From CBDFMG01 sp965221205 [NCBI: bacterium] (GTDB taxonomy: Bacteria; SM23-31), in NCBI GenBank assembly GCA_965221205.1, contig OZ244870.1:1178001-1242000 (forward strand): a DNA stretch of 64,000 nt, read 5' to 3'. Below, piece by piece: positions 1 through 64,000 of the stretch (its first letter is position 1; each line of letters opens with the position of its first letter). A program made the translations under genes and the position numbers. The notes beneath the pieces are model-generated. The model was not told the origin of the DNA and made no database searches. It saw nothing but the letters and a program-made list of their open reading frames with translations.

Positions 1-221
1 GGAAATCTTCGATACCTTACACGAAGCAAAAGTGCTTGTGGAACGCTGGCGAAATGAGTATAATCATAAGAGACCGCATAGTGCCCTCAGATACCGGCCA
101 CCCGCCCCCGCGAGGCCGTTATACCACCGGATTCGGTCTCAAGGCCAATGGATAATACAACAATGAATATATCGATGAATTGACTAACTTAAAAAGTGGC
201 CCAAACATTAGGGGCAGGTCA
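1..221 (+). mobile_element. Right end of an IS3-family insertion sequence (left part outside window)
   Basis: The first 166 bases encode the end of an IS3-type transposase. The following non-coding bases finish with GTGGCCCAAA and GGGGCAGGTCA at about 197-221, which resembles IS3-family terminal repeats (5'-TGACCTGCCCC on the other strand, TG...CA ends). Immediately after base 221 the sequence becomes an alpha-L-fucosidase coding sequence entered mid-gene, so 221 is taken as the insertion junction. The other end and the target duplication lie outside the window. Confidence 0.7.
2..166 (+). CDS. IS3-family transposase OrfB, C-terminal fragment
   Basis: An open frame enters from the left edge and stops with TGA at 164-166, giving 54 residues. 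The string ERWRNEYNHKRPHSALRYRP followed by a proline-rich stretch is the classic end of IS3-type integrase-core (rve, DDE) transposases. The catalytic D, D and E all lie upstream of or at the edge of the window, so activity cannot be judged. It is the 3' part of the element whose end is near 221. Recognition of the family is secure; the exact subgroup is not. Confidence 0.85.
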   Translation, partial: EIFDTLHEAKVLVERWRNEYNHKRPHSALRYRPPAPARPLYHRIRSQGQWIIQQ

Positions 222-856
222 CATTGAAACGATGGATATAATGCGCTCTATTCAGCCGGACATCATGATTAACAACCGGCTGGGTGTCGGTACTGTTGAC
301 TATTTTACACCGGAAATGTTCATCCCTTCGCCGGAAGAAGCCAAAGCGCTTGGTAATTTCGAAACCTGCATAACAATCAACAATATATGGTTTCATAATA
401 AGAATGAAACAAACTGGAAGATCCCGAAAGAAATTGTCTGGGAAGATGACTAACGGAGAGATCGATCCGGTTGATGCGCACATCCTCACAGGAGCCGGGA
501 GACGGATTCACACGTACGGTGAATCTATCTTCGGTACTCAGGCAAGTCCGGTTCCCCACCCGGAGTGGGGTCGTATTACGATGCTCACCCTGCCCAACGG
601 AAATACCTGTTTGTATCTTCATGTTTTTATTTGGTCGGAAACAGCCTGACATGACCGGTGGGGTGATGAGCTGATTGTTGAAGGTTTAAGCAACCGTCCT
701 GTACAGACATATGCCATGTCTACTATTCCGCAAAGGAATTTTAATGCTTCCCGCAGAGGCAATTCAATAGTAATAGAGCTTACCGGAAAAGCTCCAGACA
801 TATCCACGAGTGTGCTTGTGCTCGATGTGGAAGGTCCGGTCGGAACATCAAATTAA
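222..856 (+). pseudogene. Alpha-L-fucosidase (GH29) remnant, interrupted by the IS
   Basis: Three pieces together read as the C-terminal half of a GH29 fucosidase. The first (222-453) contains IQPDIMINNRLG and FETCITINNIWFHNKNETNW, typical of the region around the family's catalytic residues. The second, in another frame (about 460-646), contains GRRIHTYGESIFGTQ and CLYLHVFIW. After a TGA at 647-649 the same frame continues to TAA at 854-856 with the usual C-terminal beta-sandwich sequence ending LVLDVEGP. The segment normally between these pieces (GGNLLLNVGP-type motif) is missing. The 5' half is cut off by the IS. With IS insertion, frameshift, deletion and nonsense codon, the gene is dead. 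The enzyme would have removed terminal fucose from glycans. Confidence 0.85.
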
Positions 857-873
857 AAATGAAAGATTAAAAA

Positions 874-903
874 ACAGCCTCAATTCCATACGGGTTAGGC
901 TGT
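874..903 (-). terminator. Possible terminator hairpin
   Basis: ACAGCCT (874-880) pairs with AGGCTGT (897-903) across a 16-nt loop. On the minus strand the stem is followed by a T-rich run (complement of the A-run at about 869-874), as in intrinsic terminators; on the plus strand there is no T-run. The loop is long, so this is tentative. Confidence 0.35.
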
Positions 904-1011
904 ATAGCAATAAACCCTCCTTATATGTGCAAATAAAGTTTTAATCGTTGTCTATATTATATTGGAGGAGAGTTACCTGGATTACTACCTTTCGGAGGAG
1001 GTGCGAAAATA

Positions 1012-1032
1012 AGATTTGGATAAACCAAATCT
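1012..1032. other. Perfect 8-bp hairpin in the leader of the M28 peptidase gene
   Basis: AGATTTGG and CCAAATCT are separated by 5 nt (ATAAA) and lie about 70 bp before the chosen ATG at 1101. A T-run (TTTTT) follows about 10 nt later. It may be a 5'-leader structure or the end of an upstream transcript; the sequence does not decide. Confidence 0.35.
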
Positions 1033-1100
1033 ATCCCTTAGTTTTTAACCGAAAGTGTCCAACATGTTCTGATGATGTAAACTCAATCAGGAATTACACA

Positions 1101-2648
1101 ATGAAAACTCCATATAATTTTATAGCAAGTCTATATTTGTTGCTTATAATAGTATGTTCTGTATCTGCACAAGAGCCGGTCTACTGGGATATTGTGAATA
1201 AAATCATGGATGAAGCATTCGAACATTCCCAGATAATGGAGAACGCCAGCTGGCTCACTGACGTATTTGGCCCCCGGCATGTGAAAACGCCTGCATATTT
1301 TGAAGCCGCAGAATGGGCAAAAAATAAATTAGAAGAATATGGTCTCGCAAATGCACGTCTGGAGCCGTACGAGTTTGGGATTGGTTGGGAGAATAAATAT
1401 ACTTCTGTCCACATGATGGCTCCCCAGTATATGCCGATCATCGCCTATCCTGCACCGTGGTCTGCCGGCACGGATGGAAAAGTACGGGGGCAGGTTGTTT
1501 ACATTAATTTTGATGACATCACCTCTGAATTGGATTTGGAACAATACCGCGGAAAATTACAAAATTCTATTATTTTCACAAGACCGATACAGAAGTTGTC
1601 GCCACATTATGAATCATTAGCAACGAAATTTACGGATGATCAGCTTGATGAGATGGCGAAGATTCCCATTGGCCCCCGGGCCGCTGAAGAGCGGCGTGCA
1701 CAAAGACTCGGTAAAAAGAGACTTTCCCGAAAGCAGATCATTGAATTTGTATTAAACGAAGGTGCACGGGCAATTGTCCGCACTGATGGGAGAAGAGACT
1801 TCGGCACCGTCGAAGCCGGAGTTGTTGGCTTTACTTTAGAAACCAGTCCGTGGGAGGAAAACTCCCCGCCTAATCCAACGGAGTTGGTCATTGCAGCAGA
1901 ACAATATAACAGGATACTGCGCATACTGGAAAAGAGCATTCCCGTTGAGATGGAAGTTGAGCTCAGGGTAAATTTTGTCAGAGGGAATTCAAACGATTAC
2001 AATGTTGTCGCTGAGATACCCGGCACAGACCTGGCAGAAGAAATTGTAATATTGGGTGGGCATCTTCAAGCAGATCATGCCGGAACCGGCGCTACGGATA
2101 ACGCCGCCGGTGTGGTGGTTTCCATGGAAACAATGCGCATTTTCAAAAAAATGAGTATCAAACCCCGTCGAACCATCCGCATAGGACTCTGGGGAGGACA
2201 CGAAATGGGTACATTTGGTAATCGGAGTCATGTCCGTAACAACTTTGCCGACTTGAAAAAAAAGGAATACAAGAAGGATTATAAGAATCTTTCCGCATAT
2301 TTCAATGTCGATCATGGTAGTGGTAAGATACGAGGTGTATCCGTCATGGAAAACGAAGTGATCAGGTCAATATTTACCGAATGGATGAAACCCCTGAAAA
2401 ACCTGGGAATGACGCATCTTTTCAATACCGGAATGGCTCATGAAGCATATGCTGAGGTTGGCCTGCCGGGGTATTATTTTCTGCAGGACAGGATGGATAT
2501 GGAAATGAATGTTCATTCGAATATGGATGTCTATGACCGTCTTGTTCCCGAAAATCTGATGGCGAATGTGGTCATTCTTGCAACTTTTGTGTATCATGCT
2601 GCTATGCGCGATGAAAAACTCCCCCGAATTGCGCCGTTACCCTGGTAG
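1101..2648 (+). CDS. Secreted M28-family metallopeptidase with substituted general-base residue
   Basis: The product has 515 residues. The reading frame is open further upstream, but ATG 1101 is chosen: AGGA precedes it and it is followed by a clear signal peptide (MKTPYNF, hydrophobic core, SVSA-Q). A PA-like insert precedes an M28 peptidase domain. Probable zinc ligands are His321 (GGHL), Asp333 (ATDNAAG), Glu368, Asp404 (FNVDHG) and His472 (VHSNMD). In the usual WGGEE motif the first Glu is the general base; here the sequence is WGGHEMG, with His367 in that position. The five metal ligands look intact, so the enzyme may bind metal but work differently or not at all. The likely role is an exported aminopeptidase or carboxypeptidase acting on peptides. 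Neighbours on both sides are dead genes. Confidence 0.85.
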   Translation: MKTPYNFIASLYLLLIIVCSVSAQEPVYWDIVNKIMDEAFEHSQIMENASWLTDVFGPRHVKTPAYFEAAEWAKNKLEEYGLANARLEPYEFGIGWENKYTSVHMMAPQYMPIIAYPAPWSAGTDGKVRGQVVYINFDDITSELDLEQYRGKLQNSIIFTRPIQKLSPHYESLATKFTDDQLDEMAKIPIGPRAAEERRAQRLGKKRLSRKQIIEFVLNEGARAIVRTDGRRDFGTVEAGVVGFTLETSPWEENSPPNPTELVIAAEQYNRILRILEKSIPVEMEVELRVNFVRGNSNDYNVVAEIPGTDLAEEIVILGGHLQADHAGTGATDNAAGVVVSMETMRIFKKMSIKPRRTIRIGLWGGHEMGTFGNRSHVRNNFADLKKKEYKKDYKNLSAYFNVDHGSGKIRGVSVMENEVIRSIFTEWMKPLKNLGMTHLFNTGMAHEAYAEVGLPGYYFLQDRMDMEMNVHSNMDVYDRLVPENLMANVVILATFVYHAAMRDEKLPRIAPLPW

Positions 2649-2691
2649 TGCGGCGATTAAGCTATTAAAGAGTTTTAGAGCAAGCTTAATT

Positions 2692-2736
2692 GTTCGCAAA
2701 TCGTACAATCCGGGGAGCAAAAAAGACTTATAAAAG
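2692..2736. repeat. Dispersed intergenic motif, copy A
   Basis: GTTCGCAAATCGTACA followed by a purine-rich stretch and TAAAAG. It shares spacing and most bases with copies at 4899, 5519 and 12088, all in front of plus-strand genes. This copy lies 146 bp before the dead aldo/keto reductase gene. Confidence 0.55.
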
Positions 2737-2881
2737 CCACATGTATATCTTAACATTTACATCATAATATTCGATACAATATGACCAAATACATCACTTC
2801 ATAAATAATGTCATATTTCAACACTAACCTGATTTATTATCTATGAGAGAAATTGTTATGAGGAATATCTGTTAAAATACT

Positions 2882-3899
2882 ATGAGATATGAAATGGAAT
2901 ACAGAATATTGGGCCGAACTGGATTGAATATCTCTCCAATATGTTTTGGTGCGGGCAACTTTGCTGAACCGACACCGGAGAAAGAAGCGAAAAAAATGAT
3001 TTATCGGGCTGAAGATAACGGTATAAATCTTCTTGACACCGGCGACGTTTATGCCGACGGTGAAGGAGAACGGATAATCGGACGGGCTCTGAAAGAAGAA
3101 GGATTGCATCAGAGAATGCTTATTTCTACAAAAGTGCTTCCGGACCAACTCTTTAAAGGACTGGAATATAAATCCCCGGACACGACCCTCATAATCGCGA
3201 TCACTCCAGACTCAAGATTATCAAAGCGTGCGAAGCTTCTCTAAAACGTCTTCAAACCGATTATATCGATCTCTACCAGAGACTCATCGCCACGCCCATT
3301 ATATTCCATTCGAGGAGACTCTATGTGCTTTAAATGACCTTGTCCGTACTGGTAAGATACGGTATATCGGCTGTTCGACACATCCAGCTTGGGCAGTAAT
3401 GGAAGCCGTAATGGTAAGTAGGATGAGCGGCTATGCCCAATATGCCTCAGAGCAGTCACTATATAATTTACTTGACCGGCGTCCGGCGTATTGAAAATGA
3501 ACTTATCCCGATGTGTCAGAAGCTTTGTATCAATGGACTTGGCATCATTTCGTGGTCACCAACAGCACAGGGTGTACTTGCGGACCGGTATAGCGGCAGT
3601 TTCTATGCAGATCGTGTTACTGAACCGGGAATTCAAGTGGGAGTCGAGTTTGCAAAGATAGCTAAAAAAACCGGCGTTACACCCATACAACTGGCGATAC
3701 TCTGGTGTAAGACCAACCGGGGACCACAGCAACTCTCATGGGACCGCGCACCCTTGAACAGATTGAACATTTACCGCCCGTTCTCAACATGGAACTGGAC
3801 AATGAAACACGAGCGGCATGCGATGAACTGGTTCCTCCCGGAAGCGTGGTGGCAGATTTTCACAACACCGCAGCCTGGTTGAAAGCGAAAACTAACTGA
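2882..3899 (+). pseudogene. Aldo/keto reductase, broken by several frameshifts
   Basis: The N-terminus (MEYRILGRTGLNISPICFG, then INLLDTGDVYADGEGERIIG) is that of an NADPH-dependent aldo/keto reductase, with the catalytic Asp and Tyr in the DTGDVYADG region. The frame shifts near 3200, where [13 protein letters not shown] appears in a second frame. It shifts again near 3480 to give a third piece with GLGIISWSPTAQGVLADRYS, and again near 3725, after which the final piece (GPRTLEQIEHLPPVLNMEL...) runs to TGA at 3897-3899. All parts are in order and together nearly full length (about 335 residues), so this is a recently broken gene. Substrate unknown. Confidence 0.85.
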
Positions 3900-3983
3900 A
3901 AAGGCACAGCTTATTCTCGATACGTAATTTCTGACAAGGGAACAATTTTAATTTTAAATGATTGATAAGGTGGGTATCGGATT

Positions 3984-4803
3984 ATGATTATTGATTGGCT
4001 GATCATATTTTTGTACCTGATCGGAACAAGCACTGATCAAGCAGTCACGGTAGCGTCAAAGACGTATGATTCGGGTGCCTCCGGAATTGGGTATCAGTGG
4101 CTTTGGCTGTTTTCAACACCTTTCTATTGGTTACTGGCTCCCTTATTCAGGGGTATGAGAGCGGTGACAATTGCAGATTATTTTTCAAATCGTTATGGCA
4201 GAAGTGTAGAAATGCTTTTTGCCATTGTTGGCATGCTGCAATTAGCTGTCATGATTGGCATAATCCTCAGGGCATCAGGTTCAATGATCACTGCTGTTTC
4301 CGGGGGGGTACAATCAGCCCTGCTATTGCAATAATTGCCATGACAGTTCTGTTCGTGATTTACTGTGTTGCCGGAGGATTATTTGCCACAATAGTAACAG
4401 ATTTCATTCAAGGCATTGTAACAATTTTGCTCTCTTTTCTGATTTTACCCTTTGCCTTAAATGCTGTGGGAGGGCTTAAAGGATTACGAGAGATTGTCAA
4501 TGACCCGTCGATTTTCGGTATCGTGGCTCTCGACGAGATCACAACATTTTATGTAATAATAATATCTCTCAATGCTCTTATAGGCTGGGTAACACAACCA
4601 AATAACATGGCGCTGTGTGCCGCCGGCAAAACTATTCACGTGGATTATGTGTATGATCTGCTGATTCATTAATGCTCACTTCTGCAGCACTGTTTACTGA
4701 GAATATTTACAAACCCATGATCAACCCTGACCGGGATGATAAACATTATATCCTTTGCCTGGGCTTCAACATTGAGCAGTTTTGCAGTATAGTTTTTCAC
4801 TAG
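3984..4803 (+). pseudogene. Sodium:solute symporter (SSS family) remnant
   Basis: The pieces match the SSS transporter family. MIIDWLIIFLYLIG is the usual first helix. About 40 residues are then missing before IGYQWLWLFSTPFYWLLAPLF and MRAVTIADYFSNRYG. The frame breaks in a run of seven G at about 4303-4309 and continues as GGTISPAIAIIAMTVLF through FIQGIVTILLSFLILPFAL, then shifts again near 4670 to LTSAALFTENIYKPMINPD, ending at TAG 4801-4803. The C-terminal third is absent. It would have imported a sugar or similar solute together with sodium, which fits the fucosidase and reductase remnants next to it. Confidence 0.85.
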
Positions 4804-4898
4804 CAAGATAGATTTAATTGGCTGGAATTTTAATGTTCATTTCGCCCAATATCTTCCCGGTTGCATGTTATGAGAAGACAACCTTTAATTCGTTAAAG

Positions 4899-4943
4899 GT
4901 TCGCAAATCATACAGCAAGAAGAGTAGAAAACACTTGTGAAAG
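4899..4943. repeat. Dispersed intergenic motif, copy B
   Basis: GTTCGCAAATCATACA followed by a purine-rich stretch ending ACTTGTGAAAG. Same length (45 nt) and same first 16 bases as copy A except one. It lies about 90 bp before the ATG at 5037. Confidence 0.55.
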
Positions 4944-5036
4944 TATGTTAAATACCTTACTATTTAACACAAAGTCCTCGAAACATTCTGAGAGCATCCA
5001 ACGTTTTAACGAGGTACAGATAAAAAAGAGGAAAAC

Positions 5037-5432
5037 ATGGAAAAGCGATCAAGGATTCAACAGATTTATGGGTATGCAGTATGCTTAGTCACAGTCGTTA
5101 CCTTTCTCACATCTTTGACATCTCTTGTGAATAACATAATAAACCTTGGTGACCCACTTCATGCGGAAAGAGGGTTCGAAAGCTTGGCTTCATTCGAAAT
5201 TTATAAAATTGATGTTCTCAAATCACTTCCAAAGGAAAGTGAGTCATCATTCCTCCCCGACGACCAAACATTGCACGCTATGTATGAAGACTCTAAGGCT
5301 GAAGCAATTCAAGCCGTCCTGCACAGAGCGCACCGTTCAATAATTGTGCAAAGCTTGCTCATCATATTGTGCGTCGTGTTTTTCTCCACACATTTTATGT
5401 GGATGAGAAAGCCTGTAAACACTGAAATGTAA
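5037..5432 (+). CDS. Small two-helix membrane protein, function unknown
   Basis: The product has 131 residues with a strong ribosome binding site (AGAGGAAAAC before ATG). Residues about 10-35 and about 100-122 are hydrophobic helices. The stretch between them is mostly polar with many acidic residues, and so probably faces outside the membrane or the periplasm. I do not recognise a family. Unlike its neighbours it has no visible lesion. A dispersed intergenic motif lies in front of it. Nothing in the context assigns a function. Confidence 0.65.
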   Translation: MEKRSRIQQIYGYAVCLVTVVTFLTSLTSLVNNIINLGDPLHAERGFESLASFEIYKIDVLKSLPKESESSFLPDDQTLHAMYEDSKAEAIQAVLHRAHRSIIVQSLLIILCVVFFSTHFMWMRKPVNTEM

Positions 5433-5518
5433 AGAGACAGCAGGTGTGTCCGATCAGCTCGACTATTATCATTACCAAAAAATAATCTTAAACACTAATT
5501 CTTACGATATATACGAGA

Positions 5519-5550
5519 GTTTACAAATTGTACAGCCCGAGAAGTAAAAA
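5519..5550. repeat. Dispersed intergenic motif, copy C
   Basis: GTTTACAAATTGTACAGCCC followed by GAGAAGTAAAAA. It is shorter in recognisable similarity than copies A and B but keeps the CAAAT-TACA core. It lies about 100 bp before the ATG at 5651. Confidence 0.5.
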
Positions 5551-5650
5551 TGCATGCCGTATTATTTGATTCAAAATGTTATAAATAGATTTAGCGGTGA
5601 CTAGTCAAAAAGTTAATAAGAAGTTATCTCTTAATTAAGCAGAGGTTGCT

Positions 5651-6470
5651 ATGAAATTTCTATCACTGGTATGGCTTGTACTCTTAGTAATAGTATGTGT
5701 GAATTGTAGTCCTGAACAGCAAAGCATCAAATCTATTTACTAAACAAGTTGAAATATTTGGCGTTCGGATTATTGCGACCACGGCTTCATCCGATGATAA
5801 AGTGCTTCGCTCCGCAAACGTGCGGCCGAATATCTTGACAACAACGAAGACGGGATACCGGATAAGAAGAAAATTGTCGATGTGGTGGTGAGTGTGGGTG
5901 TTAGTCTTATGGTAGCAAAGAATCCAGATGAATTAGTGGTAATCAGGATGAACAACAGGGAGTTTATACCACGCCCCAGCAAATCGGTCTGGGCTGATAA
6001 TATTGATCCGCAACATGGAGTGAATTGATTTAATGATGAGGCACTTGAAGAAGTTCTGCATATGATTACTGACCATGGATGGGCAGGTGCATACTCCTTG
6101 GTATTTGGTGCAAGAAGTGGGACTGAAATTGCAAAAGCTGTAGACATTGCAAGAGGAGGGTATTTTGAAAAAGTTCCGGAAAAGTATCCAGAAGATGCCT
6201 GGTACACCTATTTATGATGAAACATGTAATTATGACTGCCAAATTGGTGAGTATTTTTATTGGGTTACAACGTCTATACTTGGTTCACAAGATTTCCCCG
6301 GTCGTTTCGAACAAACAGGAAGAGAATGGAGATTGAATATAAAAGAAAAAGTGCAGAACGGAGATCCTACTGCTTATGCGTTGATTACAAATCCATTGTA
6401 TAATTTACCGACTGTGTTACCCGATGGGGATTATATGGCTAAAAGATTTACTGTTCAAAAATATCCGTAG
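5651..6470 (+). pseudogene. Broken gene for a lipoprotein-like conserved hypothetical protein
   Basis: ATG 5651 has a GAGG ribosome binding site and begins a signal peptide (MKFLSLVWLVLLVIVCVNCS) of lipoprotein type, although Asn before the Cys is not a canonical lipobox. The frame is lost at TAA 5741 but continues in others as EIFGVRIIATTASSDDKVL, then EYLDNNEDGIPDKKK, then past a TGA near 6028 as DEALEEVLHMITDHGWAGAYS. The last piece holds DETCNYDCQIGEYFYWVTTS and ends FPTVLPDG-like (here LPTVLPDGDYMAKRF) at 6470. I recognise the Cys-bearing motif from uncharacterised secreted proteins of marine bacteria but know no function. At least three lesions make it a pseudogene. Confidence 0.65.
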
Positions 6471-6813
6471 ACCAAATGTCGAGTGGCATGTAGTTAAATA
6501 AGTATGCATTGTCAGACCAGAATAACCTAAAAACAATTTCGCTTCACATCTAATAATGAGTGGAATTGACCTTTCTGACTATATCGAAGTATTTTGGGTA
6601 TTCCGGTATAAAAGTAACAGAGAAGTATTGCGAACATTTTAGTCCGGGAAATTATAGGAAATTTTAAGAAAGTTGCCTTATAAGTAATTATTAGGACACC
6701 GCTCCAGAGTACTGGTTTACGTCTCGCATTGTCTTTTAAAGGCGAGTAAAGGCGAGCAACCGGAACGCTTTTTACTGAGACATTCAAACGTAACTTTTGA
6801 CGGAGGACATCTA
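6471..6813. other. Intergenic stretch of 343 bp
   Basis: No convincing ORF or RNA was found. There are small direct repeats (GGAAATT twice near 6648-6660; AAAGGCGAG twice near 6736-6754) and a good ribosome binding site (CGGAGGAC) just before the ATG at 6814. A promoter for the downstream peptidase gene presumably lies here, but no clear -35/-10 pair was identified. Confidence 0.5.
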
Positions 6814-8886
6814 ATGAGACCAAAATCAATTCGTTTAAACCTATGCTGCGTCCTTGCAAGCCTGTTAATGATAGCGTCGATTACAAGAGCTTCAGCCAAG
6901 GATGATCGTCACTTTGCCGAACTTGACGTTTTTCAGCTCGAGTACGTTTCTGATCCGCAAATATCACCCGGTGGCAGTCAGATTATTTATGTGCGCAATT
7001 CCATGAACCTCATGAAAGATCGCGGCCAGTCCGAACTGTGGATTATAAATGTGGACGGAACAGGACATCGAAAGCTTACGTCTGGTGAGTATGGAGAATC
7101 TTCTCCGCGCTGGTCGCCAGATGGAAATAGGGTTATTTATGTAGCCGGTAGTGATGAAGGTGCTGAAATATTTATGCGCTGGATGGATTCGGGACAAATT
7201 GCTCGTCTCACCCAGTTACCAGAGACACCACTCGGCATTACCTGGTCGCCGGATGGCAAATGGGTTGCGTTTTCCATGCTTGTTACCAAAGCCCCACCAG
7301 AACTTGTCAAGCCGCCTCAAAAACCAAAAGGCGCTCAATGGGCTGATCCACCACGTGTCATTACACGGGTACGCCATGAGGCCGATGGTGTAGGTTACCT
7401 CGAAACCGGTTACCATCACTTATTCGTGCTCCCTGCAGAAGGAGGTACTCCACGACAAGTGACAGCCGGTTCATTCCATCATCGAGGCGCTCCGATGTGG
7501 ACACCGGATGGCAGATCACTAATTTTTTCCGCCAACCGAAATTCTGACTGGGAATATGAATTCATCAACTCGGAGGTCTATGCTGTATCACTTGCGGACG
7601 GAACCATTCATGCGTTGACCGACCGAAATGGTCCAGACCACAGCCCCACTTCCTCTCCAGATGGTAAACGAGTTGCTTACCTGGGTTTTGACGATAACGT
7701 TCAAACGTATCAAGTTACTAAACTCTATGTGATGAATCGAGACGGAAGTGAAAAGCATCTTTTAACTTCCGGTCTGGATCGAAGCATATCCGATCCGATA
7801 TGGGATACTTTGGGTGATGGTATCTACTTTAAGTACGAAGATCAAGGCGATACGAAAATCGGATACACAACACTCAATGGCAAAGTAAAAACATTGGCCG
7901 ATAACCTGGGCGGAACATCATTAAGTCGGCCTTACGGGGGTGGATCTTTTTCAATCTCATCCGGAGGAGTGATCGCCTACACATACACGCGGTCCGATTA
8001 TCCTGCCGACATTGCCGTGTTGCATAAAGAAAGAAACGTGGAACTTGTCACAGAACTCAACCGAGACTTACTAGGATACCGTGATTTGGGTAAGGTTGAG
8101 GAGATATGGTATGAATCCTCATACGATCAACGTCAAATTCAAGGATGGATCGTCACACCACCCGGGTTTGATCCAAAACGGAAGTATCCGTTGATATTAG
8201 AGATTCATGGTGGGCCGATTTCCAATTACGGTGATCGATTTTCAACAGAGATTCAATTGTACGCTGCTGCTGGTTATGTGGTGTTTTATGCCAATCCACG
8301 GGGAAGTACCGGCTATGGAGAATTGTTTGGAAACCTACTTTACCACGATTATCCTGGTGGAGACTACGAAGATCTCGTATCAGGCGTCGATGCAGTGATT
8401 GCCAGAGGATACATCGATGAGAACAATCTTTTCGTTACAGGTGGAAGCGCTGGTGGCATCTTGACTGCTTGGATCGTTGGAAAAACCTCGCGTTTCAAGG
8501 CAGCAGTTGTTGCCAAACCGGTAATGAATTGGTATAGCAAGACATTGGTGGCTGATAACTACTACTCCTATCACAAGTACCGTTATCCCGGATCGCCCTG
8601 GGAGAATCCAGAGGTATATATGAAATACTCGCCCATTTCGCTTGTAGGAAATGTCAGCACACCAACGTTAGTTATGGTGGGTACCGCCGATTTGAGAACA
8701 CCTCTCTCTGAAGCCAAACAACTCTATCATGCACTAAAACTTCGAAGAATAGAGACAGCACTGATCGAGATTCCGGGAGCATCACACAATATTGCAAAAC
8801 GGCCCAGTCAGCTCATTACTAAGGTTGCCCATGTACTTGCCTGGTTTAATAAGTATTTTGATCAGAATCAAAGAGGTTTCCAATGA
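6814..8886 (+). CDS. Secreted S9-family (prolyl oligopeptidase-type) serine peptidase
   Basis: The product has 690 residues, beginning with a signal peptide (MRPKSIRLNLCCVLASLLMIAS...ASA). Residues about 35-400 contain repeated SPDGK/WSPDG strings of a TolB-like beta-propeller that gates access. The C-terminal alpha/beta hydrolase holds the catalytic triad Ser545 (GGSAGG), Asp626 (GTADLRTPL) and His658 (GASHN), with an oxyanion-type HGGP near residue 470. Members cleave dipeptides or oligopeptides. The length is normal for the family. ATG 6814 has a CGGAGG ribosome binding site. The stop overlaps the next start by 4 bases (ATGA), so the two genes are translationally coupled. It probably degrades peptides in the periplasm or outside the cell. 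Confidence 0.93.
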   Translation: MRPKSIRLNLCCVLASLLMIASITRASAKDDRHFAELDVFQLEYVSDPQISPGGSQIIYVRNSMNLMKDRGQSELWIINVDGTGHRKLTSGEYGESSPRWSPDGNRVIYVAGSDEGAEIFMRWMDSGQIARLTQLPETPLGITWSPDGKWVAFSMLVTKAPPELVKPPQKPKGAQWADPPRVITRVRHEADGVGYLETGYHHLFVLPAEGGTPRQVTAGSFHHRGAPMWTPDGRSLIFSANRNSDWEYEFINSEVYAVSLADGTIHALTDRNGPDHSPTSSPDGKRVAYLGFDDNVQTYQVTKLYVMNRDGSEKHLLTSGLDRSISDPIWDTLGDGIYFKYEDQGDTKIGYTTLNGKVKTLADNLGGTSLSRPYGGGSFSISSGGVIAYTYTRSDYPADIAVLHKERNVELVTELNRDLLGYRDLGKVEEIWYESSYDQRQIQGWIVTPPGFDPKRKYPLILEIHGGPISNYGDRFSTEIQLYAAAGYVVFYANPRGSTGYGELFGNLLYHDYPGGDYEDLVSGVDAVIARGYIDENNLFVTGGSAGGILTAWIVGKTSRFKAAVVAKPVMNWYSKTLVADNYYSYHKYRYPGSPWENPEVYMKYSPISLVGNVSTPTLVMVGTADLRTPLSEAKQLYHALKLRRIETALIEIPGASHNIAKRPSQLITKVAHVLAWFNKYFDQNQRGFQ

Positions 8887-11800
8887 AAAAAAGATTATTC
8901 AATGTAAGTGTTGCTGTATTGCTTATTCTTGTTGGCAGTCATGACGCTGTGCTCTTCGGCCAGCAGGATAACACCTCTTCCCACACGGTTTATGACCAAA
9001 GCCTTTATAACGATATGAAGTACCGAAACGTTGGACCTTCACGTGGAGGACGGGTAACTGCCGTTACCGGTCACAGGTCCCATCCCTCTACGTTTTACAT
9101 GGGGAGTACCGGCGGCGGTGTTTGGAAGACAACGGACTACGGCAGAAACTGGGTTAACATTTCAGACGGGTATTTTGAAACCGGCTCAATAGGCGCAATT
9201 CGAGTAGCAGACTCAAATATGGATATTATATACGTCGGCACCGGTTCGGATGCAATCCGCAGCAATGTTATTACCGGTCGTGGTGTATACAAATCGACGG
9301 ATGGAGGAAAAAGCTGGAATTTTGTAGGACTACGTGATGTCGGACAGATAGGTGCAGTGGAAATCCATCCGGAAAACTCCGATATAGTCTTTGTAGCGGC
9401 AATCGGACACGCATTTGGGCCTACACAGGACCGCGGTGTCTACCGCACGAAAAACGGCGGTAAGAGCTGGGAGAAGGTTCTTTTCATCTCCGACAAAACG
9501 GGAGCAGTGGATTTTGAATTCAGCCCCGATAATTCTCAGGAAGTTTACGCCACGATGTGGCGGGCAGAGCGGAAACCGTGGACCATCATTAGCGGTGCGA
9601 GTGAAGGTGGCGTATACAAATCTACGGATGGAGGTGACACCTGGACCAGACTGAAGAACGGGCTGCCCCTGGATCTTGTAGGGAAGAGCGATCTCGCCGT
9701 TTCGCAAGCGGACCCTGATCGAGTTTATGTTCTCATCGAAGCGCCTATTGGCGAGGGTGGAATCTACCGCTCGGATGACCGTGGCGCGAGTTTCCATCTG
9801 GTCACGACCCAGGCAAACCTACTGGACCGTCCATTCTATTATACGAATATTGATGCCGACCCGACAAACGCAAACGTTCTCTATGTAAATTCGACACGAT
9901 TTTTTAAGTCCGCTGATGGAGGGGAAACCTGGGAACGTCGGTCCACGCCGCATGGCGACAACCACGATATGTGGATCAACCCCGATAATCCAGACATATT
10001 TATCCAATCAAACGACGGTGGCGCGAATATAACGCAGGACAGCGGTACAACGTGGTCGACACTGCACAACCAGCCGACGGCAGAGCTTTACCAGGTTGCA
10101 GTTGACGACCAGTTCCCATATTGGCTGTATGCCGGTCAACAAGACAATTCCACTATTACGGTACCCAGCCTGCCACCGTATTCCACACCATCCAGTCCAG
10201 CGGCATACTGGCGGTCGGTCGGCGGTTGCGAAACCGGACCTGCCATACCAAAACCGGGAAATCCCAACATTGTCTATGCGAATTGTAAAGGACGTTTTGG
10301 ACGTTATAATAAAGCCACCGGTCAGGAACAACACTATTATGTTGGCGCTGCAAACATGTACGGACATAACCCTCGAGACCTGAAATACCGTTTCCAACGA
10401 GTCTCGCCGATCCATGTCTCGCCACACGATCCGAATGTTGTTTACCATGCCTCACAGTTTCTGCACCGGACAACTGACGAAGGGGTCACATGGGAGACTA
10501 TCTCTCCGGATCTGACAGCAAACGATCCCTCAAAACAGGTCATATCGGGTACGCCAATCACCCGTGATATCACCGGCGAAGAGTTCTACAGCACAATTTA
10601 TGCAATACAAGAATCCCCAATTGAAAAAGGTTTGATATGGGTCGGAGCAAATGATGGTCCCGTCCACGTCACCCGCGACGGCGGGAAAACATGGACTAAT
10701 GTCACACCGAAAGACCTCCTGCCGGGCGGAAGGGTGCAATCGATTGAGCCCTCTCCCCATAGAGCCGCAAAAGCGTATGTTGCAGTCTATCGATATCTCT
10801 TGGGAGACTGGGAACCATACATTTACCGTACTGATGATTACGGTAAATCGTGGACCCGGCTCACGAGCGGGAGTAACGGAATTCCTGCCGATACTCCTAC
10901 CCGAGTCGTCCGTGAAGATCCAGGGCGGGAAGGACTTCTCTATGCCGGTACAGAATTCGGGATGTTCCTTTCGTTTGATGATGGACTTAATTGGGAGCCG
11001 TTTCAGTTGAATCTTCCGACAACCCCAGTCACCGACATTAAAGTATTCAGGGAAGATCTGGTGCTCTCTACGATGGGGCGGTCATTCTGGATTCTCGACA
11101 ATTTGACTCCTCTTCACCAGGTAAATGACCGGATGGCCTCATCCCGTTTCCATCTATATGCGCCACGGACTGCGTACCGTATGCGGTACACACTGCAAAG
11201 TGGGGCAGCGGTTTATCCTGAATATCCCCCTGTTGGGGTAATGATTGATTACTATCTTGACGAGGAGCCGTCTGGAGAAATTACACTCGAAATCTCTGAC
11301 AATACCGGTAAGTCGATCCGTTTGTTTTCCAGTGCTGGACTGCCTCAACAACCCGATTTATCTGGCCAATCCGGCATGCGGAGACCCGGAACGGAACGCA
11401 TCGTCGGACACGAAATTATAAAGGATGCCGGAATGCATCGCTTTATTTGGGATTTGAAGCATGATGGTGCATGGAATCACGAGGAGAGTCGTGCGGATCA
11501 GAGGGGACCGATGGTCGTTCCTGGGACTTATCAGGTAAAACTTACCGTCGGCAGTTGGAGTCGCACGGAACGATTTGAAGTGCGGATAGATCCCCGTTTA
11601 GAAGAGGACCACGTAACCCAAACCGACCTTGTGGCTCAAGAGTTACTCAGCCTCCAGGTGCGTGATGCCCTCAGCAATGCCCGGAGAGCCGCAGAGCGGA
11701 TACGAACAGTACGTAAGGGAATTGCGGGAGCCGCCGGAAAAGGAGGTGGAACTGCGAAACGTGTACGGGAACAGGATAAAAAACTCGCCGGAATTCAGGA

Positions 11801-12017
11801 CTGTCTTGTGACAAAGGAAGGAATATACCAGACACCCATGCTCATCGACCAGCTCAGCTATCTGTTCTCGATGTTGGACCGTGCCGACCAGAAGCCGGGA
11901 CGAGACGCATATCAGCGCTTTGATGAGCTGAATATGGCATTGTCAGGGTATCTTTCCGAACTGCAAAATATTCTGGATAGTGATAGCGATGGGCAAAGCG
12001 AACGCAAAAACCGGTGA
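8883..12017 (+). CDS. Large secreted BNR/VPS10-like beta-propeller protein
   Basis: The product has 1044 residues with a signal peptide (MKKRLFNVSVAVLLILVG...). It contains about eleven BNR/Asp-box motifs of the SxDxGxxW type, for example KTTDYGRNW, KSTDGGKSW, RTKNGGKSW, KSTDGGDTW, RTDDYGKSW and LSFDDGLNW. These imply two propellers as in sortilin/VPS10-like proteins. The last about 300 residues include a beta-sandwich-like region and a charged helical segment. Such proteins are often annotated as glycosyl hydrolases, but I see no sialidase catalytic set, so binding or scaffolding is more likely. It starts inside the stop of the S9 peptidase gene, suggesting that the two products act together on extracellular protein. 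Confidence 0.88.
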   Translation: MKKRLFNVSVAVLLILVGSHDAVLFGQQDNTSSHTVYDQSLYNDMKYRNVGPSRGGRVTAVTGHRSHPSTFYMGSTGGGVWKTTDYGRNWVNISDGYFETGSIGAIRVADSNMDIIYVGTGSDAIRSNVITGRGVYKSTDGGKSWNFVGLRDVGQIGAVEIHPENSDIVFVAAIGHAFGPTQDRGVYRTKNGGKSWEKVLFISDKTGAVDFEFSPDNSQEVYATMWRAERKPWTIISGASEGGVYKSTDGGDTWTRLKNGLPLDLVGKSDLAVSQADPDRVYVLIEAPIGEGGIYRSDDRGASFHLVTTQANLLDRPFYYTNIDADPTNANVLYVNSTRFFKSADGGETWERRSTPHGDNHDMWINPDNPDIFIQSNDGGANITQDSGTTWSTLHNQPTAELYQVAVDDQFPYWLYAGQQDNSTITVPSLPPYSTPSSPAAYWRSVGGCETGPAIPKPGNPNIVYANCKGRFGRYNKATGQEQHYYVGAANMYGHNPRDLKYRFQRVSPIHVSPHDPNVVYHASQFLHRTTDEGVTWETISPDLTANDPSKQVISGTPITRDITGEEFYSTIYAIQESPIEKGLIWVGANDGPVHVTRDGGKTWTNVTPKDLLPGGRVQSIEPSPHRAAKAYVAVYRYLLGDWEPYIYRTDDYGKSWTRLTSGSNGIPADTPTRVVREDPGREGLLYAGTEFGMFLSFDDGLNWEPFQLNLPTTPVTDIKVFREDLVLSTMGRSFWILDNLTPLHQVNDRMASSRFHLYAPRTAYRMRYTLQSGAAVYPEYPPVGVMIDYYLDEEPSGEITLEISDNTGKSIRLFSSAGLPQQPDLSGQSGMRRPGTERIVGHEIIKDAGMHRFIWDLKHDGAWNHEESRADQRGPMVVPGTYQVKLTVGSWSRTERFEVRIDPRLEEDHVTQTDLVAQELLSLQVRDALSNARRAAERIRTVRKGIAGAAGKGGGTAKRVREQDKKLAGIQDCLVTKEGIYQTPMLIDQLSYLFSMLDRADQKPGRDAYQRFDELNMALSGYLSELQNILDSDSDGQSERKNR

Positions 12018-12087
12018 CTATTCGCCTGAGTGCCCGTTCCTTAGAGAGGAATGTAACTCGAAATGTATTCTGGTAGAATCGGGGGCA

Positions 12088-12132
12088 GCTTGAAATTTGT
12101 ACAGTCCAAGAAAATAGAAAACATATTTCAGA
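12088..12132. repeat. Dispersed intergenic motif, copy D
   Basis: GCTTGAAATTTGTACAGTCC followed by AAGAAAATAGAAAACAT. It matches copies A-C at the AAAT-TACA core and B in the TAGAAAACA part. It lies 56 bp before the ATG at 12188. Confidence 0.5.
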
Positions 12133-12187
12133 GAAACATAAACTTATTTCTAATTAAATTATATATTATTTTGTAGGAGGAAATCCT

Positions 12188-14062
12188 ATGCATATAAATA
12201 TCAAGATATTTTCAGGAATCAGGATTCTTATTATTCCCCTATTGCTTTCAATTCTTGGAGCAAATGTATATGCCCAAAGAACGGCGAAACCCACACTGCA
12301 TGGTCAGCATTGGATCGCCATAACCGGAAAGCCTCTTGCCGTAAATGCTGGAGCTGCCATGTACTATAAAGGTGGTAACGCTGTAGATGCCGCCTGTGCA
12401 ATGCTCGGGGCAGCATCAACTTTGTTCGATGCTTTAAGCTGGGGTGGTGAGACACAGGCATTGATATATAATCCGAACACCGGTAAGGTCATTGGGGTCA
12501 ATGCTCTGGGTGCTGCACCGACTGGAGCAACACCAGAATTTTTTAAAGATAAAGGCATGCCCTTCCCTCCGGCTTACGGCCCGCTTGCTGCTGTAACACC
12601 AGGAACGCCTGGTGGACTTTTAACTATGCTTGCAGAGTTCGGAAAATTAAGCCTGAAGGATATTCTTGAACCCTCAATGCAATTGGCTGACGGCTATCCT
12701 ATCGATAGAGGAACTGCAAATTCTATTAAGCGGGAAATTGAGCGTATAAATAAGTGGCCTTATTCTCGAAAAATATTCATAACACGTCCTGGAGAAGAAG
12801 TTGAGACACCCCAAACCGGCGAAATTTTCAGACAGCCAGAACTTTATTTAACATTGCAAAAACTTGTCGATGCAGAAGAGGATGCATTAGCAAAGGGCAA
12901 AAGCAGAAAAGAGGCTATCTATTCTGCATATGACCGATTTTACAAAGGCGATATCGCCGAAGAGTATGTCAGGGGCTCTCAAGAACAAGGAGGCTTACAT
13001 ACCATTGAGGACTTAGCTAACTGGAAAATCTATCTTGAAGAACCGGTTTCAACGAACTATAAAGGAATTGATGTATATAAACTTACTTCATGGGTACAAA
13101 GCCCGGTGCTTCTGCAAACGTTAAATATATTGGAAAATATCGATATTAAATCTATGAGTTACAACAGTTCACGATATATTCATACACTATATCAAGCTAT
13201 GAACCTTGCATACAGCGACAGAGATTTTTATTACGGTGATCCTTATTACCCACCGGTAGAACCGATGCGGGGACTCCTTTCAAAAGAATATGCAAAAGAT
13301 AGAACCAACCTCATTAACTGGAAAAGAAATGATCCTGATGTTATGCCGGGCGATCCTTATCCTTTTCAGGGAGAGAAAAATCCTTATCTCCATTTACTTG
13401 AAGATTGGAATAAGAAATCAGAAGAAGCTCCGTCGAATTCCAGTGCAGAATATGAGCGTTCTTGGCAAGAAGGTTTCTTAGCAGGAACAACCACAATACA
13501 ATCCGCAGATGCTGAAGGATGGGTTGTCTCATTAACACCAAGCGGCGGTTGGATACCGGTTACCATGGCAGGACGAACGGGCATTGGAATGAGTCAGCGT
13601 ATGCAGAGTTTTGTACTTAACGAATCGCAGAATCCCTATAATTTACTTGAACCTGGTAAGCGACCGCGCGCGACTCTGACGCCGAGCATGGCGCTCAAAG
13701 ACGGAAAACCGTTTGTGTCCTTTGCGGTAGCAGGAGGTGATACCCAAGACCAGAATTCTCTCCAGTTTTTTCTCAATATTGTAGAGTTTGGTATGAGCGT
13801 TCAGCAAGCGGTTGAAGCTGCCAACTTTACAAGCTATCAAATGCGCAGTTCTTTCGATGATCACGTTGCAACTCCCGGTAGGCTAACTTTAAATAACTCT
13901 GTTCCGCCTTGGGTTCGGAGTGATCTCACGGACATGGGATATCAGCTCGACTTCAGACGGCTAACTTCCGGCCCGCTGAACGCAATATATTTCGACTGGG
14001 AACACGGAACTATGTGGGGCGGATCAAGTAACGATGGAGAGGATTCCGGAATCGCCTGGTAG
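12188..14062 (+). CDS. Secreted gamma-glutamyltransferase
   Basis: The product has 624 residues with a strong ribosome binding site (AGGAGG) and a signal peptide ending NVYAQ. It belongs to the Ntn-hydrolase gamma-glutamyltransferase family. The large-subunit motif GGNAVDAACAMLGAAS is at about 59-74. The processing site and nucleophile lie in AGTTTIQSADAEG (Thr434 is the probable catalytic threonine, where TTH is usual). The small subunit has RPRATLTPSMALKDGKP and VAGGDTQDQNSLQFFLN. Such enzymes hydrolyse or transfer the gamma-glutamyl group of glutathione-like peptides in the periplasm. Next to two peptidase-related genes it fits peptide salvage. A TTT in place of TTH is a mild deviation. 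Confidence 0.92.
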   Translation: MHINIKIFSGIRILIIPLLLSILGANVYAQRTAKPTLHGQHWIAITGKPLAVNAGAAMYYKGGNAVDAACAMLGAASTLFDALSWGGETQALIYNPNTGKVIGVNALGAAPTGATPEFFKDKGMPFPPAYGPLAAVTPGTPGGLLTMLAEFGKLSLKDILEPSMQLADGYPIDRGTANSIKREIERINKWPYSRKIFITRPGEEVETPQTGEIFRQPELYLTLQKLVDAEEDALAKGKSRKEAIYSAYDRFYKGDIAEEYVRGSQEQGGLHTIEDLANWKIYLEEPVSTNYKGIDVYKLTSWVQSPVLLQTLNILENIDIKSMSYNSSRYIHTLYQAMNLAYSDRDFYYGDPYYPPVEPMRGLLSKEYAKDRTNLINWKRNDPDVMPGDPYPFQGEKNPYLHLLEDWNKKSEEAPSNSSAEYERSWQEGFLAGTTTIQSADAEGWVVSLTPSGGWIPVTMAGRTGIGMSQRMQSFVLNESQNPYNLLEPGKRPRATLTPSMALKDGKPFVSFAVAGGDTQDQNSLQFFLNIVEFGMSVQQAVEAANFTSYQMRSSFDDHVATPGRLTLNNSVPPWVRSDLTDMGYQLDFRRLTSGPLNAIYFDWEHGTMWGGSSNDGEDSGIAW

Positions 14063-14239
14063 CACTGGAACATAAACGACTGTGTGACAATTGAGTTACA
14101 TGTATAAATGTCAGGTATGTGCAACTCTAACATTCCGAACGCCTATATCTTATTGGAATATATTATTTTAGAAGATTAAATTAATATCAACTATTAGCTC
14201 TATAATTGTCAAAATCTGCTTCATTAAAGATTTCGATAC

Positions 14240-14977
14240 TTAGGTTATTTTCGGACAGCGTGTTACAGTATACTTAGAATGGAAGAAAAAGTCACTAGAT
14301 TGATTGTTGGTACATATTGTTGGTACATCATGTCTCTTTTGTTCTGAGGATCGTTTGTACCGTTTGCGTGATAATCGTTTTACAGGTACTCGATGTTCTT
14401 GTAAAGAGAGCCCGAAGCGGTTCAAGGACGATCTTGCTCTACTGCATTATGTTTCTTTGAAGATACCTGCCAATAAAGCTGCCAGGGGTCTTGGTTTTGG
14501 CTCCAAGACGGGGTGCGAGGCAACTAGATGCTTTATCGACAGGAGATTTATGATTTTTTGTGTCAGGAAGTGAGAAGACTTTCCGGCAAGATAAAATGTG
14601 ATGCAAGCTGCTTTGGTGGGAAACGTACGGGAAGCTATTTACTACGATGTGACTGCCGCTTGATGAACGAGATCAGGGACACCGCTGAGCAAGGAAGCGT
14701 CTTCTGCACTACTCCGTTCCGTTCGTATACATCGCTGAAGTTTTTTGGTAAACAGCGTACGGTCGATCATAACACATAGTGCATCACGGAACGTCGTCAT
14801 AGTAACGGCCTTGAGGGGTTCTGGTCATGTGCACAAGAAAGACGCTTACAGTACCATGGTGTTAGCAAAAATCATTGCCCGGTATACCCGAAGAAAATGG
14901 AATGGAGACACAATTATAGAAACAAAAATCCATACCATCCTTTAATCAAAATTCACGTTAGTCCGCTTTTGACCTAA
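14240..14977 (+). mobile_element. Defective IS1595-family element, copy 1
   Basis: The element is bounded by imperfect terminal repeats: TTAGGTTATTTTCGGACAGC at the left, and on the other strand at the right end TTAGGTCAAAAGCGGACTAA. Almost the whole element is repeated on the opposite strand at 44599-45351. No exact target duplication was found. The transposase gene inside is dead (see next entry). It sits between the gamma-glutamyltransferase gene and the convergent patatin-BamA gene. Confidence 0.8.
14279..14977 (+). pseudogene. IS1595-type (ISSod11-like) transposase, broken
   Basis: Pieces in three frames give the expected order: an N-terminal zinc-ribbon-like part (DRLYRLRDNRFTGTRCSC), then CDASCFGGKRTG corresponding to the DESYFGG motif, then FRSYTSLKFFGKQRTVDHNT, then NGLEGFWSCAQERRLQYHGVS corresponding to the NGIENFW block. 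The first catalytic acidic positions look altered (CDASC for IDESY). There is a 35-bp deletion after ACGGGAA relative to the copy at 44.6 kb. A frameshift near 14660 and a TAG near 14776 are shared with that copy. Confidence 0.8.
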
Positions 14978-15002
14978 TGACCAAAACGCTGTTGAAAAAC
15001 TG

Positions 15003-17711
15003 TCAGAAATTATGGCCGAGTGAAAAATGTATCCTGTCCCCAAAGTTTAAGGTTTTGCCATATCCAATTTCAAGAGGACCAACCGGTAAATCAAATGATA
15101 TAGCAGTTCCGAAGGCATTTCTGAAACCAGCAAATGAGAATTTCTCAGGCTTCTCTGAAAGATCCGCAATATCCCACCGTACGGTTAGGTATGTGTCGAA
15201 GATATTCTTCAGTGACACTTTCAACCGGTAACCGAGGTTTGCTGCTAAAATAGTCTTTCCATGTAATGTGTTGAAACGGTTTCCAAAAAACATATCTGAT
15301 CCGCCCCAGCGGAACCGCTGCGAGTAGGGGAGTGTTTCATCGGCGAATCCTGCAACAATCCGCGATTTGATTGTATGATTTTCTTGTAAAGTAAATACAT
15401 ATCCAAAAGATGAATAAAATTTCACATAGGATACTTCATTCCCGAGTAAAGAGGATGCATTTTCGTAATAAACTCTGTGAAAATTTCCTCTTCTTGGAAA
15501 TGGAAATCGATCGCGTGTGTCAATGAGTGACTCAAATGTCAGGGTTCGGAGGTGAATCTTCTCATTGACAGTATTGAAAAATGGATCTCGGATCTCGCCA
15601 GGAAGTGAAAGAAACGGTAACGCTTCAATTTCAATATCATCAATATTCAGTCGTGCAGATACAGTGCCGAGTCTGCCGAGCTGCCGCCCTAAAGAAAGCG
15701 ACCCGCCAAGGCGTGTGTCTTTGAACTCGCCACTCCGGATGAAATCTCGTGTGTAGTCTGTCAAAAAATCAGTATGTATTGAGTGATGAACGTCCCCATT
15801 CATAGTCAAATAGGATAAGAATATTCTGTCAATACGAAATTGGTACTGGAAAGCCTGGTCCCGAGGGCCATATCTGATGTGGAGTTGTGATTTCAGTCCG
15901 AGACCACCGAAGTTATCGTCGGATAACTCTATAAAACTTTTCGTTTTCTGGTCACGGTCATACCGTGCACCAAATCGGACAATTTCTGATTTTTGCTCCT
16001 CCATATTAATTTGGAGGATCAGTCTGTCCTTTTCTTTTGTGATCGTCGGGAATACACGCTGAAAAAGGCCTGTACCGTAAATGTTGTCGATACCCTGCTC
16101 AATTAAAAAGTAATTGAAAATAGTGCCGCTTTTCTGAAACATCTCACGCCGTATGATATGCGGCTGTGTTTTGTCGTTGCCGATCAATTGTATGCCGTCA
16201 ATGACTCCTTCGTCAATAAAAACAGAAAGTGTTTGAGAAATGGGATCAATTTCAAATCCATTTATCTGAGCTATAGAATAACCATTTTCATTGTAGAGAT
16301 TGAGTATTTCGTTTATGAAAATAACCGCATTGTTCGTATTAAATACATTATGTTCGCCAATCGTATAGAGCTGAATTATCTCTTCTGAAGAAAAAACTGT
16401 ATTGCCGGATATCTGTATAGAGGTAATGGCTGGATTTTCCACGACTGAGTAGGCGACGTTGTGCGAGTCTCCTGTTCGTGTGATTACAGCTTTTACGTCT
16501 TCGAAATAACCTGTTTCATGGAGAGTTTTGAGATTCTGTTCTATCTGTTTATCCGAAGTCGTATTATTCAAAGCTGAATCAGTAATACTGCGTATGAAAG
16601 CGGATGGGATTTGCTTGTTACCTGAGGTTATGACGGATTCGGCAGTATACCGCGCCGATGTTTTTCCATTCTCATTCATTGTTTCGAGTGAGTTCAGAAT
16701 TGATGGCATCATCTGACGTGTTTTTGCTCTGCCAAGCTCAATGAATTCTCGAATCGAATTGATGGCATAACCGTCGACAGATCCCAAATCCGGTTTAATA
16801 ACAATATCCGCATGTTCCAAAGACCGTTCGTTCCGGTCTTTTTGCATAATGGTTGAATAATGGTCCATCTGTTTCCACGGGAATGTCATCTGCTCTGCAG
16901 TCAGAAGCGGTGATGTACAATCTACAGCTATAATAATGTCGCTGCCCATTGACTGGGCTACATCTGTCGGAATATTATTCACGATGCCGCCGTCAACATA
17001 AGCACGGCCGTCGATCGTTACTTCTGAAAAGAGAAACGGGGCGGCTATGCTGCTCAGTATTGTTAGTGCGAGGTTTCCTTCCTCGAAAACTTTTTGTGTT
17101 CCATTATACTTATCGAGCGCAATAATACGCAGCGGTATTCTCAAGTCGTCAAAGTCAGCAACAGGAAGGATATTTGCTCGCATAATAAGTGAGTGCAGTG
17201 CACTGAACAACTGCTGTCCCTGGCTGATTGCTTGCGGTATATATGGTTTGAATCCGTCAAATCGTAATGCGATCAGATGCCGGTTGAAATCAGCTTTCTG
17301 ACCTATGAACATTGTGGACCGCTCCGGAGTATTCCTGAAAATGTTTGCCCAATCGGTGCTGAGCGCAAACTCCTCAATCTCAGCAGGGGAATATCCGGTG
17401 GCATAGAGTCCTCCGACAATCGAACCCATGCTCGAACCCGCAATATAATCTACAGTGATTCCGGCTTTTTCCAGTTCCTCAAGAATTCCGATCTGAGCAA
17501 AACCACGCAAACCGCCTCCGCTCAGGGCAATTCCAATTGCGGGTTGTGCCACTTTCTTGAAGTGGAATGGCCCCAGTGTATCACCTTTATAGGCGAGCAC
17601 AATTTCTCGTGGATATTCTGAGAAATTTTGGCCTGCCTTTGCATTGACTGGACAAAACAAACTTATATTGAAAACGAACACAACTTGAAGTATTGTAAAC
17701 GACCTATACAT
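15003..17711 (-). CDS. Patatin-like phospholipase fused to a BamA-type outer-membrane barrel
   Basis: The product has 902 residues with an N-terminal signal peptide. Residues about 57-340 are a patatin lipase: SGGGLRG at 64-70 (oxyanion hole), GSSMG with Ser94 as nucleophile, and Asp near 238 in DGG forming the Ser-Asp dyad. POTRA-like repeats follow (about 375-600, e.g. ITSIQISGNTVFSSEEI, IDGIQLIGNDKTQPHII). The last about 300 residues are a D15/BamA-type barrel ending in Phe (LGHNF). The architecture resembles type Vd autotransporters such as PlpD, in which the patatin domain is exported through its own barrel; this protein is somewhat longer. It probably acts on phospholipids at or outside the outer membrane. 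It diverges from lpxH across a region with a Fur-box-like site. Confidence 0.92.
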   Translation of the reverse strand: MYRSFTILQVVFVFNISLFCPVNAKAGQNFSEYPREIVLAYKGDTLGPFHFKKVAQPAIGIALSGGGLRGFAQIGILEELEKAGITVDYIAGSSMGSIVGGLYATGYSPAEIEEFALSTDWANIFRNTPERSTMFIGQKADFNRHLIALRFDGFKPYIPQAISQGQQLFSALHSLIMRANILPVADFDDLRIPLRIIALDKYNGTQKVFEEGNLALTILSSIAAPFLFSEVTIDGRAYVDGGIVNNIPTDVAQSMGSDIIIAVDCTSPLLTAEQMTFPWKQMDHYSTIMQKDRNERSLEHADIVIKPDLGSVDGYAINSIREFIELGRAKTRQMMPSILNSLETMNENGKTSARYTAESVITSGNKQIPSAFIRSITDSALNNTTSDKQIEQNLKTLHETGYFEDVKAVITRTGDSHNVAYSVVENPAITSIQISGNTVFSSEEIIQLYTIGEHNVFNTNNAVIFINEILNLYNENGYSIAQINGFEIDPISQTLSVFIDEGVIDGIQLIGNDKTQPHIIRREMFQKSGTIFNYFLIEQGIDNIYGTGLFQRVFPTITKEKDRLILQINMEEQKSEIVRFGARYDRDQKTKSFIELSDDNFGGLGLKSQLHIRYGPRDQAFQYQFRIDRIFLSYLTMNGDVHHSIHTDFLTDYTRDFIRSGEFKDTRLGGSLSLGRQLGRLGTVSARLNIDDIEIEALPFLSLPGEIRDPFFNTVNEKIHLRTLTFESLIDTRDRFPFPRRGNFHRVYYENASSLLGNEVSYVKFYSSFGYVFTLQENHTIKSRIVAGFADETLPYSQRFRWGGSDMFFGNRFNTLHGKTILAANLGYRLKVSLKNIFDTYLTVRWDIADLSEKPEKFSFAGFRNAFGTAISFDLPVGPLEIGYGKTLNFGDRIHFSLGHNF

Positions 17712-17799
17712 TTGTGTTACACTTTTTTAATAGGGGCGATAAGGTGGTTGTTAGTGAATCAGTATATTAAAAACCGTGCTGAATACAATTCGGCAAACA

Positions 17800-17814
17800 T
17801 GAGAATCGTTATCA
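17800..17814. promoter_or_regulatory. Fur-box-like operator between patatin-BamA and lpxH genes
   Basis: TGAGAATCGTTATCA; its reverse complement TGATAACGATTCTCA matches the 7-1-7 Fur consensus TGATAATNATTATCA at 12 of 14 defined positions. It lies about 90 bp upstream of the patatin-BamA start on the minus strand and about 140 bp from the lpxH start. Iron-dependent control, probably of the patatin gene, is inferred. Confidence 0.5.
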
Positions 17815-17955
17815 CTTGAATGTGAAAAAGGTATAAAAAGTTTCAATATTTATCAATCAATATCTTCCAAGATAGCTTCAGGGTTTTTAATTGCATTTCG
17901 TAGCGGTAATCGCTATATTTTTTGGCACTGTACGAGCCGCTAAAGGAATCCCTCT

Positions 17956-18693
17956 GTGTCGCAGCGAAAGAAAGTAATCTTTATTTCCGATGTTCATCTC
18001 GGGATGAACCATGATACAAATGAACAGGAAAGAGAGCAGAAGCTCATTTCTTTTCTCCGTAAAACGTTTGAAAGTGGAGACAGACTTTTCATTGTTGGTG
18101 ACCTTTTCGATTTCTGGTTTGAATACAAAACAGTTATTCCCAGAGATTACATCCGCATCCTCTCATGCTTGAAAGAGATGACCAAAGAAGGTGTCAGGAT
18201 AGACTACATTGCAGGAAATCACGATTTTTGGGTGGGCGATTTTTTTCAAAAAGAGCTCGGACTCATTTTTCATCCGGAACCGATTCGAGAAACAATCGGA
18301 GACAAGACATTTTACATCATTCATGGTGACGGGCTGAAAAAATCGGACGGTGGATACCGGCTGCTCAAGAGGGTATTCCGTAACAGGCTGAATATTTTCC
18401 TCTACCGGTGGCTCCATCCCGATCTTGGCGTGCCGTTTGCAAAATGGTGTTCGGGATCAAGCCGGAAACACACCGAAAATAAAGATTTCGGAGATGAAAA
18501 GGAATACATCGATTTTGCTGAGACCATGTTTAAAGATGGTGTGGATCACGTTATTCTAGCTCATACTCACCGGCCTCTCGAGCACAAAACCGGCAACGGC
18601 AAAAGCCTTGTCAACCTCGGCGACTGGATCGAACATTTCACCTATGCACAGTTTTATGACAACACGCTAACACTTCAAAGATATACGACCTGA
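17956..18693 (+). CDS. lpxH: UDP-2,3-diacylglucosamine diphosphatase-like metallophosphoesterase
   Basis: The product has 245 residues and a GTG start chosen because AAGGAA precedes it and the protein begins at once with the conserved strand. Metallophosphoesterase motifs are all present: SDVHLG (11-16), GDLFDFW (about 47-53), GNHDFW (about 85-90), HGDG (about 119-122) and HTHRP (about 202-206). The spacing and length match LpxH and relatives, which hydrolyse UDP-2,3-diacylglucosamine to lipid X in lipid A synthesis at the inner membrane. No other lpx gene is next to it. LpxH itself is the most likely function, but some homologues act on other nucleotide-lipids. Confidence 0.85.
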   Translation: MSQRKKVIFISDVHLGMNHDTNEQEREQKLISFLRKTFESGDRLFIVGDLFDFWFEYKTVIPRDYIRILSCLKEMTKEGVRIDYIAGNHDFWVGDFFQKELGLIFHPEPIRETIGDKTFYIIHGDGLKKSDGGYRLLKRVFRNRLNIFLYRWLHPDLGVPFAKWCSGSSRKHTENKDFGDEKEYIDFAETMFKDGVDHVILAHTHRPLEHKTGNGKSLVNLGDWIEHFTYAQFYDNTLTLQRYTT

Positions 18694-18835
18694 TGTTTAT
18701 TTGTACATTTCCCAGAGTTTAATGAATAAATAACTGTCATTACGGTCGGAGTCCCGGTTAGTAGCTGGAACAAAGTGGAGAAATCTTGACCTTAATTTAT
18801 TCCAGATTCCGGCAATCCTCACAAACCATATTTTT

Positions 18836-18909
18836 GTTTTTGCATAATTATATCTCTATATTTACATTTTTTTTGCTTTTGCATAATTATATTTCTATAC
18901 TTACGTTTT
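18836..18909. repeat. Tandem repeat, about 39-bp unit, two copies
   Basis: TTTTGCATAATTATAT begins each unit (at about 18838 and 18877), followed by C/TTCTATA, T/CTTAC and A/GTTTT. The two units differ at only a few positions over about 32 bases. It lies 45-120 bp before the hyuA ATG at 18954 and may duplicate a promoter or operator (each unit contains TATAAT-like AT-rich cores). Confidence 0.75.
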
Positions 18910-18953
18910 CATTGTCTAATAATATTGTTTTCATTCCTCTTTTACAGTTATAA

Positions 18954-20939
18954 ATGTCAAAACCACAGCCAATTATAATCGGAATCGATACCGGGGGAAC
19001 ATTTACCGATTTTGTCTATTTTAACAAGGACAAATTTCATGTCTTGAAGGTGTTATCGACTCCGGAAAATCCTGGAAACGCCATCATCACCGGACTTAGA
19101 AAGATCGAACGGGAAAATTCGTTTGAGCTTTCCATTATCCACGGCTCCACGGTGGCTACAAACGCCCTTCTCGAACGGAAAGGAGCCAGAATAGCTCTGA
19201 TAACCACGAAAGGTTTCAAAGACCTCATAGAGATCGGGCGGCAGAATAGGCCGGGATTATACGATCTGAATACCGACAGGCCGGAACCACTCATTCCTGC
19301 TTCCCGGCGGTTTGAACTCGATGAACGGACACTCTTCGACGGGACAGTCCATACACCGTTGGATAAGGCCGCCTGTGAGCAGGTGCTGAAAATTTGTGAG
19401 TCTAAAAAAATAGATTCAATAACTGTTTGTTTTCTCCATTCGTATGCGAACCGCAAAAATGAGATGGCCGCTACCCGTTTGGCGAGGAAAAAAGGCTTTC
19501 GTGTGTCACCGTCATCCGAGATTCTCTCCGAATACCGCGAATATGAACGATTGAGCACATCAGCAGTTAATGCCTATGTTTCACCGAAAATGGACACCTA
19601 TCTCCAGTCGCTTCAGCAGGAAGTTCCGCAATCTTCCATACAGGTAATGAAATCGAACGGTGGAGTAATATCTGCAAGAACAGCGCGTAAAGAGTCGGTT
19701 CATACGATATTGTCTGGTCCAGCAGGAGGTGTTGTTGGTGCGTATGCAGCAGGAAAACGAGCCGGGTATACAAATGTCATCACCTTTGACATGGGTGGGA
19801 CATCAATGGATGTTACTCTTTGTCCCGGTATAATCCCTTTAACAAACGGGGCGGTGGTTGCTGGATGTCCAATTAAAGTTCCGATGATCGATATCCACAC
19901 AGTGGGTGCGGGGGGCGGTTCGATTGCAGCACTCGATAGAGGCGGCGCATTGGCAGTTGGCCCGGAAAGCGCCGGGGCAAATCCTGGTCCAGTGTGTTAT
20001 GGGATGGGCACATCAATAACGGTAACGGATGCCAATCTCTATCTCGGAAGGCTCCACAGCGATTATTTTCTGGGTGGCGGAATGCCTATCGATGTTGAAC
20101 GCCTCGACAGCATCATGAAGAAAACAGCCAGAAAGTACACAATGGACCCGGTCGACCTCGCTGCGGGAATTATCAAAGTTGTAAACTCGAACATGGAAAA
20201 AGCGCTTCATGTTATTTCTATCGAGCGGGGTCATAATCCGGCTGAGTTTGCCCTTGTGTCATTTGGTGGAGCAGGATCGCTCCACGCAGCCGATCTTGCC
20301 CGGTCGCTCGACATTAATACCGTCGTCATTCCGAATAATCCGGGACTTTATTCTGCGGTCGGCATGCTCTTTTCCGATCTTATTAAAGACTATTCACAGA
20401 CATTCGTGTTGCCAGCCGAGACAGGAACTTTCAATAAACTTGAGAAAGTCTTTAACACTTTGATCGCCAAAGCCAACAAAGAAATGACTGCTGAGAATAT
20501 TCCAGAAGAAAAAATATCGGTACAGCAGTCGGTCGATGTCCGTTATGTAGGGCAGTCGTACGAATTGACCGTCCCCTTCATAAAAAACTACATCACATCA
20601 TTTCATGCGATGCACAATCAACGCTATGGTTACAGTAGCGCCAGTCTGCCGGTCGAAGTTGTTACACTTCGTGTTCGCTGTGTCGGAAAAACGCGGCACC
20701 CGAAACTTCAAAAAAATGGCAGGTCGAAGCAGACCAGAAGAAAAAATGCACCTGCTCGACGTGATGTTTATACCGAAGGTATATTTGAACATACAACAAT
20801 TTACATGCGCGAAGATCTCAATCCAGGTATCCGATATAAAGGCCCTGCGGTCATACATGAATACAGCACAACCACCTATGTTCCACCGGACTTTGCCACA
20901 AGAGTTGATGACCATGGAAATCTGATTCTTAGTCATTAA
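18954..20939 (+). CDS. hyuA: Hydantoinase/5-oxoprolinase family protein, subunit A
   Basis: The product has 661 residues. The N-terminus GIDTGGTFTDFVYF is the ATP-binding start of the HyuA/OplA family. ASKHA-like motifs continue with GSTVATNALLERKG, SGPAGGVVGAYAAGK, TFDMGGTSMDVTL, GAGGGSIAALDRGG and LVSFGGAGSLHAADLA. Subunit A uses ATP to activate the cyclic amide of hydantoins or 5-oxoproline together with subunit B. The length is typical for a separate A subunit. The ribosome binding site is weak, and the upstream region contains a 39-bp tandem duplication. Its partner hyuB lies downstream, but an unrelated gene is inserted between them. True substrate unknown (hydantoin, oxoproline or an N-methyl derivative). 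Confidence 0.92.
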   Translation: MSKPQPIIIGIDTGGTFTDFVYFNKDKFHVLKVLSTPENPGNAIITGLRKIERENSFELSIIHGSTVATNALLERKGARIALITTKGFKDLIEIGRQNRPGLYDLNTDRPEPLIPASRRFELDERTLFDGTVHTPLDKAACEQVLKICESKKIDSITVCFLHSYANRKNEMAATRLARKKGFRVSPSSEILSEYREYERLSTSAVNAYVSPKMDTYLQSLQQEVPQSSIQVMKSNGGVISARTARKESVHTILSGPAGGVVGAYAAGKRAGYTNVITFDMGGTSMDVTLCPGIIPLTNGAVVAGCPIKVPMIDIHTVGAGGGSIAALDRGGALAVGPESAGANPGPVCYGMGTSITVTDANLYLGRLHSDYFLGGGMPIDVERLDSIMKKTARKYTMDPVDLAAGIIKVVNSNMEKALHVISIERGHNPAEFALVSFGGAGSLHAADLARSLDINTVVIPNNPGLYSAVGMLFSDLIKDYSQTFVLPAETGTFNKLEKVFNTLIAKANKEMTAENIPEEKISVQQSVDVRYVGQSYELTVPFIKNYITSFHAMHNQRYGYSSASLPVEVVTLRVRCVGKTRHPKLQKNGRSKQTRRKNAPARRDVYTEGIFEHTTIYMREDLNPGIRYKGPAVIHEYSTTTYVPPDFATRVDDHGNLILSH

Positions 20940-20974
20940 TTTGTATTTAGGATTATAACAAAGAGGACAAGCAA

Positions 20975-21748
20975 GTGAACAAGCAAGTGAACAAGCAAGA
21001 TGAGAGAGAAAAAGAAGTTTTTAAAAGCTTCATAGAAGATGCTGGTTTAGAATGCTCTATAAATAGTTTTGAAGAGAGATTTAAAAAGAGATATCCTCCT
21101 GCTCCCGATATCCTATATGAATTCAAAGATTCACAATATGTTGCATTTGAACTAGTAGAAATTCTAGATAATGAATTTAAAAATAGAAATGTTCGTTATT
21201 CAAGAACTAATAAAATGTTTAAGAATCATCTTAAAAAGATGCCTTCAAATGAACAAAAGATTTTCAGAGAAAAATTCGAAAATGCTCTTTTGTATTTTCA
21301 TTTTAATGATAATTGCTCTACTAAACAGAGAGAATCCGTATTAGAACAATTATTTTATATTCTCCAAAGTTTAAAGTCAGATTATGAGGATGAAATAGAG
21401 ATATCCGACTTTAAATTAAGAAAGACGGTTAAATTTATAACTATTCGACGTAACTGTCCTGCTGGACCTACATTTGAATGTAATGCAGGAGGATTTGTTG
21501 GATTTGATATAATTGAAACATTAGAAAAAAAATCTTTAAAAAAGTATTGCTCCGACCATCCTATAGAGTTATTAGTATATATTGATACAAATCCGTTACA
21601 TCCAGGAGATTATTGGAAAGAAGAAGTGTTGGACTATTTGCGTCGCAATTTCAACAAGTCATGTTTCAGAAGAATTTGGATTTACAAAACTCAATCACAT
21701 GAAATTATTATAGAATTTCACAATGGTGAAGAAGAATATGGGGCTTAA
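20975..21748 (+). CDS. AT-rich gene of unknown function inserted between hyuA and hyuB
   Basis: The product has 257 residues and a GTG start with AGAGG eight bases upstream; the first 12 bases (GTGAACAAGCAA) are tandemly duplicated, so a second GTG at 20987 is also possible. The gene is visibly richer in A and T, with more Lys, Asn and Phe, than hyuA and hyuB on either side. I do not recognise a family. PPAPDILYEF followed by YVAFELVEI has the spacing of a PD-(D/E)XK nuclease core but lacks the usual Lys (E-L-V), and a second half has HPIELLVYIDTNP. Nuclease relationship is speculation. It overlaps the chosen hyuB start by 11 bases. Confidence 0.7.
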   Translation: MNKQVNKQDEREKEVFKSFIEDAGLECSINSFEERFKKRYPPAPDILYEFKDSQYVAFELVEILDNEFKNRNVRYSRTNKMFKNHLKKMPSNEQKIFREKFENALLYFHFNDNCSTKQRESVLEQLFYILQSLKSDYEDEIEISDFKLRKTVKFITIRRNCPAGPTFECNAGGFVGFDIIETLEKKSLKKYCSDHPIELLVYIDTNPLHPGDYWKEEVLDYLRRNFNKSCFRRIWIYKTQSHEIIIEFHNGEEEYGA

Positions 21749-23330
21749 TCTTGACTCAAACCGCTTTGACCCGGTTAAACTTGAAATTTACAAAAACCGG
21801 TTTCATTCAATTTCAGAGGAGATGGGTGCTGCACTCCAGCGGACTGCCTTTTCACCGAACATTAAAGAGCGGCGCGATTTTTCCTGTGCTGTGTTCGACG
21901 GAACAGGTAAAATGGTTGCTCAGGGTGACCACATGCCGGCGCATCTCGGGGCAATGCCGCTGTCGGTTCAGCATGTCATCCGGCAGCTAAAACTCAACCG
22001 TGGCGATACAGCAATCGTCAACGATCCTTTCGACGGAGGCAACCATCTTCCCGATTTTACTGTTGTCCGCCCGGTCTATCTGCCGAGTGAGAAAACACCC
22101 ATGTTTTATACCGCAAACCGGGCACATCATGCCGATGTAGGTGGCATGGCTGCTGGTTCAATGCCGCTCTCACGGGAAATTTATCAGGAAGGTATCATCG
22201 TTCCACCGATAAAACTGGAAGAGAATGGCCACTTCAACGAAATGTTTTTGAAAATGTTGAAGATCAATGTCCGCACACCCCACGAACGGGAAGGTGACAT
22301 CCTTGCGCAATATATGGCAGCAAAAGTAGGAGAAATGCGTCTGCTGGATATGGTCAGGAAAAATGGTGCAGCAGAAGTGCTACGCTATATGGAAGAAATG
22401 CAAAAGTATTCCGAACGGATGGTTCGCGGATTGATTAATAATATTCCCGACGGGACCTATACATTTAGTGACGCTATGGAAAATGACGGTATAACCGACA
22501 GGCCGTATACGATTGCAGTGACGGTTACCATAAAAGGAAGCAGCACCATTATCGATTTTACCGGGACGGATCAGCAGGCATCCGGGCCGATAAACTGTGT
22601 CTATGCAATTACTGTATCATCTGTCTTTTTTGTGTTTCGCTCACTTGTCAATTATGCTATTCCATCCAACCACGGCTGTATGGTTCCGATTACCATCATC
22701 GCACCTGAAGGAACGCTCGTAAATGCTGTGCGTCCAGCAGCTGTGGCGGCAGGCAATGTCGAAACCTCGCAGAGAATTGTCGATATCCTCTTCGGCGCAC
22801 TTGCCGAAGCGCTACCGGACACAATTCCGGCGGCATCGGGTGGCACAATGAACAATCTCACTTTTGGCGGAACGCACCACGAAACCGGTAAACCGTTTAC
22901 CTATTATGAAACAATAGCCTGCGGGATGGGTGCCCGTCCGGGAAAAAACGGAATTAACGGAATCCACACCCATATGACCAATTCACTCAACAGTCCGATA
23001 GAAATGCTCGAGAGTACAATGCCTATCAGGCTACACTCGTACTGCTTTCGGAAAAATTCAGGTGGTAGCGGCAAATTCCGGGGTGGTGATGGGATTGAAA
23101 AGTCGATTGAATTTCTCACTGAAGCGAGTCTGAATCTGCTTTCGGACAGGCGGAAGTACCGTCCTTATGGCTTACAGGGAGGCTCACCCGGTAAACAAGG
23201 AGCGAATTTTATCCTCAGAAACGGCAGAAAAATGAAGTTACCCTCAAAATTCGGAATATATGTCGAAAAAAATGACACTTTTACCATACGGACTCCGGGG
23301 GGAGGAGGATACGGAAAAAAGAGAAAGTAA
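21738..23330 (+). CDS. hyuB: Hydantoinase/5-oxoprolinase family protein, subunit B
   Basis: The product has 530 residues. ATG 21738 is preferred over 21723 because GGTGAAG precedes it and the conserved part starts with FDPVKLEIYKNRFHSISEEMG. Family motifs include RTAFSPNIKERRDFSCAVFD, GDHMPAHLGAMP, NDPFDGGNHLPDF, ANRAHHADVGGMAAGSMP and the C-terminal RTPGGGGYG. Together with HyuA it would open a hydantoin or 5-oxoproline ring in an ATP-dependent reaction in the cytoplasm. It overlaps the inserted unknown gene by 11 bases and so is probably still cotranscribed with hyuA. Confidence 0.92.
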   Translation: MGLNLDSNRFDPVKLEIYKNRFHSISEEMGAALQRTAFSPNIKERRDFSCAVFDGTGKMVAQGDHMPAHLGAMPLSVQHVIRQLKLNRGDTAIVNDPFDGGNHLPDFTVVRPVYLPSEKTPMFYTANRAHHADVGGMAAGSMPLSREIYQEGIIVPPIKLEENGHFNEMFLKMLKINVRTPHEREGDILAQYMAAKVGEMRLLDMVRKNGAAEVLRYMEEMQKYSERMVRGLINNIPDGTYTFSDAMENDGITDRPYTIAVTVTIKGSSTIIDFTGTDQQASGPINCVYAITVSSVFFVFRSLVNYAIPSNHGCMVPITIIAPEGTLVNAVRPAAVAAGNVETSQRIVDILFGALAEALPDTIPAASGGTMNNLTFGGTHHETGKPFTYYETIACGMGARPGKNGINGIHTHMTNSLNSPIEMLESTMPIRLHSYCFRKNSGGSGKFRGGDGIEKSIEFLTEASLNLLSDRRKYRPYGLQGGSPGKQGANFILRNGRKMKLPSKFGIYVEKNDTFTIRTPGGGGYGKKRK

Positions 23331-23381
23331 CTTATTTGTTTAGACAATTGCCGGAAAATCTTTAATGATAACAAATAATAC

Positions 23382-23410
23382 TTGACAAGACTTTACTTTT
23401 TTTTTATATT
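23382..23410 (+). promoter_or_regulatory. Sigma-70-type promoter
   Basis: TTGACA at 23382-23387 and TATATT at 23405-23410 are separated by exactly 17 bp. It lies 51 bp before the ATG of the zinc-finger/ATPase gene at 23461. Match to the -35 consensus is perfect. Confidence 0.75.
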
Positions 23411-23460
23411 CTCCAGCAAACTAGCCTGCAATCCGCCCAATACACCAATGTGGAGTCGGT

Positions 23461-25161
23461 ATGAGCTCTCCTTTTTCCGAATTTTCACATAACCGTTCTA
23501 ATAATAATATCGATATGCTCAATAGAGCAAATCCCATCTTTGAAATCGCACGTGAACTTGGTATTCCGGTAGGGAAAAATGTCGTTCATTGTATAAAAAG
23601 AGAGAAGCATGTCAACAGTAATGGCGTACCCACAATGACGTTTAATTTGATCAAAAATACGTTCCGGTGCTGGGTGTGTCCCGATGTGTGTGGTGATGTT
23701 GTCGATCTTGTTATGCTCGCAAAAGATGTGGACAGGGAACGGGCAATCCAGTTTTTATCCATACGGAGCGATATAAAAACTGATAACGACAGAGCGAAAT
23801 TTTTCAAAGGAAAAAGTCTCGAAAAAATGGGATCCTCCGACCGGGAAGCAGTATTCAAGGATTTCTTCTCAGGTATGGAAAGCGACCAAGAAATCGATCT
23901 CATAGCATTTGCATCGACAAAAGGGGGAACTGGGAAAACGCTTGTCGTCAATAATATTGCTGTTATACTTTCCCTCATTACCCGTTACATCGGTAGCTAC
24001 AGAAAAGCTGATCCACAACATATTGAACTGATCGATCTTGATTTCGGCAAACCGGACCAGCGTCTTTTGCTTGGTATCGATCCGGAATACTACATAGAAG
24101 ACGTGTTTTATCAGCAGCCGAAAGAGCTTTTGTGGGACTGCCTTAGAGAACATATTCCTCTTGAAAATTTAAAGCTTGTATCGTCCTGTCCAATTAGAAA
24201 ATCGAAATCGCTTTACTATCTGAAGAAAAACGAAATCCTCTACATGCTCCACAATTCAGATGCGAATATAAAACTTGTCGATTTTAGCGGCGGTTCTGAT
24301 AAGGACACACTCGATTTTCTTAGTAGTATCAAAAGTAAAGTGTTTGTTATTAATCCCGACCGAGCATCCGTTGAGGCAGTCTTTAATCTCATTCTCAGCC
24401 TGCTCTACTATCCTATGAAACAGCAGTTTAAAGGCTCAAAAGCTGCGCTTGCGCTTGCTGAAAAATTACGTAACTGCAGCAGAAACGGATTTACTGTCAA
24501 CGACTTGCGTGACGAAATACACCGAATCGATAAGAAGCGCTCGGGTTTGAAAAAACTGAAAAATTTCTACAAAAACACAGTTAAACCCTTTCAGACAGAG
24601 CTTGGAATGTCTGTGAGCGGAAATGGTTCAATTTCAATTGAAAAATTAAAACAAGATCTGCCCGCTTTGCATAATAAAGTTCATGAAATACTTTTTCATA
24701 GTAATAGTTCATACTCCTATTCAAGAAAGAGCAAAATTTACCGAACACTCACTGATATTGAACATAATGTTCGTGTCTTTGATTCGTTTACATCCCGCCT
24801 GGACAACCTTCTTACGACATCGCTGTTCGGCCTTGTAATCAATAAGTGCGACAAGGAGTTGGCAGATACAGTAGCCGGAAACCTTGTAGATCGGATCGGA
24901 AAAACTTTCTCAATGAATTTGTCTCATCTTGGTAATATCCCGGAAGAAGAAGCGCTCAGAAACATTTCTAATTACGGTATGCCGTTTACTGTTCATGACC
25001 CCGAACACGAAGTGCTCAATTACTTTTTTAAGATTACCGACACAATCATCCGCCTCAAAAGTGGTTCCACTGAGAAGATTGTATTCGAACAGAGAGACTA
25101 TCTCAAAGATCTGAAAAAGAACTGGCTCGCTCAGACCAAACCCGTTGGTGTGCTTGCGTAA
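23461..25161 (+). CDS. CHC2 zinc-finger fused to a ParA/MinD-type ATPase
   Basis: The product has 566 residues. Residues about 24-100 resemble the DnaG-type CHC2 zinc finger: Cys44-x5-His50, then FRCWVC with Cys70 and Cys73, followed by GDVVDLVMLAKDVDRERAIQFL, the usual tail of that domain. Residues about 146-330 are a deviant Walker A ATPase (STKGGTGKT, Lys at 154 and 159; Walker B-like LIDLDFGKPDQ around 191-200; LVDFSGGSDKDTLDFL). After an inserted helical, Lys-rich segment (about 330-440), the C-terminus returns to MinD-like sequence (LVINKCDKE, LGNIPEEEALRN). CHC2 fingers bind DNA in primases; ParA/MinD ATPases position DNA or protein cargo. I know no named family with this combination. 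It has its own promoter and no obvious partner gene. Confidence 0.8.
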   Translation: MSSPFSEFSHNRSNNNIDMLNRANPIFEIARELGIPVGKNVVHCIKREKHVNSNGVPTMTFNLIKNTFRCWVCPDVCGDVVDLVMLAKDVDRERAIQFLSIRSDIKTDNDRAKFFKGKSLEKMGSSDREAVFKDFFSGMESDQEIDLIAFASTKGGTGKTLVVNNIAVILSLITRYIGSYRKADPQHIELIDLDFGKPDQRLLLGIDPEYYIEDVFYQQPKELLWDCLREHIPLENLKLVSSCPIRKSKSLYYLKKNEILYMLHNSDANIKLVDFSGGSDKDTLDFLSSIKSKVFVINPDRASVEAVFNLILSLLYYPMKQQFKGSKAALALAEKLRNCSRNGFTVNDLRDEIHRIDKKRSGLKKLKNFYKNTVKPFQTELGMSVSGNGSISIEKLKQDLPALHNKVHEILFHSNSSYSYSRKSKIYRTLTDIEHNVRVFDSFTSRLDNLLTTSLFGLVINKCDKELADTVAGNLVDRIGKTFSMNLSHLGNIPEEEALRNISNYGMPFTVHDPEHEVLNYFFKITDTIIRLKSGSTEKIVFEQRDYLKDLKKNWLAQTKPVGVLA

Positions 25162-25215
25162 CTGCCCTTCAATAATTAACACTTTTATCAAATATAATCC
25201 AATAAGCAGCTTCGA

Positions 25216-25242
25216 GTTTTGTATGCTTTACTCATACACAAG
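25216..25242. promoter_or_regulatory. Imperfect palindrome and GTTTTGTAT repeats before nnr
   Basis: GTTTTGTAT occurs at 25216, 25242 and 25305. The first faces CATACACAAG across ACTTT-type spacer, giving an imperfect inverted repeat over 25216-25242. The third copy begins just after the -10 of the promoter at 25275. It could be an operator; no regulator is suggested by the sequence. Confidence 0.35.
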
Positions 25243-25274
25243 TTTTGTATTATGCTAAGAAGAACCGAATTGGC

Positions 25275-25303
25275 TTGACATTTTTTGGCATTAATAATAC
25301 ATT
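25275..25303 (+). promoter_or_regulatory. Sigma-70-type promoter
   Basis: TTGACA at 25275-25280 and TACATT at 25298-25303, spacer 17 bp. It lies 91 bp before the ATG of nnr at 25394. Confidence 0.65.
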
Positions 25304-25393
25304 TGTTTTGTATTTAGTTCTATGTCTCACATGACAGTTACCTCAGCCACTCTGGTCAGATTCGGCAGACGTAGTAGATAATATGGAGTAATT

Positions 25394-26962
25394 ATGAAGT
25401 GGGTAGTGACAGCACAGGAAATGCGGAACATTGATTCCCGTGCAATCAATACTATCGGTATTCCCGGATATTCATTGATGGAGCGTGCCGGACTCGAAGT
25501 CGTTGAATCGTGTCTTGATGATTTTGGGCCTGTCTCCGGGAAATCTGTTTCTGTTTTCTGCGGGAAGGGAAATAATGGAGGAGACGGCCTAGTTATTGCC
25601 CGGGAAATGAAACGGCTTGGTGGTATCGTAACAGCATACATTTTTGCTAAACAGAGTGAATTAAAAGGTGACCCGTTATCAAAGTACACCACTTTGAAAA
25701 AAATGGGGATCCCTGTCCGCCATATTACCTCCCCTGCACAGCTAATTGAGATTCCTGAAGATTTTGATATTACCATCGACGCACTCCTTGGAACAGGGGT
25801 TCATGGAGAAGTGACCGGTATAATTGGTGCGGCTATCAGAAAAATCAATTCTCAGAGCGCGGTGGTTGTCTCGGTCGATCTTCCGTCCGGATTAAATACT
25901 GATAACGGTACATTCATCGGTACTTGTGTGAGTGCAGACGTAACCGTGACGATGGGGCTCCTCAAACGGGGATTGCTTCTGCATCCTGGAGCAATGGTGG
26001 CAGGGGAAGTAGTCATTGCCGATATCGGGTTTCCCGAACGTGCTATATCACCTGAAAGAGTCAAAACATTTTTTATCGAAAAAAGCGATGTAGTTTCGCA
26101 TCTGCCGCGGCGAATGCCATACTTCCACAAGGGTGATTGCGGACGTATCCTGGTTATCGGCGGTTCTCCGGGAATGACCGGTGCCCCTGCAATGTCGACA
26201 AACGCAGCGCTCCGCTCAGGAGCCGGAATGACACTCCTCGGGGTACCGAAAAGTCTGAACACAGTCTTAGAACAAAAAGTAACCGAAACAATGACACTTC
26301 CGCTCTCGGAAACAGAGAGTGGGGCATTAAGCAGAGATGCAGAAGAAAAAATTCTTGATGCTCTTGTATGGGCAGATGTACTGGCAATTGGCCCTGGTGT
26401 CGGACGAGATGAACAGACAATAAAACTCGTTCACTCTATTCTTGAACAATGCGAGCTTCCGGCAGTAATCGATGCAGATGCTCTATACGCCGTTTCAAAA
26501 AAACCGGGAATTCTGAAAAAAAGGGAAGCCGATACCGTCATCACTCCCCACGTTGGAGAATTTTCACGATTGATTCGGACAAATGACGCGAATCTCCTCG
26601 ACACGGAACGGATTGAACTTTGCAGAAAGTATGCCCGTCATTTCCGGTCGGTTGTACTATTAAAAGGCGCTCCGTCGATCACTGCATCACCGGAAGGCGA
26701 AATATTTATTAATCCGACAGGAAATGCAGGCATGGCTACCGCCGGGTCCGGAGATGTTTTGACAGGTGTTATTGCAGCGATAATAGGGCAAGGGGTGGAT
26801 GTAGTTGAAGCAACAATTACAGGAGCATACATTCACGGTCTTGCTGGTGACTTTGCTGCCGACGAATTTGGCGAAATTAGCATGATGGCAACCGATATTA
26901 TAAACTATCTTCCTTATGCATTTGAAGACATGTTTGGAAGATATCTTAATTCCGAAAGCTGA
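25394..26962 (+). CDS. nnr: Bifunctional NAD(P)HX epimerase / ADP-dependent dehydratase
   Basis: The product has 522 residues, the usual length of the fused repair enzyme. Residues 1-215 are the YjeF_N epimerase (MERAGLEVVE, CGKGNNGGDGLVIAREM, TIDALLGTGVHG, DLPSGLNTDNG). Residues about 235-515 are the ribokinase-like dehydratase (GRILVIGGSPGMTGAP, LAIGPGVGRDEQT, TPHVGEFSRL, and GNAGMATAGSGDVLTGVIA with the catalytic Asp). It repairs hydrated NADH and NADPH, epimerising the R form and dehydrating the S form. ATG 25394 has GGAG upstream. The vanZ-like gene follows after 13 bp and is probably cotranscribed. Confidence 0.95.
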   Translation: MKWVVTAQEMRNIDSRAINTIGIPGYSLMERAGLEVVESCLDDFGPVSGKSVSVFCGKGNNGGDGLVIAREMKRLGGIVTAYIFAKQSELKGDPLSKYTTLKKMGIPVRHITSPAQLIEIPEDFDITIDALLGTGVHGEVTGIIGAAIRKINSQSAVVVSVDLPSGLNTDNGTFIGTCVSADVTVTMGLLKRGLLLHPGAMVAGEVVIADIGFPERAISPERVKTFFIEKSDVVSHLPRRMPYFHKGDCGRILVIGGSPGMTGAPAMSTNAALRSGAGMTLLGVPKSLNTVLEQKVTETMTLPLSETESGALSRDAEEKILDALVWADVLAIGPGVGRDEQTIKLVHSILEQCELPAVIDADALYAVSKKPGILKKREADTVITPHVGEFSRLIRTNDANLLDTERIELCRKYARHFRSVVLLKGAPSITASPEGEIFINPTGNAGMATAGSGDVLTGVIAAIIGQGVDVVEATITGAYIHGLAGDFAADEFGEISMMATDIINYLPYAFEDMFGRYLNSES

Positions 26963-26975
26963 TCTATCGTACCCT

Positions 26976-27365
26976 ATGAATACTTCCGTTAAATTCTATC
27001 TCCCGGTCACAGTCTGGTTGTTGTTTATATTTAATTTTCCGACAATCTTCCACGCTCTGGATTTTTCCCCGGTCCGCTATAATCTGGACAAGATTGTCCA
27101 TTTTGTTGAATACGGTATTTTATGTGGTCTGCTGACCCGTGCTCTTTATAACAGCGGCAGTGACCGTGTATTAATTCGTTCGCTCTTACTTTCGCTGGGG
27201 ATCTCTTTATTCATAGCCGGAGTTGACGAAATGTATCAACTCTATATTCCAGGAAGATCAGCAAGTTTCTACGACTTTGCTGCCGATGTTATCGGTATAG
27301 TGTGTGCACTTGTTGTTTTCCGGTTCTTAAATCATAGTTTGGCTTCTTCACATGAGTTGGATTGA
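26976..27365 (+). CDS. VanZ-like small membrane protein
   Basis: The product has 129 residues. The open frame starts earlier inside nnr, but ATG 26976 is chosen because it lies just after the nnr stop and begins the conserved part. There are four hydrophobic segments (about 8-24, 38-56, 68-84, 98-115). The sequence has the VanZ pattern: DKIVHFVEYGILCGLL, then GVDEMYQLYIPGRSASFYDFAADVIG. VanZ-like proteins contribute to teicoplanin resistance in one known case; most are uncharacterised. The last 14 bases overlap the next (broken) methyltransferase gene. Confidence 0.85.
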   Translation: MNTSVKFYLPVTVWLLFIFNFPTIFHALDFSPVRYNLDKIVHFVEYGILCGLLTRALYNSGSDRVLIRSLLLSLGISLFIAGVDEMYQLYIPGRSASFYDFAADVIGIVCALVVFRFLNHSLASSHELD

Positions 27366-28195
27366 AAAACTCTCTTCAAAATGCACCTCATTTACGATAC
27401 CATTCCTATATCAATTAACAGGAATCAAAAGCACAGTTGACAACTTCTACAGTGATACTGCAGATTTTTACAGTTCACTCTATTCGTCAAAAAAATATGA
27501 TGATATTCCGATGTATGCCTCGATTGCCGCTCGGGACCGGTTCGCCTCTCTTAGATGTTGCTTGCGGAGATGGCAGGGTGGCGGTGCAGTTGGCACGACA
27601 GGGCCAAACTGTGTTTAGTTTTGATAAATCCCGCACAATACTTGAGCTCTTCAAACAGAGTATTGTGAAACTCCTTCCGGAAGACCAGGCACGAATTCAC
27701 ATCGTTCGGTCAGAAATACAAAATATTCCGTTTAAAAATCATTTTAAGTTGGCGATCATTCCTTATAATTCGTTTAATCACCTCCTGAAAAAGGGAGAGT
27801 AACAATCCTGTTTGAGTGGAATATTTAACGCTCTTGTTGCCGATGGGCTGCTTGTCATGGAGATTCTCCCTTATCACGAGACATATTGTGTTGGTTTGCG
27901 TTTTAGAAAGGTAGGAGTATTATCCGACGGAGCAACAATCGTCACAGCGTATTCGAAAGTAGATCATGATATTACACAAGATATCCACACTGTGAATTGG
28001 TATTTGAAAATTAAAAAATCGGGAAATCGTACTCGCCGGATAATGAGCACATTCGTCAGAAAAGATACTCCGCTTACTGCAATGAAAGCAATGATAATCG
28101 CAACAGGCTTTAAACTCGAAGAAATCCGGTATGCCTATTCAATAAACGAAAAATCAGGGAGCAAACGGATTTTAAGCGCCAGGAAGTCAAAATAA
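27352..28195 (+). pseudogene. Class I SAM-dependent methyltransferase, broken by a frameshift and a stop
   Basis: The N-terminal piece (27352 to about 27525) reads MSWIEKLSSKCTSFTIPFLY and DNFYSDTADFYSSLY. The frame then shifts by one, and LLDVACGDGRVAVQLARQG (SAM-binding motif I) continues to TAA at 27800-27802. The same frame goes on as CLSGIFNALVADGLLVMEI with the usual post-stop motifs and ends at 28195. Without the two lesions it would be a protein of about 280 residues. Start overlaps the VanZ-like gene. Substrate unknown; the two lesions could also be assembly errors since the remaining sequence is well conserved. Confidence 0.8.
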
Positions 28196-28298
28196 GTGAA
28201 TCCATAATGTGATCTGTATCAACGTATTAGTTGCGCAGTACATTTTAAAGGTTGTGATGTATTTTTTGGGAATTATATACAAAAGTTACCAAAATCTC

Positions 28299-28327
28299 TT
28301 GACATTCTGTTCATTTATGGGTATTTT
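28299..28327 (+). promoter_or_regulatory. Sigma-70-type promoter of the IS1595-type transposase gene
   Basis: TTGACA at 28299-28304 and TATTTT at 28322-28327, spacer 17 bp, ending 25 bp before the first possible ATG at 28353. Confidence 0.6.
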
Positions 28328-28352
28328 AGTTACCATAACTTGACACCTGAAC

Positions 28353-29237
28353 ATGAGGGATTGTATCATGGCACGTAAAACACGTAAAAAAGGTCCGGGT
28401 CGGGCGCACCATAAGGGGATCAGCGTTATTGAGTTGTTTAAGATGTTTCCCGACGAGCACGCGGCCAAAACATGGTTTGAGGCTCAGCGGTGGCTGGATG
28501 GGGTACGCCGGTGCCCTGCTTGCGACTCAGAGCACACGTCTGTTTCGTCTCACAAAACGATGCCCTATCGCTGCAAAAGCTGTCGGTCGTTCTTTTCAGT
28601 GCGTAAGAGCACGGTCATGGAAGGCAGCAATCTTGGCTATCGGGAATGGGTCATCGCTATCTATATGGCGACTACTAGCTTGAAAGGCGTTTCCAGTATG
28701 AAGCTACACCGCGACCTAGGAATCACTCAGAAGGCCGCTTGGCACCTTATGCAGCGCATCCGCAAAGGGTTTACCCTTAACACGGGTGTCCAGCTTCCCT
28801 GCCCGGTAGAAGTGGACAAGACCTATATCGGCGGCCTTGAAAAAAACAAACATAAACACAAGAAGATCAATGCGGGTCGTGATACGGTAGGAAAAAAGGC
28901 GGTGGTCGGCATCAAGGATAGAGGAACCAAACAAGTCCGTGCTGAGGTGGTCGATAACACGACCAAAGAGACCCTTCAAGGTTTTATCGATACCCATACC
29001 GATCCTGATACTAAGAAGTTCACGGATGAAAATACGTCCTATGCGGGCCTTCCCAACCGCGAATCGGTAAAGCACTCGGTAGGTTAATGGGTGGAGGGCC
29101 AAGCTCACACCAACGGCATGGAAAGCTTCTGGTCGATGCTCAAGCGAGGCTATCACGGCACCTTCTACCAGATGAGCCTATTATCTGTGGGACTGGTTGG
29201 GAAAAGGCTACGCTACCAAGACCTTATAGATTCATAG
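28353..29237 (+). pseudogene. IS1595-family (ISXO2/ISPna2-like) transposase, broken
   Basis: The start is ATG 28353 or 28368. An N-terminal zinc ribbon (RCPACDSEHT and RCKSCRSFFSV) is followed by LKGVSSMKLHRDLGITQKAAWHL and the DDE-core region, PVEVDKTYIGGLEKNKH (Asp of the first catalytic motif) and FTDENTSYAGL. An in-frame TAA at 29085-29087 interrupts just before GQAHTNGMESFWSMLKRGYHG (the final E motif). After YQMS about 60 residues are missing before GKRLRYQDLI, ending at TAG 29235. Nonsense plus deletion make it inactive. Codon use is more GC-rich than the neighbours. It stands directly upstream of the restriction-modification genes. Confidence 0.88.
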
Positions 29238-29244
29238 GTTGAAA

Positions 29245-29270
29245 AACCCGGATCAGATGGGGGCCGGGTT
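29245..29270 (-). terminator. Intrinsic terminator reading on the minus strand
   Basis: AACCCGG (29245-29251) pairs with CCGGGTT (29264-29270) around a 12-nt loop. On the minus strand the stem is followed by TTTTTC. It may instead be part of the end of the IS1595-type element that finishes here. Confidence 0.5.
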
Positions 29271-29323
29271 CAGCCTAATCCAAGGATAGAGAAGCGGAGA
29301 TATTTCATCGAAGGAGATAAACA

Positions 29324-31363
29324 GTGATTACAAAACCGGAAAGAAAAATCATAAAAGTTCCAGATGGTCAAATCTGTGACTACATCGACGGTAAATTCCG
29401 AAAGGACACACCGGAAGAATATGTTCGTCAGACAATTGAAAAAAGATTGGTCAACGAGCATAAATACAAGAGCGAACAAATCAGTATAGAATTTGGTCTG
29501 AAATTGGGTTCCCGTCGTCCTCGTGCGGATATTGTAATCTTCTCCAAAGACAGTCCTGAGTGTACTCAAGATTATGTCTGGCTGGTTGTGGAATGCAAGA
29601 GTGAAAGAATCGAACCGAAAAATAAGAAAGATGGTATTGAGCAACTCAAGTCCTACATGAGTGCTTGCCCGAATTGTGAATGGGGCATGTGGACAAATGG
29701 CAAGTACAAGGAAGTATTGAGAAAAGTAAAAATAGAGGGAAGATACGAATTTCAGGAATGCAACGATATTCCCCCCGCCGATGGATCTTTGGAAGACGTA
29801 GACCGGCCAAATCGTAATAAATTAAAAAAAGCCTATGAAGATAATCTTTTGATGGTTTTCAAAACCTGCCATAATCATATCTATGTGACTGATGGAATGC
29901 AAAAACAGCCTGCATTTTTCGAGTTGCTAAAACTCATCTTCTGTAAAACACTTGATGAGCAAAATGTAGGAAGTTCCCTTGAGTTTTACGCAAAATCAAT
30001 GGAACGTTCTAATCCAGACGGGCAATTAACAGTCAGAAACCGAATTTCTAAAATTTTCGATAAAGTTAAAAAGCAGTTTCCACAGATATTTGAAGCAAAT
30101 GACGAGATCGGATTGCAACCCCGTTCGCTTGCATGGATTGTCTCAGAACTCCAACCCTATAGTCTGCTGGAAACCCATATCGATGTAAAAGGGAAAGCGT
30201 ATGAAGAGCTGGTAGGGGCAAATTTAAGAGGAGATAGAGGGGAATTTTTCACGCCGAGAAATATCATGCGCATGGCAGTTGAAATGGTTAATCCAAAACC
30301 AGAAGAAAAGATTTGTGATACTTCATGTGGTACAGGTGGCTTCCTAGTCATGGCAATGAACCATGTGATTGAGCAGTTAAAAACTAAGGTTGAAAACGAT
30401 TCTGGCAGACCAGAAAGTGAATGGACAGATCATGAAAAAAATACGGTTAGAGATAAAATAAAACAAATCGCAGCGGCAAATTTCTATGGATTTGACATCA
30501 ATCCTGATCTAGTCAAAGCTACAAAAATGAATATGGTTATGAATAACGACGGCAGCGGCAATATCTATCGAAATGATTCTCTATTACCGCCCCATGAATG
30601 GGATCTGGAGCTTAAGCAACAGTTGGCAGAAGCATTGAATATTGAAGCGGGTAGCATCAAAAACCCCGGCACCATTGAATTTTTTGATGTCATTGTTACT
30701 AATCCACCATTCGGAAGCAAAATACCCAGCAAAGGCAGCCATATTCTTGAACAATTTGAGATCGGCTATATTTGGCGTAACGAGCAATACGATAAAAGTG
30801 GACAAACAAACTGGACAATTTCTTCTAATTATCAATCATCAGCGCCTCCAGAACAATTATTTATCGAACGTTGTTTGCAATTCCTCAAACCCGGAGGAAG
30901 GCTGGCAATTGTTCTGCCAGATTCCATTTTAGGAAATCCGGGACTTGGGTATATTCGTCAGTGGTTGATTGAAAAAACGAGAATCATTGCCAGTGTGGAT
31001 TTGCACGTTGACACCTTTCAACCTAGAAACGGAACGCAGACGTCGGTCTTGATTGTTCAAAAAAAAGACACGAAGGAAACCACAGCGGAACAGCTTTCAG
31101 GTACAATCAGGCCGTACAACATTTTTATGGCAATGGTAGAGAAGGTCGGCCACGACAAACGGGGGAACACTCTGTTTAAACGGGATGAAAAGGGCAATGA
31201 ACTTTGGGTGCCGGAAGAATCCAATGTGTTAGTAATAGACAGAACATCAAAGGGTGATATCACCTATCAGCCCGAAAGCAAAACCCGTATCATCGACGAC
31301 CAGAGCCCTGAAGTCCCCCCTGTTTTTAGCGAGTGGAAACAACAGGAGGGTATTGTATGGTAG
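29324..31363 (+). CDS. N6-adenine DNA methyltransferase with N-terminal HsdR-like nuclease domain
   Basis: The product has 679 residues and a GTG start preceded by AAGGAGAT. Residues about 15-130 resemble the HSDR_N nuclease domain of type I restriction subunits: a PD-(D/E)XK core with Asp69 in RRPRADIVIF and Glu90-Cys-Lys92 in LVVECKSE. Residues about 280-620 are an HsdM-type methylase with KAYEELVG, motif I DTSCGTGGF (about 331-339) and catalytic motif IV NPPF (about 459-462). Nuclease and methylase in one chain plus a separate specificity subunit resemble BcgI-like type IIB/IIG systems more than classical type I. It methylates, and possibly cuts, foreign DNA. No separate hsdR lies nearby. 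It overlaps the specificity gene by 7 bases. Confidence 0.88.
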   Translation: MITKPERKIIKVPDGQICDYIDGKFRKDTPEEYVRQTIEKRLVNEHKYKSEQISIEFGLKLGSRRPRADIVIFSKDSPECTQDYVWLVVECKSERIEPKNKKDGIEQLKSYMSACPNCEWGMWTNGKYKEVLRKVKIEGRYEFQECNDIPPADGSLEDVDRPNRNKLKKAYEDNLLMVFKTCHNHIYVTDGMQKQPAFFELLKLIFCKTLDEQNVGSSLEFYAKSMERSNPDGQLTVRNRISKIFDKVKKQFPQIFEANDEIGLQPRSLAWIVSELQPYSLLETHIDVKGKAYEELVGANLRGDRGEFFTPRNIMRMAVEMVNPKPEEKICDTSCGTGGFLVMAMNHVIEQLKTKVENDSGRPESEWTDHEKNTVRDKIKQIAAANFYGFDINPDLVKATKMNMVMNNDGSGNIYRNDSLLPPHEWDLELKQQLAEALNIEAGSIKNPGTIEFFDVIVTNPPFGSKIPSKGSHILEQFEIGYIWRNEQYDKSGQTNWTISSNYQSSAPPEQLFIERCLQFLKPGGRLAIVLPDSILGNPGLGYIRQWLIEKTRIIASVDLHVDTFQPRNGTQTSVLIVQKKDTKETTAEQLSGTIRPYNIFMAMVEKVGHDKRGNTLFKRDEKGNELWVPEESNVLVIDRTSKGDITYQPESKTRIIDDQSPEVPPVFSEWKQQEGIVW

Positions 31364-32841
31364 CGAGACCCTCTCTATCTACACGAACAGTAGAAGGCCA
31401 AGAAATCCAAAGTTCTGATACTGATCGGGAGTTCAGCACAGGTCTTAAATGGACAACGGTTGGTGTTCGAGAAGTCGTTGAACAAGACTACCGCTTAGAG
31501 GCGAGCGTTTACAGTAATGATGGCAGACAGGCGAGGAAGGATTTAGAACAATGCAAGTGGGATGTTGTTCATTTGGGCGATGAATTTATTGAGGATACCT
31601 TTTATGGTTCTCGTTCAAAGAGAATTTATATTAATCAAAGCAACAAAGATGCTGTTGGTTTTTTGGGGAGTGCCGAAATGCTCTCAGTATATCCCAAGCC
31701 AGTTAAGTTTATTTTAAAAAAAGATGGGATCAGTACATTCTCTGTCAAAAGAGGGTGGATTCTTTTATCCAGATCAGGCACGATTGGAAACGTAACTTCT
31801 GTAAACAATACCCTAAAAAAGTATTTCATAAGTGAACATGCAATCAGAATTTCTTGTACAGAATATTCAGGTTACATTTATGCATTTTTGAAATCTAAAA
31901 TAGGAAGGGTTTTCTTAGAGTCAAGTATATTTGGTGCTGTAATTAGTCAAATTGAACCCCAACACTTGAACCACATTCCGATTCCCAATCCGCCACCCAT
32001 CTTCAAACAAGCAATTCACAATCTGATTGAAGAATCTTTCAAATTAAGGGATGAATCCAATGAACTGATAGATGAAGCACAAGCCTTGTTGAAAGAGGCT
32101 TTACAATTGCCTGATATTGAAAAGTTACAGGCCAACCAGGTAGATCAAAAAGCTGGCATGCTGAATTATTCCGTTCCATTAAGTGAGTTGGGTAATCGTC
32201 TGGATGGTTCCTATCATGTTCCCATTGTACAAGCAATCATACGTCATTTAGAGAAAACGGCAAGAGAGATCGTCACGGTTGGTGACAGTCGAATAAGTCA
32301 GTCGGTCATTTTGCCCGGCCGCTTCAGAAGGATCTATGTTGAAGAAGGCAGCGGGATTGTGTTTTTTGGAGGGAAACAGATATATGAATTGGATCCAAGC
32401 AACAAAAAGTACCTTTCAATAAGCCAGCATGGGGATCGAATAAAAAATCAATTAACACTTCGTGAAAATATGATAATAATTACATGTAGCGGAACGATTG
32501 GAAAAGTAGCAGTAGTTCCTGAACATTGGGATGGTTGGACCGCAAATCAACATATCATCCGCGTCGTACCGGCAAACAATGAAACTGCCGGTTATCTCTA
32601 CGCTTGGCTTTCAAGCGATTACGCCTACCCTCTTATAACTCGATATACTTATGGGGCTGTGGTTGATGAAATTGACGATAAGCAGGTCGCGGAAATTGTA
32701 GTTCCCTTGTTGCGGGATGAGAATACACAGGGAACAATAAACGACAAGGTTTTAGAAGCAAATCAAAAGAGAACCGAAGCCTATAAATTGGAACAGGAAG
32801 CGTTAACTGTCCTCAATGAGCAAGTCATTTATGCGCGGTAA
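31357..32841 (+). CDS. DNA specificity subunit (HsdS-like) of the RM system
   Basis: The product has 494 residues. ATG 31357 is chosen because GGAGGG lies seven bases upstream; the frame is open earlier inside the methylase gene. Two target-recognition units can be seen, each with the pattern of type I S proteins: first WILLSRSGTIGNVTSVNN and SGYIYAFLKSKIG (about residues 135-190), then NMIIITCSGTIGKVAVVPEH and AGYLYAWLSSDYAYPLI (about 370-430). Helical conserved regions follow each (LRDESNELIDEAQALLKEAL; NQKRTEAYKLEQEALTVL). Each unit would contact half of a bipartite target. It is translationally coupled to the nuclease-methylase. Confidence 0.9.
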   Translation: MVARPSLSTRTVEGQEIQSSDTDREFSTGLKWTTVGVREVVEQDYRLEASVYSNDGRQARKDLEQCKWDVVHLGDEFIEDTFYGSRSKRIYINQSNKDAVGFLGSAEMLSVYPKPVKFILKKDGISTFSVKRGWILLSRSGTIGNVTSVNNTLKKYFISEHAIRISCTEYSGYIYAFLKSKIGRVFLESSIFGAVISQIEPQHLNHIPIPNPPPIFKQAIHNLIEESFKLRDESNELIDEAQALLKEALQLPDIEKLQANQVDQKAGMLNYSVPLSELGNRLDGSYHVPIVQAIIRHLEKTAREIVTVGDSRISQSVILPGRFRRIYVEEGSGIVFFGGKQIYELDPSNKKYLSISQHGDRIKNQLTLRENMIIITCSGTIGKVAVVPEHWDGWTANQHIIRVVPANNETAGYLYAWLSSDYAYPLITRYTYGAVVDEIDDKQVAEIVVPLLRDENTQGTINDKVLEANQKRTEAYKLEQEALTVLNEQVIYAR

Positions 32842-32861
32842 ATCCGCTAAGGAGGTCTCTT

Positions 32862-33011
32862 ATGAGCAAACGAAAAGATCAGAAACTTTATTCCCGAGGC
32901 AGACCAGCAAAACGTGTTCTGAAGCTGGACGCTACCCCCGAAGAAGTCGCACGCCGTATCTTCGATAACGCTACGCCTCCCGATTCCAGTAAACAGAAAA
33001 ATAAAAAATAG
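32862..33011 (+). CDS. 49-residue basic protein following the RM genes
   Basis: A near-perfect Shine-Dalgarno sequence (AAGGAGGT) lies nine bases before ATG 32862, 20 bp after the specificity gene. The product is Lys/Arg-rich: MSKRKDQKLYSRGRPAKRVL then LDATPEEVARRIFDNATPP and a Lys-rich tail. The RPAKR...DATPEEVA.RIF pattern recalls short ORFs seen beside RM genes in other bacteria, but I know no function. Given its place and charge it may bind DNA or the RM complex; this is inference. A hairpin terminator starts at its stop codon, so it closes the operon. Confidence 0.75.
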   Translation: MSKRKDQKLYSRGRPAKRVLKLDATPEEVARRIFDNATPPDSSKQKNKK

Positions 33012-33052
33012 ACCAAGCCTATAAAGTATTATATCGCAGCGGCTTGGTAACT
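33012..33052 (+). terminator. Intrinsic terminator of the RM operon
   Basis: ACCAAGCC (33012-33019) pairs with GGCTTGGT (33041-33048) across a 21-nt loop, followed by AACTTTT. It begins immediately after the stop of the 49-residue gene. Confidence 0.55.
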
Positions 33053-33166
33053 TTTGTATATAATTCCTTATTTTTACTTTGAACTACTGAATTATTTTTT
33101 GTACTATTCAAAGCATCTCAAAAAATGGAATATTCCTCTTTTACTCATCTCCATAGGGAGCAGATC

Positions 33167-33529
33167 ATGGCACACAAAATCCTCATCGTCGACGATGAAG
33201 AAGATTTTCTTCAGGGATTAACCATTCGCCTTGAACATGCAGGATACGAAATCCAATCCGCTTGCAATGGCGAAGAAGCATTGGATTATGTTAAAAACAC
33301 TCCAGATATTATTGTACTGGACGTCCAGATGCCAAAAATGAACGGTCTCGATTTTATTCGCGTTATTAAGAAAGATACAAAATTCAAAAAAATTCCGGTC
33401 TTGTTTCTTACAGCAGGTGCGTTTGAAATTGCCGAAGAGATAGAAATATTGGCGGTAGCGCAGGATTTCCTCTTGAAATCAGTTGATAATGAGCAGATTA
33501 TCGACAGGATTGCAAAGTTTTTGAATTAA
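33167..33529 (+). CDS. Single-domain response regulator (CheY-like receiver)
   Basis: The product has 120 residues starting at ATG 33167 (GGGAG upstream; an earlier ATG at 33125 gives a non-conserved extension). Receiver hallmarks are present: DDEED acidic pocket (residues 9-13), phospho-acceptor Asp in VLDVQMPKMNG (about 53), Thr in LFLTAG and Lys in DFLLKS. There is no output domain. No histidine kinase is nearby, so the partner is elsewhere. It stands alone between the RM operon and a small divergent gene. Confidence 0.9.
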   Translation: MAHKILIVDDEEDFLQGLTIRLEHAGYEIQSACNGEEALDYVKNTPDIIVLDVQMPKMNGLDFIRVIKKDTKFKKIPVLFLTAGAFEIAEEIEILAVAQDFLLKSVDNEQIIDRIAKFLN

Positions 33530-33653
33530 TCTTCTGAGGTTTTATTCCATCCCAATAAATCAAATCTCTATCATGCACGCCACGTGCAGGAACGGTGTAA
33601 TATACAGCGTCACACTCGAAACACTCGAACGTTTCTACAGTGCAATAATGAAT

Positions 33654-33884
33654 TTAATTAAATTTCGAAGTGGATAATTCGGAGTAATAGCAGTCTTTCC
33701 GCAGAAGCTTTTTTGATGAAAGCTGTGTTGCAGAACCGGCTAACTCTGATTTATGAAGCGTTATCGTGGAATGGCATTTAAGACAATTGTAAAGCGGGAA
33801 TGAATCTCCGTTCGAATGTTCCTGACTTCCTAAGTATTCTACAACTGAATGATCGCACATATTTCGATTTCTGTTATAATTCAT
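33654..33884 (-). CDS. Small protein with a CxxC-type metal-binding pattern, function unknown
   Basis: The product has 76 residues. AAAGGA lies about six bases before its ATG on the minus strand, which supports translation. Sequence: CDHSVVEYLGSQEHSNGD then LYNCLKCHSTITL, where Cys9-x-His and Cys34-x2-Cys37 (approximate) could form a zinc site. The pattern looks like that of short uncharacterised proteins in related bacteria. It is isolated and no function can be assigned. Confidence 0.5.
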   Translation of the reverse strand: MNYNRNRNMCDHSVVEYLGSQEHSNGDSFPLYNCLKCHSTITLHKSELAGSATQLSSKKLLRKDCYYSELSTSKFN

Positions 33885-34039
33885 ACCATCCTTTGTATCT
33901 TTTGTATCTTTGTTATCAGCAAAATCGGGAAAAAGTTAAATGATTGATTCAAACAGATCATTGTGAATATGAAAATGTGATAGAAATCACTCTATTGACT
34001 TGTCAAATGTGTGTTTAGACCGGTACTTGGGATCTCCCT

Positions 34040-34672
34040 GTGCCGCCATTTCTAATTAATGAATATAATATAGATGCAATTAGTTTAATAATTAGCCAAA
34101 TAAATTGGGTATTAATACACCATTTTACGAAAACATCAATTTTGTTGATGCTCTTTTGCATCCTACAAGATATATATTTCACACAGAGTCAGCTGAAGGA
34201 GGAAGATCTTATAACAATAATTGAGAAGTTTAGTGAAAACACTGACCAACATGAAGTAAAAGAATCTGCAGCACCATATTATCAGCATAGAACAAATTTT
34301 GGTTTAAAGCAGCCGGATTGGGTTAAAGATCTTATTCCGTATATGCAACGCTCAATACCCGTATTCAATTCAATCCCTGCGGGTGAGCCGCATGAACTGA
34401 CAGATTCACGTTACATTCTTAAAAATGCTGATGAATTTGTAATAACAGGAGTGCGTGACGTACATGCGCATGTGCTTGTTGTCATTGGAGAGATAATGGA
34501 ACCGACATTGAATAAATGTGTTGTAGCATACAGATTAAATAATGAGAAGGCTAGATTAAGCCGCTTTCGACAAATTGGTACAGAAATCTATTTAGAATCC
34601 GATGCGGATACTAAAGAGATTATCCGGCACAATATCACAGAATTTATCTTTATCCACCTTATTGCTTATTAA
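34040..34672 (+). pseudogene. Degenerate LexA/S24-like domain protein
   Basis: The frame has 210 codons. Residues about 107-195 align with S24 autoproteolytic regulators: IPVFNSIPAGEPHELTDS (cleavage-site region, Ala-Gly) then VRDVHAHVLVVIGEIMEP, where the usual GDSMEP has lost both Asp and the catalytic Ser. About ten residues are missing before AYRLNNEKARLSRFRQIG, and the catalytic Lys normally in that strand is absent. The first 60 residues do not look like the usual helix-turn-helix. It is therefore either a dead gene or a protein that kept only the fold. Confidence in the S24 relationship is moderate. Confidence 0.55.
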
Positions 34673-34821
34673 TCATATGATGTAAATAGGTGATAATGTG
34701 TGCGAGTACTATCCCTGATCGACTTTACGTGTTGAATTGCCTAATCATAAAATTTGTTAGGATTTTGACACAGAAATATCTCTATTCGAAATAAAAAACT
34801 TTAAATAATTCGATGTATCGT

Positions 34822-35391
34822 CTAATCGACTGTAGGCAGTGTGATTCCCTTTTGAGATTGATATTTCCCGCCCTTATCTTTGTAAGACACCTGAGGTGCT
34901 TCGGTATTCTCAATAAACAATATTTGGGCAATTCCCTCATTTGCATAAATACGGACCGGATACGGAGACGAGTTCACAATAGACATAGTAATATACCCTT
35001 CCCATTCCGACTCAAGAGGTGTAATATTTGCAATGATACCACACCGAGCGTACGTAGATTTTCCGGTACACAATCCCAAGACCTTTGACGGCATCTTGAA
35101 ATACTCTACGGTTCGACCGAGCATATAAGAATGTGGAGCCAGAACACAGGAATCACCTTTTGTCACAGTGAAAATATTTTTGTCAAATGATTTTGGATCG
35201 ATAATGATGCCGGATTCCTCAGCAGATATGGAAGTCGGTAGTAGAAGAAATTCATTGGTAATACGAGCATCGTAACCATACGAAGACACACCGAAAGAAA
35301 CAACATTTTTTCTGACCTGTTCCGGAGCAAACGGACTGATCATATCATGGCTTTTTGTCTGTTCAATAATCCACGCATCATTTTTAATCAT
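34822..35391 (-). CDS. dcd: dCTP deaminase
   Basis: The product has 189 residues, the family's normal size. Motifs: SFGVSSYGYDARI at the N-terminus, PHSYMLGRTVEYFKMP, TGKSTYARCGI and ITPLESEWEGYITMSI, which carries the catalytic Glu. It converts dCTP to dUTP for thymidylate synthesis in the cytoplasm. As the last gene of the minus-strand run from yggS, it follows rluD after 55 bp. Confidence 0.95.
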   Translation of the reverse strand: MIKNDAWIIEQTKSHDMISPFAPEQVRKNVVSFGVSSYGYDARITNEFLLLPTSISAEESGIIIDPKSFDKNIFTVTKGDSCVLAPHSYMLGRTVEYFKMPSKVLGLCTGKSTYARCGIIANITPLESEWEGYITMSIVNSSPYPVRIYANEGIAQILFIENTEAPQVSYKDKGGKYQSQKGITLPTVD

Positions 35392-35446
35392 CTTTTCAAA
35401 TACCCTTTCTTTTATTCTGTTTTATTTACGAATTTTTCTCAGGTTA

Positions 35447-36427
35447 CTACTGCACCTGATTTTTCCGAAACGTCGACAACTTTTCTAATATTTTTGCCAT
35501 ATCGTCAGGTAATGGTGCTTCGAACTGCATTATTTTTTTGGATGTCGGGTGCATAAATGATAATGTTGCGGCATGAAGTGCCTGTCTTGGAAATTGGCTC
35601 AGTAATTCCTGTACTACTGACCGTTCATTCGATGTCAAGTGAGACAATTGACGGTTTCTTCCTCGGTACAACGAATCGCCGAACACTGGGTTGCCGACTG
35701 AGGCAAAATGCGACCGTATCTGATGAGTTCTGCCCGTTTTCGGCATAACATCGAGCAGCGTGAGATACTCGAACTCATCTCGAACTGTGTAGTGTGTTAC
35801 GCTCTCTTTGCCCTCAGCACCAGATACCATTTTCTTTCTGTCTGATCTGCTGCGGGATATCAACTTCGAAATTACTCCGGTATTACTTGATAACACTCCC
35901 CAGACAAGTACTGTGTAGTGTTTTTCGATTGTTCTTTCGGCAAATTGATCTCCAAGTGACCGGTGACTGCGGTTATTTTTAGCCACGACCATGACACCCG
36001 ACGTGTCCTTATCGAGTCTGTGAACTATGCCCGGACGTGAGACACCGTTAATTCCGGACAAATTATCAAGATGATACAGCAGTGCATTTACCAGTGTTCC
36101 TGACCGTATAGGGCCGGAAGGATGGACAATGAGACCTGCAGGTTTTTGTATTACTGCAATATCATCATCCTGATAGACAATTTCAAGAGGGATATTCTCA
36201 GGCACGATTTCAAGAGGGACTGCTTCGAGAATTGTAACTGTAACAATATCTCCCGGAGCAACTATATGGCTTGGTTTAACCGTAACATTATTACAAAGAA
36301 CAGAATTAATGGTAATTAATTGCTTGATATGAGAGCGAGAATAGTCCGGAAAAGAGTTTGCAACAAAACGGTCAATTCTTTCAGGCTGACGGTCTGTAGG
36401 AAATTCGATTTTCAATAAGCGGGACAT
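35447..36427 (-). CDS. rluD: 23S rRNA pseudouridine synthase, RluD type
   Basis: The product has 326 residues. An N-terminal S4 RNA-binding domain (about 15-80, RIDRFVANSFPDYSRSHIKQ) precedes the RluA-type catalytic domain with GIVHRLDKDTSGVMVVAKN, whose Asp is the nucleophile. It is followed by FAERTIEKHYTVLVWG and MPKTGRTHQIRSHFASVGNPVFGD. RluD-type enzymes modify helix 69 of 23S rRNA. The pairing with lspA, traR/dksA-like and ileS upstream is a common arrangement. Confidence 0.92.
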   Translation of the reverse strand: MSRLLKIEFPTDRQPERIDRFVANSFPDYSRSHIKQLITINSVLCNNVTVKPSHIVAPGDIVTVTILEAVPLEIVPENIPLEIVYQDDDIAVIQKPAGLIVHPSGPIRSGTLVNALLYHLDNLSGINGVSRPGIVHRLDKDTSGVMVVAKNNRSHRSLGDQFAERTIEKHYTVLVWGVLSSNTGVISKLISRSRSDRKKMVSGAEGKESVTHYTVRDEFEYLTLLDVMPKTGRTHQIRSHFASVGNPVFGDSLYRGRNRQLSHLTSNERSVVQELLSQFPRQALHAATLSFMHPTSKKIMQFEAPLPDDMAKILEKLSTFRKNQVQ

Positions 36428-36522
36428 AGCGGATTATACAATCAAAATTAGATAAGTCTCAGTATCAACTAATTAATCCAATGATGATTAGAAAAAAACT
36501 AAAAAAGTATCCGTTAATGCTT

Positions 36523-37071
36523 CTATTTCTCAGCAGCAACGGACTCTTCTATACTGTTTTCCTGATACATATCGTGATGCCCTGCAAATATAGTATACAT
36601 CAGAAGAAACATACCGGTCGACACAGCAATGTCCGCAATATTAAAAATCGGCCAGCGGGGTAAATATATCTCAGGCGTAGATATAAAAAGAAAGTCAAAT
36701 TGAGTGATATGGATGTCGGGAATATCAACGTCGAAGAAGTCGACAACTCTTCCATACAATAATCGATCAAGAAGATTGCCGGTTGCACCGCCAAATATCA
36801 CGGCCAAAGCAAAACGGGGTAAAAATTTTTCATTCCGAAATTTGATAAGATAGTAGAGGATTGCAAATGCGGCAATGAGAGATAATGCATTAAAAATATA
36901 TTTATTGGGTATAGCAATACCAAATGCCATGCCCGAATTCTGAATATGGGTTAGTTTAAAGATGTCACCGATAATCTCAATCGACTCGCGGAGCGCCAGG
37001 TTCGATTTGGCAAGCCACTTTGTATACTGATCGAGCAGAAATATAATTGCAGAGATAAAAAGTAATTTCAT
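36523..37071 (-). CDS. lspA: Lipoprotein signal peptidase II
   Basis: The product has 182 residues with four hydrophobic segments. LspA motifs are clear: NSGMAFGI, GGATGNLLDRLLYGRVVDFFD with the first catalytic Asp, and FNIADIAVSTGMF with the second. It removes signal peptides from prolipoproteins in the inner membrane. The gene follows the zinc-finger gene by 13 bp, so they are cotranscribed. Confidence 0.95.
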   Translation of the reverse strand: MKLLFISAIIFLLDQYTKWLAKSNLALRESIEIIGDIFKLTHIQNSGMAFGIAIPNKYIFNALSLIAAFAILYYLIKFRNEKFLPRFALAVIFGGATGNLLDRLLYGRVVDFFDVDIPDIHITQFDFLFISTPEIYLPRWPIFNIADIAVSTGMFLLMYTIFAGHHDMYQENSIEESVAAEK

Positions 37072-37084
37072 AGCGGATTAGAGC

Positions 37085-37447
37085 TTACTGTTTTGTTTTA
37101 CAATCGAAGCACATTGTTGCAATAGGAACCGCTTCAAGACGTTCTTCGTCAATTTCATTGTTGCATTTGGTGCAAATTCCGAAGGTGTCGTCTTCAATAC
37201 GTTTAAGGGCTTGGTCAAGCCGCTCAAGGTATTGGCTCTCACGCGATGCAAACAGAAATGCTTTTTCGCGCTCCTGTGCATCAGTTCCCTGGTCTGCCAT
37301 GTGGAATGAATACGATGAATGGTCACCTGAAGCGTCTTTCACAGCCGTATCCATTGTCGACTCACGTAAATATTTTAATTTATCAATGAGCTTTTCCCGC
37401 TCTTCATTTATGAGCTTTATGAACTTCTTATATTTCTTCTTAACCAT
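37085..37447 (-). CDS. TraR/DksA-family zinc-finger protein
   Basis: The product has 120 residues. An N-terminal coiled-coil of about 70 residues (EREKLIDKLKYLRES... through LERLDQALKRIEDDTFG) is followed by a four-Cys zinc finger: CTKCNNEIDEERLEAVPIAT then CFDC. DksA-like proteins bind RNA polymerase in the secondary channel and act with ppGpp; short members such as this one next to lspA and ileS are common and less studied. The ATG has GAGG upstream. Confidence 0.88.
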   Translation of the reverse strand: MVKKKYKKFIKLINEEREKLIDKLKYLRESTMDTAVKDASGDHSSYSFHMADQGTDAQEREKAFLFASRESQYLERLDQALKRIEDDTFGICTKCNNEIDEERLEAVPIATMCFDCKTKQ

Positions 37448-37533
37448 TACATATCCTCAAGTAATAAGGTAATTCTAGAGTATAATAACAATTTTTTTGT
37501 AATATCATAACTATTTCATGCATTGCCGGAAAC

Positions 37534-40500
37534 TTAGGATGAATTTTTTATCCGCTCAATTCCAACACGGGCGGTTCCCGTTTTAAACGTAAAAGTCCGC
37601 TCAAATTCTCCCGGTTGAAACGATGTTATAATTTCAGTCGTAAGTGTTTCTTCACTAATGTAAGACTCTTCCTTCATAACAATTTCACGAATAGAATTTT
37701 CTGCATCGAGAAATAAACGTATCCTGTCAACAACTTCGAAATTGGCTTCTTTCCTCATGTTCTGGACCCGGTTGACAAATTCTCTTGCAAATCCTTCTCG
37801 CAGCAGTTCAGGTGTCAAATTGGTATTAATGCCAATGGTAAGTCCATTCCCTTCAACAACTGCCATTTCCGGTATCTGTTCCGTAACAATTTCAAGATCA
37901 TCGTTCCCTATAGTATACTCAGCACTGTTTATCTTAATAGTAATATCATTATCGCCTTCATAGCGTTCAATCTCGTCCTGCGGAAGCTCCGCAAGGACTG
38001 TTTTTGCCGCCTGAATATCTTTACCGAGTTTCGGGCCAAGTGCTTTAAAGTTGGGCCGTGCTACCTTTTTCATAAGTCCTGAGTCGTCTGACGAGAACGA
38101 GAGTGATTTAATATTTAATTCACTGAGTATCAAATTCTCTCCCTGCTTGATATGCTTTTGCTGCTGTTTGTCATTCGGTATCACTATTAATTCGGACAGC
38201 GGCTGTCGTATCTTGATTCCCGATTTGCTTCTGACCGACCGGGCAAGTATACATACTCTCCGGATCTGGTCCATTCTATCTGCAAGATCGTCATCTCTGC
38301 CGATGAATATTGATTCGTTAACTGAAGGGTAAGGCTCGAGATGGACACTCACATCAGGCGATTCGTCGGATGCTTTTAAATTTCGGTAAATTTCCTCTGA
38401 CAGAAACGGGGCAATCGGAGCCATCAAACTACTGATAGTAATCAGTGTTTCGTACAGTGTCTGATACGCGGCATTCTTATCAGGGCCTTTATCACTTTTC
38501 CAGAACCTTCTCCGATTCAACCGGACATACCAGTTTGAAAGATCATCAATAACAAATTCTGAAATTGCCCGCGCCGATTTTGTGATTTCATAGTTGTCCA
38601 TCAATCTGTTAGACGTTTCAACGAGCCGGGCAAGTGAAGAAAGGAGCCACCTGTCGATCTCCGAACGGTCCTGCATTGGAATGACCGAGTCATCAGAATA
38701 TACAAACTCGTCGATGTTTGCATATGTTACGAAAAAGGAATAGGTGTTAACTAAAGTTCCAAAGAACTTTTTAATTACTTCCTGAATTCCCTCACGGTCA
38801 AACCGAGTCGGAATCCACGGAGGGCTACTGCTGATAAGGTACCACCTGAGGGCATCGGCCCCTTCCGACTCCAGCACATCGTTCGGTTGCACCACATTTC
38901 CTTTGCTTTTGGACATTTTGACGCCATCAGTGTCGAGAATCATGTCCATAGTCAGGCAGCTTTTATAAGCCGGTTTGTTATTTAGCAGCACGGAAATTGC
39001 AAGAAGGGAATAAAACCAGCCCCTCGTCTGGTCGATTGCTTCGCTGACAAAATCAGACGGATAGTGGAGATCGAATTTTTCTTTATTCTCAAACGGGTAG
39101 TGCCACTGTGCAAATGGCATGCTTCCAGAATCGAACCATGCGTCGATAACTTCTGGTGTTCGTCCCATGGTCCCACCGCATTTTTCACAGTCCATCGTTA
39201 CATCATCGATGTACGGTTTATGCAGATCGAGCGGTTCTTCAAGCGGATTGTGACTTCGGCTTTTCAAAGTTTCAACAGAATCGACAGAGTTCATCGAACC
39301 GCAGTCTGAACAGATCCAGATATTGAGTGGCGTCCCCCAGAACCGGTCACGCGAAAGCGACCAATCAATATTGTTTTCCAGCCACCGGTGGAACCGTTTT
39401 TCACCGACTTCTTTCGGTACCCACCAAACTTTCTCATTGTTCTCGAGAAGTTGGTCTCGGAACTTGGTTGTCTTGATAAACCACGACTGCCGTGCGTAAT
39501 ACAAGAGCGGTGTGTCACACCGCCAGCAGTGGGGATAACTATGCTTGTAATCAACACTCTTCAAGAGTGCTCCCGACTCTTGTAGATCGGCTATGATCTT
39601 TGGATCGGCATTCTTGACAAATAGTCCTTTATACGGTGTAATCTCTTCGGTAAAATTTCCCTTGTCATCGACCGGCTGAAAAATCGGGAGATCACATTCT
39701 AGACCCACTTGGTAATCGTCCTCACCAAATGCCGGAGCAATATGGACAATACCTGTTCCTTCTTTGGTCGTCACAAATTCACCGGAGATAACGTAAAATG
39801 CCTTTTTATCCGCTTTCATGAATGGGAAAATCTGTTCGTACTCCATGTCAAGCAGGTCGGAACCCTTGGAGGTCTTAATAATCTCGTGTCCGTCCGGCAA
39901 GATATTTTTCCGGTCTTCTACAAGGATCAAGATGTCATCACCGATTTTTGAATACACATAGGTGCAATAGGGATTGACCGCCAGTGCGACATTCGAGAGG
40001 AGCGTCCACGGTGTTGTCGTCCAGAGCAGAAAATAGGTGTCATCCTCACCCTTTACCTTCGCCTTGGCGTAAATCGAAGGCTCGGTGACATCACGGTAGC
40101 TGAGAGAGACTTCATGGCTCGAGAGCGGTGTGCCGCACCGCGGACAATACGGGAGTATTTTGTGCCCTTTATAAATCAGATCCCTCTTAAAAAGGTTATC
40201 GAGAATCCACCAGACCGATTCAATATAATTATTGGTATACGTGATATAGGGATCATCCAGATCGATCCAATATCCGATCCGCTCCGTAAGGTTGTCCCAT
40301 TCTTGCTTATACTTCCAGACCGATTCTCGGCATTGCTTGTTGAATTTATCAACGCCATAATCAATGATTTTTTCTTTCGAGTCGAGATTCAACGCCTTTT
40401 CGACTTCAATTTCAACCGGAAGGCCGTGTGTATCCCAGCCGGCTTTTCGCTCAACGCGAAATCCCTGCATCGTCTTGTATCTGCAGATCAGGTCTTTGAT

Positions 40501-40689
40501 CGCTCGGGAAATGACATGATGTACCCCCGGAGCTCCGTTTGCGGTCGGTGGCCCTTCGTAAAAAATGAACGGTTTGTCTTTCGGCCGTTCTTGCACGGAC
40601 CGTTCGAAAATTTTGTTCTCTTTCCAGAAGGCAAGAATTTTAGCTTCCAGGTCGGGATAATGGACATTTGATGGTAATTTTTTAAACAT
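37534..40689 (-). CDS. ileS: Isoleucyl-tRNA synthetase
   Basis: The product has 1051 residues, a class I aminoacyl-tRNA synthetase. The HIGH-type motif is in PPTANGAPGVHHVISRAIKD (about 47-66), the KMSKS loop near 593 (DGVKMSKSKGNVVQP), and the editing domain between them (CP1, with TTTPWTLLSNVALAVNP). The C-terminus has the anticodon-binding helices (WYVRLNRRRFWK) and a long tail without an obvious zinc finger. Length and HHV signature suggest the eukaryote-like type 2 IleS, forms of which are often insensitive to mupirocin; that last point is family knowledge, not shown here. Confidence 0.96.
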   Translation of the reverse strand: MFKKLPSNVHYPDLEAKILAFWKENKIFERSVQERPKDKPFIFYEGPPTANGAPGVHHVISRAIKDLICRYKTMQGFRVERKAGWDTHGLPVEIEVEKALNLDSKEKIIDYGVDKFNKQCRESVWKYKQEWDNLTERIGYWIDLDDPYITYTNNYIESVWWILDNLFKRDLIYKGHKILPYCPRCGTPLSSHEVSLSYRDVTEPSIYAKAKVKGEDDTYFLLWTTTPWTLLSNVALAVNPYCTYVYSKIGDDILILVEDRKNILPDGHEIIKTSKGSDLLDMEYEQIFPFMKADKKAFYVISGEFVTTKEGTGIVHIAPAFGEDDYQVGLECDLPIFQPVDDKGNFTEEITPYKGLFVKNADPKIIADLQESGALLKSVDYKHSYPHCWRCDTPLLYYARQSWFIKTTKFRDQLLENNEKVWWVPKEVGEKRFHRWLENNIDWSLSRDRFWGTPLNIWICSDCGSMNSVDSVETLKSRSHNPLEEPLDLHKPYIDDVTMDCEKCGGTMGRTPEVIDAWFDSGSMPFAQWHYPFENKEKFDLHYPSDFVSEAIDQTRGWFYSLLAISVLLNNKPAYKSCLTMDMILDTDGVKMSKSKGNVVQPNDVLESEGADALRWYLISSSPPWIPTRFDREGIQEVIKKFFGTLVNTYSFFVTYANIDEFVYSDDSVIPMQDRSEIDRWLLSSLARLVETSNRLMDNYEITKSARAISEFVIDDLSNWYVRLNRRRFWKSDKGPDKNAAYQTLYETLITISSLMAPIAPFLSEEIYRNLKASDESPDVSVHLEPYPSVNESIFIGRDDDLADRMDQIRRVCILARSVRSKSGIKIRQPLSELIVIPNDKQQQKHIKQGENLILSELNIKSLSFSSDDSGLMKKVARPNFKALGPKLGKDIQAAKTVLAELPQDEIERYEGDNDITIKINSAEYTIGNDDLEIVTEQIPEMAVVEGNGLTIGINTNLTPELLREGFAREFVNRVQNMRKEANFEVVDRIRLFLDAENSIREIVMKEESYISEETLTTEIITSFQPGEFERTFTFKTGTARVGIERIKNSS

Positions 40690-40832
40690 ATTACAGCTTC
40701 AACACATTATTGCGAATTATAGTTCTTATAGGGAATAACTAAAATCATTTTTACCGAAATTCCGGTGAGATACCGGAACAGAATGGAAATTCTGAATCAC
40801 AAAGTCTTAGTTAATCCATATTTTTTTCATAT

Positions 40833-41654
40833 TCAAAGTTTTTCAATCACCCGCCTAATCAGAGTAGTCAATTTTGGTTCGGCAGTCCCGGCTATTTTGA
40901 TTATTTCCTGAATATTTACCGGTTCAAGTGCATCGGGATCGCACAGATCGGTAATGACCGACAGCGCAAGCATCTTCAAACCGAGATGTACACCTGCGAT
41001 AACCTCGGGAACCGTCGACATGCCGATCGCATCGGCACCGATAATTTGCAGCATCCGGTATTCCGCGGCTGTTTCGAGGCTCGGTCCCGTCATCGACGCA
41101 TACACACCCTGCCTAACCGAAATGTTTTCCTGCGCAGCAACATCCTCGGCGAGTGCAATCAACTCGCGGTTATACGGTTGCGACATATCAGGGAACCGCG
41201 GTCCGAGTGCATTCTCATTTTTCCCGATGAGCGGATTTGCACCGAGCAGATTGATATGGTCCTTAAGAATCATGATATCGCCCTTCGAAAAGTCAGGATT
41301 CAATCCTCCCGAGACATTCGAAATAATGAGCTTATCGGTTCCGAGACCTTTCAAAACACGGACAGGAAACGCGATTTCCTGTGTCGTGTATCCCTCGTAC
41401 ATGTGGAACCGCCCCTGCATCACCACGGCTTTTTTCCTGCCGAGTGTACCGAGTATGAGCTTTCCGGCATGATTTTCTACCGTAGAAATCGGAAATCCCA
41501 GTATTGTCTCGTACGGAATTTCGGTCTCTATAGAGATGTTTTTGACAAGTCCGCCAAGTCCCGTTCCGAGTATGATTGCAACATCGGGCACGAGATCGGT
41601 TTTTGACCGGATGGTCTCAACTGCCTTATTAATTGCGTCGAGAACACTGCTCAT
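40833..41654 (-). CDS. punA: Purine-nucleoside phosphorylase
   Basis: The product has 273 residues. PNP family II features: IILGTGLGGLVKNI with the phosphate-binding loop, QGRFHMYEGYTTQEIAFPVR, SNVSGGLNPDFSKGDIMIL, DHINLLGANPLIG, and GADAIGMSTVPEVIAGVHLG at the base site. It splits purine nucleosides with phosphate for salvage. An MTA phosphorylase is less likely because of the trimeric-PNP motifs. Its ATG lies just 11 bp downstream of the original divIVA stop position. Confidence 0.93.
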   Translation of the reverse strand: MSSVLDAINKAVETIRSKTDLVPDVAIILGTGLGGLVKNISIETEIPYETILGFPISTVENHAGKLILGTLGRKKAVVMQGRFHMYEGYTTQEIAFPVRVLKGLGTDKLIISNVSGGLNPDFSKGDIMILKDHINLLGANPLIGKNENALGPRFPDMSQPYNRELIALAEDVAAQENISVRQGVYASMTGPSLETAAEYRMLQIIGADAIGMSTVPEVIAGVHLGLKMLALSVITDLCDPDALEPVNIQEIIKIAGTAEPKLTTLIRRVIEKL

Positions 41655-41665
41655 GAACTAGCTCC

Positions 41666-42075
41666 TCAGTTATCGTTGTCCGAATCGTCATGATCAGATG
41701 AATCGTCATCATCCTCGTCGATGATTTTGTCGATCAGATTAAAACCGTTATGAAATTTTTACGGCGGTGATTCATCCTGTTCTTCATGCTGACTCTTTAT
41801 GCCGATACTTTCACCTTGGTCAGAACCCTTATCAGGAGACGGTTTCGCTGGCTCTTCCCGCTGACGCACAGGTTCTTCTGCAGTTCTCGTCGGTTCTTCG
41901 ACTGTTTTTTCGGGCATTTGAACGACAGGAGGACGTTTCTTCTGAGGTGGAAGCACTGGTTCCACAGATTTCTGATCTACTGGTTTGGGATTAGGTTTTG
42001 ATTTTTCCTCGGAAGTTTCGGTTTCCTGTACGTTTTCCGATTCATGCCTTTCGGAAAGCCCAGACGGATAATCCT
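41666..42075 (-). pseudogene. Disrupted C-terminal tail of the DivIVA gene
   Basis: Downstream of the present divIVA stop (42076-42078) another frame continues without start codon: YPSGLSERHESENVQETETS, then a Pro/Glu-rich stretch (PPQKKRPPVVQMPEKTVEEP...). It is interrupted by TAA at 41759-41761 and goes on in frame as FHNGFNLIDKIIDEDDDDSS to a TGA at 41666-41668. The low-complexity acidic tail fits a DivIVA C-terminus. A one-base frameshift and one stop separate it from the N-terminal part. Confidence 0.65.
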
Positions 42076-42573
42076 CTAATCCTCAGAAAAATTTCCTTTC
42101 CTGCGTCGCCGCTCCATATTGCTGAGTTCCGTAATTTCGTCTTCTTCAAGCTCAAGCACTGCAACCCACTCTTTCAACCGCCGAACGAACGATTCTTTCT
42201 GAGTTTTCAAAAATGCGATTTCATCCTGAAGCTTTCTGAGTTCCCGCCGGGCAGATTCGGTGATCTGTTGAGCGGAAAATTCTGCCTCACGCATTTTAAT
42301 ATCGGCTTCCCTCCGTGACGCTTCTTGCGTTTCTGCCGTTGACCGTTTTGCTTCGATGAGTGTTTCCTGAAGCGTCTCCTCAACCTGTTTGAAATTTTTT
42401 AGTTCCGTCTCGTACTTCAAGACTTTGTCGTCAAGTTCTTTTTTCTGCCGGAGAAGCAGCTCAAATTCATCGGCAATTATCTCGAGAAACGTGTCGACCT
42501 CAACAGAATCGTATCCACGGATAACCTTCTTGAATTCCTGATTCTGTATATCACGGGGTGTAAATTTTAACAT
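42076..42573 (-). CDS. divIVA: DivIVA-domain protein
   Basis: The product has 165 residues in the present frame. The N-terminal lipid-binding domain is typical: TPRDIQNQEFKKVIRGYDSV then EVDTFLEIIADEFELLL. Long heptad coiled-coil sequence follows (about 35-145). DivIVA proteins mark curved membrane, at poles or division sites, and recruit others. In this gene order (yggS-divIVA-punA-ileS) it probably belongs to growth or division. The protein ends RRRRKGNFSED, but sequence just downstream shows that a longer Pro/Glu-rich tail was once, or in truth is, encoded. Confidence 0.88.
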   Translation of the reverse strand: MLKFTPRDIQNQEFKKVIRGYDSVEVDTFLEIIADEFELLLRQKKELDDKVLKYETELKNFKQVEETLQETLIEAKRSTAETQEASRREADIKMREAEFSAQQITESARRELRKLQDEIAFLKTQKESFVRRLKEWVAVLELEEDEITELSNMERRRRKGNFSED

Positions 42574-42628
42574 AGTTCAATATCGTATGATTGAACAATA
42601 ATTGTTTGAAATTTCCGGAAAAAAGAAA

Positions 42629-43324
42629 TCAAAGTTCCGATTCTCTCTGCTTCCTTGCGCCGAAAATCGCTCTTCCGATGCGGACTATCGTCGCTCCCTC
42701 TTCAATAGCAATTTCGAAATCATCAGTCATACCCATCGACAGGTCATGAAGTGAGTAATCAAAAATACTCTGCCGGTTCACATCCTTCTGTATCCCTGCA
42801 AGCTCCCGGAAATAGGGACGGGCATCTTCGCTTGCTGCCTGTATGGGGGGAATCGCCATCAATCCCCGGCACCGGAGGTTTTCAAATGACTTGAGCTCTT
42901 TCAGAAACGGAATTACCTCGTCGGCATGTACACCCGATTTCGCTTCTTCTCCGCCGATATTCACTTCGGCAAAAACATCGATGGTGCGGTCAGCCCGATT
43001 ATCGATTTCGGCAGCCAGCCGCACACTGTCAATAGAGTGGATGATGTCAAAAATAGTTAAAACCTGCTTGACTTTATTACGCTGGAGGTGGCCGATCATG
43101 TGCCAGACGGCTTTCTGCTTCACCTCGCTGTGTTTTGCAAGGGCTTCCTGTACCCGGTTCTCTCCAACATGTTCAATGCCAAGACTAATCGCTTTGTCGA
43201 CGATTTCAGCAGGATGAGTCTTCGTAACTGCAATAACTGTAACATCTTCCGGGCTTCGTCCGCTTCGTGCAGCAGCGTTTGCAATCCGCTCCTGTACAAC
43301 ACGAATATTATCATCAATGTCCAT
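42629..43324 (-). CDS. yggS: PLP homeostasis protein, YggS family
   Basis: The product has 231 residues starting at [14 protein letters not shown] (43324); the open frame goes 30 codons further upstream, but that extension is hydrophobic and not family-like. The PLP-binding Lys is in VIAVTKTHP, followed by [14 protein letters not shown] and [15 protein letters not shown]. The C-terminus has [23 protein letters not shown] and GRAIFGAR. YggS/PLPBP proteins carry and balance pyridoxal phosphate in the cytoplasm. First gene of the minus-strand run, divergent from a Gfo/Idh gene. Confidence 0.95.
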
Positions 43325-43529
43325 CAATGTCCATTGTCTTCTTAAAGGTAAAAAAACTAAATATATAAAAAATAAGGCACAAATGCAATATAATAAGAAG
43401 AGCTGAATTTGCACAGACGATAGATGTATTCTGCTTGATTATGTCACCGGACTGTCTTATTTTACGGTTTCTTATAATGATGATTGAAAACAGTGAAATT
43501 TAAATTTTACAATTGAGTTAGGGCAGGTA

Positions 43530-44531
43530 ATGGAAGGTCTCAAAGTCGGTATAGTCGGTGTCGGGCATCTCGGTGAGATGCATCTCAAGAAGCTGTTGAG
43601 TATTCCCGAAGCAGAGTTTGTCGGTTTCTGGGATAATGACGAAAACATCCGGGCTGAAAAGTCGCAAACATACAATGTTCATGCATTTGATTCGCTTGAT
43701 TTACTTCTCGATGCAGTAGATGTGGTGAGTATCGTTGTGCCGACATCCGCACACGCAGCAGTTGCTGTTGCTGCCGCCGAACAGGGTGTCCATATCTTTG
43801 TCGAAAAGCCGATAGCTCCTAATCTTGAAGAAGCGGATATAATAATTGAAGCAGCAGGGAAAAACAATGTTAAGCTCCAGGTAGGCCACATCGAGCGGTT
43901 TAATGCGGCATTCAGAAACCTAAAAAAGAACCTCGTCAATCCCCGGTTCATTGAATCACACCGCCTTGCTTCGTTCAATCCGCGTGGACTTGACGTGTCG
44001 GTCGTCCTCGATCTCATGATCCATGATCTCGACATCATTCTCAGCCTCATGAAATCTCCTCTCAGGCAAGTTGATACGAGTGGTGTTGCCGTAGTTTCAT
44101 CCAATCCGGACAGTTTTGATATTGTTAATTCCCGGCTGACGTTTGAAGACGGCGCGGTGGCAAACGTGACCGCAAGTCGGATTTCGCAGACGAAGATGCG
44201 CAAGATGCGTCTCTTCCAGCAGGACAGCTACATCTCGATGGATTTTCTGACCGGTGAGGCAGAAGTGTTCCGGATGCACGACCCGGATTCTCAGGACAAC
44301 GAAAACGGCATGCTGTCGGTCATGTCGATCAATCACGAAGATTTCAATAAAAATGTCGGTTATAAAAAAATAGCCAATGACGGACGAGACTCTCTCGAAC
44401 TCGAGCTCCGGTCATTTTTCGAATCGGTCAAAAACGATACCGAGCCGCTCGTGACAGGCGAACAGGCGCGCGCCGTACTCGCAACTGCCCTCAACATCGC
44501 CGCCAAAACCATTTCTCATATCACAAAGTAG
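43530..44531 (+). CDS. Gfo/Idh/MocA-family oxidoreductase
   Basis: The product has 333 residues. An N-terminal Rossmann fold (VGIVGVGHLGEMHLKKLLSI, then GFWDND) is followed by the family signature EKPIAPNLEEADIIIEAA with the catalytic Lys. The second domain includes VGHIERFNAAFRNL, DLMIHDLDIILSLMKSP with His of the active site, and a beta-sheet part. It would oxidise or reduce a sugar or sugar-nucleotide with NAD(P). Close relatives sit next to lipid A genes and act on UDP-GlcNAc (GnnA-like), which is possible but not shown. An IS element follows directly. Confidence 0.9.
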   Translation: MEGLKVGIVGVGHLGEMHLKKLLSIPEAEFVGFWDNDENIRAEKSQTYNVHAFDSLDLLLDAVDVVSIVVPTSAHAAVAVAAAEQGVHIFVEKPIAPNLEEADIIIEAAGKNNVKLQVGHIERFNAAFRNLKKNLVNPRFIESHRLASFNPRGLDVSVVLDLMIHDLDIILSLMKSPLRQVDTSGVAVVSSNPDSFDIVNSRLTFEDGAVANVTASRISQTKMRKMRLFQQDSYISMDFLTGEAEVFRMHDPDSQDNENGMLSVMSINHEDFNKNVGYKKIANDGRDSLELELRSFFESVKNDTEPLVTGEQARAVLATALNIAAKTISHITK

Positions 44532-44598
44532 TTCAGTATCTAAAAATCACAATGCTTTTTAAAGATAAATATTGCATAGCTGTAATTAAGTTAGGTAA

Positions 44599-45312
44599 TT
44601 AGGTCAAAAGCGGACTAACGTGAATTTTGATTAAAGGAATGGTATAGATTTCGGTTTCTGTAATTGTATCTCCCTTCCATTTCCTTGCGGTATACCAGGC
44701 AATGACTTTTGCTGACACCATGGTACTGTAAGCGTCTTTCTTGTGCACATGACCAGAAAACCCCTCAAGGCCGTTACTATGACGACGTCCCGTGATGCAC
44801 TATGTGTTATGATCGACCGTACGCTGTTTACCAAAAAACTTCAGCGATGTATACGAACGGAACGTATCAGTGTAGAAGGCGCTCCCTTGCTCAGCGGTGT
44901 CCCTGATCTCGTTCATCAAGCGGCAGTCACATCGTAGTAAATAGCTTCCCGTGGCGTTCCACCATGCCGAAAACCTTTGGTTCCCGTACGTTTCCCACCA
45001 AAGCAGCGTGCATCACATTCTATCTCGCCGGAAAGTCTTCTCAATCCTGAAATCATAAATCTTCTGTCGATAAAGCATCTATTTGCCTCGCACCGTCGTG
45101 GAGCCAAAACCAAGATCCATGGCAGCTTTATTGGCAGGTATCTCCAAAGAAACATAATGCAGTAGAGCAAGATCGTCCTTGAACCGCTTCGGGCTCTCTT
45201 TACAAGAACATCGAGTACATGTAAAACGATTATCACGCAAACGGTATAGACGATCCCCAGAACAAAAGGGATATGATGTACCAACAATAAATCTAGTGAC
45301 TTTTTCTTCCAT
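44599..45312 (-). pseudogene. IS1595-type transposase of copy 2, broken
   Basis: MEEKVTRFIVGTSYPFCSGD then DRLYRLRDNRFTCTRCSC form a zinc-ribbon N-terminus. After a frame change, ECDARCFGGKRTGTKGFRHG and EAIYYDVTAA follow, then a second frame change to EIRDTAEQGSAFYTDTF and KFFGKQRTVDHNT with TAG. An extra T in GGGGTTTTC breaks NGLEGF-W. The frameshift after DVTAA and the TAG after DHNT are identical in copy 1, so they predate duplication. Confidence 0.78.
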
Positions 45313-45351
45313 TTCAAGTATACTGTAACACTTGATCCGAAAATAACCTAA
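44599..45351 (-). mobile_element. Defective IS1595-family element, copy 2 (inverted)
   Basis: Reverse complement of the element at 14240-14977 with about one difference in 15-20 bases by eye, and the same ends. It is longer by a segment of 35 bp in the middle that copy 1 lacks, partly balanced by other small differences. No exact target duplication was seen. It has inserted between a Gfo/Idh gene and a rhodanese gene. Confidence 0.8.
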
Positions 45352-45479
45352 GTACCTAAATTTATTTACTTGTCACTGCAAAGAACAAAGTGACGCGACA
45401 ATCTCTGATTCCGTTAAGATTTAAAACAATTGAATAAAACCCCCGAAGCAGAGGTACTTTATAGACGAAAGGTATCATC

Positions 45480-45881
45480 TTGAAATTGATCGATAAACTC
45501 CGTGCACGGCGGGAAGCACAGCAATTCCTCAGCAGCCTCGAAAAAGCGACAGAGTCGGGACTGCCCGTGGAAATAACCTGTGAAGAGGTTAAAGAACTTC
45601 TCGGCAACGGCACCGAATTCATTCTGCTCGATGTCCGGGAGAAACGGGAGTGGGACCTCGTAAAGATTGAGGATGCTGTTCTTTGCCCCATGAGCAACTT
45701 CATATGCGACATGGAAAAACTCGACAGCTCGAAACTTATCGTTACCTACTGCCACCACGGTATCCGTAGTTTCCAGGCAATGTGCATCCTCCGCAATAAC
45801 GGATTTCCTAATGTTCGCAACATGACCGGCGGCATCGATCTCTACGCGCAAAAGGTGAATACGGATATGAAGCGGTATTAA
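45480..45881 (+). CDS. Rhodanese-like sulfurtransferase
   Basis: The product has 133 residues with an apparent TTG start (GAAAGG upstream; no usable ATG nearby). A single rhodanese domain: FILLDVREKREWDLVKIEDA, PMSNFICDMEKLDSSK and the active-site loop TYCHHGIRS with Cys91, then GFPNVRNMTGGIDLYAQKV. It transfers sulfur to an acceptor not identifiable from the sequence. A bidirectional terminator hairpin starts five bases after its stop. Confidence 0.9.
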   Translation: MKLIDKLRARREAQQFLSSLEKATESGLPVEITCEEVKELLGNGTEFILLDVREKREWDLVKIEDAVLCPMSNFICDMEKLDSSKLIVTYCHHGIRSFQAMCILRNNGFPNVRNMTGGIDLYAQKVNTDMKRY

Positions 45882-45885
45882 AAAG

Positions 45886-45917
45886 ATAGACTCTAATTTT
45901 AATGCATTAGAGTCTAT
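45886..45917. terminator. Bidirectional terminator between rhodanese and flavin reductase genes
   Basis: ATAGACTCTAAT (45886-45897) and ATTAGAGTCTAT (45906-45917) pair perfectly over 12 bp with an 8-nt loop. On the minus strand it is followed by CTTTTTAA, so it ends the flavin reductase transcript; on the plus strand it follows the rhodanese stop. Confidence 0.8.
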
Positions 45918-45972
45918 TGCGGCATTTAATAATTGCAAATGATTTTAGATATAGAACTTGAAAAATAACTCA

Positions 45973-46490
45973 CTACCTATCCAAACACGTCACAACCTCA
46001 CCCACATACATTCGGTGCATGGAAAGTTCGGGGAAGAGAAACATTTCTTTGAGGATTGCCGGGAGGATTGCCGGATAGAGAATGTTTTACCGGGCACGGT
46101 ACTGCGTATAGATTTTCTACATATAATCACGAGCTGTGTTTCTGAAAAATAGACTGTTTTCGACGGTCCCGCAACCGGTGTGATCCCTGCCTGTTCGACT
46201 TTATTCACATCCCGTCCCAAAATCTTTCCGCTATACTTGAGCATCTCCCTATGTTTCGGCTCGAAAAATAAAAGGGTATAATAGTCCGATTTTTCCATGA
46301 ATTCATACGTATACCAGTCGGGACGCACATAACAGGTCCGCCATAGATCGCTGAATCCGCCCCAGCTTCTGGTCATTGTATTGAACGAATCCATCGATCC
46401 CGCAGTCAGCAGGAACCAGTTTCCGCCAAACAGTTTAAACGAATTGTCTTTGAGTTCTTCAGGTTTCAGTTCTTGAAATGCCGTTTCCAT
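45973..46490 (-). CDS. Flavin reductase-family protein, C-terminus frameshifted
   Basis: The frame from 46490 gives 166 residues to 45990. Residues 1-130 fit a flavin reductase-like FMN-binding protein (FGGNWFLLTAG, FNTMTRSWGGFSDLW, VRPDWYTYEFMEKSDYYTLL, GRDVNKVEQAGITPV). After VIICRK the present frame turns into Ser/Arg-rich nonsense, while another frame encodes the expected ending (IYTQYRAR, then NILYPAILPAIL and MHRMYVGEVVTCL) to a stop at 45973. A frameshift near 46100 therefore replaces the last about 35 residues. The loss could reduce stability; an assembly error is equally possible. Last gene behind hemL. Confidence 0.75.
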
Positions 46491-46537
46491 AGTAACTTCA
46501 ATAGTATCATACGTGTTAATCAGTTTGCATCTATTTT

Positions 46538-47821
46538 TTACGTGATAGATGTAAGCGATTTTTCGTGCGCTTCTATCGTCTTGTCAATATCGTCTTCCGT
46601 ATGTGCTGATGAGATAAATCCGGCTTCGAACTGTGACGGTGCCATATAGATACCCTCTTCGAGCATCGCCTTGAAATATTGTGTGAACCGTTCGGTATCA
46701 CAGTTCATTGCCGAATCGAGATCGGTCACTGGTGTCCCGGTAAAGAACCGGCACATCATCCCGCCGATCCGGTTTTGCTGCATGAGGATGCCGTGCTTTT
46801 CAGCACCCTGTGCAACACCATCAGCAAGCTGTGCGGCTAATTTTTCGAAGTGTGGATAGGGATTTTCGTCTTTAAGCGTCTTTACTGTCGCCAGTCCTGC
46901 CGCCATGGCAAGCGGATTTCCGGCGAGTGTTCCCGCCTGATAGACCGGGCCGTCCGGCGCAATGGTGTCCATAATATCTGTCCTTCCGCCATATGCTCCT
47001 ACTGGCAGTCCTCCGCCGATAATCTTGCCGAGGCAGGTCAGATCGGGTTTGATACTGTATAGTTCCTGCGCTCCGCCGAGTGCAACTCTGAATCCGGTTA
47101 TCACTTCGTCAAAAATCAGGACAATTCCAGCTTTATTGGAAATCATCCGTAGCCCTTCGAGAAATCCATTTACCGGAGGAATAACTCCGGTATTTCCGGC
47201 AATCGGCTCGATAATAATCGCCGCAACCTGTTCCGGATTTGCCGCAACGATTTCTTGAACCGATTCAATATGGTTGAACTGAGCGATTAGTGTGTCGGAT
47301 GCGGTTCCTTTTGTTATGCCCGGATTGCCGGGAATACCGAGTGTCAGGGCACCGGAACCCGCCTTGATGAGAAAACTGTCGCTGTGTCCGTGATAGCATC
47401 CGTCGAATTTAATAACCCTATCCCGCCCGGTAAACCCCCGCGCAAGCCGGACCGCGCTCATGGTTGCCTCGGTACCCGAATTGACCATGCGGATTTTGTC
47501 AATGGACGGGTATATGTCGATGATAAGCCGTGCAAGTTCGATCTCCATTTCGGTCGAAGCTCCGTAGCTCGTTCCATTTTTTGCCGCTTCGGAAACAACT
47601 TCCACAACATGCGGATGAGCATGACCGAGAATGAGTGGCCCCCACGAGGCGACATAATCAATGTATTTGTTTCCGTCGGCATCATAAATATTCGAGCCCT
47701 CGGCACGGCTGATAAAAAGCGGATCCATATTGACCGACTTGAATGCCCGTACTGGCGAATTCACTCCGCCCGGTATATACTTTTTCGCTTCTGCAAAAAG
47801 TCTTGATGAATTTTCATACAT
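46538..47821 (-). CDS. hemL: Glutamate-1-semialdehyde 2,1-aminomutase
   Basis: The product has 427 residues from MYENSSRLFAEAKKYIPGGV (47821); an upstream extension of 15 codons is not conserved. PLP-dependent aminotransferase class III: MVNSGTEATMSAVRLARGFT, KFDGCYHGHSDSFL, IFDEVITGFR and the PLP Lys in CLGKIIGGGLPVGAYGG. It makes 5-aminolevulinate from glutamate-1-semialdehyde, the second step of the C5 pathway begun by HemA in the same cluster. Confidence 0.96.
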   Translation of the reverse strand: MYENSSRLFAEAKKYIPGGVNSPVRAFKSVNMDPLFISRAEGSNIYDADGNKYIDYVASWGPLILGHAHPHVVEVVSEAAKNGTSYGASTEMEIELARLIIDIYPSIDKIRMVNSGTEATMSAVRLARGFTGRDRVIKFDGCYHGHSDSFLIKAGSGALTLGIPGNPGITKGTASDTLIAQFNHIESVQEIVAANPEQVAAIIIEPIAGNTGVIPPVNGFLEGLRMISNKAGIVLIFDEVITGFRVALGGAQELYSIKPDLTCLGKIIGGGLPVGAYGGRTDIMDTIAPDGPVYQAGTLAGNPLAMAAGLATVKTLKDENPYPHFEKLAAQLADGVAQGAEKHGILMQQNRIGGMMCRFFTGTPVTDLDSAMNCDTERFTQYFKAMLEEGIYMAPSQFEAGFISSAHTEDDIDKTIEAHEKSLTSIT

Positions 47822-47872
47822 AATATGCTTCCCTATACGAAAATAAATGTAGTCATTCTGAAACAACCATAA

Positions 47873-48812
47873 TCAATTAAAAGTGTTGCGCATCCACTCA
47901 ATTAGCTGAACCAAAACTACCATATAAATAAAATGAGCAACATAGAGAGCGGTTTTTAGGCTGAGCTGATATTCCTGCTCAGTCCTCTCTATAAAATAAT
48001 CAAGATTTTTGTCAAATTCACCACTAATTTCCTGAACATTAAAAAGAGTTGTTAATTCTGCTGAAAAATAAGGATTTTCACTGATAGCTTCGGATACTTT
48101 TTCACCTCTTTCAACACGTATCCCGATGGCACGAATTCTATCGGCATAGATTTTGTTTTGCACTGCATTGCCAATAAGCTGAAACACGTCGGCAATCGGA
48201 ATTCCTGACTGGAAGAGGGGAATAAACAATTCGGCAAATTGTTTGTTGAGTATTTTTTTGTGCATTCCGCCAACATACCACAGTTTCAGTCGGTTGGTGT
48301 CCCAGATCATCTTACCGGCGCCTTTGGTGAAAAATGATTTTGCCAGATCATATAGTAAAATCGCTGATATAAAAACCACAACACCTGTAATTATCATTTG
48401 CTCAGTAAGAATAATTACCAAAAAGCGAGAAAAACACTGCCGGATGCGATTAGTGAAAAAAACAATCTTCGGATACCTTTGAGAATTTTTGATTTGCAAC
48501 CGGAGTTTTTTCACTTTTCAGATATTTCGATAACCGGTTGAGTGTCTCCTGCAGAACGCCTGTAATTTCAGTAGCGTATATATTTTTGATATAATATTCA
48601 GGAAAGATTTCAGGGTAGTTTTTGATAGCCTTTGAAAGCGGGTTGCCTTTTTCAAGATCGAGAGCAATAGGATATGCAGCATTTTTTATTTCTTTGCTTA
48701 GGGAAACATTATTTGATTTCCGCTTAAACAGTGCGTGAAAAAAAGCTTGACTGGTTTTATCGACTTTGAAGAGTATTTGCACATAAGCTGTTTGAGATTT
48801 CTCGAGATGCAA
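47873..48812 (-). pseudogene. GspF/PilC-like (T2SF domain) gene, frameshifted
   Basis: Two pieces overlap in different frames. The first (48812 to about 48450, TTG start uncertain) has LSKAIKNYPEIFPEYYIKNI and TGVLQETLNRLSKYLKSEKT. The second (to 47873) has a transmembrane stretch (MIITGVVVFISAILLYDLA), then FAELFIPLFQSGIPIADVFQ, FNVQEISGEFDKNLDYFIER and a C-terminal helix. Both halves are T2SF domains as in the inner-membrane platform of type II secretion or type IV pili. The second is better preserved. One frameshift near 48450-48480 separates them. It lies between hemB and hemL and belongs functionally to neither. Confidence 0.75.
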
Positions 48813-48867
48813 ATCTATTGAGATATGAAAACTCTAAATGACAAACGAAAGTTACCGAGGCCTAATC

Positions 48868-48921
48868 ATTCCATTAATGTGCAATAATCAATGTAATTGT
48901 TCTGATCTCGATTAATGGAAT
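48868..48921. repeat. 11-bp perfect inverted repeat behind hemB
   Basis: ATTCCATTAAT (48868-48878) and ATTAATGGAAT (48911-48921) flank 32 bp. It lies between the hemB stop and the GspF-like pseudogene. Too wide for a normal terminator; it could be the ends of a tiny element or a cruciform site. Confidence 0.5.
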
Positions 48922-49052
48922 TTTAACTCTGTTGATGATTGTTCAGTATTCGCAATGATAAAAATAGAAGAAATTATATTAGGACATTCCCAGTAACAGA
49001 TAAAGAAAAAAATGTATCAGAACGTTTCAGTTCCGGAATTTTTTGTAACTCA

Positions 49053-50024
49053 CTATTTCAGCATTGCTGCGGCATCTTTCGCAAAATAGGTCAGGATGAG
49101 ATCTGCACCGGCGCGTTTGATGCCGGTTAATGATTCCATTACGACCCGGTCTTCATCGAGCCAACCCTTTGCTGCGGCTGCCTTGATCATCGAATATTCA
49201 CCGCTCACATTATATGCTGCGACAGGAATAAAGAATTCCCGTTTGACCCGGCTGATAATATCAAGATAGGGAAGAGCAGGCTTGACCATGACAATATCGG
49301 CGCCCTCATCGATATCGAGCGCAGTTTCTCTGAGCGCTTCTTCTGCGTTCGGGGGGGCAATCTGATAGGATTTCCGGTCTCCGAATTGCGGGATCGAATC
49401 CGCTGCATCACGGAACGGGCCGTAAAATGCCGAAGAATATTTCGCTGCATACGCCATGATCGGGGTGTTGGAAAATTCTTTAACGTCGAGCAAATCACGG
49501 ATGTAACCGATTCGCCCGTCCATCATATCGGATGGAGCTACCATATCTGCCCCGGCACGTACATGGCTCAACGCTATTTTACCGAGCAATTCAAGCGTTT
49601 TGTCATTGTCAACTTCACCGTCAACAATTTTACCGCAATGGCCGTGGTCTGTATACTCACACATACACACATCGGTAATCAGTACGAGTGACGAAACCGC
49701 CTTTTTCACTGCCCGGAGTGCTTCCTGTACGATTCCGTTATCTGCATATCCCTCTTTACCGAGCGGATTTTTGTGCTCTGGAATACCAAAAAGGATCACC
49801 GCCGGAATACCAAGCTGTTCGACAGCTTTACATTCCTCAACTAGTTCATCGACCGACAACCTGAATTGTCCCGGCATCGACGGAATTTCTTCTTGGACCT
49901 TTTTTCCCGAGCATACAAAAAGCGGGTAGATCAGATCGTCAACGGACAATTTTGTTTCGCGTACCATTCTCCGCAGGGTTTCACTCGTGCGAAGGCGCCG
50001 CAGCCGTGTAATTGGAAATGTCAT
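49053..50024 (-). CDS. hemB: Porphobilinogen synthase (5-aminolevulinate dehydratase)
   Basis: The product has 323 residues. Motifs: [20 protein letters not shown] at the start, metal site with [14 protein letters not shown] (three Cys, zinc-type), the [18 protein letters not shown] region, and Schiff-base Lys in [16 protein letters not shown] with [19 protein letters not shown] at the end. It condenses two 5-aminolevulinate molecules. The Cys-rich loop suggests a zinc-dependent type. It follows hemD by 10 bp. Confidence 0.96.
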
Positions 50025-50034
50025 AGTTTCCCCA

Positions 50035-50817
50035 TTATATTTTTTGAAAATGCTCTATTGTTGCATTGACCAGGCTGGATACCGACTGAACCGGTGATTC
50101 GACAACCGGATCAATTCTATAAGATCTAAGGGTCTTTGTTGTCACAGGACCGATACTTGCAACATTCATTTTAGAAATTACTGCTGTTCGCTCTGTCTCG
50201 GTAATGAAACGCATTATAGCATCTACAGCAGATGAACTCATAAACGTTACCATATCGATTCTGCCGCTCCTGAACAACCCAGTTATTTCATCAGCCGGGT
50301 AGGCAACTGAAGTTGTTTCGTATACTGTAATCCGCGTAATTTCTGCTCCTCTTTTGCTGAGACCATCAGGCAATGTATCGCGGGCAATGTTCCCCATCGG
50401 AAGCAAAAACTTCATCCCCGAAATCTCTTGAATTTTTTGTGTAAATTCGTGCAGAAATCCAGCCGCTGTTGTTATTCCCGCCTCGAAGTCGGTCTCAAAT
50501 CCAGCCTCTGAAAGTGCCGTTGTTGTTGCTGCTCCGATAGTACCGAACCTGACAGTCTTAAATTGATCTGTGTGCATACCAAGCATTTTCAACCTTGAGT
50601 CGAAAGCCTGGACACCATTAGCACTCGTAAAGATGATCCAGTCAAAATCATCAGGTTTACGGAGGTATTTATCAAATTCCGCGTAATCCCTTGCCGGTTG
50701 AAGAGCAATCATCGGTTTATGAGTAACCTCGGCACCAAGCGATTTGAATAGTTCGATCTGCTGCAATGCCTGGTAAGCCGGCTGGGTAACAACAATCCGC
50801 TTTCCGGAAAGGGTCAT
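50035..50817 (-). CDS. hemD: Uroporphyrinogen-III synthase
   Basis: The product has 260 residues. This is a poorly conserved family; recognisable parts are [60 protein letters not shown] and [20 protein letters not shown]. It closes and inverts ring D of hydroxymethylbilane. The ATG follows the hemC stop without a gap (TAA-ATG), and hemC overlaps hemA, so these are translationally coupled. Confidence 0.93.
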
Positions 50818-51762
50818 TTATATTCCTGCATCAGTACTGCTGCTCCGAAACGACTCTAAAATAGCATCGCCACCTGCGTCGAGTATAGTTTTAGCAAGCT
50901 GTTCACCAACCCGTTCCGGCTCAGCGGGATCACCTTGAAATGATTGTCTCACAAGCTTCGAACCGTCCTGTGTGGCAACTGCACCAGTTAATATCAGCTT
51001 ATTACCGGATAGTTGTCCGATACACCCCGCAGGGACCTGACAGCCTCCCTGAAGTACTCGTAAATAACTCCGCTCGGCTGCTGTAACGGCTGCAAGAGTC
51101 GTATTATTTATTTTGGAACACAATTTTACTATATTTTTGTCGTTAGATCGCACCTGAACAGCAAGGGTTCCCTGTCCGATCGCGGGCAGAAGAATTTCTT
51201 CGGAAATGAGTGATGAGATATGATTTGAAAGACCGAGTCGTTTCAGTCCGGCCACTGCAAGAATCAACGCATTGGCGTCCGAATCATGAAGTTTTTTTAT
51301 CCTTGTTTCGACATTGCCGCGGACATCTTCGATCCGAAAATCAGGTCGGTAATGGAGCAGCTGTGCTTTTCTCCTCGGACTCCCGGTCAGAATTTTTGCT
51401 CCTTCCGACAGGTCGTCGAGTGACTCTCCGTTTTTCGCAATCAAAGCATCATGAAAATCTTCCCGGACGGGAACAGCGCCGATAGTCAGTCTTTTCGGCA
51501 GGTCTGTTTCAAGGTCTTTCATACTGTGGACTGCTATGTCGATTTTCTTATCTAGGAGCGCTTTTTCAATTTCTTTTGTGAAGACTCCCGTGGCGCCGAG
51601 TTTTTCAAGCGGAACCGATGTATCGGCATCTCCAGTTGTTTTGATCGGCACAACAGTGATCGATAAAGGCGAGTTAATCGCTCTCAGGAGGTCTGACACA
51701 TAGTCTGTCTGCCAACGGGCCAGTTTACTGTTCCGTGTTCCTATTCGTATCGTATCTTTCAT
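50818..51762 (-). CDS. hemC: Hydroxymethylbilane synthase (porphobilinogen deaminase)
   Basis: The product has 314 residues. Motifs: IRIGTRNSKLARWQTDYV, IDIAVHSMKDLETDLP, TGSPRRKAQLLHYRPD, VRGNVETRIKKL and GGCQVPAGC, in which the Cys (about 240) carries the dipyrromethane cofactor. It joins four porphobilinogen units. The start overlaps the hemA stop by four bases. Confidence 0.96.
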   Translation of the reverse strand: MKDTIRIGTRNSKLARWQTDYVSDLLRAINSPLSITVVPIKTTGDADTSVPLEKLGATGVFTKEIEKALLDKKIDIAVHSMKDLETDLPKRLTIGAVPVREDFHDALIAKNGESLDDLSEGAKILTGSPRRKAQLLHYRPDFRIEDVRGNVETRIKKLHDSDANALILAVAGLKRLGLSNHISSLISEEILLPAIGQGTLAVQVRSNDKNIVKLCSKINNTTLAAVTAAERSYLRVLQGGCQVPAGCIGQLSGNKLILTGAVATQDGSKLVRQSFQGDPAEPERVGEQLAKTILDAGGDAILESFRSSSTDAGI

Positions 51763-53039
51763 TGCTTTGTGTCGTCTTGAGGAGTATCACCAAGGTTAAA
51801 TATTTTTTTGAGAATGTCAGCTTCTTCAAAACCACGTGTCGATTTTGCCGAATCTTTTAGACGCAAAATCGGCTCCTTAAGAAGTTTTTTAATAATACTT
51901 CTGGTCAGAAGATCTATTTGTTCTTTGTCTGCTCCGGTTAATTTCGATTCATTATTGGCAACTTCATCATGTCTGATAGCTTCAAACCGTTCCTGCAGCT
52001 TCTGTATAACCGGTAGAACTCCTATAGTACTGTACCAGTCGAAAAATTCTTTATGCTCATGTTCGATGATTGCCAGAGCAGTCTGAACTTCGTGCTGCCG
52101 CTGCTCAAAATTTGATTCGACGATTTCCTTCAAGTCATCAATGTCGTATAGAAACACATTGTAGATGGAATTAACTGAAGGATCAACATCACGCGGTGCG
52201 CCGAGGTCAATGAAAAAAAGTGGACGGTTTTTTCTTTCTTTCATCACTTGTTCAATCTGTTCCGAAGCAATAGTATAGTCCTTTGCACCAATACAAGTCA
52301 CAACAACGTCGGTATCGAAAAGTGTACCCGTGATCTCATTAAATCTGATAGCAGTCCCTTGAATTTGCACGGCAAGTTTTTCAGCGCGTTCAAACGTCCT
52401 GTTGGTGATATACAGCTTTGCAATGCTCCGTTCTTTGAAGTGGCGCGCTGTGAGAGTACCTGTCTCTCCGGTGCCGATAACCAACAGATTCTTATTCGAA
52501 AGATCGCCGAATATTTTTCGCGCCATCTCGACTGCCGCGAATGATACAGAGATACTTCCTTCTCCTATTTTGGTCTCTGTCCGTATCCGCTTTGTGACCG
52601 AAAATGTTCGGGTAAATAATCTGTTCAGAATTGAATTGGTATTCTTGTTCGCTGTAGCATCTTGATAAGCAGACTTCACCTGACCAAATACTTGCGGTTC
52701 TCCGAGTGCTAGTGAATCGAGACCGGAAGAAACTTTAAATAGGTGATTGACTGCTTCTTCGTTTGTATAGTAATAGAGAAAATCGTTTAATGGTGTATCG
52801 TTTTCGTGGTAGAGTGATGAAAACAGCTCATAAGGATTCACCTGTTTTTCCTGTGATACTGCAAGTGTTCCGTACAGTTCTGTCCTGTTGCATGTTGAAA
52901 CGATACAGCTTTCAAGAAGATAAGGATTATTCTTGAGCCGATTCAAAGTATCGATTAAATCCTCTGACTTTATTGCCGCCTTGTCACGGACTGAGATCGG
53001 TGCGGTATTATGACTCAACCCGACTACAAATAATTTCAT
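51759..53039 (-). CDS. hemA: Glutamyl-tRNA reductase
   Basis: The product has 426 residues. Motifs: MKLFVVGLSHNTAPISVRDK, SCIVSTCNRTELYG with catalytic Cys, SGLDSLALGEPQVFGQVKSA, NADPH-binding LLVIGTGETGTLTARHFKER and DLGAPRDVDPSV, and a C-terminal dimerisation helix. It reduces glutamyl-tRNA to glutamate-1-semialdehyde, the first C5-pathway step. In many bacteria it is the haem-regulated step; no regulatory site could be identified here. Confidence 0.96.
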   Translation of the reverse strand: MKLFVVGLSHNTAPISVRDKAAIKSEDLIDTLNRLKNNPYLLESCIVSTCNRTELYGTLAVSQEKQVNPYELFSSLYHENDTPLNDFLYYYTNEEAVNHLFKVSSGLDSLALGEPQVFGQVKSAYQDATANKNTNSILNRLFTRTFSVTKRIRTETKIGEGSISVSFAAVEMARKIFGDLSNKNLLVIGTGETGTLTARHFKERSIAKLYITNRTFERAEKLAVQIQGTAIRFNEITGTLFDTDVVVTCIGAKDYTIASEQIEQVMKERKNRPLFFIDLGAPRDVDPSVNSIYNVFLYDIDDLKEIVESNFEQRQHEVQTALAIIEHEHKEFFDWYSTIGVLPVIQKLQERFEAIRHDEVANNESKLTGADKEQIDLLTRSIIKKLLKEPILRLKDSAKSTRGFEEADILKKIFNLGDTPQDDTKQ

Positions 53040-53107
53040 GCTATCTATTGTGAGGAAATCACTATTCTCCGATTATTCATACGAACATATTCAGATTGGA
53101 TTTATCA

Positions 53108-53899
53108 TTATAATATCGTAAAAAACAGAAGAAGTAATATGCCGCTGAACACAGAAATATAGGCAACACGTTTTCCCTGCCATCCGCTTAAATAGCGGAG
53201 TTGAATGGACAAACCATAAAGGACCCACGGCACAAATCCGGCAATAAGCTTCGGATTGAAACTATCCTGATCTTCCCATGCGCTTGCTGCCCACAGAGAA
53301 CCGCTCACCACCCCGATTGTCAGCAGCGTAAAGCCGGTAATAACCGCTTTTGTATTCAGTTTATCTAGCCCATCCAGATCGGGTATCTTTCGAAAAATAT
53401 TCCCGATCTTTCTTGATTTTATTTGAGAATACATCAGGAGATACATCATTCCATATTTCATAGCAATCAGAAATGCTGCATAACCCAGAATCGACGGAAC
53501 CGTGTGCAGTGCAAAATAGGGACTGGCGAGAATTGGATTAAATGATTCAACCGGCTCTAAAAAGAGTGCTGCTACAATTTGCAAAATGAATATAACCGGG
53601 TAGAGAAAGAGCCCTGTTCCTGACTCTTTGGATGTGTAATGGATAAATACATATGTTGCAGTAAGAACAAAAGCAGTAAATGTCACCGCTTCTAAGGGCG
53701 ATGCCAGCGGAAGCCTGGGGACACTCCACACCATTTGTGCGATATAAAACAAATGAATTGTAGCAGTCACAACAGCAAGTGATCGCACGGGAATCCTGAG
53801 GTCTTCCTTCTCCGATCGGAATAATACACCACACATGATGGAAACCAGTAGATACAGTCCGGCTATAACAAATCCCAATGTTGAAAACAGAGCATCCAT
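53108..53899 (-). CDS. CcsA/HemX-type cytochrome c assembly membrane protein
   Basis: The product has 263 residues from ATG 53899 (a longer form from a TTG at 53944 adds 15 unlikely residues). Eight hydrophobic helices. The signature region reads PYFALHTVPSILGYAAFLIA and GSLWAASAWEDQD, close to the WWD-type haem-handling region of CcmC/CcsA proteins (tryptophan-rich motif WAASAW). Located just before hemA, as the HemX protein is in several phyla, where it may affect HemA levels or haem delivery. Which of the two roles applies cannot be told from the sequence. Confidence 0.85.
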   Translation of the reverse strand: MDALFSTLGFVIAGLYLLVSIMCGVLFRSEKEDLRIPVRSLAVVTATIHLFYIAQMVWSVPRLPLASPLEAVTFTAFVLTATYVFIHYTSKESGTGLFLYPVIFILQIVAALFLEPVESFNPILASPYFALHTVPSILGYAAFLIAMKYGMMYLLMYSQIKSRKIGNIFRKIPDLDGLDKLNTKAVITGFTLLTIGVVSGSLWAASAWEDQDSFNPKLIAGFVPWVLYGLSIQLRYLSGWQGKRVAYISVFSGILLLLFFTIL

Positions 53900-54092
53900 A
53901 TTATTCACACTTGTGTTAAGGTGATAGTGGTGAAACAGCAACAAAAAATGTACGCCATTTCATGGAGAAATGCAAGCCTATTGTCCTAGAGCAAGAAGGG
54001 AAAATAACACTTGAATAAGTAGGATTATTTTCGTACAATTTGCCTTTTTATCGAAAGATTGTTGACGGAACTACTAACACTATTATTTGTTC

Positions 54093-55064
54093 ATGAATTT
54101 TTTGAAAAATTTTCGCACACGTACCGAAAGCTCGCACCGGTGGAAATTATATCTGTTTGCAGGTGTAGTATTATATTACGTTATTGTAAACATATTTATC
54201 ATACTGCGGCCTGATCATGTATTCCTGACGCTCCTCCTCCTTACGTTTTTGCTCGGCGGTGATAAAGCAAAGTGGTTTCTCATCGATTGGCTCCCGTATA
54301 TCGGATTCTGGATTGCCTACGATATGATGCGGGGTGTTGCCGATGGCTGGAAAGGGTATATCAATATTCGGGAGGTGTACGATACCGAAATATTGCTGTT
54401 CGGCAGTTTTTTCAATGACACACTTCCCGCATTCTGGTTTCAGCAGTTTCAGCAGGCAAATGAGCCCTATTTCTGGAAGCAGATTGTCGATCTCCTTGCT
54501 GCTAACTTCTACAGCGCACATTTTTATGGTCCGCTTATTCTAGGTTGGCTGCTTTGGCACACTTACGATGACCGGAGAACTTACTACCGTTTTGTATGGA
54601 CGTTGACCGTTTTAAACGCTATGGCACTCGCTACTTTTTTTGTCTATCCTGCAGCACCGCCGTGGTATGTGCTGCGGCACGGATTTGTGCAGCCCGTTGG
54701 TGAAATATTCGGTATGGAGGGAGGACTCATCAATATTGACAATATGATCGAAATGAAGTTATTCTCGACCGTATGGAGAAATATGAATTCAAACCTTTTC
54801 GCAGCAATTCCATCATTGCACGGTGCCTATCCGATGGCGGTCTCATTCTTTGCCTGGTTTAAGTTCAAAAAATACCCACAACTCCTCATTCTTTATCCGA
54901 TCCTCGTTTGGTGGTCGACTGTCTATCTGAACCACCACTATATTATAGATCTGATTATTGGGGCAGTGTATGTAGGAGTCGCCTACCTGATAAACCAATA
55001 TATTTTAATGTCCTATGTATTTGATCCGCTGCTGTTTCGGAAACGGAAACCTGAAAATAAGTGA
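54093..55064 (+). CDS. PAP2/Aur1-like membrane phosphotransferase
   Basis: The product has 323 residues; ATG 54093 is preferred to a TTG six bases earlier. Seven or so hydrophobic segments. PAP2-type motifs: FVYPAAPPWYV (about 187-197), FAAIPSLHGAYPMA (Ser/His, about 236-249) and NHHYIIDLIIGAVY (His and Asp, about 281-294). The arrangement is that of the inositolphosphotransferase/Aur1 subgroup, which move phosphoinositol or similar groups between lipids, rather than plain phosphatases. It faces, tail to tail with 25 bp between, a three-gene operon of oxidoreductases and a membrane protein. Lipid modification is inferred. Confidence 0.82.
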   Translation: MNFLKNFRTRTESSHRWKLYLFAGVVLYYVIVNIFIILRPDHVFLTLLLLTFLLGGDKAKWFLIDWLPYIGFWIAYDMMRGVADGWKGYINIREVYDTEILLFGSFFNDTLPAFWFQQFQQANEPYFWKQIVDLLAANFYSAHFYGPLILGWLLWHTYDDRRTYYRFVWTLTVLNAMALATFFVYPAAPPWYVLRHGFVQPVGEIFGMEGGLINIDNMIEMKLFSTVWRNMNSNLFAAIPSLHGAYPMAVSFFAWFKFKKYPQLLILYPILVWWSTVYLNHHYIIDLIIGAVYVGVAYLINQYILMSYVFDPLLFRKRKPENK

Positions 55065-55089
55065 TCTGCTGTTGAAATCTTACCAGAAC

Positions 55090-56043
55090 TTACAAACCTG
55101 CCTGCTTGTAGGCATCAAACACAATAGACAAATCTCTTTTTGCTCGTGGGAAATTTGAGTAGGGCGTGTGTTCAGGATTGTACAGACACTGCATGAAATC
55201 CTGTGTCATAGCGTGATGTCCTCCGATATCTTTCAGGGATGGAAATGTGAGTTTCCGTTTTCTGTGAGCACGTACTAGAATATAAATTCCGTTACTCTCA
55301 AACACAATTTTGCCTTCTGTACCAGCGATTGTCGAGTGCTGGAAAATCCCCTTTGTCAGGCTCGGAGTTTCCCACGAGTAACGGAGAGTAGCAGAAACAT
55401 CATTCTGATACCGCAAAGTAAGAACAGAATTCTTTTCAGGAGATGAGGAACTGATGTTCGAAAATTCAGCTTCGATCGTTTCTGGTGAGTCTTCAAGTAT
55501 TCCGGATAACAAAGCGACAAAATGAATTCCACCTTCATGCAAAGCTCCATACGCTTTTTTCCATCCTGAAGGTGGTGCCATGAATTCTTTCCGAATTAAA
55601 ATATTGATAATTCGGCCGATTGTATTGTTCCGAATGAACTTTTTTATTGCCGTTAGCAAAGGTTTATAATAGTAGTTCTCAGCGACCATCAGTCGTTCAG
55701 GCTGGCCGTGTGCAGCGGCCTCAATCTCATCAAGTTCCTGTGCCGAATTACAGAGTGGTTTCTCAACAAGAACGTACTTTTCTGCTTGAAGCGCCTCAAT
55801 AGTCTGGTCCTTATGATACTCCGGTGGTGAAGCGATCACAACAGCATCCACCTTGCTAGAGGTAATGACCTCATCGTAATTGGTAAAAATACCGACACCG
55901 CTGAATTTTCGGTTAAAATGTTCAGAACTCTGTGCAGTCCGGCTGTAGAACATCAGATTTGCAGAGCGTGACAGATTCTTCGCATGGAGAGCACCGATTG
56001 CTCCGCATCCTACAATACATACGATTTTTTTACGAGAAGTCAT
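55090..56043 (-). CDS. Gfo/Idh/MocA-family oxidoreductase
   Basis: The product has 317 residues. Rossmann fold IVCIVGCGAIGALHAKNL, then VLVEKPLCNSAQELDEI with the catalytic Lys, AENYYYKPLLTAIKKFI, and HEGGIHFVALLSGIL with the active-site His. It would act on a sugar or cyclitol with NAD(P). The start overlaps the end of the GMC oxidoreductase gene by 14 bases, and the GMC gene overlaps the membrane-protein gene by 20, so the three are one translationally linked operon. Only distantly related to the Gfo/Idh protein at 43.5 kb. Confidence 0.88.
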   Translation of the reverse strand: MTSRKKIVCIVGCGAIGALHAKNLSRSANLMFYSRTAQSSEHFNRKFSGVGIFTNYDEVITSSKVDAVVIASPPEYHKDQTIEALQAEKYVLVEKPLCNSAQELDEIEAAAHGQPERLMVAENYYYKPLLTAIKKFIRNNTIGRIINILIRKEFMAPPSGWKKAYGALHEGGIHFVALLSGILEDSPETIEAEFSNISSSSPEKNSVLTLRYQNDVSATLRYSWETPSLTKGIFQHSTIAGTEGKIVFESNGIYILVRAHRKRKLTFPSLKDIGGHHAMTQDFMQCLYNPEHTPYSNFPRAKRDLSIVFDAYKQAGL

Positions 56044-57556
56044 TCATAGTCCTGATGATATGGTCGGAGACACGCAGTGCGTTTGCTGTAATAGTCAGAC
56101 TCGGATTCACTCCTGCCGATGTCTGCATAAAGCTTCCGTCAAGAACAAACAAATTATTGATACCGTGAAAAGTGCAGTTTTTGTCGAGGACACTTGTACG
56201 CGGATCGCTCCCGAACCGCACCGAACCGACAGCATGTGAAAATGTAGGGGGTGTTTTTTCATCAATTTCGTGCACTAACGTAATAAGTGATCCTGATCTT
56301 CTGAGAATTTTCCTTGCGTGATGTACTAAGTAATTCCGCCGCATCAGATCGTTTCCCGTAAAACGGTGTTTGACAGTTATGGTTTCAATACCATACATAT
56401 CTTTTTGACCCGACAACACTACCTTGTTATCGAAAACGGGATCGTCTTCAGCTATGCATATTAGGTTTTGGCAGCTGCTTGCTGCTAAAAGGGAAGCTGT
56501 TTTGAGACCTGCCGGTATATAATATTTTACAATTTCACCTGTCGGCATGTAGATGTCCTGTATCATACCGACAGACGTATTCAGTTTTTCGCGGAAATCT
56601 TCGTAAAAATGTGTGATGCCGACCTGCTTCTGGAATTCGTTCATCGGGTTGGTTTTAAACGGAAATACACCAGTTACTATTGCGCTGCAATGACGCATCA
56701 AGTGGGTGCCGATTTTCTTTGAATTTGGATAATTTTCCAAACGTGACCGCAATAAAATTCCCGGGCTGTGAAGCGTACCTGCGCTGACTATAACAATTCG
56801 TCCAGATATCGAATGCCTCTTTTGGTGTTTTTTATCTATATATTCTATTCCGGTAATAGTCCCGCTTTTCTCGCAGACCCGGTCGACAATAACGCCTGTA
56901 ATAATTTCACAATTGTGTTGTTGAGCTTTAGCGAGGAGCGTGGTCGCAGCATCATTTTTAGCCTCAATCTTACATGGATAACCATCGCAAGTCGTACACT
57001 GAATACAGACTTTACGTGAGTTATTATTAAAATTGATAGCGAGTGGAAGTTTGAAAGGACGGAATCCGAGCATTTCTGCGGCATTGAAAATTCGCTGAGA
57101 CGGTTTTGATAAGGGGATCCCTTTATGAAAATAGTCGGTGTTCCGGGGAGGGTCGAATGGATCGGCACTGGTTTCCCCGGAGACTTCAAGGATTTGTTCC
57201 GCCTCGGTATAGAATGATTCGAATTCATCATATGATACCGGCCAGGAATTGAAATCTTTCTCTCTAAACCGTACTGCGGCACCGCCGAAAAAAACTGAAT
57301 TTCCCCCGACCACTTCGTTGAGAAAGACCTTTCGCAGTGAAGCATTGGAATTTTGATTGACAAATACCGGTGAGTCGCTTTTATAACGTCTCTCAATGAG
57401 GATTTCACGGGGATTCCAGTCGGTATCGTCGCGTTTTGCCCAACCGCCTTTTTCGAGCAAGACCGTCTTTAACCCTGCTTTCGACAGAGCATAGGCAGCC
57501 GCTGAACCGCCGAATCCTGAACCGATAATTATGGCATCATACCGTCTGTAATTCAT
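56030..57556 (-). CDS. GMC-type FAD oxidoreductase with a four-Cys motif
   Basis: The product has 508 residues. FAD-binding start DAIIIGSGFGGSAAAYALSK with LLEKGG, then NEVVGGNSVFFGGAAVRF and the C-terminal HAVGSVRFGSDP and DGSFMQTSAGVNPSLTITAN with active-site His/Asn. Residues about 190-205 hold CIQCTTCDGYPC, four closely spaced Cys that could bind an iron-sulfur cluster, as in one GMC subgroup. It oxidises an alcohol, perhaps a polyol or sterol-like lipid. In the middle of the operon with a Gfo/Idh oxidoreductase and a membrane protein. Confidence 0.88.
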   Translation of the reverse strand: MNYRRYDAIIIGSGFGGSAAAYALSKAGLKTVLLEKGGWAKRDDTDWNPREILIERRYKSDSPVFVNQNSNASLRKVFLNEVVGGNSVFFGGAAVRFREKDFNSWPVSYDEFESFYTEAEQILEVSGETSADPFDPPRNTDYFHKGIPLSKPSQRIFNAAEMLGFRPFKLPLAINFNNNSRKVCIQCTTCDGYPCKIEAKNDAATTLLAKAQQHNCEIITGVIVDRVCEKSGTITGIEYIDKKHQKRHSISGRIVIVSAGTLHSPGILLRSRLENYPNSKKIGTHLMRHCSAIVTGVFPFKTNPMNEFQKQVGITHFYEDFREKLNTSVGMIQDIYMPTGEIVKYYIPAGLKTASLLAASSCQNLICIAEDDPVFDNKVVLSGQKDMYGIETITVKHRFTGNDLMRRNYLVHHARKILRRSGSLITLVHEIDEKTPPTFSHAVGSVRFGSDPRTSVLDKNCTFHGINNLFVLDGSFMQTSAGVNPSLTITANALRVSDHIIRTMNDFS

Positions 57557-58340
57557 AAAAGAAAAGAATACAAAGACCGAAAATAATGATTAATGCTGTA
57601 TAATGAAACTTTTCACGAGTGTCTAATTGTTTCTGAATTCTCTCAAGATCGGGCTTGAATTTGCCCGACATGTTTCTCTGGATATACGTTTTATAATATT
57701 CCACAATAAACCGTTCCAGACCAAAATTCATACACGTGAGAATACCGAGCGATGTTGGACCAAACAGATAAAACAGAAAGAAAAAAGGACTGAGCACGAC
57801 CGGGGATTTTTGAAATTTTAAAATTTTAAAACCCTCGAACGGTGCATCTTTATATGCCCCACCTATCGAAACAAGCATTCCCGCAGCATACGAAACAAGA
57901 AAAAATTCCAGTGCAGTGGTGATCGTTGTATCAACGAGAATAAGCAAAAATGTTCCAAGAATAAGGCAGACTCCCACACTTTTTCTGAGAAGGTCGTTTG
58001 TCACATAGGAACCGAAAAATGTTATTCTCGAAGGAACAAAATATTTTGCCTGATCTTCTGTGCGGAAAAAACCTTTATAGAATTCCGCTATGGCTCGTTC
58101 CATACCCATCGTCAAGAAGAAAATCTGGAAGAAATTGAGCGAAGATATCCGTCCCCAAAAGACCGGACACGTATAAAGCATGAGAAAGATCACCACATTA
58201 AAATAGATGCTGCGAGGGAAAGTTTTCTTTTTGAACTCTTCATAAGGACAGTCTTTAAATGCACCCCAAAGAGATGTATACAATCCAGAAATCGAGCTGA
58301 CTACAAGCGATAGTAAAATAGATGTCATAAAGCGTTTCAA
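57537..58340 (-). CDS. Polytopic membrane protein with internal duplication
   Basis: The product has 267 residues with about six to seven hydrophobic helices. Two halves resemble each other: SLWGAFKDCPYEEFKKKTF (about 23-41) and SIGGAYKDAPFEGFKILKF (about 156-174), each followed by similar helices and an ...GMERAIAEFYKGFF / FGLERFIVEYYKTYI segment. The repeat GAxKDxPxExFK is distinctive. I recognise no characterised family. As the first gene of an overlapping operon with GMC and Gfo/Idh oxidoreductases it may bind or move their substrate at the membrane. Confidence 0.75.
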   Translation of the reverse strand: MKRFMTSILLSLVVSSISGLYTSLWGAFKDCPYEEFKKKTFPRSIYFNVVIFLMLYTCPVFWGRISSLNFFQIFFLTMGMERAIAEFYKGFFRTEDQAKYFVPSRITFFGSYVTNDLLRKSVGVCLILGTFLLILVDTTITTALEFFLVSYAAGMLVSIGGAYKDAPFEGFKILKFQKSPVVLSPFFFLFYLFGPTSLGILTCMNFGLERFIVEYYKTYIQRNMSGKFKPDLERIQKQLDTREKFHYTALIIIFGLCILFFYELQTV

Positions 58341-58505
58341 TCCGTCAATGTGTAAAGTGAACAGAAAAAAGGATGCTCATTCTTGAAAATGTGTACCCTT
58401 ATATCGATGATTTTTCAGGAACATAGGGACCTTAATTGAGTAACTGGTTAAACAAAGAGTGTATGCGACAATGTGTTATTCGCTGCTCCTCCTTATATGT
58501 GGATG

Positions 58506-59000
58506 CTATTGGATTTTTCTTATTTCCTCATACATGTGACAGATTCTGTTGAGTATGTTTTCGGAAAAATTAGGAAGAAATTTTGTGCATATTGCGGGAT
58601 AATTATTAAGGATATCCAAAAAATCGGGCCGGAATAGAGAGAACACTTCCGTATGTTCAGTGGCGATTACCGATGCTGTTCGCTGCCTGGCTTTTAAAAG
58701 GGTCAATTCACCGAAAAATGAACCCCCAGACATTTTTGCAAGTTCGATTTGCCTACCCTTGACAGTATTATATACTTTAACCTCTCCAGAATGTACTAAA
58801 TAGAGTCCGATTGCCGCATCTCCTTTGTTGACAATGAGTTCTCCCGCTCTGAAACGTCTTCTGTATACATTACGCTCGATAATAGACGCCCCAAGAGGTG
58901 AAAGAGACTTGAATATCTCAAAGTGTAAAATATCATTGGGTTGATTGGTTTCGGTTTGATTTTTCTTTTTGCTATGCAATATGAGTGGATTATGAACCAT
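58506..59000 (-). CDS. Cyclic nucleotide-binding domain protein
   Basis: The product has 164 residues, starting at ATG 59000 (GGAG eight bases upstream; an earlier ATG at 59027 is less likely). One cNMP-binding domain: FRAGELIVNKGDAAIGLYLV, HSGEVKVY, and GGSFFGELTLLKARQRTASV, which is the phosphate-binding cassette. No helix-turn-helix follows, so it is not a CRP-type regulator but a sensor or adaptor. No partner is evident; the gene is isolated from the preceding operon by about 165 bp. Confidence 0.85.
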   Translation of the reverse strand: MVHNPLILHSKKKNQTETNQPNDILHFEIFKSLSPLGASIIERNVYRRRFRAGELIVNKGDAAIGLYLVHSGEVKVYNTVKGRQIELAKMSGGSFFGELTLLKARQRTASVIATEHTEVFSLFRPDFLDILNNYPAICTKFLPNFSENILNRICHMYEEIRKIQ

Positions 59001-59327
59001 TACTATACTCCGGGATACTCCGGGCAAACGATATATATTTAGGTGATCATTCAGCAGGCGATATGCTTGCTTGTAGTGTCCCGTTATTGCCTTATCCTCG
59101 ATTGTTTCTAAGTCAATTAAGTCAATAAGGTAAAAAAATAAGTTTCAGAAATGAAATAAATTTTTTCCTCAATGTCAAAAAGAGTTTTCAGAAAAATTCA
59201 GAATGGGTTCTCGGTAAAAAATTATGAATAACTCTGCACAACAGATGTACTTAGAGATAGAAGGGACAGTAAAATTCTGTTACAAAACTGTTGTAAATGG
59301 CTTAACAAATTATTATAATTAAACAAT
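59001..59327. other. Intergenic stretch of 327 bp
   Basis: No gene was found. It contains short direct repeats (GGGATACTCCGGG-type near 59008-59022; AAGTCAAT twice near 59110-59126). It ends at the left end of the IS1595-type element. Confidence 0.5.
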
Positions 59328-60064
59328 GGGTCCTGACTAGTTTAGAGAAATTTGATATACTCTAAATATAGTTAAGACAATGAGTTACAGGTACAAAAAA
59401 CGCGCGCACATTTCTGGGCGAAAATTTCGATTACTTTTAGAGTATTTTTCATTAGATTTAGATGCACTGACTATATCAAAATTAGCCAGGTTAAATCGCA
59501 ATACGGTCAACAAGTATCTCCGTCTTTTTAGGGAACGCATAGTAGAGTTGTGCGATCGTGATTCTCCCTTTAAAGGTATTGTTGAAGTAGATGAATCTTA
59601 CTTTGGCGCTAAACGAATTAAAGGTAAACGAGGTCGAGGAGCAAGTGGGAAAACACCGGTTTTTGGAATTCTTCAACGGGGCAGTACAATATATACAGAA
59701 GTTGTTCCCGATTGTGCTAAACGTACGCTTCAAGCTATAATTCGAGGCAGAGTCGATCCCGAGAGCATCATCCATTCCGATCCCTGGAGAGGATATTACG
59801 GCCTGGTCGATATGGGTTATAAAAAACATTTTCGCATTCACCATGGTAACGATGTATTCTCTAATGAGAAAAATCACATTAATGGTATCGAGTCTTTCTG
59901 GTCCTTTGCAAAAAGACGATTAGAAAAATTTCATGGAATTTCCAAATCAACGTTTCATCTACATCTTGAAGAATGTGAATTCCAGATTTAATAACAGAAA
60001 CAATAACATCTATAAACTATTATTACAAAATATCAACGCTAAACCTCTAAACTAGTCAAGAGCC
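59328..60064 (+). mobile_element. IS1595-family (ISSod11-like) element, 737 bp
   Basis: The left end GGGTCCTGACTAGTTTAGAG and, on the opposite strand, the right end GGCTCTTGACTAGTTTAGAG match over 20 bp with two differences. The element contains one transposase gene. No exact target duplication was found: TTAAA is shared by the left and right flanks, followed by different bases. It is distinct in sequence and ends from the two defective copies at 14.2 and 44.6 kb. Confidence 0.85.
59380..60055 (+). pseudogene. IS1595-type transposase, frameshifted only at its C-terminus
   Basis: The open frame gives 203 residues to TAA 59989. The domain order is normal: VNKYLRLFRERI, then FKGIVEVDESYFGAKRIKGK (first catalytic Asp-Glu), KTPVFGILQRGS, IHSDPWRGYYGLVDMGY (second Asp) and NHINGIESFWSFAKRRLEKF (third motif, Glu). 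Near 59983 an extra C turns EFRFNNRN into EFQI-stop; the other frame continues FNNRNNNIYKLLLQNIN to TAG 60055. Only the last about 20 residues differ, so the enzyme might still be partly functional. Among the mobile elements here it is the most intact. Confidence 0.85.
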
Positions 60065-60144
60065 TTAAATATATAGTTGAGAACGTACTCTTAGCTATAT
60101 GTTTTCAAGGTCATTCAATGGATTCGATTATTCGAGGATAAATC

Positions 60145-60579
60145 ATGAACAAAAGAACGTTTCTTGTAGCTGATAATGATGACCAGTTTCGGCTTCTTAT
60201 GGAAGAAATATTGATTAAGATTTTCACCGATGAAGCGATAAAAGTGCTTCATGCCAGTAATGGTTCGGAAGCAATCAAAATTTTTGAAAATTGCCTTAAT
60301 AGCAACAGTCTTATTATGCAATGCCGGAAGCAACTGGGAGCGATGTCATTATCAATATAATTAATAAACATCCGACTCTCATTGTTGTCATGAGTGCGGT
60401 TCCAAAAGCGCACGATCACGATTTTATTCAAGAAGATGCGATCTATATTTTTGCCGAAACCGTTTGATATAAGCACTGCTAGAAACGTAATGGATGCTGC
60501 AATTGTGATGAAAATTGATCAGAGTGATATTGACAAAGCAATTGATGTAATAGACCGTTTGAAAAGTCTTGACGCATGA
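60145..60579 (+). pseudogene. Receiver-domain (response regulator) gene, two frameshifts
   Basis: The first frame reads MNKRTFLVADNDDQFRLLME with the acidic pocket and VLHASNGSEAIKIF. Near 60295 it shifts to MPEATGSDVIINIINKHPTL and VVMSAVPKAHDHDF. Near 60450 it shifts again to IFLPKPFDISTARNVMDA, which carries the conserved Lys-Pro, and ends at 60579. The phosphorylatable Asp region lies in the first break. It would have been a single-domain regulator of about 140 residues. Its stop overlaps the next gene by 4 bases (ATGA), so before breaking it was coupled to the BatA-like gene. Confidence 0.78.
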
Positions 60580-62843
60580 CATTTTTACAATCATTTATTC
60601 TTTTTGGTTTATGTTCAGTTATCCTCCCGTTCCTTATTCACCTCCTCAATATCAGAAAGAAAGAACGGGTCCCATTCAGTTCTCTTTATTTTCTTCGGCT
60701 CATTGAGAGCAAAAAAATTAAACGGCTGAAGCTCAAGCAACTCCTGCTTTTGCTTATCAGAATGGCGATAATTGCATTTCTGGTCACGGCTTTCGCCCGA
60801 CCTGCAGTTGTGGATGACTTATTTTCCGGTTATTCCGAAACCGCACAGATTGCCGCTGTTATTGTTGTAGACAATTCGCTGAGTACATCGTTTGTGCAGG
60901 ATGATCAACCATTATTCGAGCAAATACGAAGCAATGCACTCCAAGTTCTTGATACATTTAAGGACGGGGATGAACTTTATCTGCTTTTTTCAACAGATTT
61001 TATGAATATTCCTACAGACAATCCCGCATTGCCGCAGTCATTTGAAAGTACAGTAGAACAATCCGTCACTTCCAGTAATGTTTCCAAAATACATAGCGAA
61101 ATTCAAGCCGATTATTCGAAAGAATCGGTGCAGTACCGTATTGAAAACGCCCGGATTGCAAAGAAAGAAGGGAACCTGACTCGCGCAGTTGCTATAGGCA
61201 AAACTTTGCTGCAGGAAAGCTCATATCTTATCCGAGAAATTTTTGTGGTGTCGGATATGCAGGCCTCAAATTTTTACCATGACGGCAATAAAACAGTACC
61301 TGTCGGAGTCCCTATTCAATCCGAATCGGGTAACCCAGATACTCAAGTACAAAGTATGGCTGGCACACCACCGGTACAGCTAATATTTATCGGAGTAGGA
61401 GAAGATGTCCGAGAGAACTTCGGTATCACACACATAGCATTTGAAGAACAGATTGTCGAACAAAACAAAGAATTGCGTGTCAGAATGACAGCAGGCCGTT
61501 TCAGCAGTGGATCGGACGTTGAAGTAGACCGGTTAATCAACCTCTACCTGAATGGCAAAAGGATCGCACAGAAAAGTGTGAAATTTACGGGAGATGAAAT
61601 TGTAACAAGTGAATTTCGATTCGTACCTGAATCCACGGAAATAATTAATGGAATGATTGAGATTGAAGAAGACAAGATGACCAGTGATAACCGCAGACAC
61701 TTTGTGGTTAATATTCCTCCTGCGGTATCTGTTCTTCTTGTCAACGGGAATGGCACAATTCCGGACTTTCTAGAATCGGTCTATTCATCGGGTCTCATGC
61801 AGGAATTATCACTCCGGTCAGTTTCCGAGTCACAGATGTCAAGTGTTGAGTTTCGCGATTACGATAGTGTCATATTGAATGGTGTGTCGCGGTTTACCAA
61901 TGTCGATATCTACAGAATCAAAAATTTCTGCGCCGGTGGGGGAGGCGTCATCATATTTCCCGGACGGGAAACCGATCTCGATTCATTCAACGAATATTTG
62001 GCGGAACCCTTCTCGTTACCCGCAGCGACCGGATATTCCGGAGAATTTTTGCAGAGCAGCTTGACCGGTTCGAGTTATTTCACTATAGAGTCGGTTCAAT
62101 ATACACATCCCATTTTTAATAACATGTTTCAGGAAGAGAATCCGGAACCTGATTTGCCGTTTATTTACAGAGCTATCGACTTGAACATAACAGATCCTGT
62201 CCGGACACGTAGTATAATGTCGATGTCAAATAATCGTCCGTTCATAGCTGAAACGGACGTAGAAATCGGCACAATCGTTCTCTTTTCGAGTGCTCCATCT
62301 TTAGCTTGGAATTCTTTTCCGGTACAGGGGCTGTTTGCTCCATTGATGTACCGGTTGGTCAATTATGTATCACGTCTCGAATCCGGACAACTTGAATCAA
62401 ATGAAGTAGGTGAGCAGGTTACATTAATGTTCAGGGAAAGTCCGGACGATATTGTAATAAAATCACCGATCGGTGAATTATTTAAAGAACAGCCTATGGT
62501 GACATCAGAAGCTTACACTGTCAATTTTTCAGACACGAATGAACAAGGTATATATACACTTCTCAATGGAGAAAGTACCTTGCAGAAGTTTGCTGTCAAT
62601 GTTTCCCCGAAAGAGTCGATTACCAATCCTTTGAGTGAATCTGAAATAGAACAATTTTTTGGTAGCAAACCCTATAGAGTTTGGGATGGAGAAGAAGATA
62701 TTGCTGAAAAGATACGAGAATCCCGGTCAGGATTTGAAGTTTCTCATTATGTCATAGCATTGGTTCTACTATTGTTGCTCATGGAAACATTGCTTCAGCA
62801 TGAACGAAAACGGGGAGAACTTGATGAAATCCCAAGTGTATAA
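60576..62843 (+). CDS. BatA/VWA-domain membrane protein
   Basis: The product has 755 residues. The N-terminal BatA region has two helices around RKKERVPFSSLYFLRLIESK and ends with TAFARPAV. A von Willebrand A-like domain follows (about 90-290, IAAVIVVDNSLSTSF with the DxSxS start of a metal site, then IREIFVVSDMQAS). A gatekeeper-like middle (LLVNGNG...) comes next, and a C-terminal helix (HYVIALVLLLLLMETLLQ). Proteins of this type occur in aerotolerance-type or MoxR-linked operons and are thought to assemble or chaperone other proteins; no MoxR gene is visible here. Confidence 0.85.
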   Translation: MTFLQSFILFGLCSVILPFLIHLLNIRKKERVPFSSLYFLRLIESKKIKRLKLKQLLLLLIRMAIIAFLVTAFARPAVVDDLFSGYSETAQIAAVIVVDNSLSTSFVQDDQPLFEQIRSNALQVLDTFKDGDELYLLFSTDFMNIPTDNPALPQSFESTVEQSVTSSNVSKIHSEIQADYSKESVQYRIENARIAKKEGNLTRAVAIGKTLLQESSYLIREIFVVSDMQASNFYHDGNKTVPVGVPIQSESGNPDTQVQSMAGTPPVQLIFIGVGEDVRENFGITHIAFEEQIVEQNKELRVRMTAGRFSSGSDVEVDRLINLYLNGKRIAQKSVKFTGDEIVTSEFRFVPESTEIINGMIEIEEDKMTSDNRRHFVVNIPPAVSVLLVNGNGTIPDFLESVYSSGLMQELSLRSVSESQMSSVEFRDYDSVILNGVSRFTNVDIYRIKNFCAGGGGVIIFPGRETDLDSFNEYLAEPFSLPAATGYSGEFLQSSLTGSSYFTIESVQYTHPIFNNMFQEENPEPDLPFIYRAIDLNITDPVRTRSIMSMSNNRPFIAETDVEIGTIVLFSSAPSLAWNSFPVQGLFAPLMYRLVNYVSRLESGQLESNEVGEQVTLMFRESPDDIVIKSPIGELFKEQPMVTSEAYTVNFSDTNEQGIYTLLNGESTLQKFAVNVSPKESITNPLSESEIEQFFGSKPYRVWDGEEDIAEKIRESRSGFEVSHYVIALVLLLLLMETLLQHERKRGELDEIPSV

Positions 62844-62868
62844 TACTTAGTAGAACGATGTAAGGTAG

Positions 62869-64000
62869 TTTCCAATTTACGAAACAGAACAGAAAAAAGA
62901 ATGTGTTGCCCTTGTCGGCACATCCAGACGCGGACAGACACAGGCCGATACTGAAGAATCGCTGAGAGAATTGGCACTTCTCACTGAGTCAGCTGGGGCA
63001 GAAGTCCGAAAACATTACATCCAGAATCTTAAGGATTTTGATCCTGCATTCTTTGTCGGAAAAGGGAAAGCCAAGCAGATTGCAGAAGACATTAACAGCA
63101 TTGGGGTCGATTCTGTTATTTTTGATGATGATTTATCTCCGGTACAGATGAAAAATCTTGGGAAGATTACCGGTAAAAAAGTCATAGACCGTACGGGTTT
63201 GATTATTGAAATATTCGCACAAAATGCCCGGACGCGTGAGGCTAAAACTCAGGTAGAACTTGCTCAGCTACAATATCTGTTGCCGCGATTGACACGCCAG
63301 TGGCTCCATCTTGAACGTCAGGTGGGAAGTATTGGTGTCATGGCCGGAATGGGAGAAACTCAGCTCGAAATCGACCGAAGGCTGGTCAGAAGAAAGATTA
63401 AGCAGCTCAAAAAAGAACTGCATAATATCGATAATCAAAGAGATGCCCGGAACAAAAAACGTTTGGAGTTTTTTAAGGCAACGCTCGTTGGCTATACCAA
63501 TGCAGGAAAATCGACTCTGTTTAATGCTCTGATTCCCGAACAAAGCAAAGGAGTCATGGTTGCCGACAGACTTTTTGCCACGCTCGATTCAACAATTCGA
63601 AGGCTCGATATTGATAATCATCAGGTTATCCTGCTGGCAGATACTGTCGGATTTATACGAAAACTCCCCCATAATCTTATAGCTTCGTTTAAAAGTACCT
63701 TCAGTGTAGTCGGTGACGCCGATATTCTCCTCAATATTGTCGACATTAATCATCCCCGTTATGAAGAACATATCGAAGCCGTCCTTGGTGTACTCCATGA
63801 AATGGACCTTGATGCAAAGCCCGTTATCACCGTATTTAACAAGATTGATCTTGTGAAAGACGACACCATCATTCGGAATATTCGGAAATTCTATCCAGAT
63901 GCTCTTTTCATCTCCGCAGCACGTGGCATCGGTATGAAAAATATTCTAGAGGATTTGTCACAGGTAGTGATGAAAGATTTTTTTATTAAGGAAATTACTC
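62869..64000 (+). CDS. hflX: GTPase HflX, 5' end irregular, 3' end beyond the window
   Basis: The open frame from 62869, after an in-frame TAG at 62866-62868, runs off the window. Family motifs: FFVGKGKAKQIAEDI, RTGLIIEIFAQNARTREAKT, GGMGE-type (here MAGMGETQLEIDRRLVRRKI), the P-loop GYTNAGKSTLFNAL (G1), DRLFATLDSTIRRL (G2), ADTVGFIRKLPH (G3) and VFNKIDL (G4). HflX is a ribosome-associated GTPase that rescues stalled ribosomes. No ATG, GTG or TTG lies between the stop and the first conserved residues (ETEQKKECVALVGTSRRGQT); ATT 62875 or an upstream frameshift would have to account for initiation. Confidence 0.88.

What the first reader, a model, noticed from the sequence alone, without database searches (positions are those of the whole stretch)
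23461..25161. Fusion of a primase-type CHC2 zinc finger with a ParA/MinD ATPase
Seen: a CxxxxxH...CxxC finger with the CHC2 tail (GDVVDLVMLAKDV) precedes a KGGTGKT ATPase, and the MinD-like C-terminus resumes after a basic insert. Known: CHC2 fingers occur in DnaG-type primases, and ParA/MinD proteins position DNA, plasmids or division proteins. Inferred: a DNA-reading positioning ATPase. I know no described family with this order. The gene has its own consensus promoter and no mobile-element genes beside it, so it may be chromosomal rather than plasmid-borne.
Basis: partly seen in the sequence, partly recalled or inferred. Interest (0 to 1): 0.72.

Follow-up and report, generated by a model that had tools for sequence, protein, structure and literature searches.

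The report
Primase zinc finger fused to positioning ATPase
A bacterial gene joins the zinc finger of DNA-primer-making enzymes to a FlhG/MinD-type molecular switch ATPase; the same combination is kept in related uncultured bacteria, but what it positions or controls is unknown.

Summary
Window 23461-25161 encodes an intact 566-aa protein: a CHC2 (DnaG-type) zinc finger (residues ~15-110), then a FlhG/MinD-type ATPase (146-533) split by a ~130-residue helical insert. CHC2 is below Pfam's cut-off in the window copy (15.5 vs 24.9 bits) but at or above it in 4 of 5 orthologs; the C, H, C, C ligands are invariant in 6 of 6. The finger's fold was not confirmed. Orthologs occur in 5 of 6 held genomes of one phylum (one named candidate division KSB1) and in no other of 386 genomes surveyed; no fusion was found in viral, phage or plasmid collections. 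It lacks a primase catalytic domain, and FlhG sits beside FlhF in three genomes, so it is neither primase nor flagellar FlhG. One genome also has a sister copy with a J-domain in the finger's place. Most likely it is an ATP-switched positioning or regulatory ATPase whose N-terminal module is an interchangeable adaptor; DNA binding, partner and cargo are untested. New variant of a known kind.

The parts
23382..23410 (+). sigma-70-type promoter TTGACA-N17-TATATT
   Evidence: 11 of 12 consensus; CTTGAC, a T-rich spacer and TA-x-ATT align upstream of 6 of 6 copies
23461..25161 (+). gene for CHC2-FlhG-like fusion ATPase, 566 aa
   Evidence: orthologs in 5 other genomes, one of them cut by a contig end (G003)
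23503..23790 (+). CHC2 zinc finger domain, residues about 15-110
23590..23679 (+). zinc ligands C44, H50, C70, C73 (C-x5-H-x19-C-x2-C)
   Evidence: invariant in 6 of 6
23896..24426 (+). FlhG/MinD-like ATPase, first part (residues 146-322)
   Evidence: residues 196-255 modelled with pLDDT under 50
23920..23940 (+). deviant Walker A KGGTGKT (residues 154-160)
   Evidence: K154, G155, G156, T157, G158, K159 invariant in 6 of 6
24427..24816 (+). ~130-residue helical insert (residues 323-452)
   Evidence: helical in the AF2 model, block pLDDT 66-90; net charge +11 here, +1 to +7 in the other four full-length copies
24817..25059 (+). ATPase fold resumes (residues 453-533)
25060..25158 (+). C-terminal tail with conserved K552 and W555
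   Evidence: identical in 5 of 5 full-length copies; membrane-tail test inconclusive
25394..26962 (+). NnrDE (YjeF) NAD(P)HX repair gene, usual downstream neighbour
   Evidence: Pfam; downstream in window, G002, G004 and, after two extra genes, G005; not in G001; G003 contig ends

Best explanation
It is a chromosomal, vertically inherited member of the ParA/MinD (A/D) switch-ATPase superfamily, of FlhG/FleN type, in which a CHC2 finger takes the N-terminal place and a helical bundle is inserted in the core. Proposed working: ATP binding closes a sandwich dimer (inferred from intact catalytic motifs). This pairs two fingers, which act as the adaptor to a specific partner, most plausibly single-stranded DNA or a replication/priming protein. 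The helical insert and tail contact the regulator or matrix, and hydrolysis releases the complex. Shown: the domain order, conserved motifs, retention in one phylum, lack of a primase catalytic domain, a separate FlhG in three genomes, and a sister paralog with a J-domain in the finger's place. Inferred: dimerisation, adaptor role, nucleic-acid or replication partner, positioning.
For: CHC2 by profile matches in several libraries and by profile-profile comparison. K154, K159, D192, D194, D274 invariant in 6 of 6. FlhG is the best structural match (Foldseek E 8.3e-4, the only hit under 0.001; VIA Z 12.3, 189 residues, rmsd 3.2). Orthologs in 5 of 6 genomes of the phylum. Conserved promoter and partly conserved neighbours. 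The CHC2 and J-domain versions lie together on one side of a 100/100 branch, apart from FlhG and stand-alone ATPases, so two different N-termini occur on one ATPase lineage.
Against: No partner gene is consistently adjacent; neighbours look metabolic (NnrDE, 5-oxoprolinase subunits, VanZ). The isolated DnaG zinc domain did not bind ssDNA (PMC5429622, passages). The window finger's net charge is 0 and the insert is not uniformly basic. The finger's fold was not confirmed, and the full model is weak overall (mean pLDDT 62; Foldseek TM-score 0.27 by query length). A separate DnaG was found in only 2 of the 5 fusion-bearing genomes. Dimerisation and localisation are untested.
Confidence: 0.45

Rival explanations
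1. A membrane-associated FlhG/MinD-type regulator in which the CHC2 finger is a structural or protein-docking zinc module with no DNA role, as FlhG/FleN dock on FliM/N or FleQ.
For: Closest folds are FlhG and FleN. MinD and FlhG use the membrane, ParA uses DNA (PMC10241942, passages). A conserved K/W C-terminal tail. FliF is present in 5 of 6 genomes. The J-domain version fits a protein-docking N-terminus.
Against: FlhG (by sequence and place) already sits next to FlhF in G001, G004, G005. Tail amphipathicity clearly beat shuffles (0.6%) in only 1 of 5 copies; the three FlhG tails also failed this test, so it is uninformative.
Confidence: 0.33
2. A regulator of replication priming: the finger mimics DnaG's and competes for or delivers primase, helicase or ssDNA under ATP control.
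For: The finger belongs to the primase zinc-domain family; plasmid hits include CHC2/TOPRIM proteins and a DnaG. A separate DnaG exists in G001 and G004.
Against: The finger has C-x5-H-x19 spacing, unlike C-x2-H-x17 in the phylum's DnaGs. No replication gene seen directly adjacent in the loci read.
Confidence: 0.12
3. A domesticated or resident mobile-element or defence protein (plasmid partition, phage, or DRT-like defence).
For: The finger matches PADLOC RTasDnaG-like in 6 of 6 (best 4.7e-14) and phage families; an IS1595 transposase and a MADS2-like methyltransferase lie 3-8 kb downstream in the window.
Against: No relative in phages or viral contigs. Plasmid hits cover 13-27% of the query, centred on the finger. 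No reverse transcriptase domain at E<=1 in Pfam. In the related loci read around the gene I saw no phage, plasmid or defence gene, without a systematic annotation.
Confidence: 0.05
4. The N-terminal match is a chance zinc-like motif and the protein is just a MinD paralog.
For: Window copy alone is below Pfam's cut-off; weak AF2 model without a DnaG hit.
Against: 4 of 5 orthologs at or over the cut-off; hhalign 96.4%; 6 of 6 match DRT and phage CHC2-bearing profiles.
Confidence: 0.03

Closest known systems
FlhG / FleN (MinD-like flagellar number regulator)
   Same: ATPase fold, deviant Walker A, two-part match around the insert; best PDB hits 4rz2/4rz3/5j1j
   Different: Adds a CHC2 finger and ~130-aa helical insert; not next to FlhF; a separate FlhG beside FlhF in three of the same genomes; other side of a 100/100 branch in the tree
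MinD (TIGR01968/TIGR01969)
   Same: Sequence profile match to minD_arch, E 3.2e-11
   Different: 42.9 bits against a cut-off of 201.75, and 26.3 against 212.9
DnaG primase zinc domain (CHC2, PF01807)
   Same: Zinc ligands, P-(S/T) and N residues before C-x2-C, G and hydrophobic helix after it, following helix
   Different: C-x5-H-x19 spacing; no TOPRIM/RNA-polymerase or helicase-binding domain found
CHC2 fingers of DRT RTasDnaG-like/UG29 and phage/plasmid proteins
   Same: Best profile matches of the finger; plasmid finger L064 shares the VAR-x-LGL and VIDLVM signatures
   Different: Those belong to reverse-transcriptase (by family name), helicase or TOPRIM/primase proteins, not a MinD-type ATPase
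J-domain + same ATPase paralog (L009, G002)
   Same: ATPase, insert and tail; 35-38% identity to the CHC2 versions, 46% over a partial copy
   Different: PF00226 J-domain (53.4 bits, cut-off 27.8) in place of the finger; beside a nadD-like gene; matched over its full length only in G002 of 386 genomes at E<=1e-18

Membership tests
CHC2 zinc finger (PF01807) | Profile score over Pfam cut-off | tested here: inconclusive
   Window 15.5 and G005 14.9 bits: not met; the other 4 copies at or over 24.9
CHC2 zinc finger (PF01807) | Four zinc ligands C, H, C, C | tested here: met
   Invariant in 6 of 6
CHC2 zinc finger (PF01807) | Zinc-ribbon fold | tested here: inconclusive
   AF2 block pLDDT 34-39 at residues 41-80 of the full model, mean 55 in the finger-only model; Foldseek without a significant hit
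DnaG primase | TOPRIM/RNA-polymerase domain | tested here: not met
   No such Pfam match at E<=1; TIGR01391 12.9 of 283.6 bits, residues 57-122 only
ParA/MinD (A/D) ATPases | Deviant Walker A KGGxGK(T/S) with switch and Walker B aspartates | tested here: met
   K154, K159, D192, D194, D274 invariant in 6 of 6; residue roles recalled
ParA/MinD (A/D) ATPases | ATP-sandwich dimer | not testable with these tools
   No assay; only conserved motifs seen
ParA/MinD (A/D) ATPases | Matrix-binding surface (membrane tail or DNA-binding basic residues) | tested here: inconclusive
   Hydrophobic-moment test; the three FlhG tails also failed it
FlhG | Linkage to flhF and N-terminal DQAxxLR (motif name recalled) | tested here: not met
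   Proteins starting DQAxRLREI follow FlhF in G001, G004, G005; the fusion starts with the finger and none of the copies read lies beside flhF
MinD (TIGR01968) | Equivalog cut-off 212.9 bits | tested here: not met
   26.3 bits

The most novel reading that the evidence does not exclude
A new A/D-ATPase subfamily in which the N-terminus is an interchangeable adaptor (primase-type finger, or J-domain recruiting Hsp70) and in which the CHC2 version positions or gates replication-priming sites in the cell, i.e. a spatial switch coupled directly to the replisome.
Probability: 0.12. Interest if true: 0.8.

Novelty: new variant of a known kind. Interest (0 to 1): 0.52.

Why it matters
[quoted passage not shown] Here a candidate adaptor is built into the ATPase, and in a sister gene a J-domain holds its place. 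If the adaptor reading is right, this is a natural domain-swap experiment on how such ATPases choose cargo, and perhaps a direct link between a positioning switch and DNA priming. It also gives a concrete, conserved gene to test from a poorly studied uncultured phylum.

Tried and rejected
Window's own genome: none held, so copy number there is unknown. Viral contigs and phages: no relative. Plasmids: 3 records with the window protein and 6 with the G002 protein, all below 80% coverage. Most matches stay in the finger and linker; three (H6-H8) run to query residues 158-183, a little past the P-loop. Of the records I opened four: a TOPRIM-domain protein, a lone CHC2 finger beside a UvrD-type helicase, an unannotated 963-aa CHC2 frame without a KGG motif, and a DnaG primase; none is a fusion. 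DNA-level plasmid search: none.

Flagellar role: the fusion co-occurs with FliF in 5 of 6 genomes, but in G006, which shows neither, the contig ends inside NnrDE, just where the fusion would be expected (NnrDE was sought in G001, G003 and G006 only, and not found in G003). The pattern proves nothing.

Separate DnaG: PF01807 found a full DnaG in G001, G004 and G006 only. In G002 and G003 it found the fusion (and in G002 a weak 19.3-bit place), in G005 nothing. So 'not the primase' rests on the missing catalytic domain and on 2 of the 5 fusion-bearing genomes; these assemblies look incomplete.

Membrane-tail idea: hydrophobic-moment test uninformative. 'Basic insert' as DNA binder: not conserved. 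Fold of the finger: Foldseek of a pLDDT-55 model gave no meaningful hit. VIA lists no row for the finger, which tests nothing.

Surveys in the phylum of G214 and G073 (the same 2 genomes) and of G007 (1 genome) added nothing. The 386-genome surveys are broad but shallow, scored at most 3 candidates a genome, and do not search other KSB1-type or FCB phyla in depth. The genome-contig scan reaches close relatives only. Paper searches showed no CHC2-ParA/MinD protein among the papers listed; two were swamped by unrelated papers, and only the open-licence PMC library was searched.

Full report
1. What is there. Window 23461-25161 (+) is an open frame of 566 aa. Residues about 15-110 form a CHC2-type finger and 146-533 a MinD-superfamily ATPase interrupted by ~130 residues (323-452). 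In the window protein alone the Pfam CHC2 match is below cut-off (15.5 vs 24.9 bits), so relatives were needed.

2. Relatives. A scan of the contigs of 84,980 species with six peptide patterns, which reaches close relatives only, found one relative: a 'candidate division KSB1 bacterium' MAG, L001, 57% identical in its best segment, residues 16-560. From that genome (G001), 5 of 6 held genomes of its phylum carry it at 42-59% identity, one copy (G003) cut by a contig end. A 386-genome survey of relatives (8 of 386 at E<=1e-15, at most 3 candidates scored a genome) found the two-domain form only in those five; G006, G073 and G214 matched in the ATPase only. A 145-genome survey agreed (6 of 145 at 1e-12, G006 in the ATPase only). 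No relative was found in viral contigs or phages. Plasmid matches centre on the finger, 13-27% of the query. KSB1 as a member of the FCB group is recalled; one search showed names only.

3. The finger. 4 of 5 orthologs reach Pfam's cut-off. 6 of 6 finger segments match PF01807, the DRT families RTasDnaG-like (best 4.7e-14) and UG29 (best 2.1e-10), and phage family phrog_11992 (best 9.6e-15). Profile comparison with three DnaG zinc domains from the phylum (G001, G004, G006) gives 96.4%, E 1.1e-9, 86 columns. In the PDB it matches DnaG 2au3 (E 0.014); a designed repeat protein has a better summed E-value (9.2e-9) through one helix repeated six times, none significant singly. C44, H50, C70, C73 are invariant, spaced C-x5-H-x19-C-x2-C against C-x2-H-x17-C-x2-C in the DnaGs. 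By signature and mean identity the finger is nearer a plasmid CHC2/TOPRIM protein, L064 (33%), than the phylum's DnaGs (24-29%) or another CHC2 protein of G004, L034 (19%). That suggests, but does not show, a mobile-element origin of the finger. Structure prediction did not confirm the ribbon: block pLDDT 34-39 over residues 41-80 in the full model, mean 55 alone with a two-row alignment, no meaningful Foldseek hit.

4. The ATPase. The Walker A and the aspartates of switch and Walker B are invariant (roles recalled). The full model is weak (mean pLDDT 62; residues 196-255 under 50). Foldseek's only hit under 0.001 is FlhG 4rz2 (E 8.3e-4; TM-score 0.27 by query, 0.56 by target). In a tree of 17 ATPases the CHC2 proteins and the J-domain protein lie on one side of a 100/100 branch, away from FlhG and the stand-alone ATPases. 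The CHC2 group itself is weakly supported against the J version (56/69), so which N-terminus came first is open.

5. The J-domain sister. G002 holds both the CHC2 gene (L013) and L009, where PF00226 (53.4 bits, cut-off 27.8) precedes the same ATPase, insert and tail. At E<=1e-18, 5 of 386 genomes matched this protein, and only G002 over the J-domain end.

6. Context. Upstream is hyuB in the window, G001 and G005, and nrnA (a DHH-type protein, name recalled from its sequence) in G004 and G003; the G002 contig starts too close to tell. Downstream are nnrDE, vanZ and a methyltransferase gene in the window, G002 and (after two extra genes) G005, and nnrDE and vanZ in G004; in G001 the nnrDE cluster lies elsewhere, and the G003 contig ends. 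A CTTGAC, T-rich, TA-x-ATT element aligns 5' of 6 of 6 copies. This is a chromosomal gene with its own promoter. No neighbour suggests a partner. Full DnaG genes were read in G001, G004 and G006, but not found in G002, G003 and G005. FliF is in 5 of 6 genomes and FlhF over cut-off in 4 of 6. A FlhG (called by sequence and place) follows FlhF in G001, G004 and G005. So the fusion is not the flagellar FlhG. It is not a primase because it lacks the catalytic domain, and at least two of the five fusion-bearing genomes have a DnaG besides.

7. How it most likely works. I favour an A/D switch whose N-terminus is an adaptor, because two unrelated modules occur at that place on one ATPase lineage. The finger's partner is most plausibly ssDNA or a replication protein, but an isolated DnaG zinc domain did not bind ssDNA (PMC5429622, passages read), so a protein partner is nearly as likely. 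A membrane-based FlhG-like role is the main rival (PMC10241942, passages read). Dimerisation, zinc binding, cargo and matrix are all inferred.

8. Novelty. Paper searches listed no description of the architecture in the open-licence library, two of them swamped by unrelated papers; nothing else was searched. PMC7226244 (passages) describes a membrane DnaJ-domain protein, SflA, tied to FlhF/FlhG in Vibrio, a thematic parallel only. PMC12704722 (listing only) surveys domain fusions of the ParB fold, not of the ATPase. I file it as a new variant of the ParA/MinD kind.

Noticed in passing
window 27437-28195: Methyltransferase pseudogene: two halves in one frame split by a stop, both matching one 280-aa methyltransferase in L011.
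   Followed up: partly
window 28353-29087: IS1595-family transposase (99 bits, cut-off 75) directly after the broken methyltransferase.
   Followed up: partly
window 29324-32841: DNA methyltransferase close to MADS2 of methylation-associated defence (629 bits, below the cut-off of 720) plus a type I specificity subunit: a possible defence island.
   Followed up: no
window 20975-21748: 257-aa gene without Pfam or NCBIfam match sits between hyuA and hyuB, which are adjacent in L011.
   Followed up: no
L009:1202-2851: J-domain fused to the same insert-bearing FlhG-like ATPase, next to a nadD-like gene (name recalled from sequence).
   Followed up: partly
L025:747-1721, L027:473-1459: Conserved ~325-aa protein of unknown kind directly upstream of the stand-alone ATPase in G003 and G004.
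   Followed up: no
L022:2-1150, L024:2233-2937: ExeA-like AAA protein (name recalled from sequence) beside the related ATPase in G214, and an ExeA-like frame on the same stretch in G073; these are the two held genomes of another phylum.
   Followed up: no
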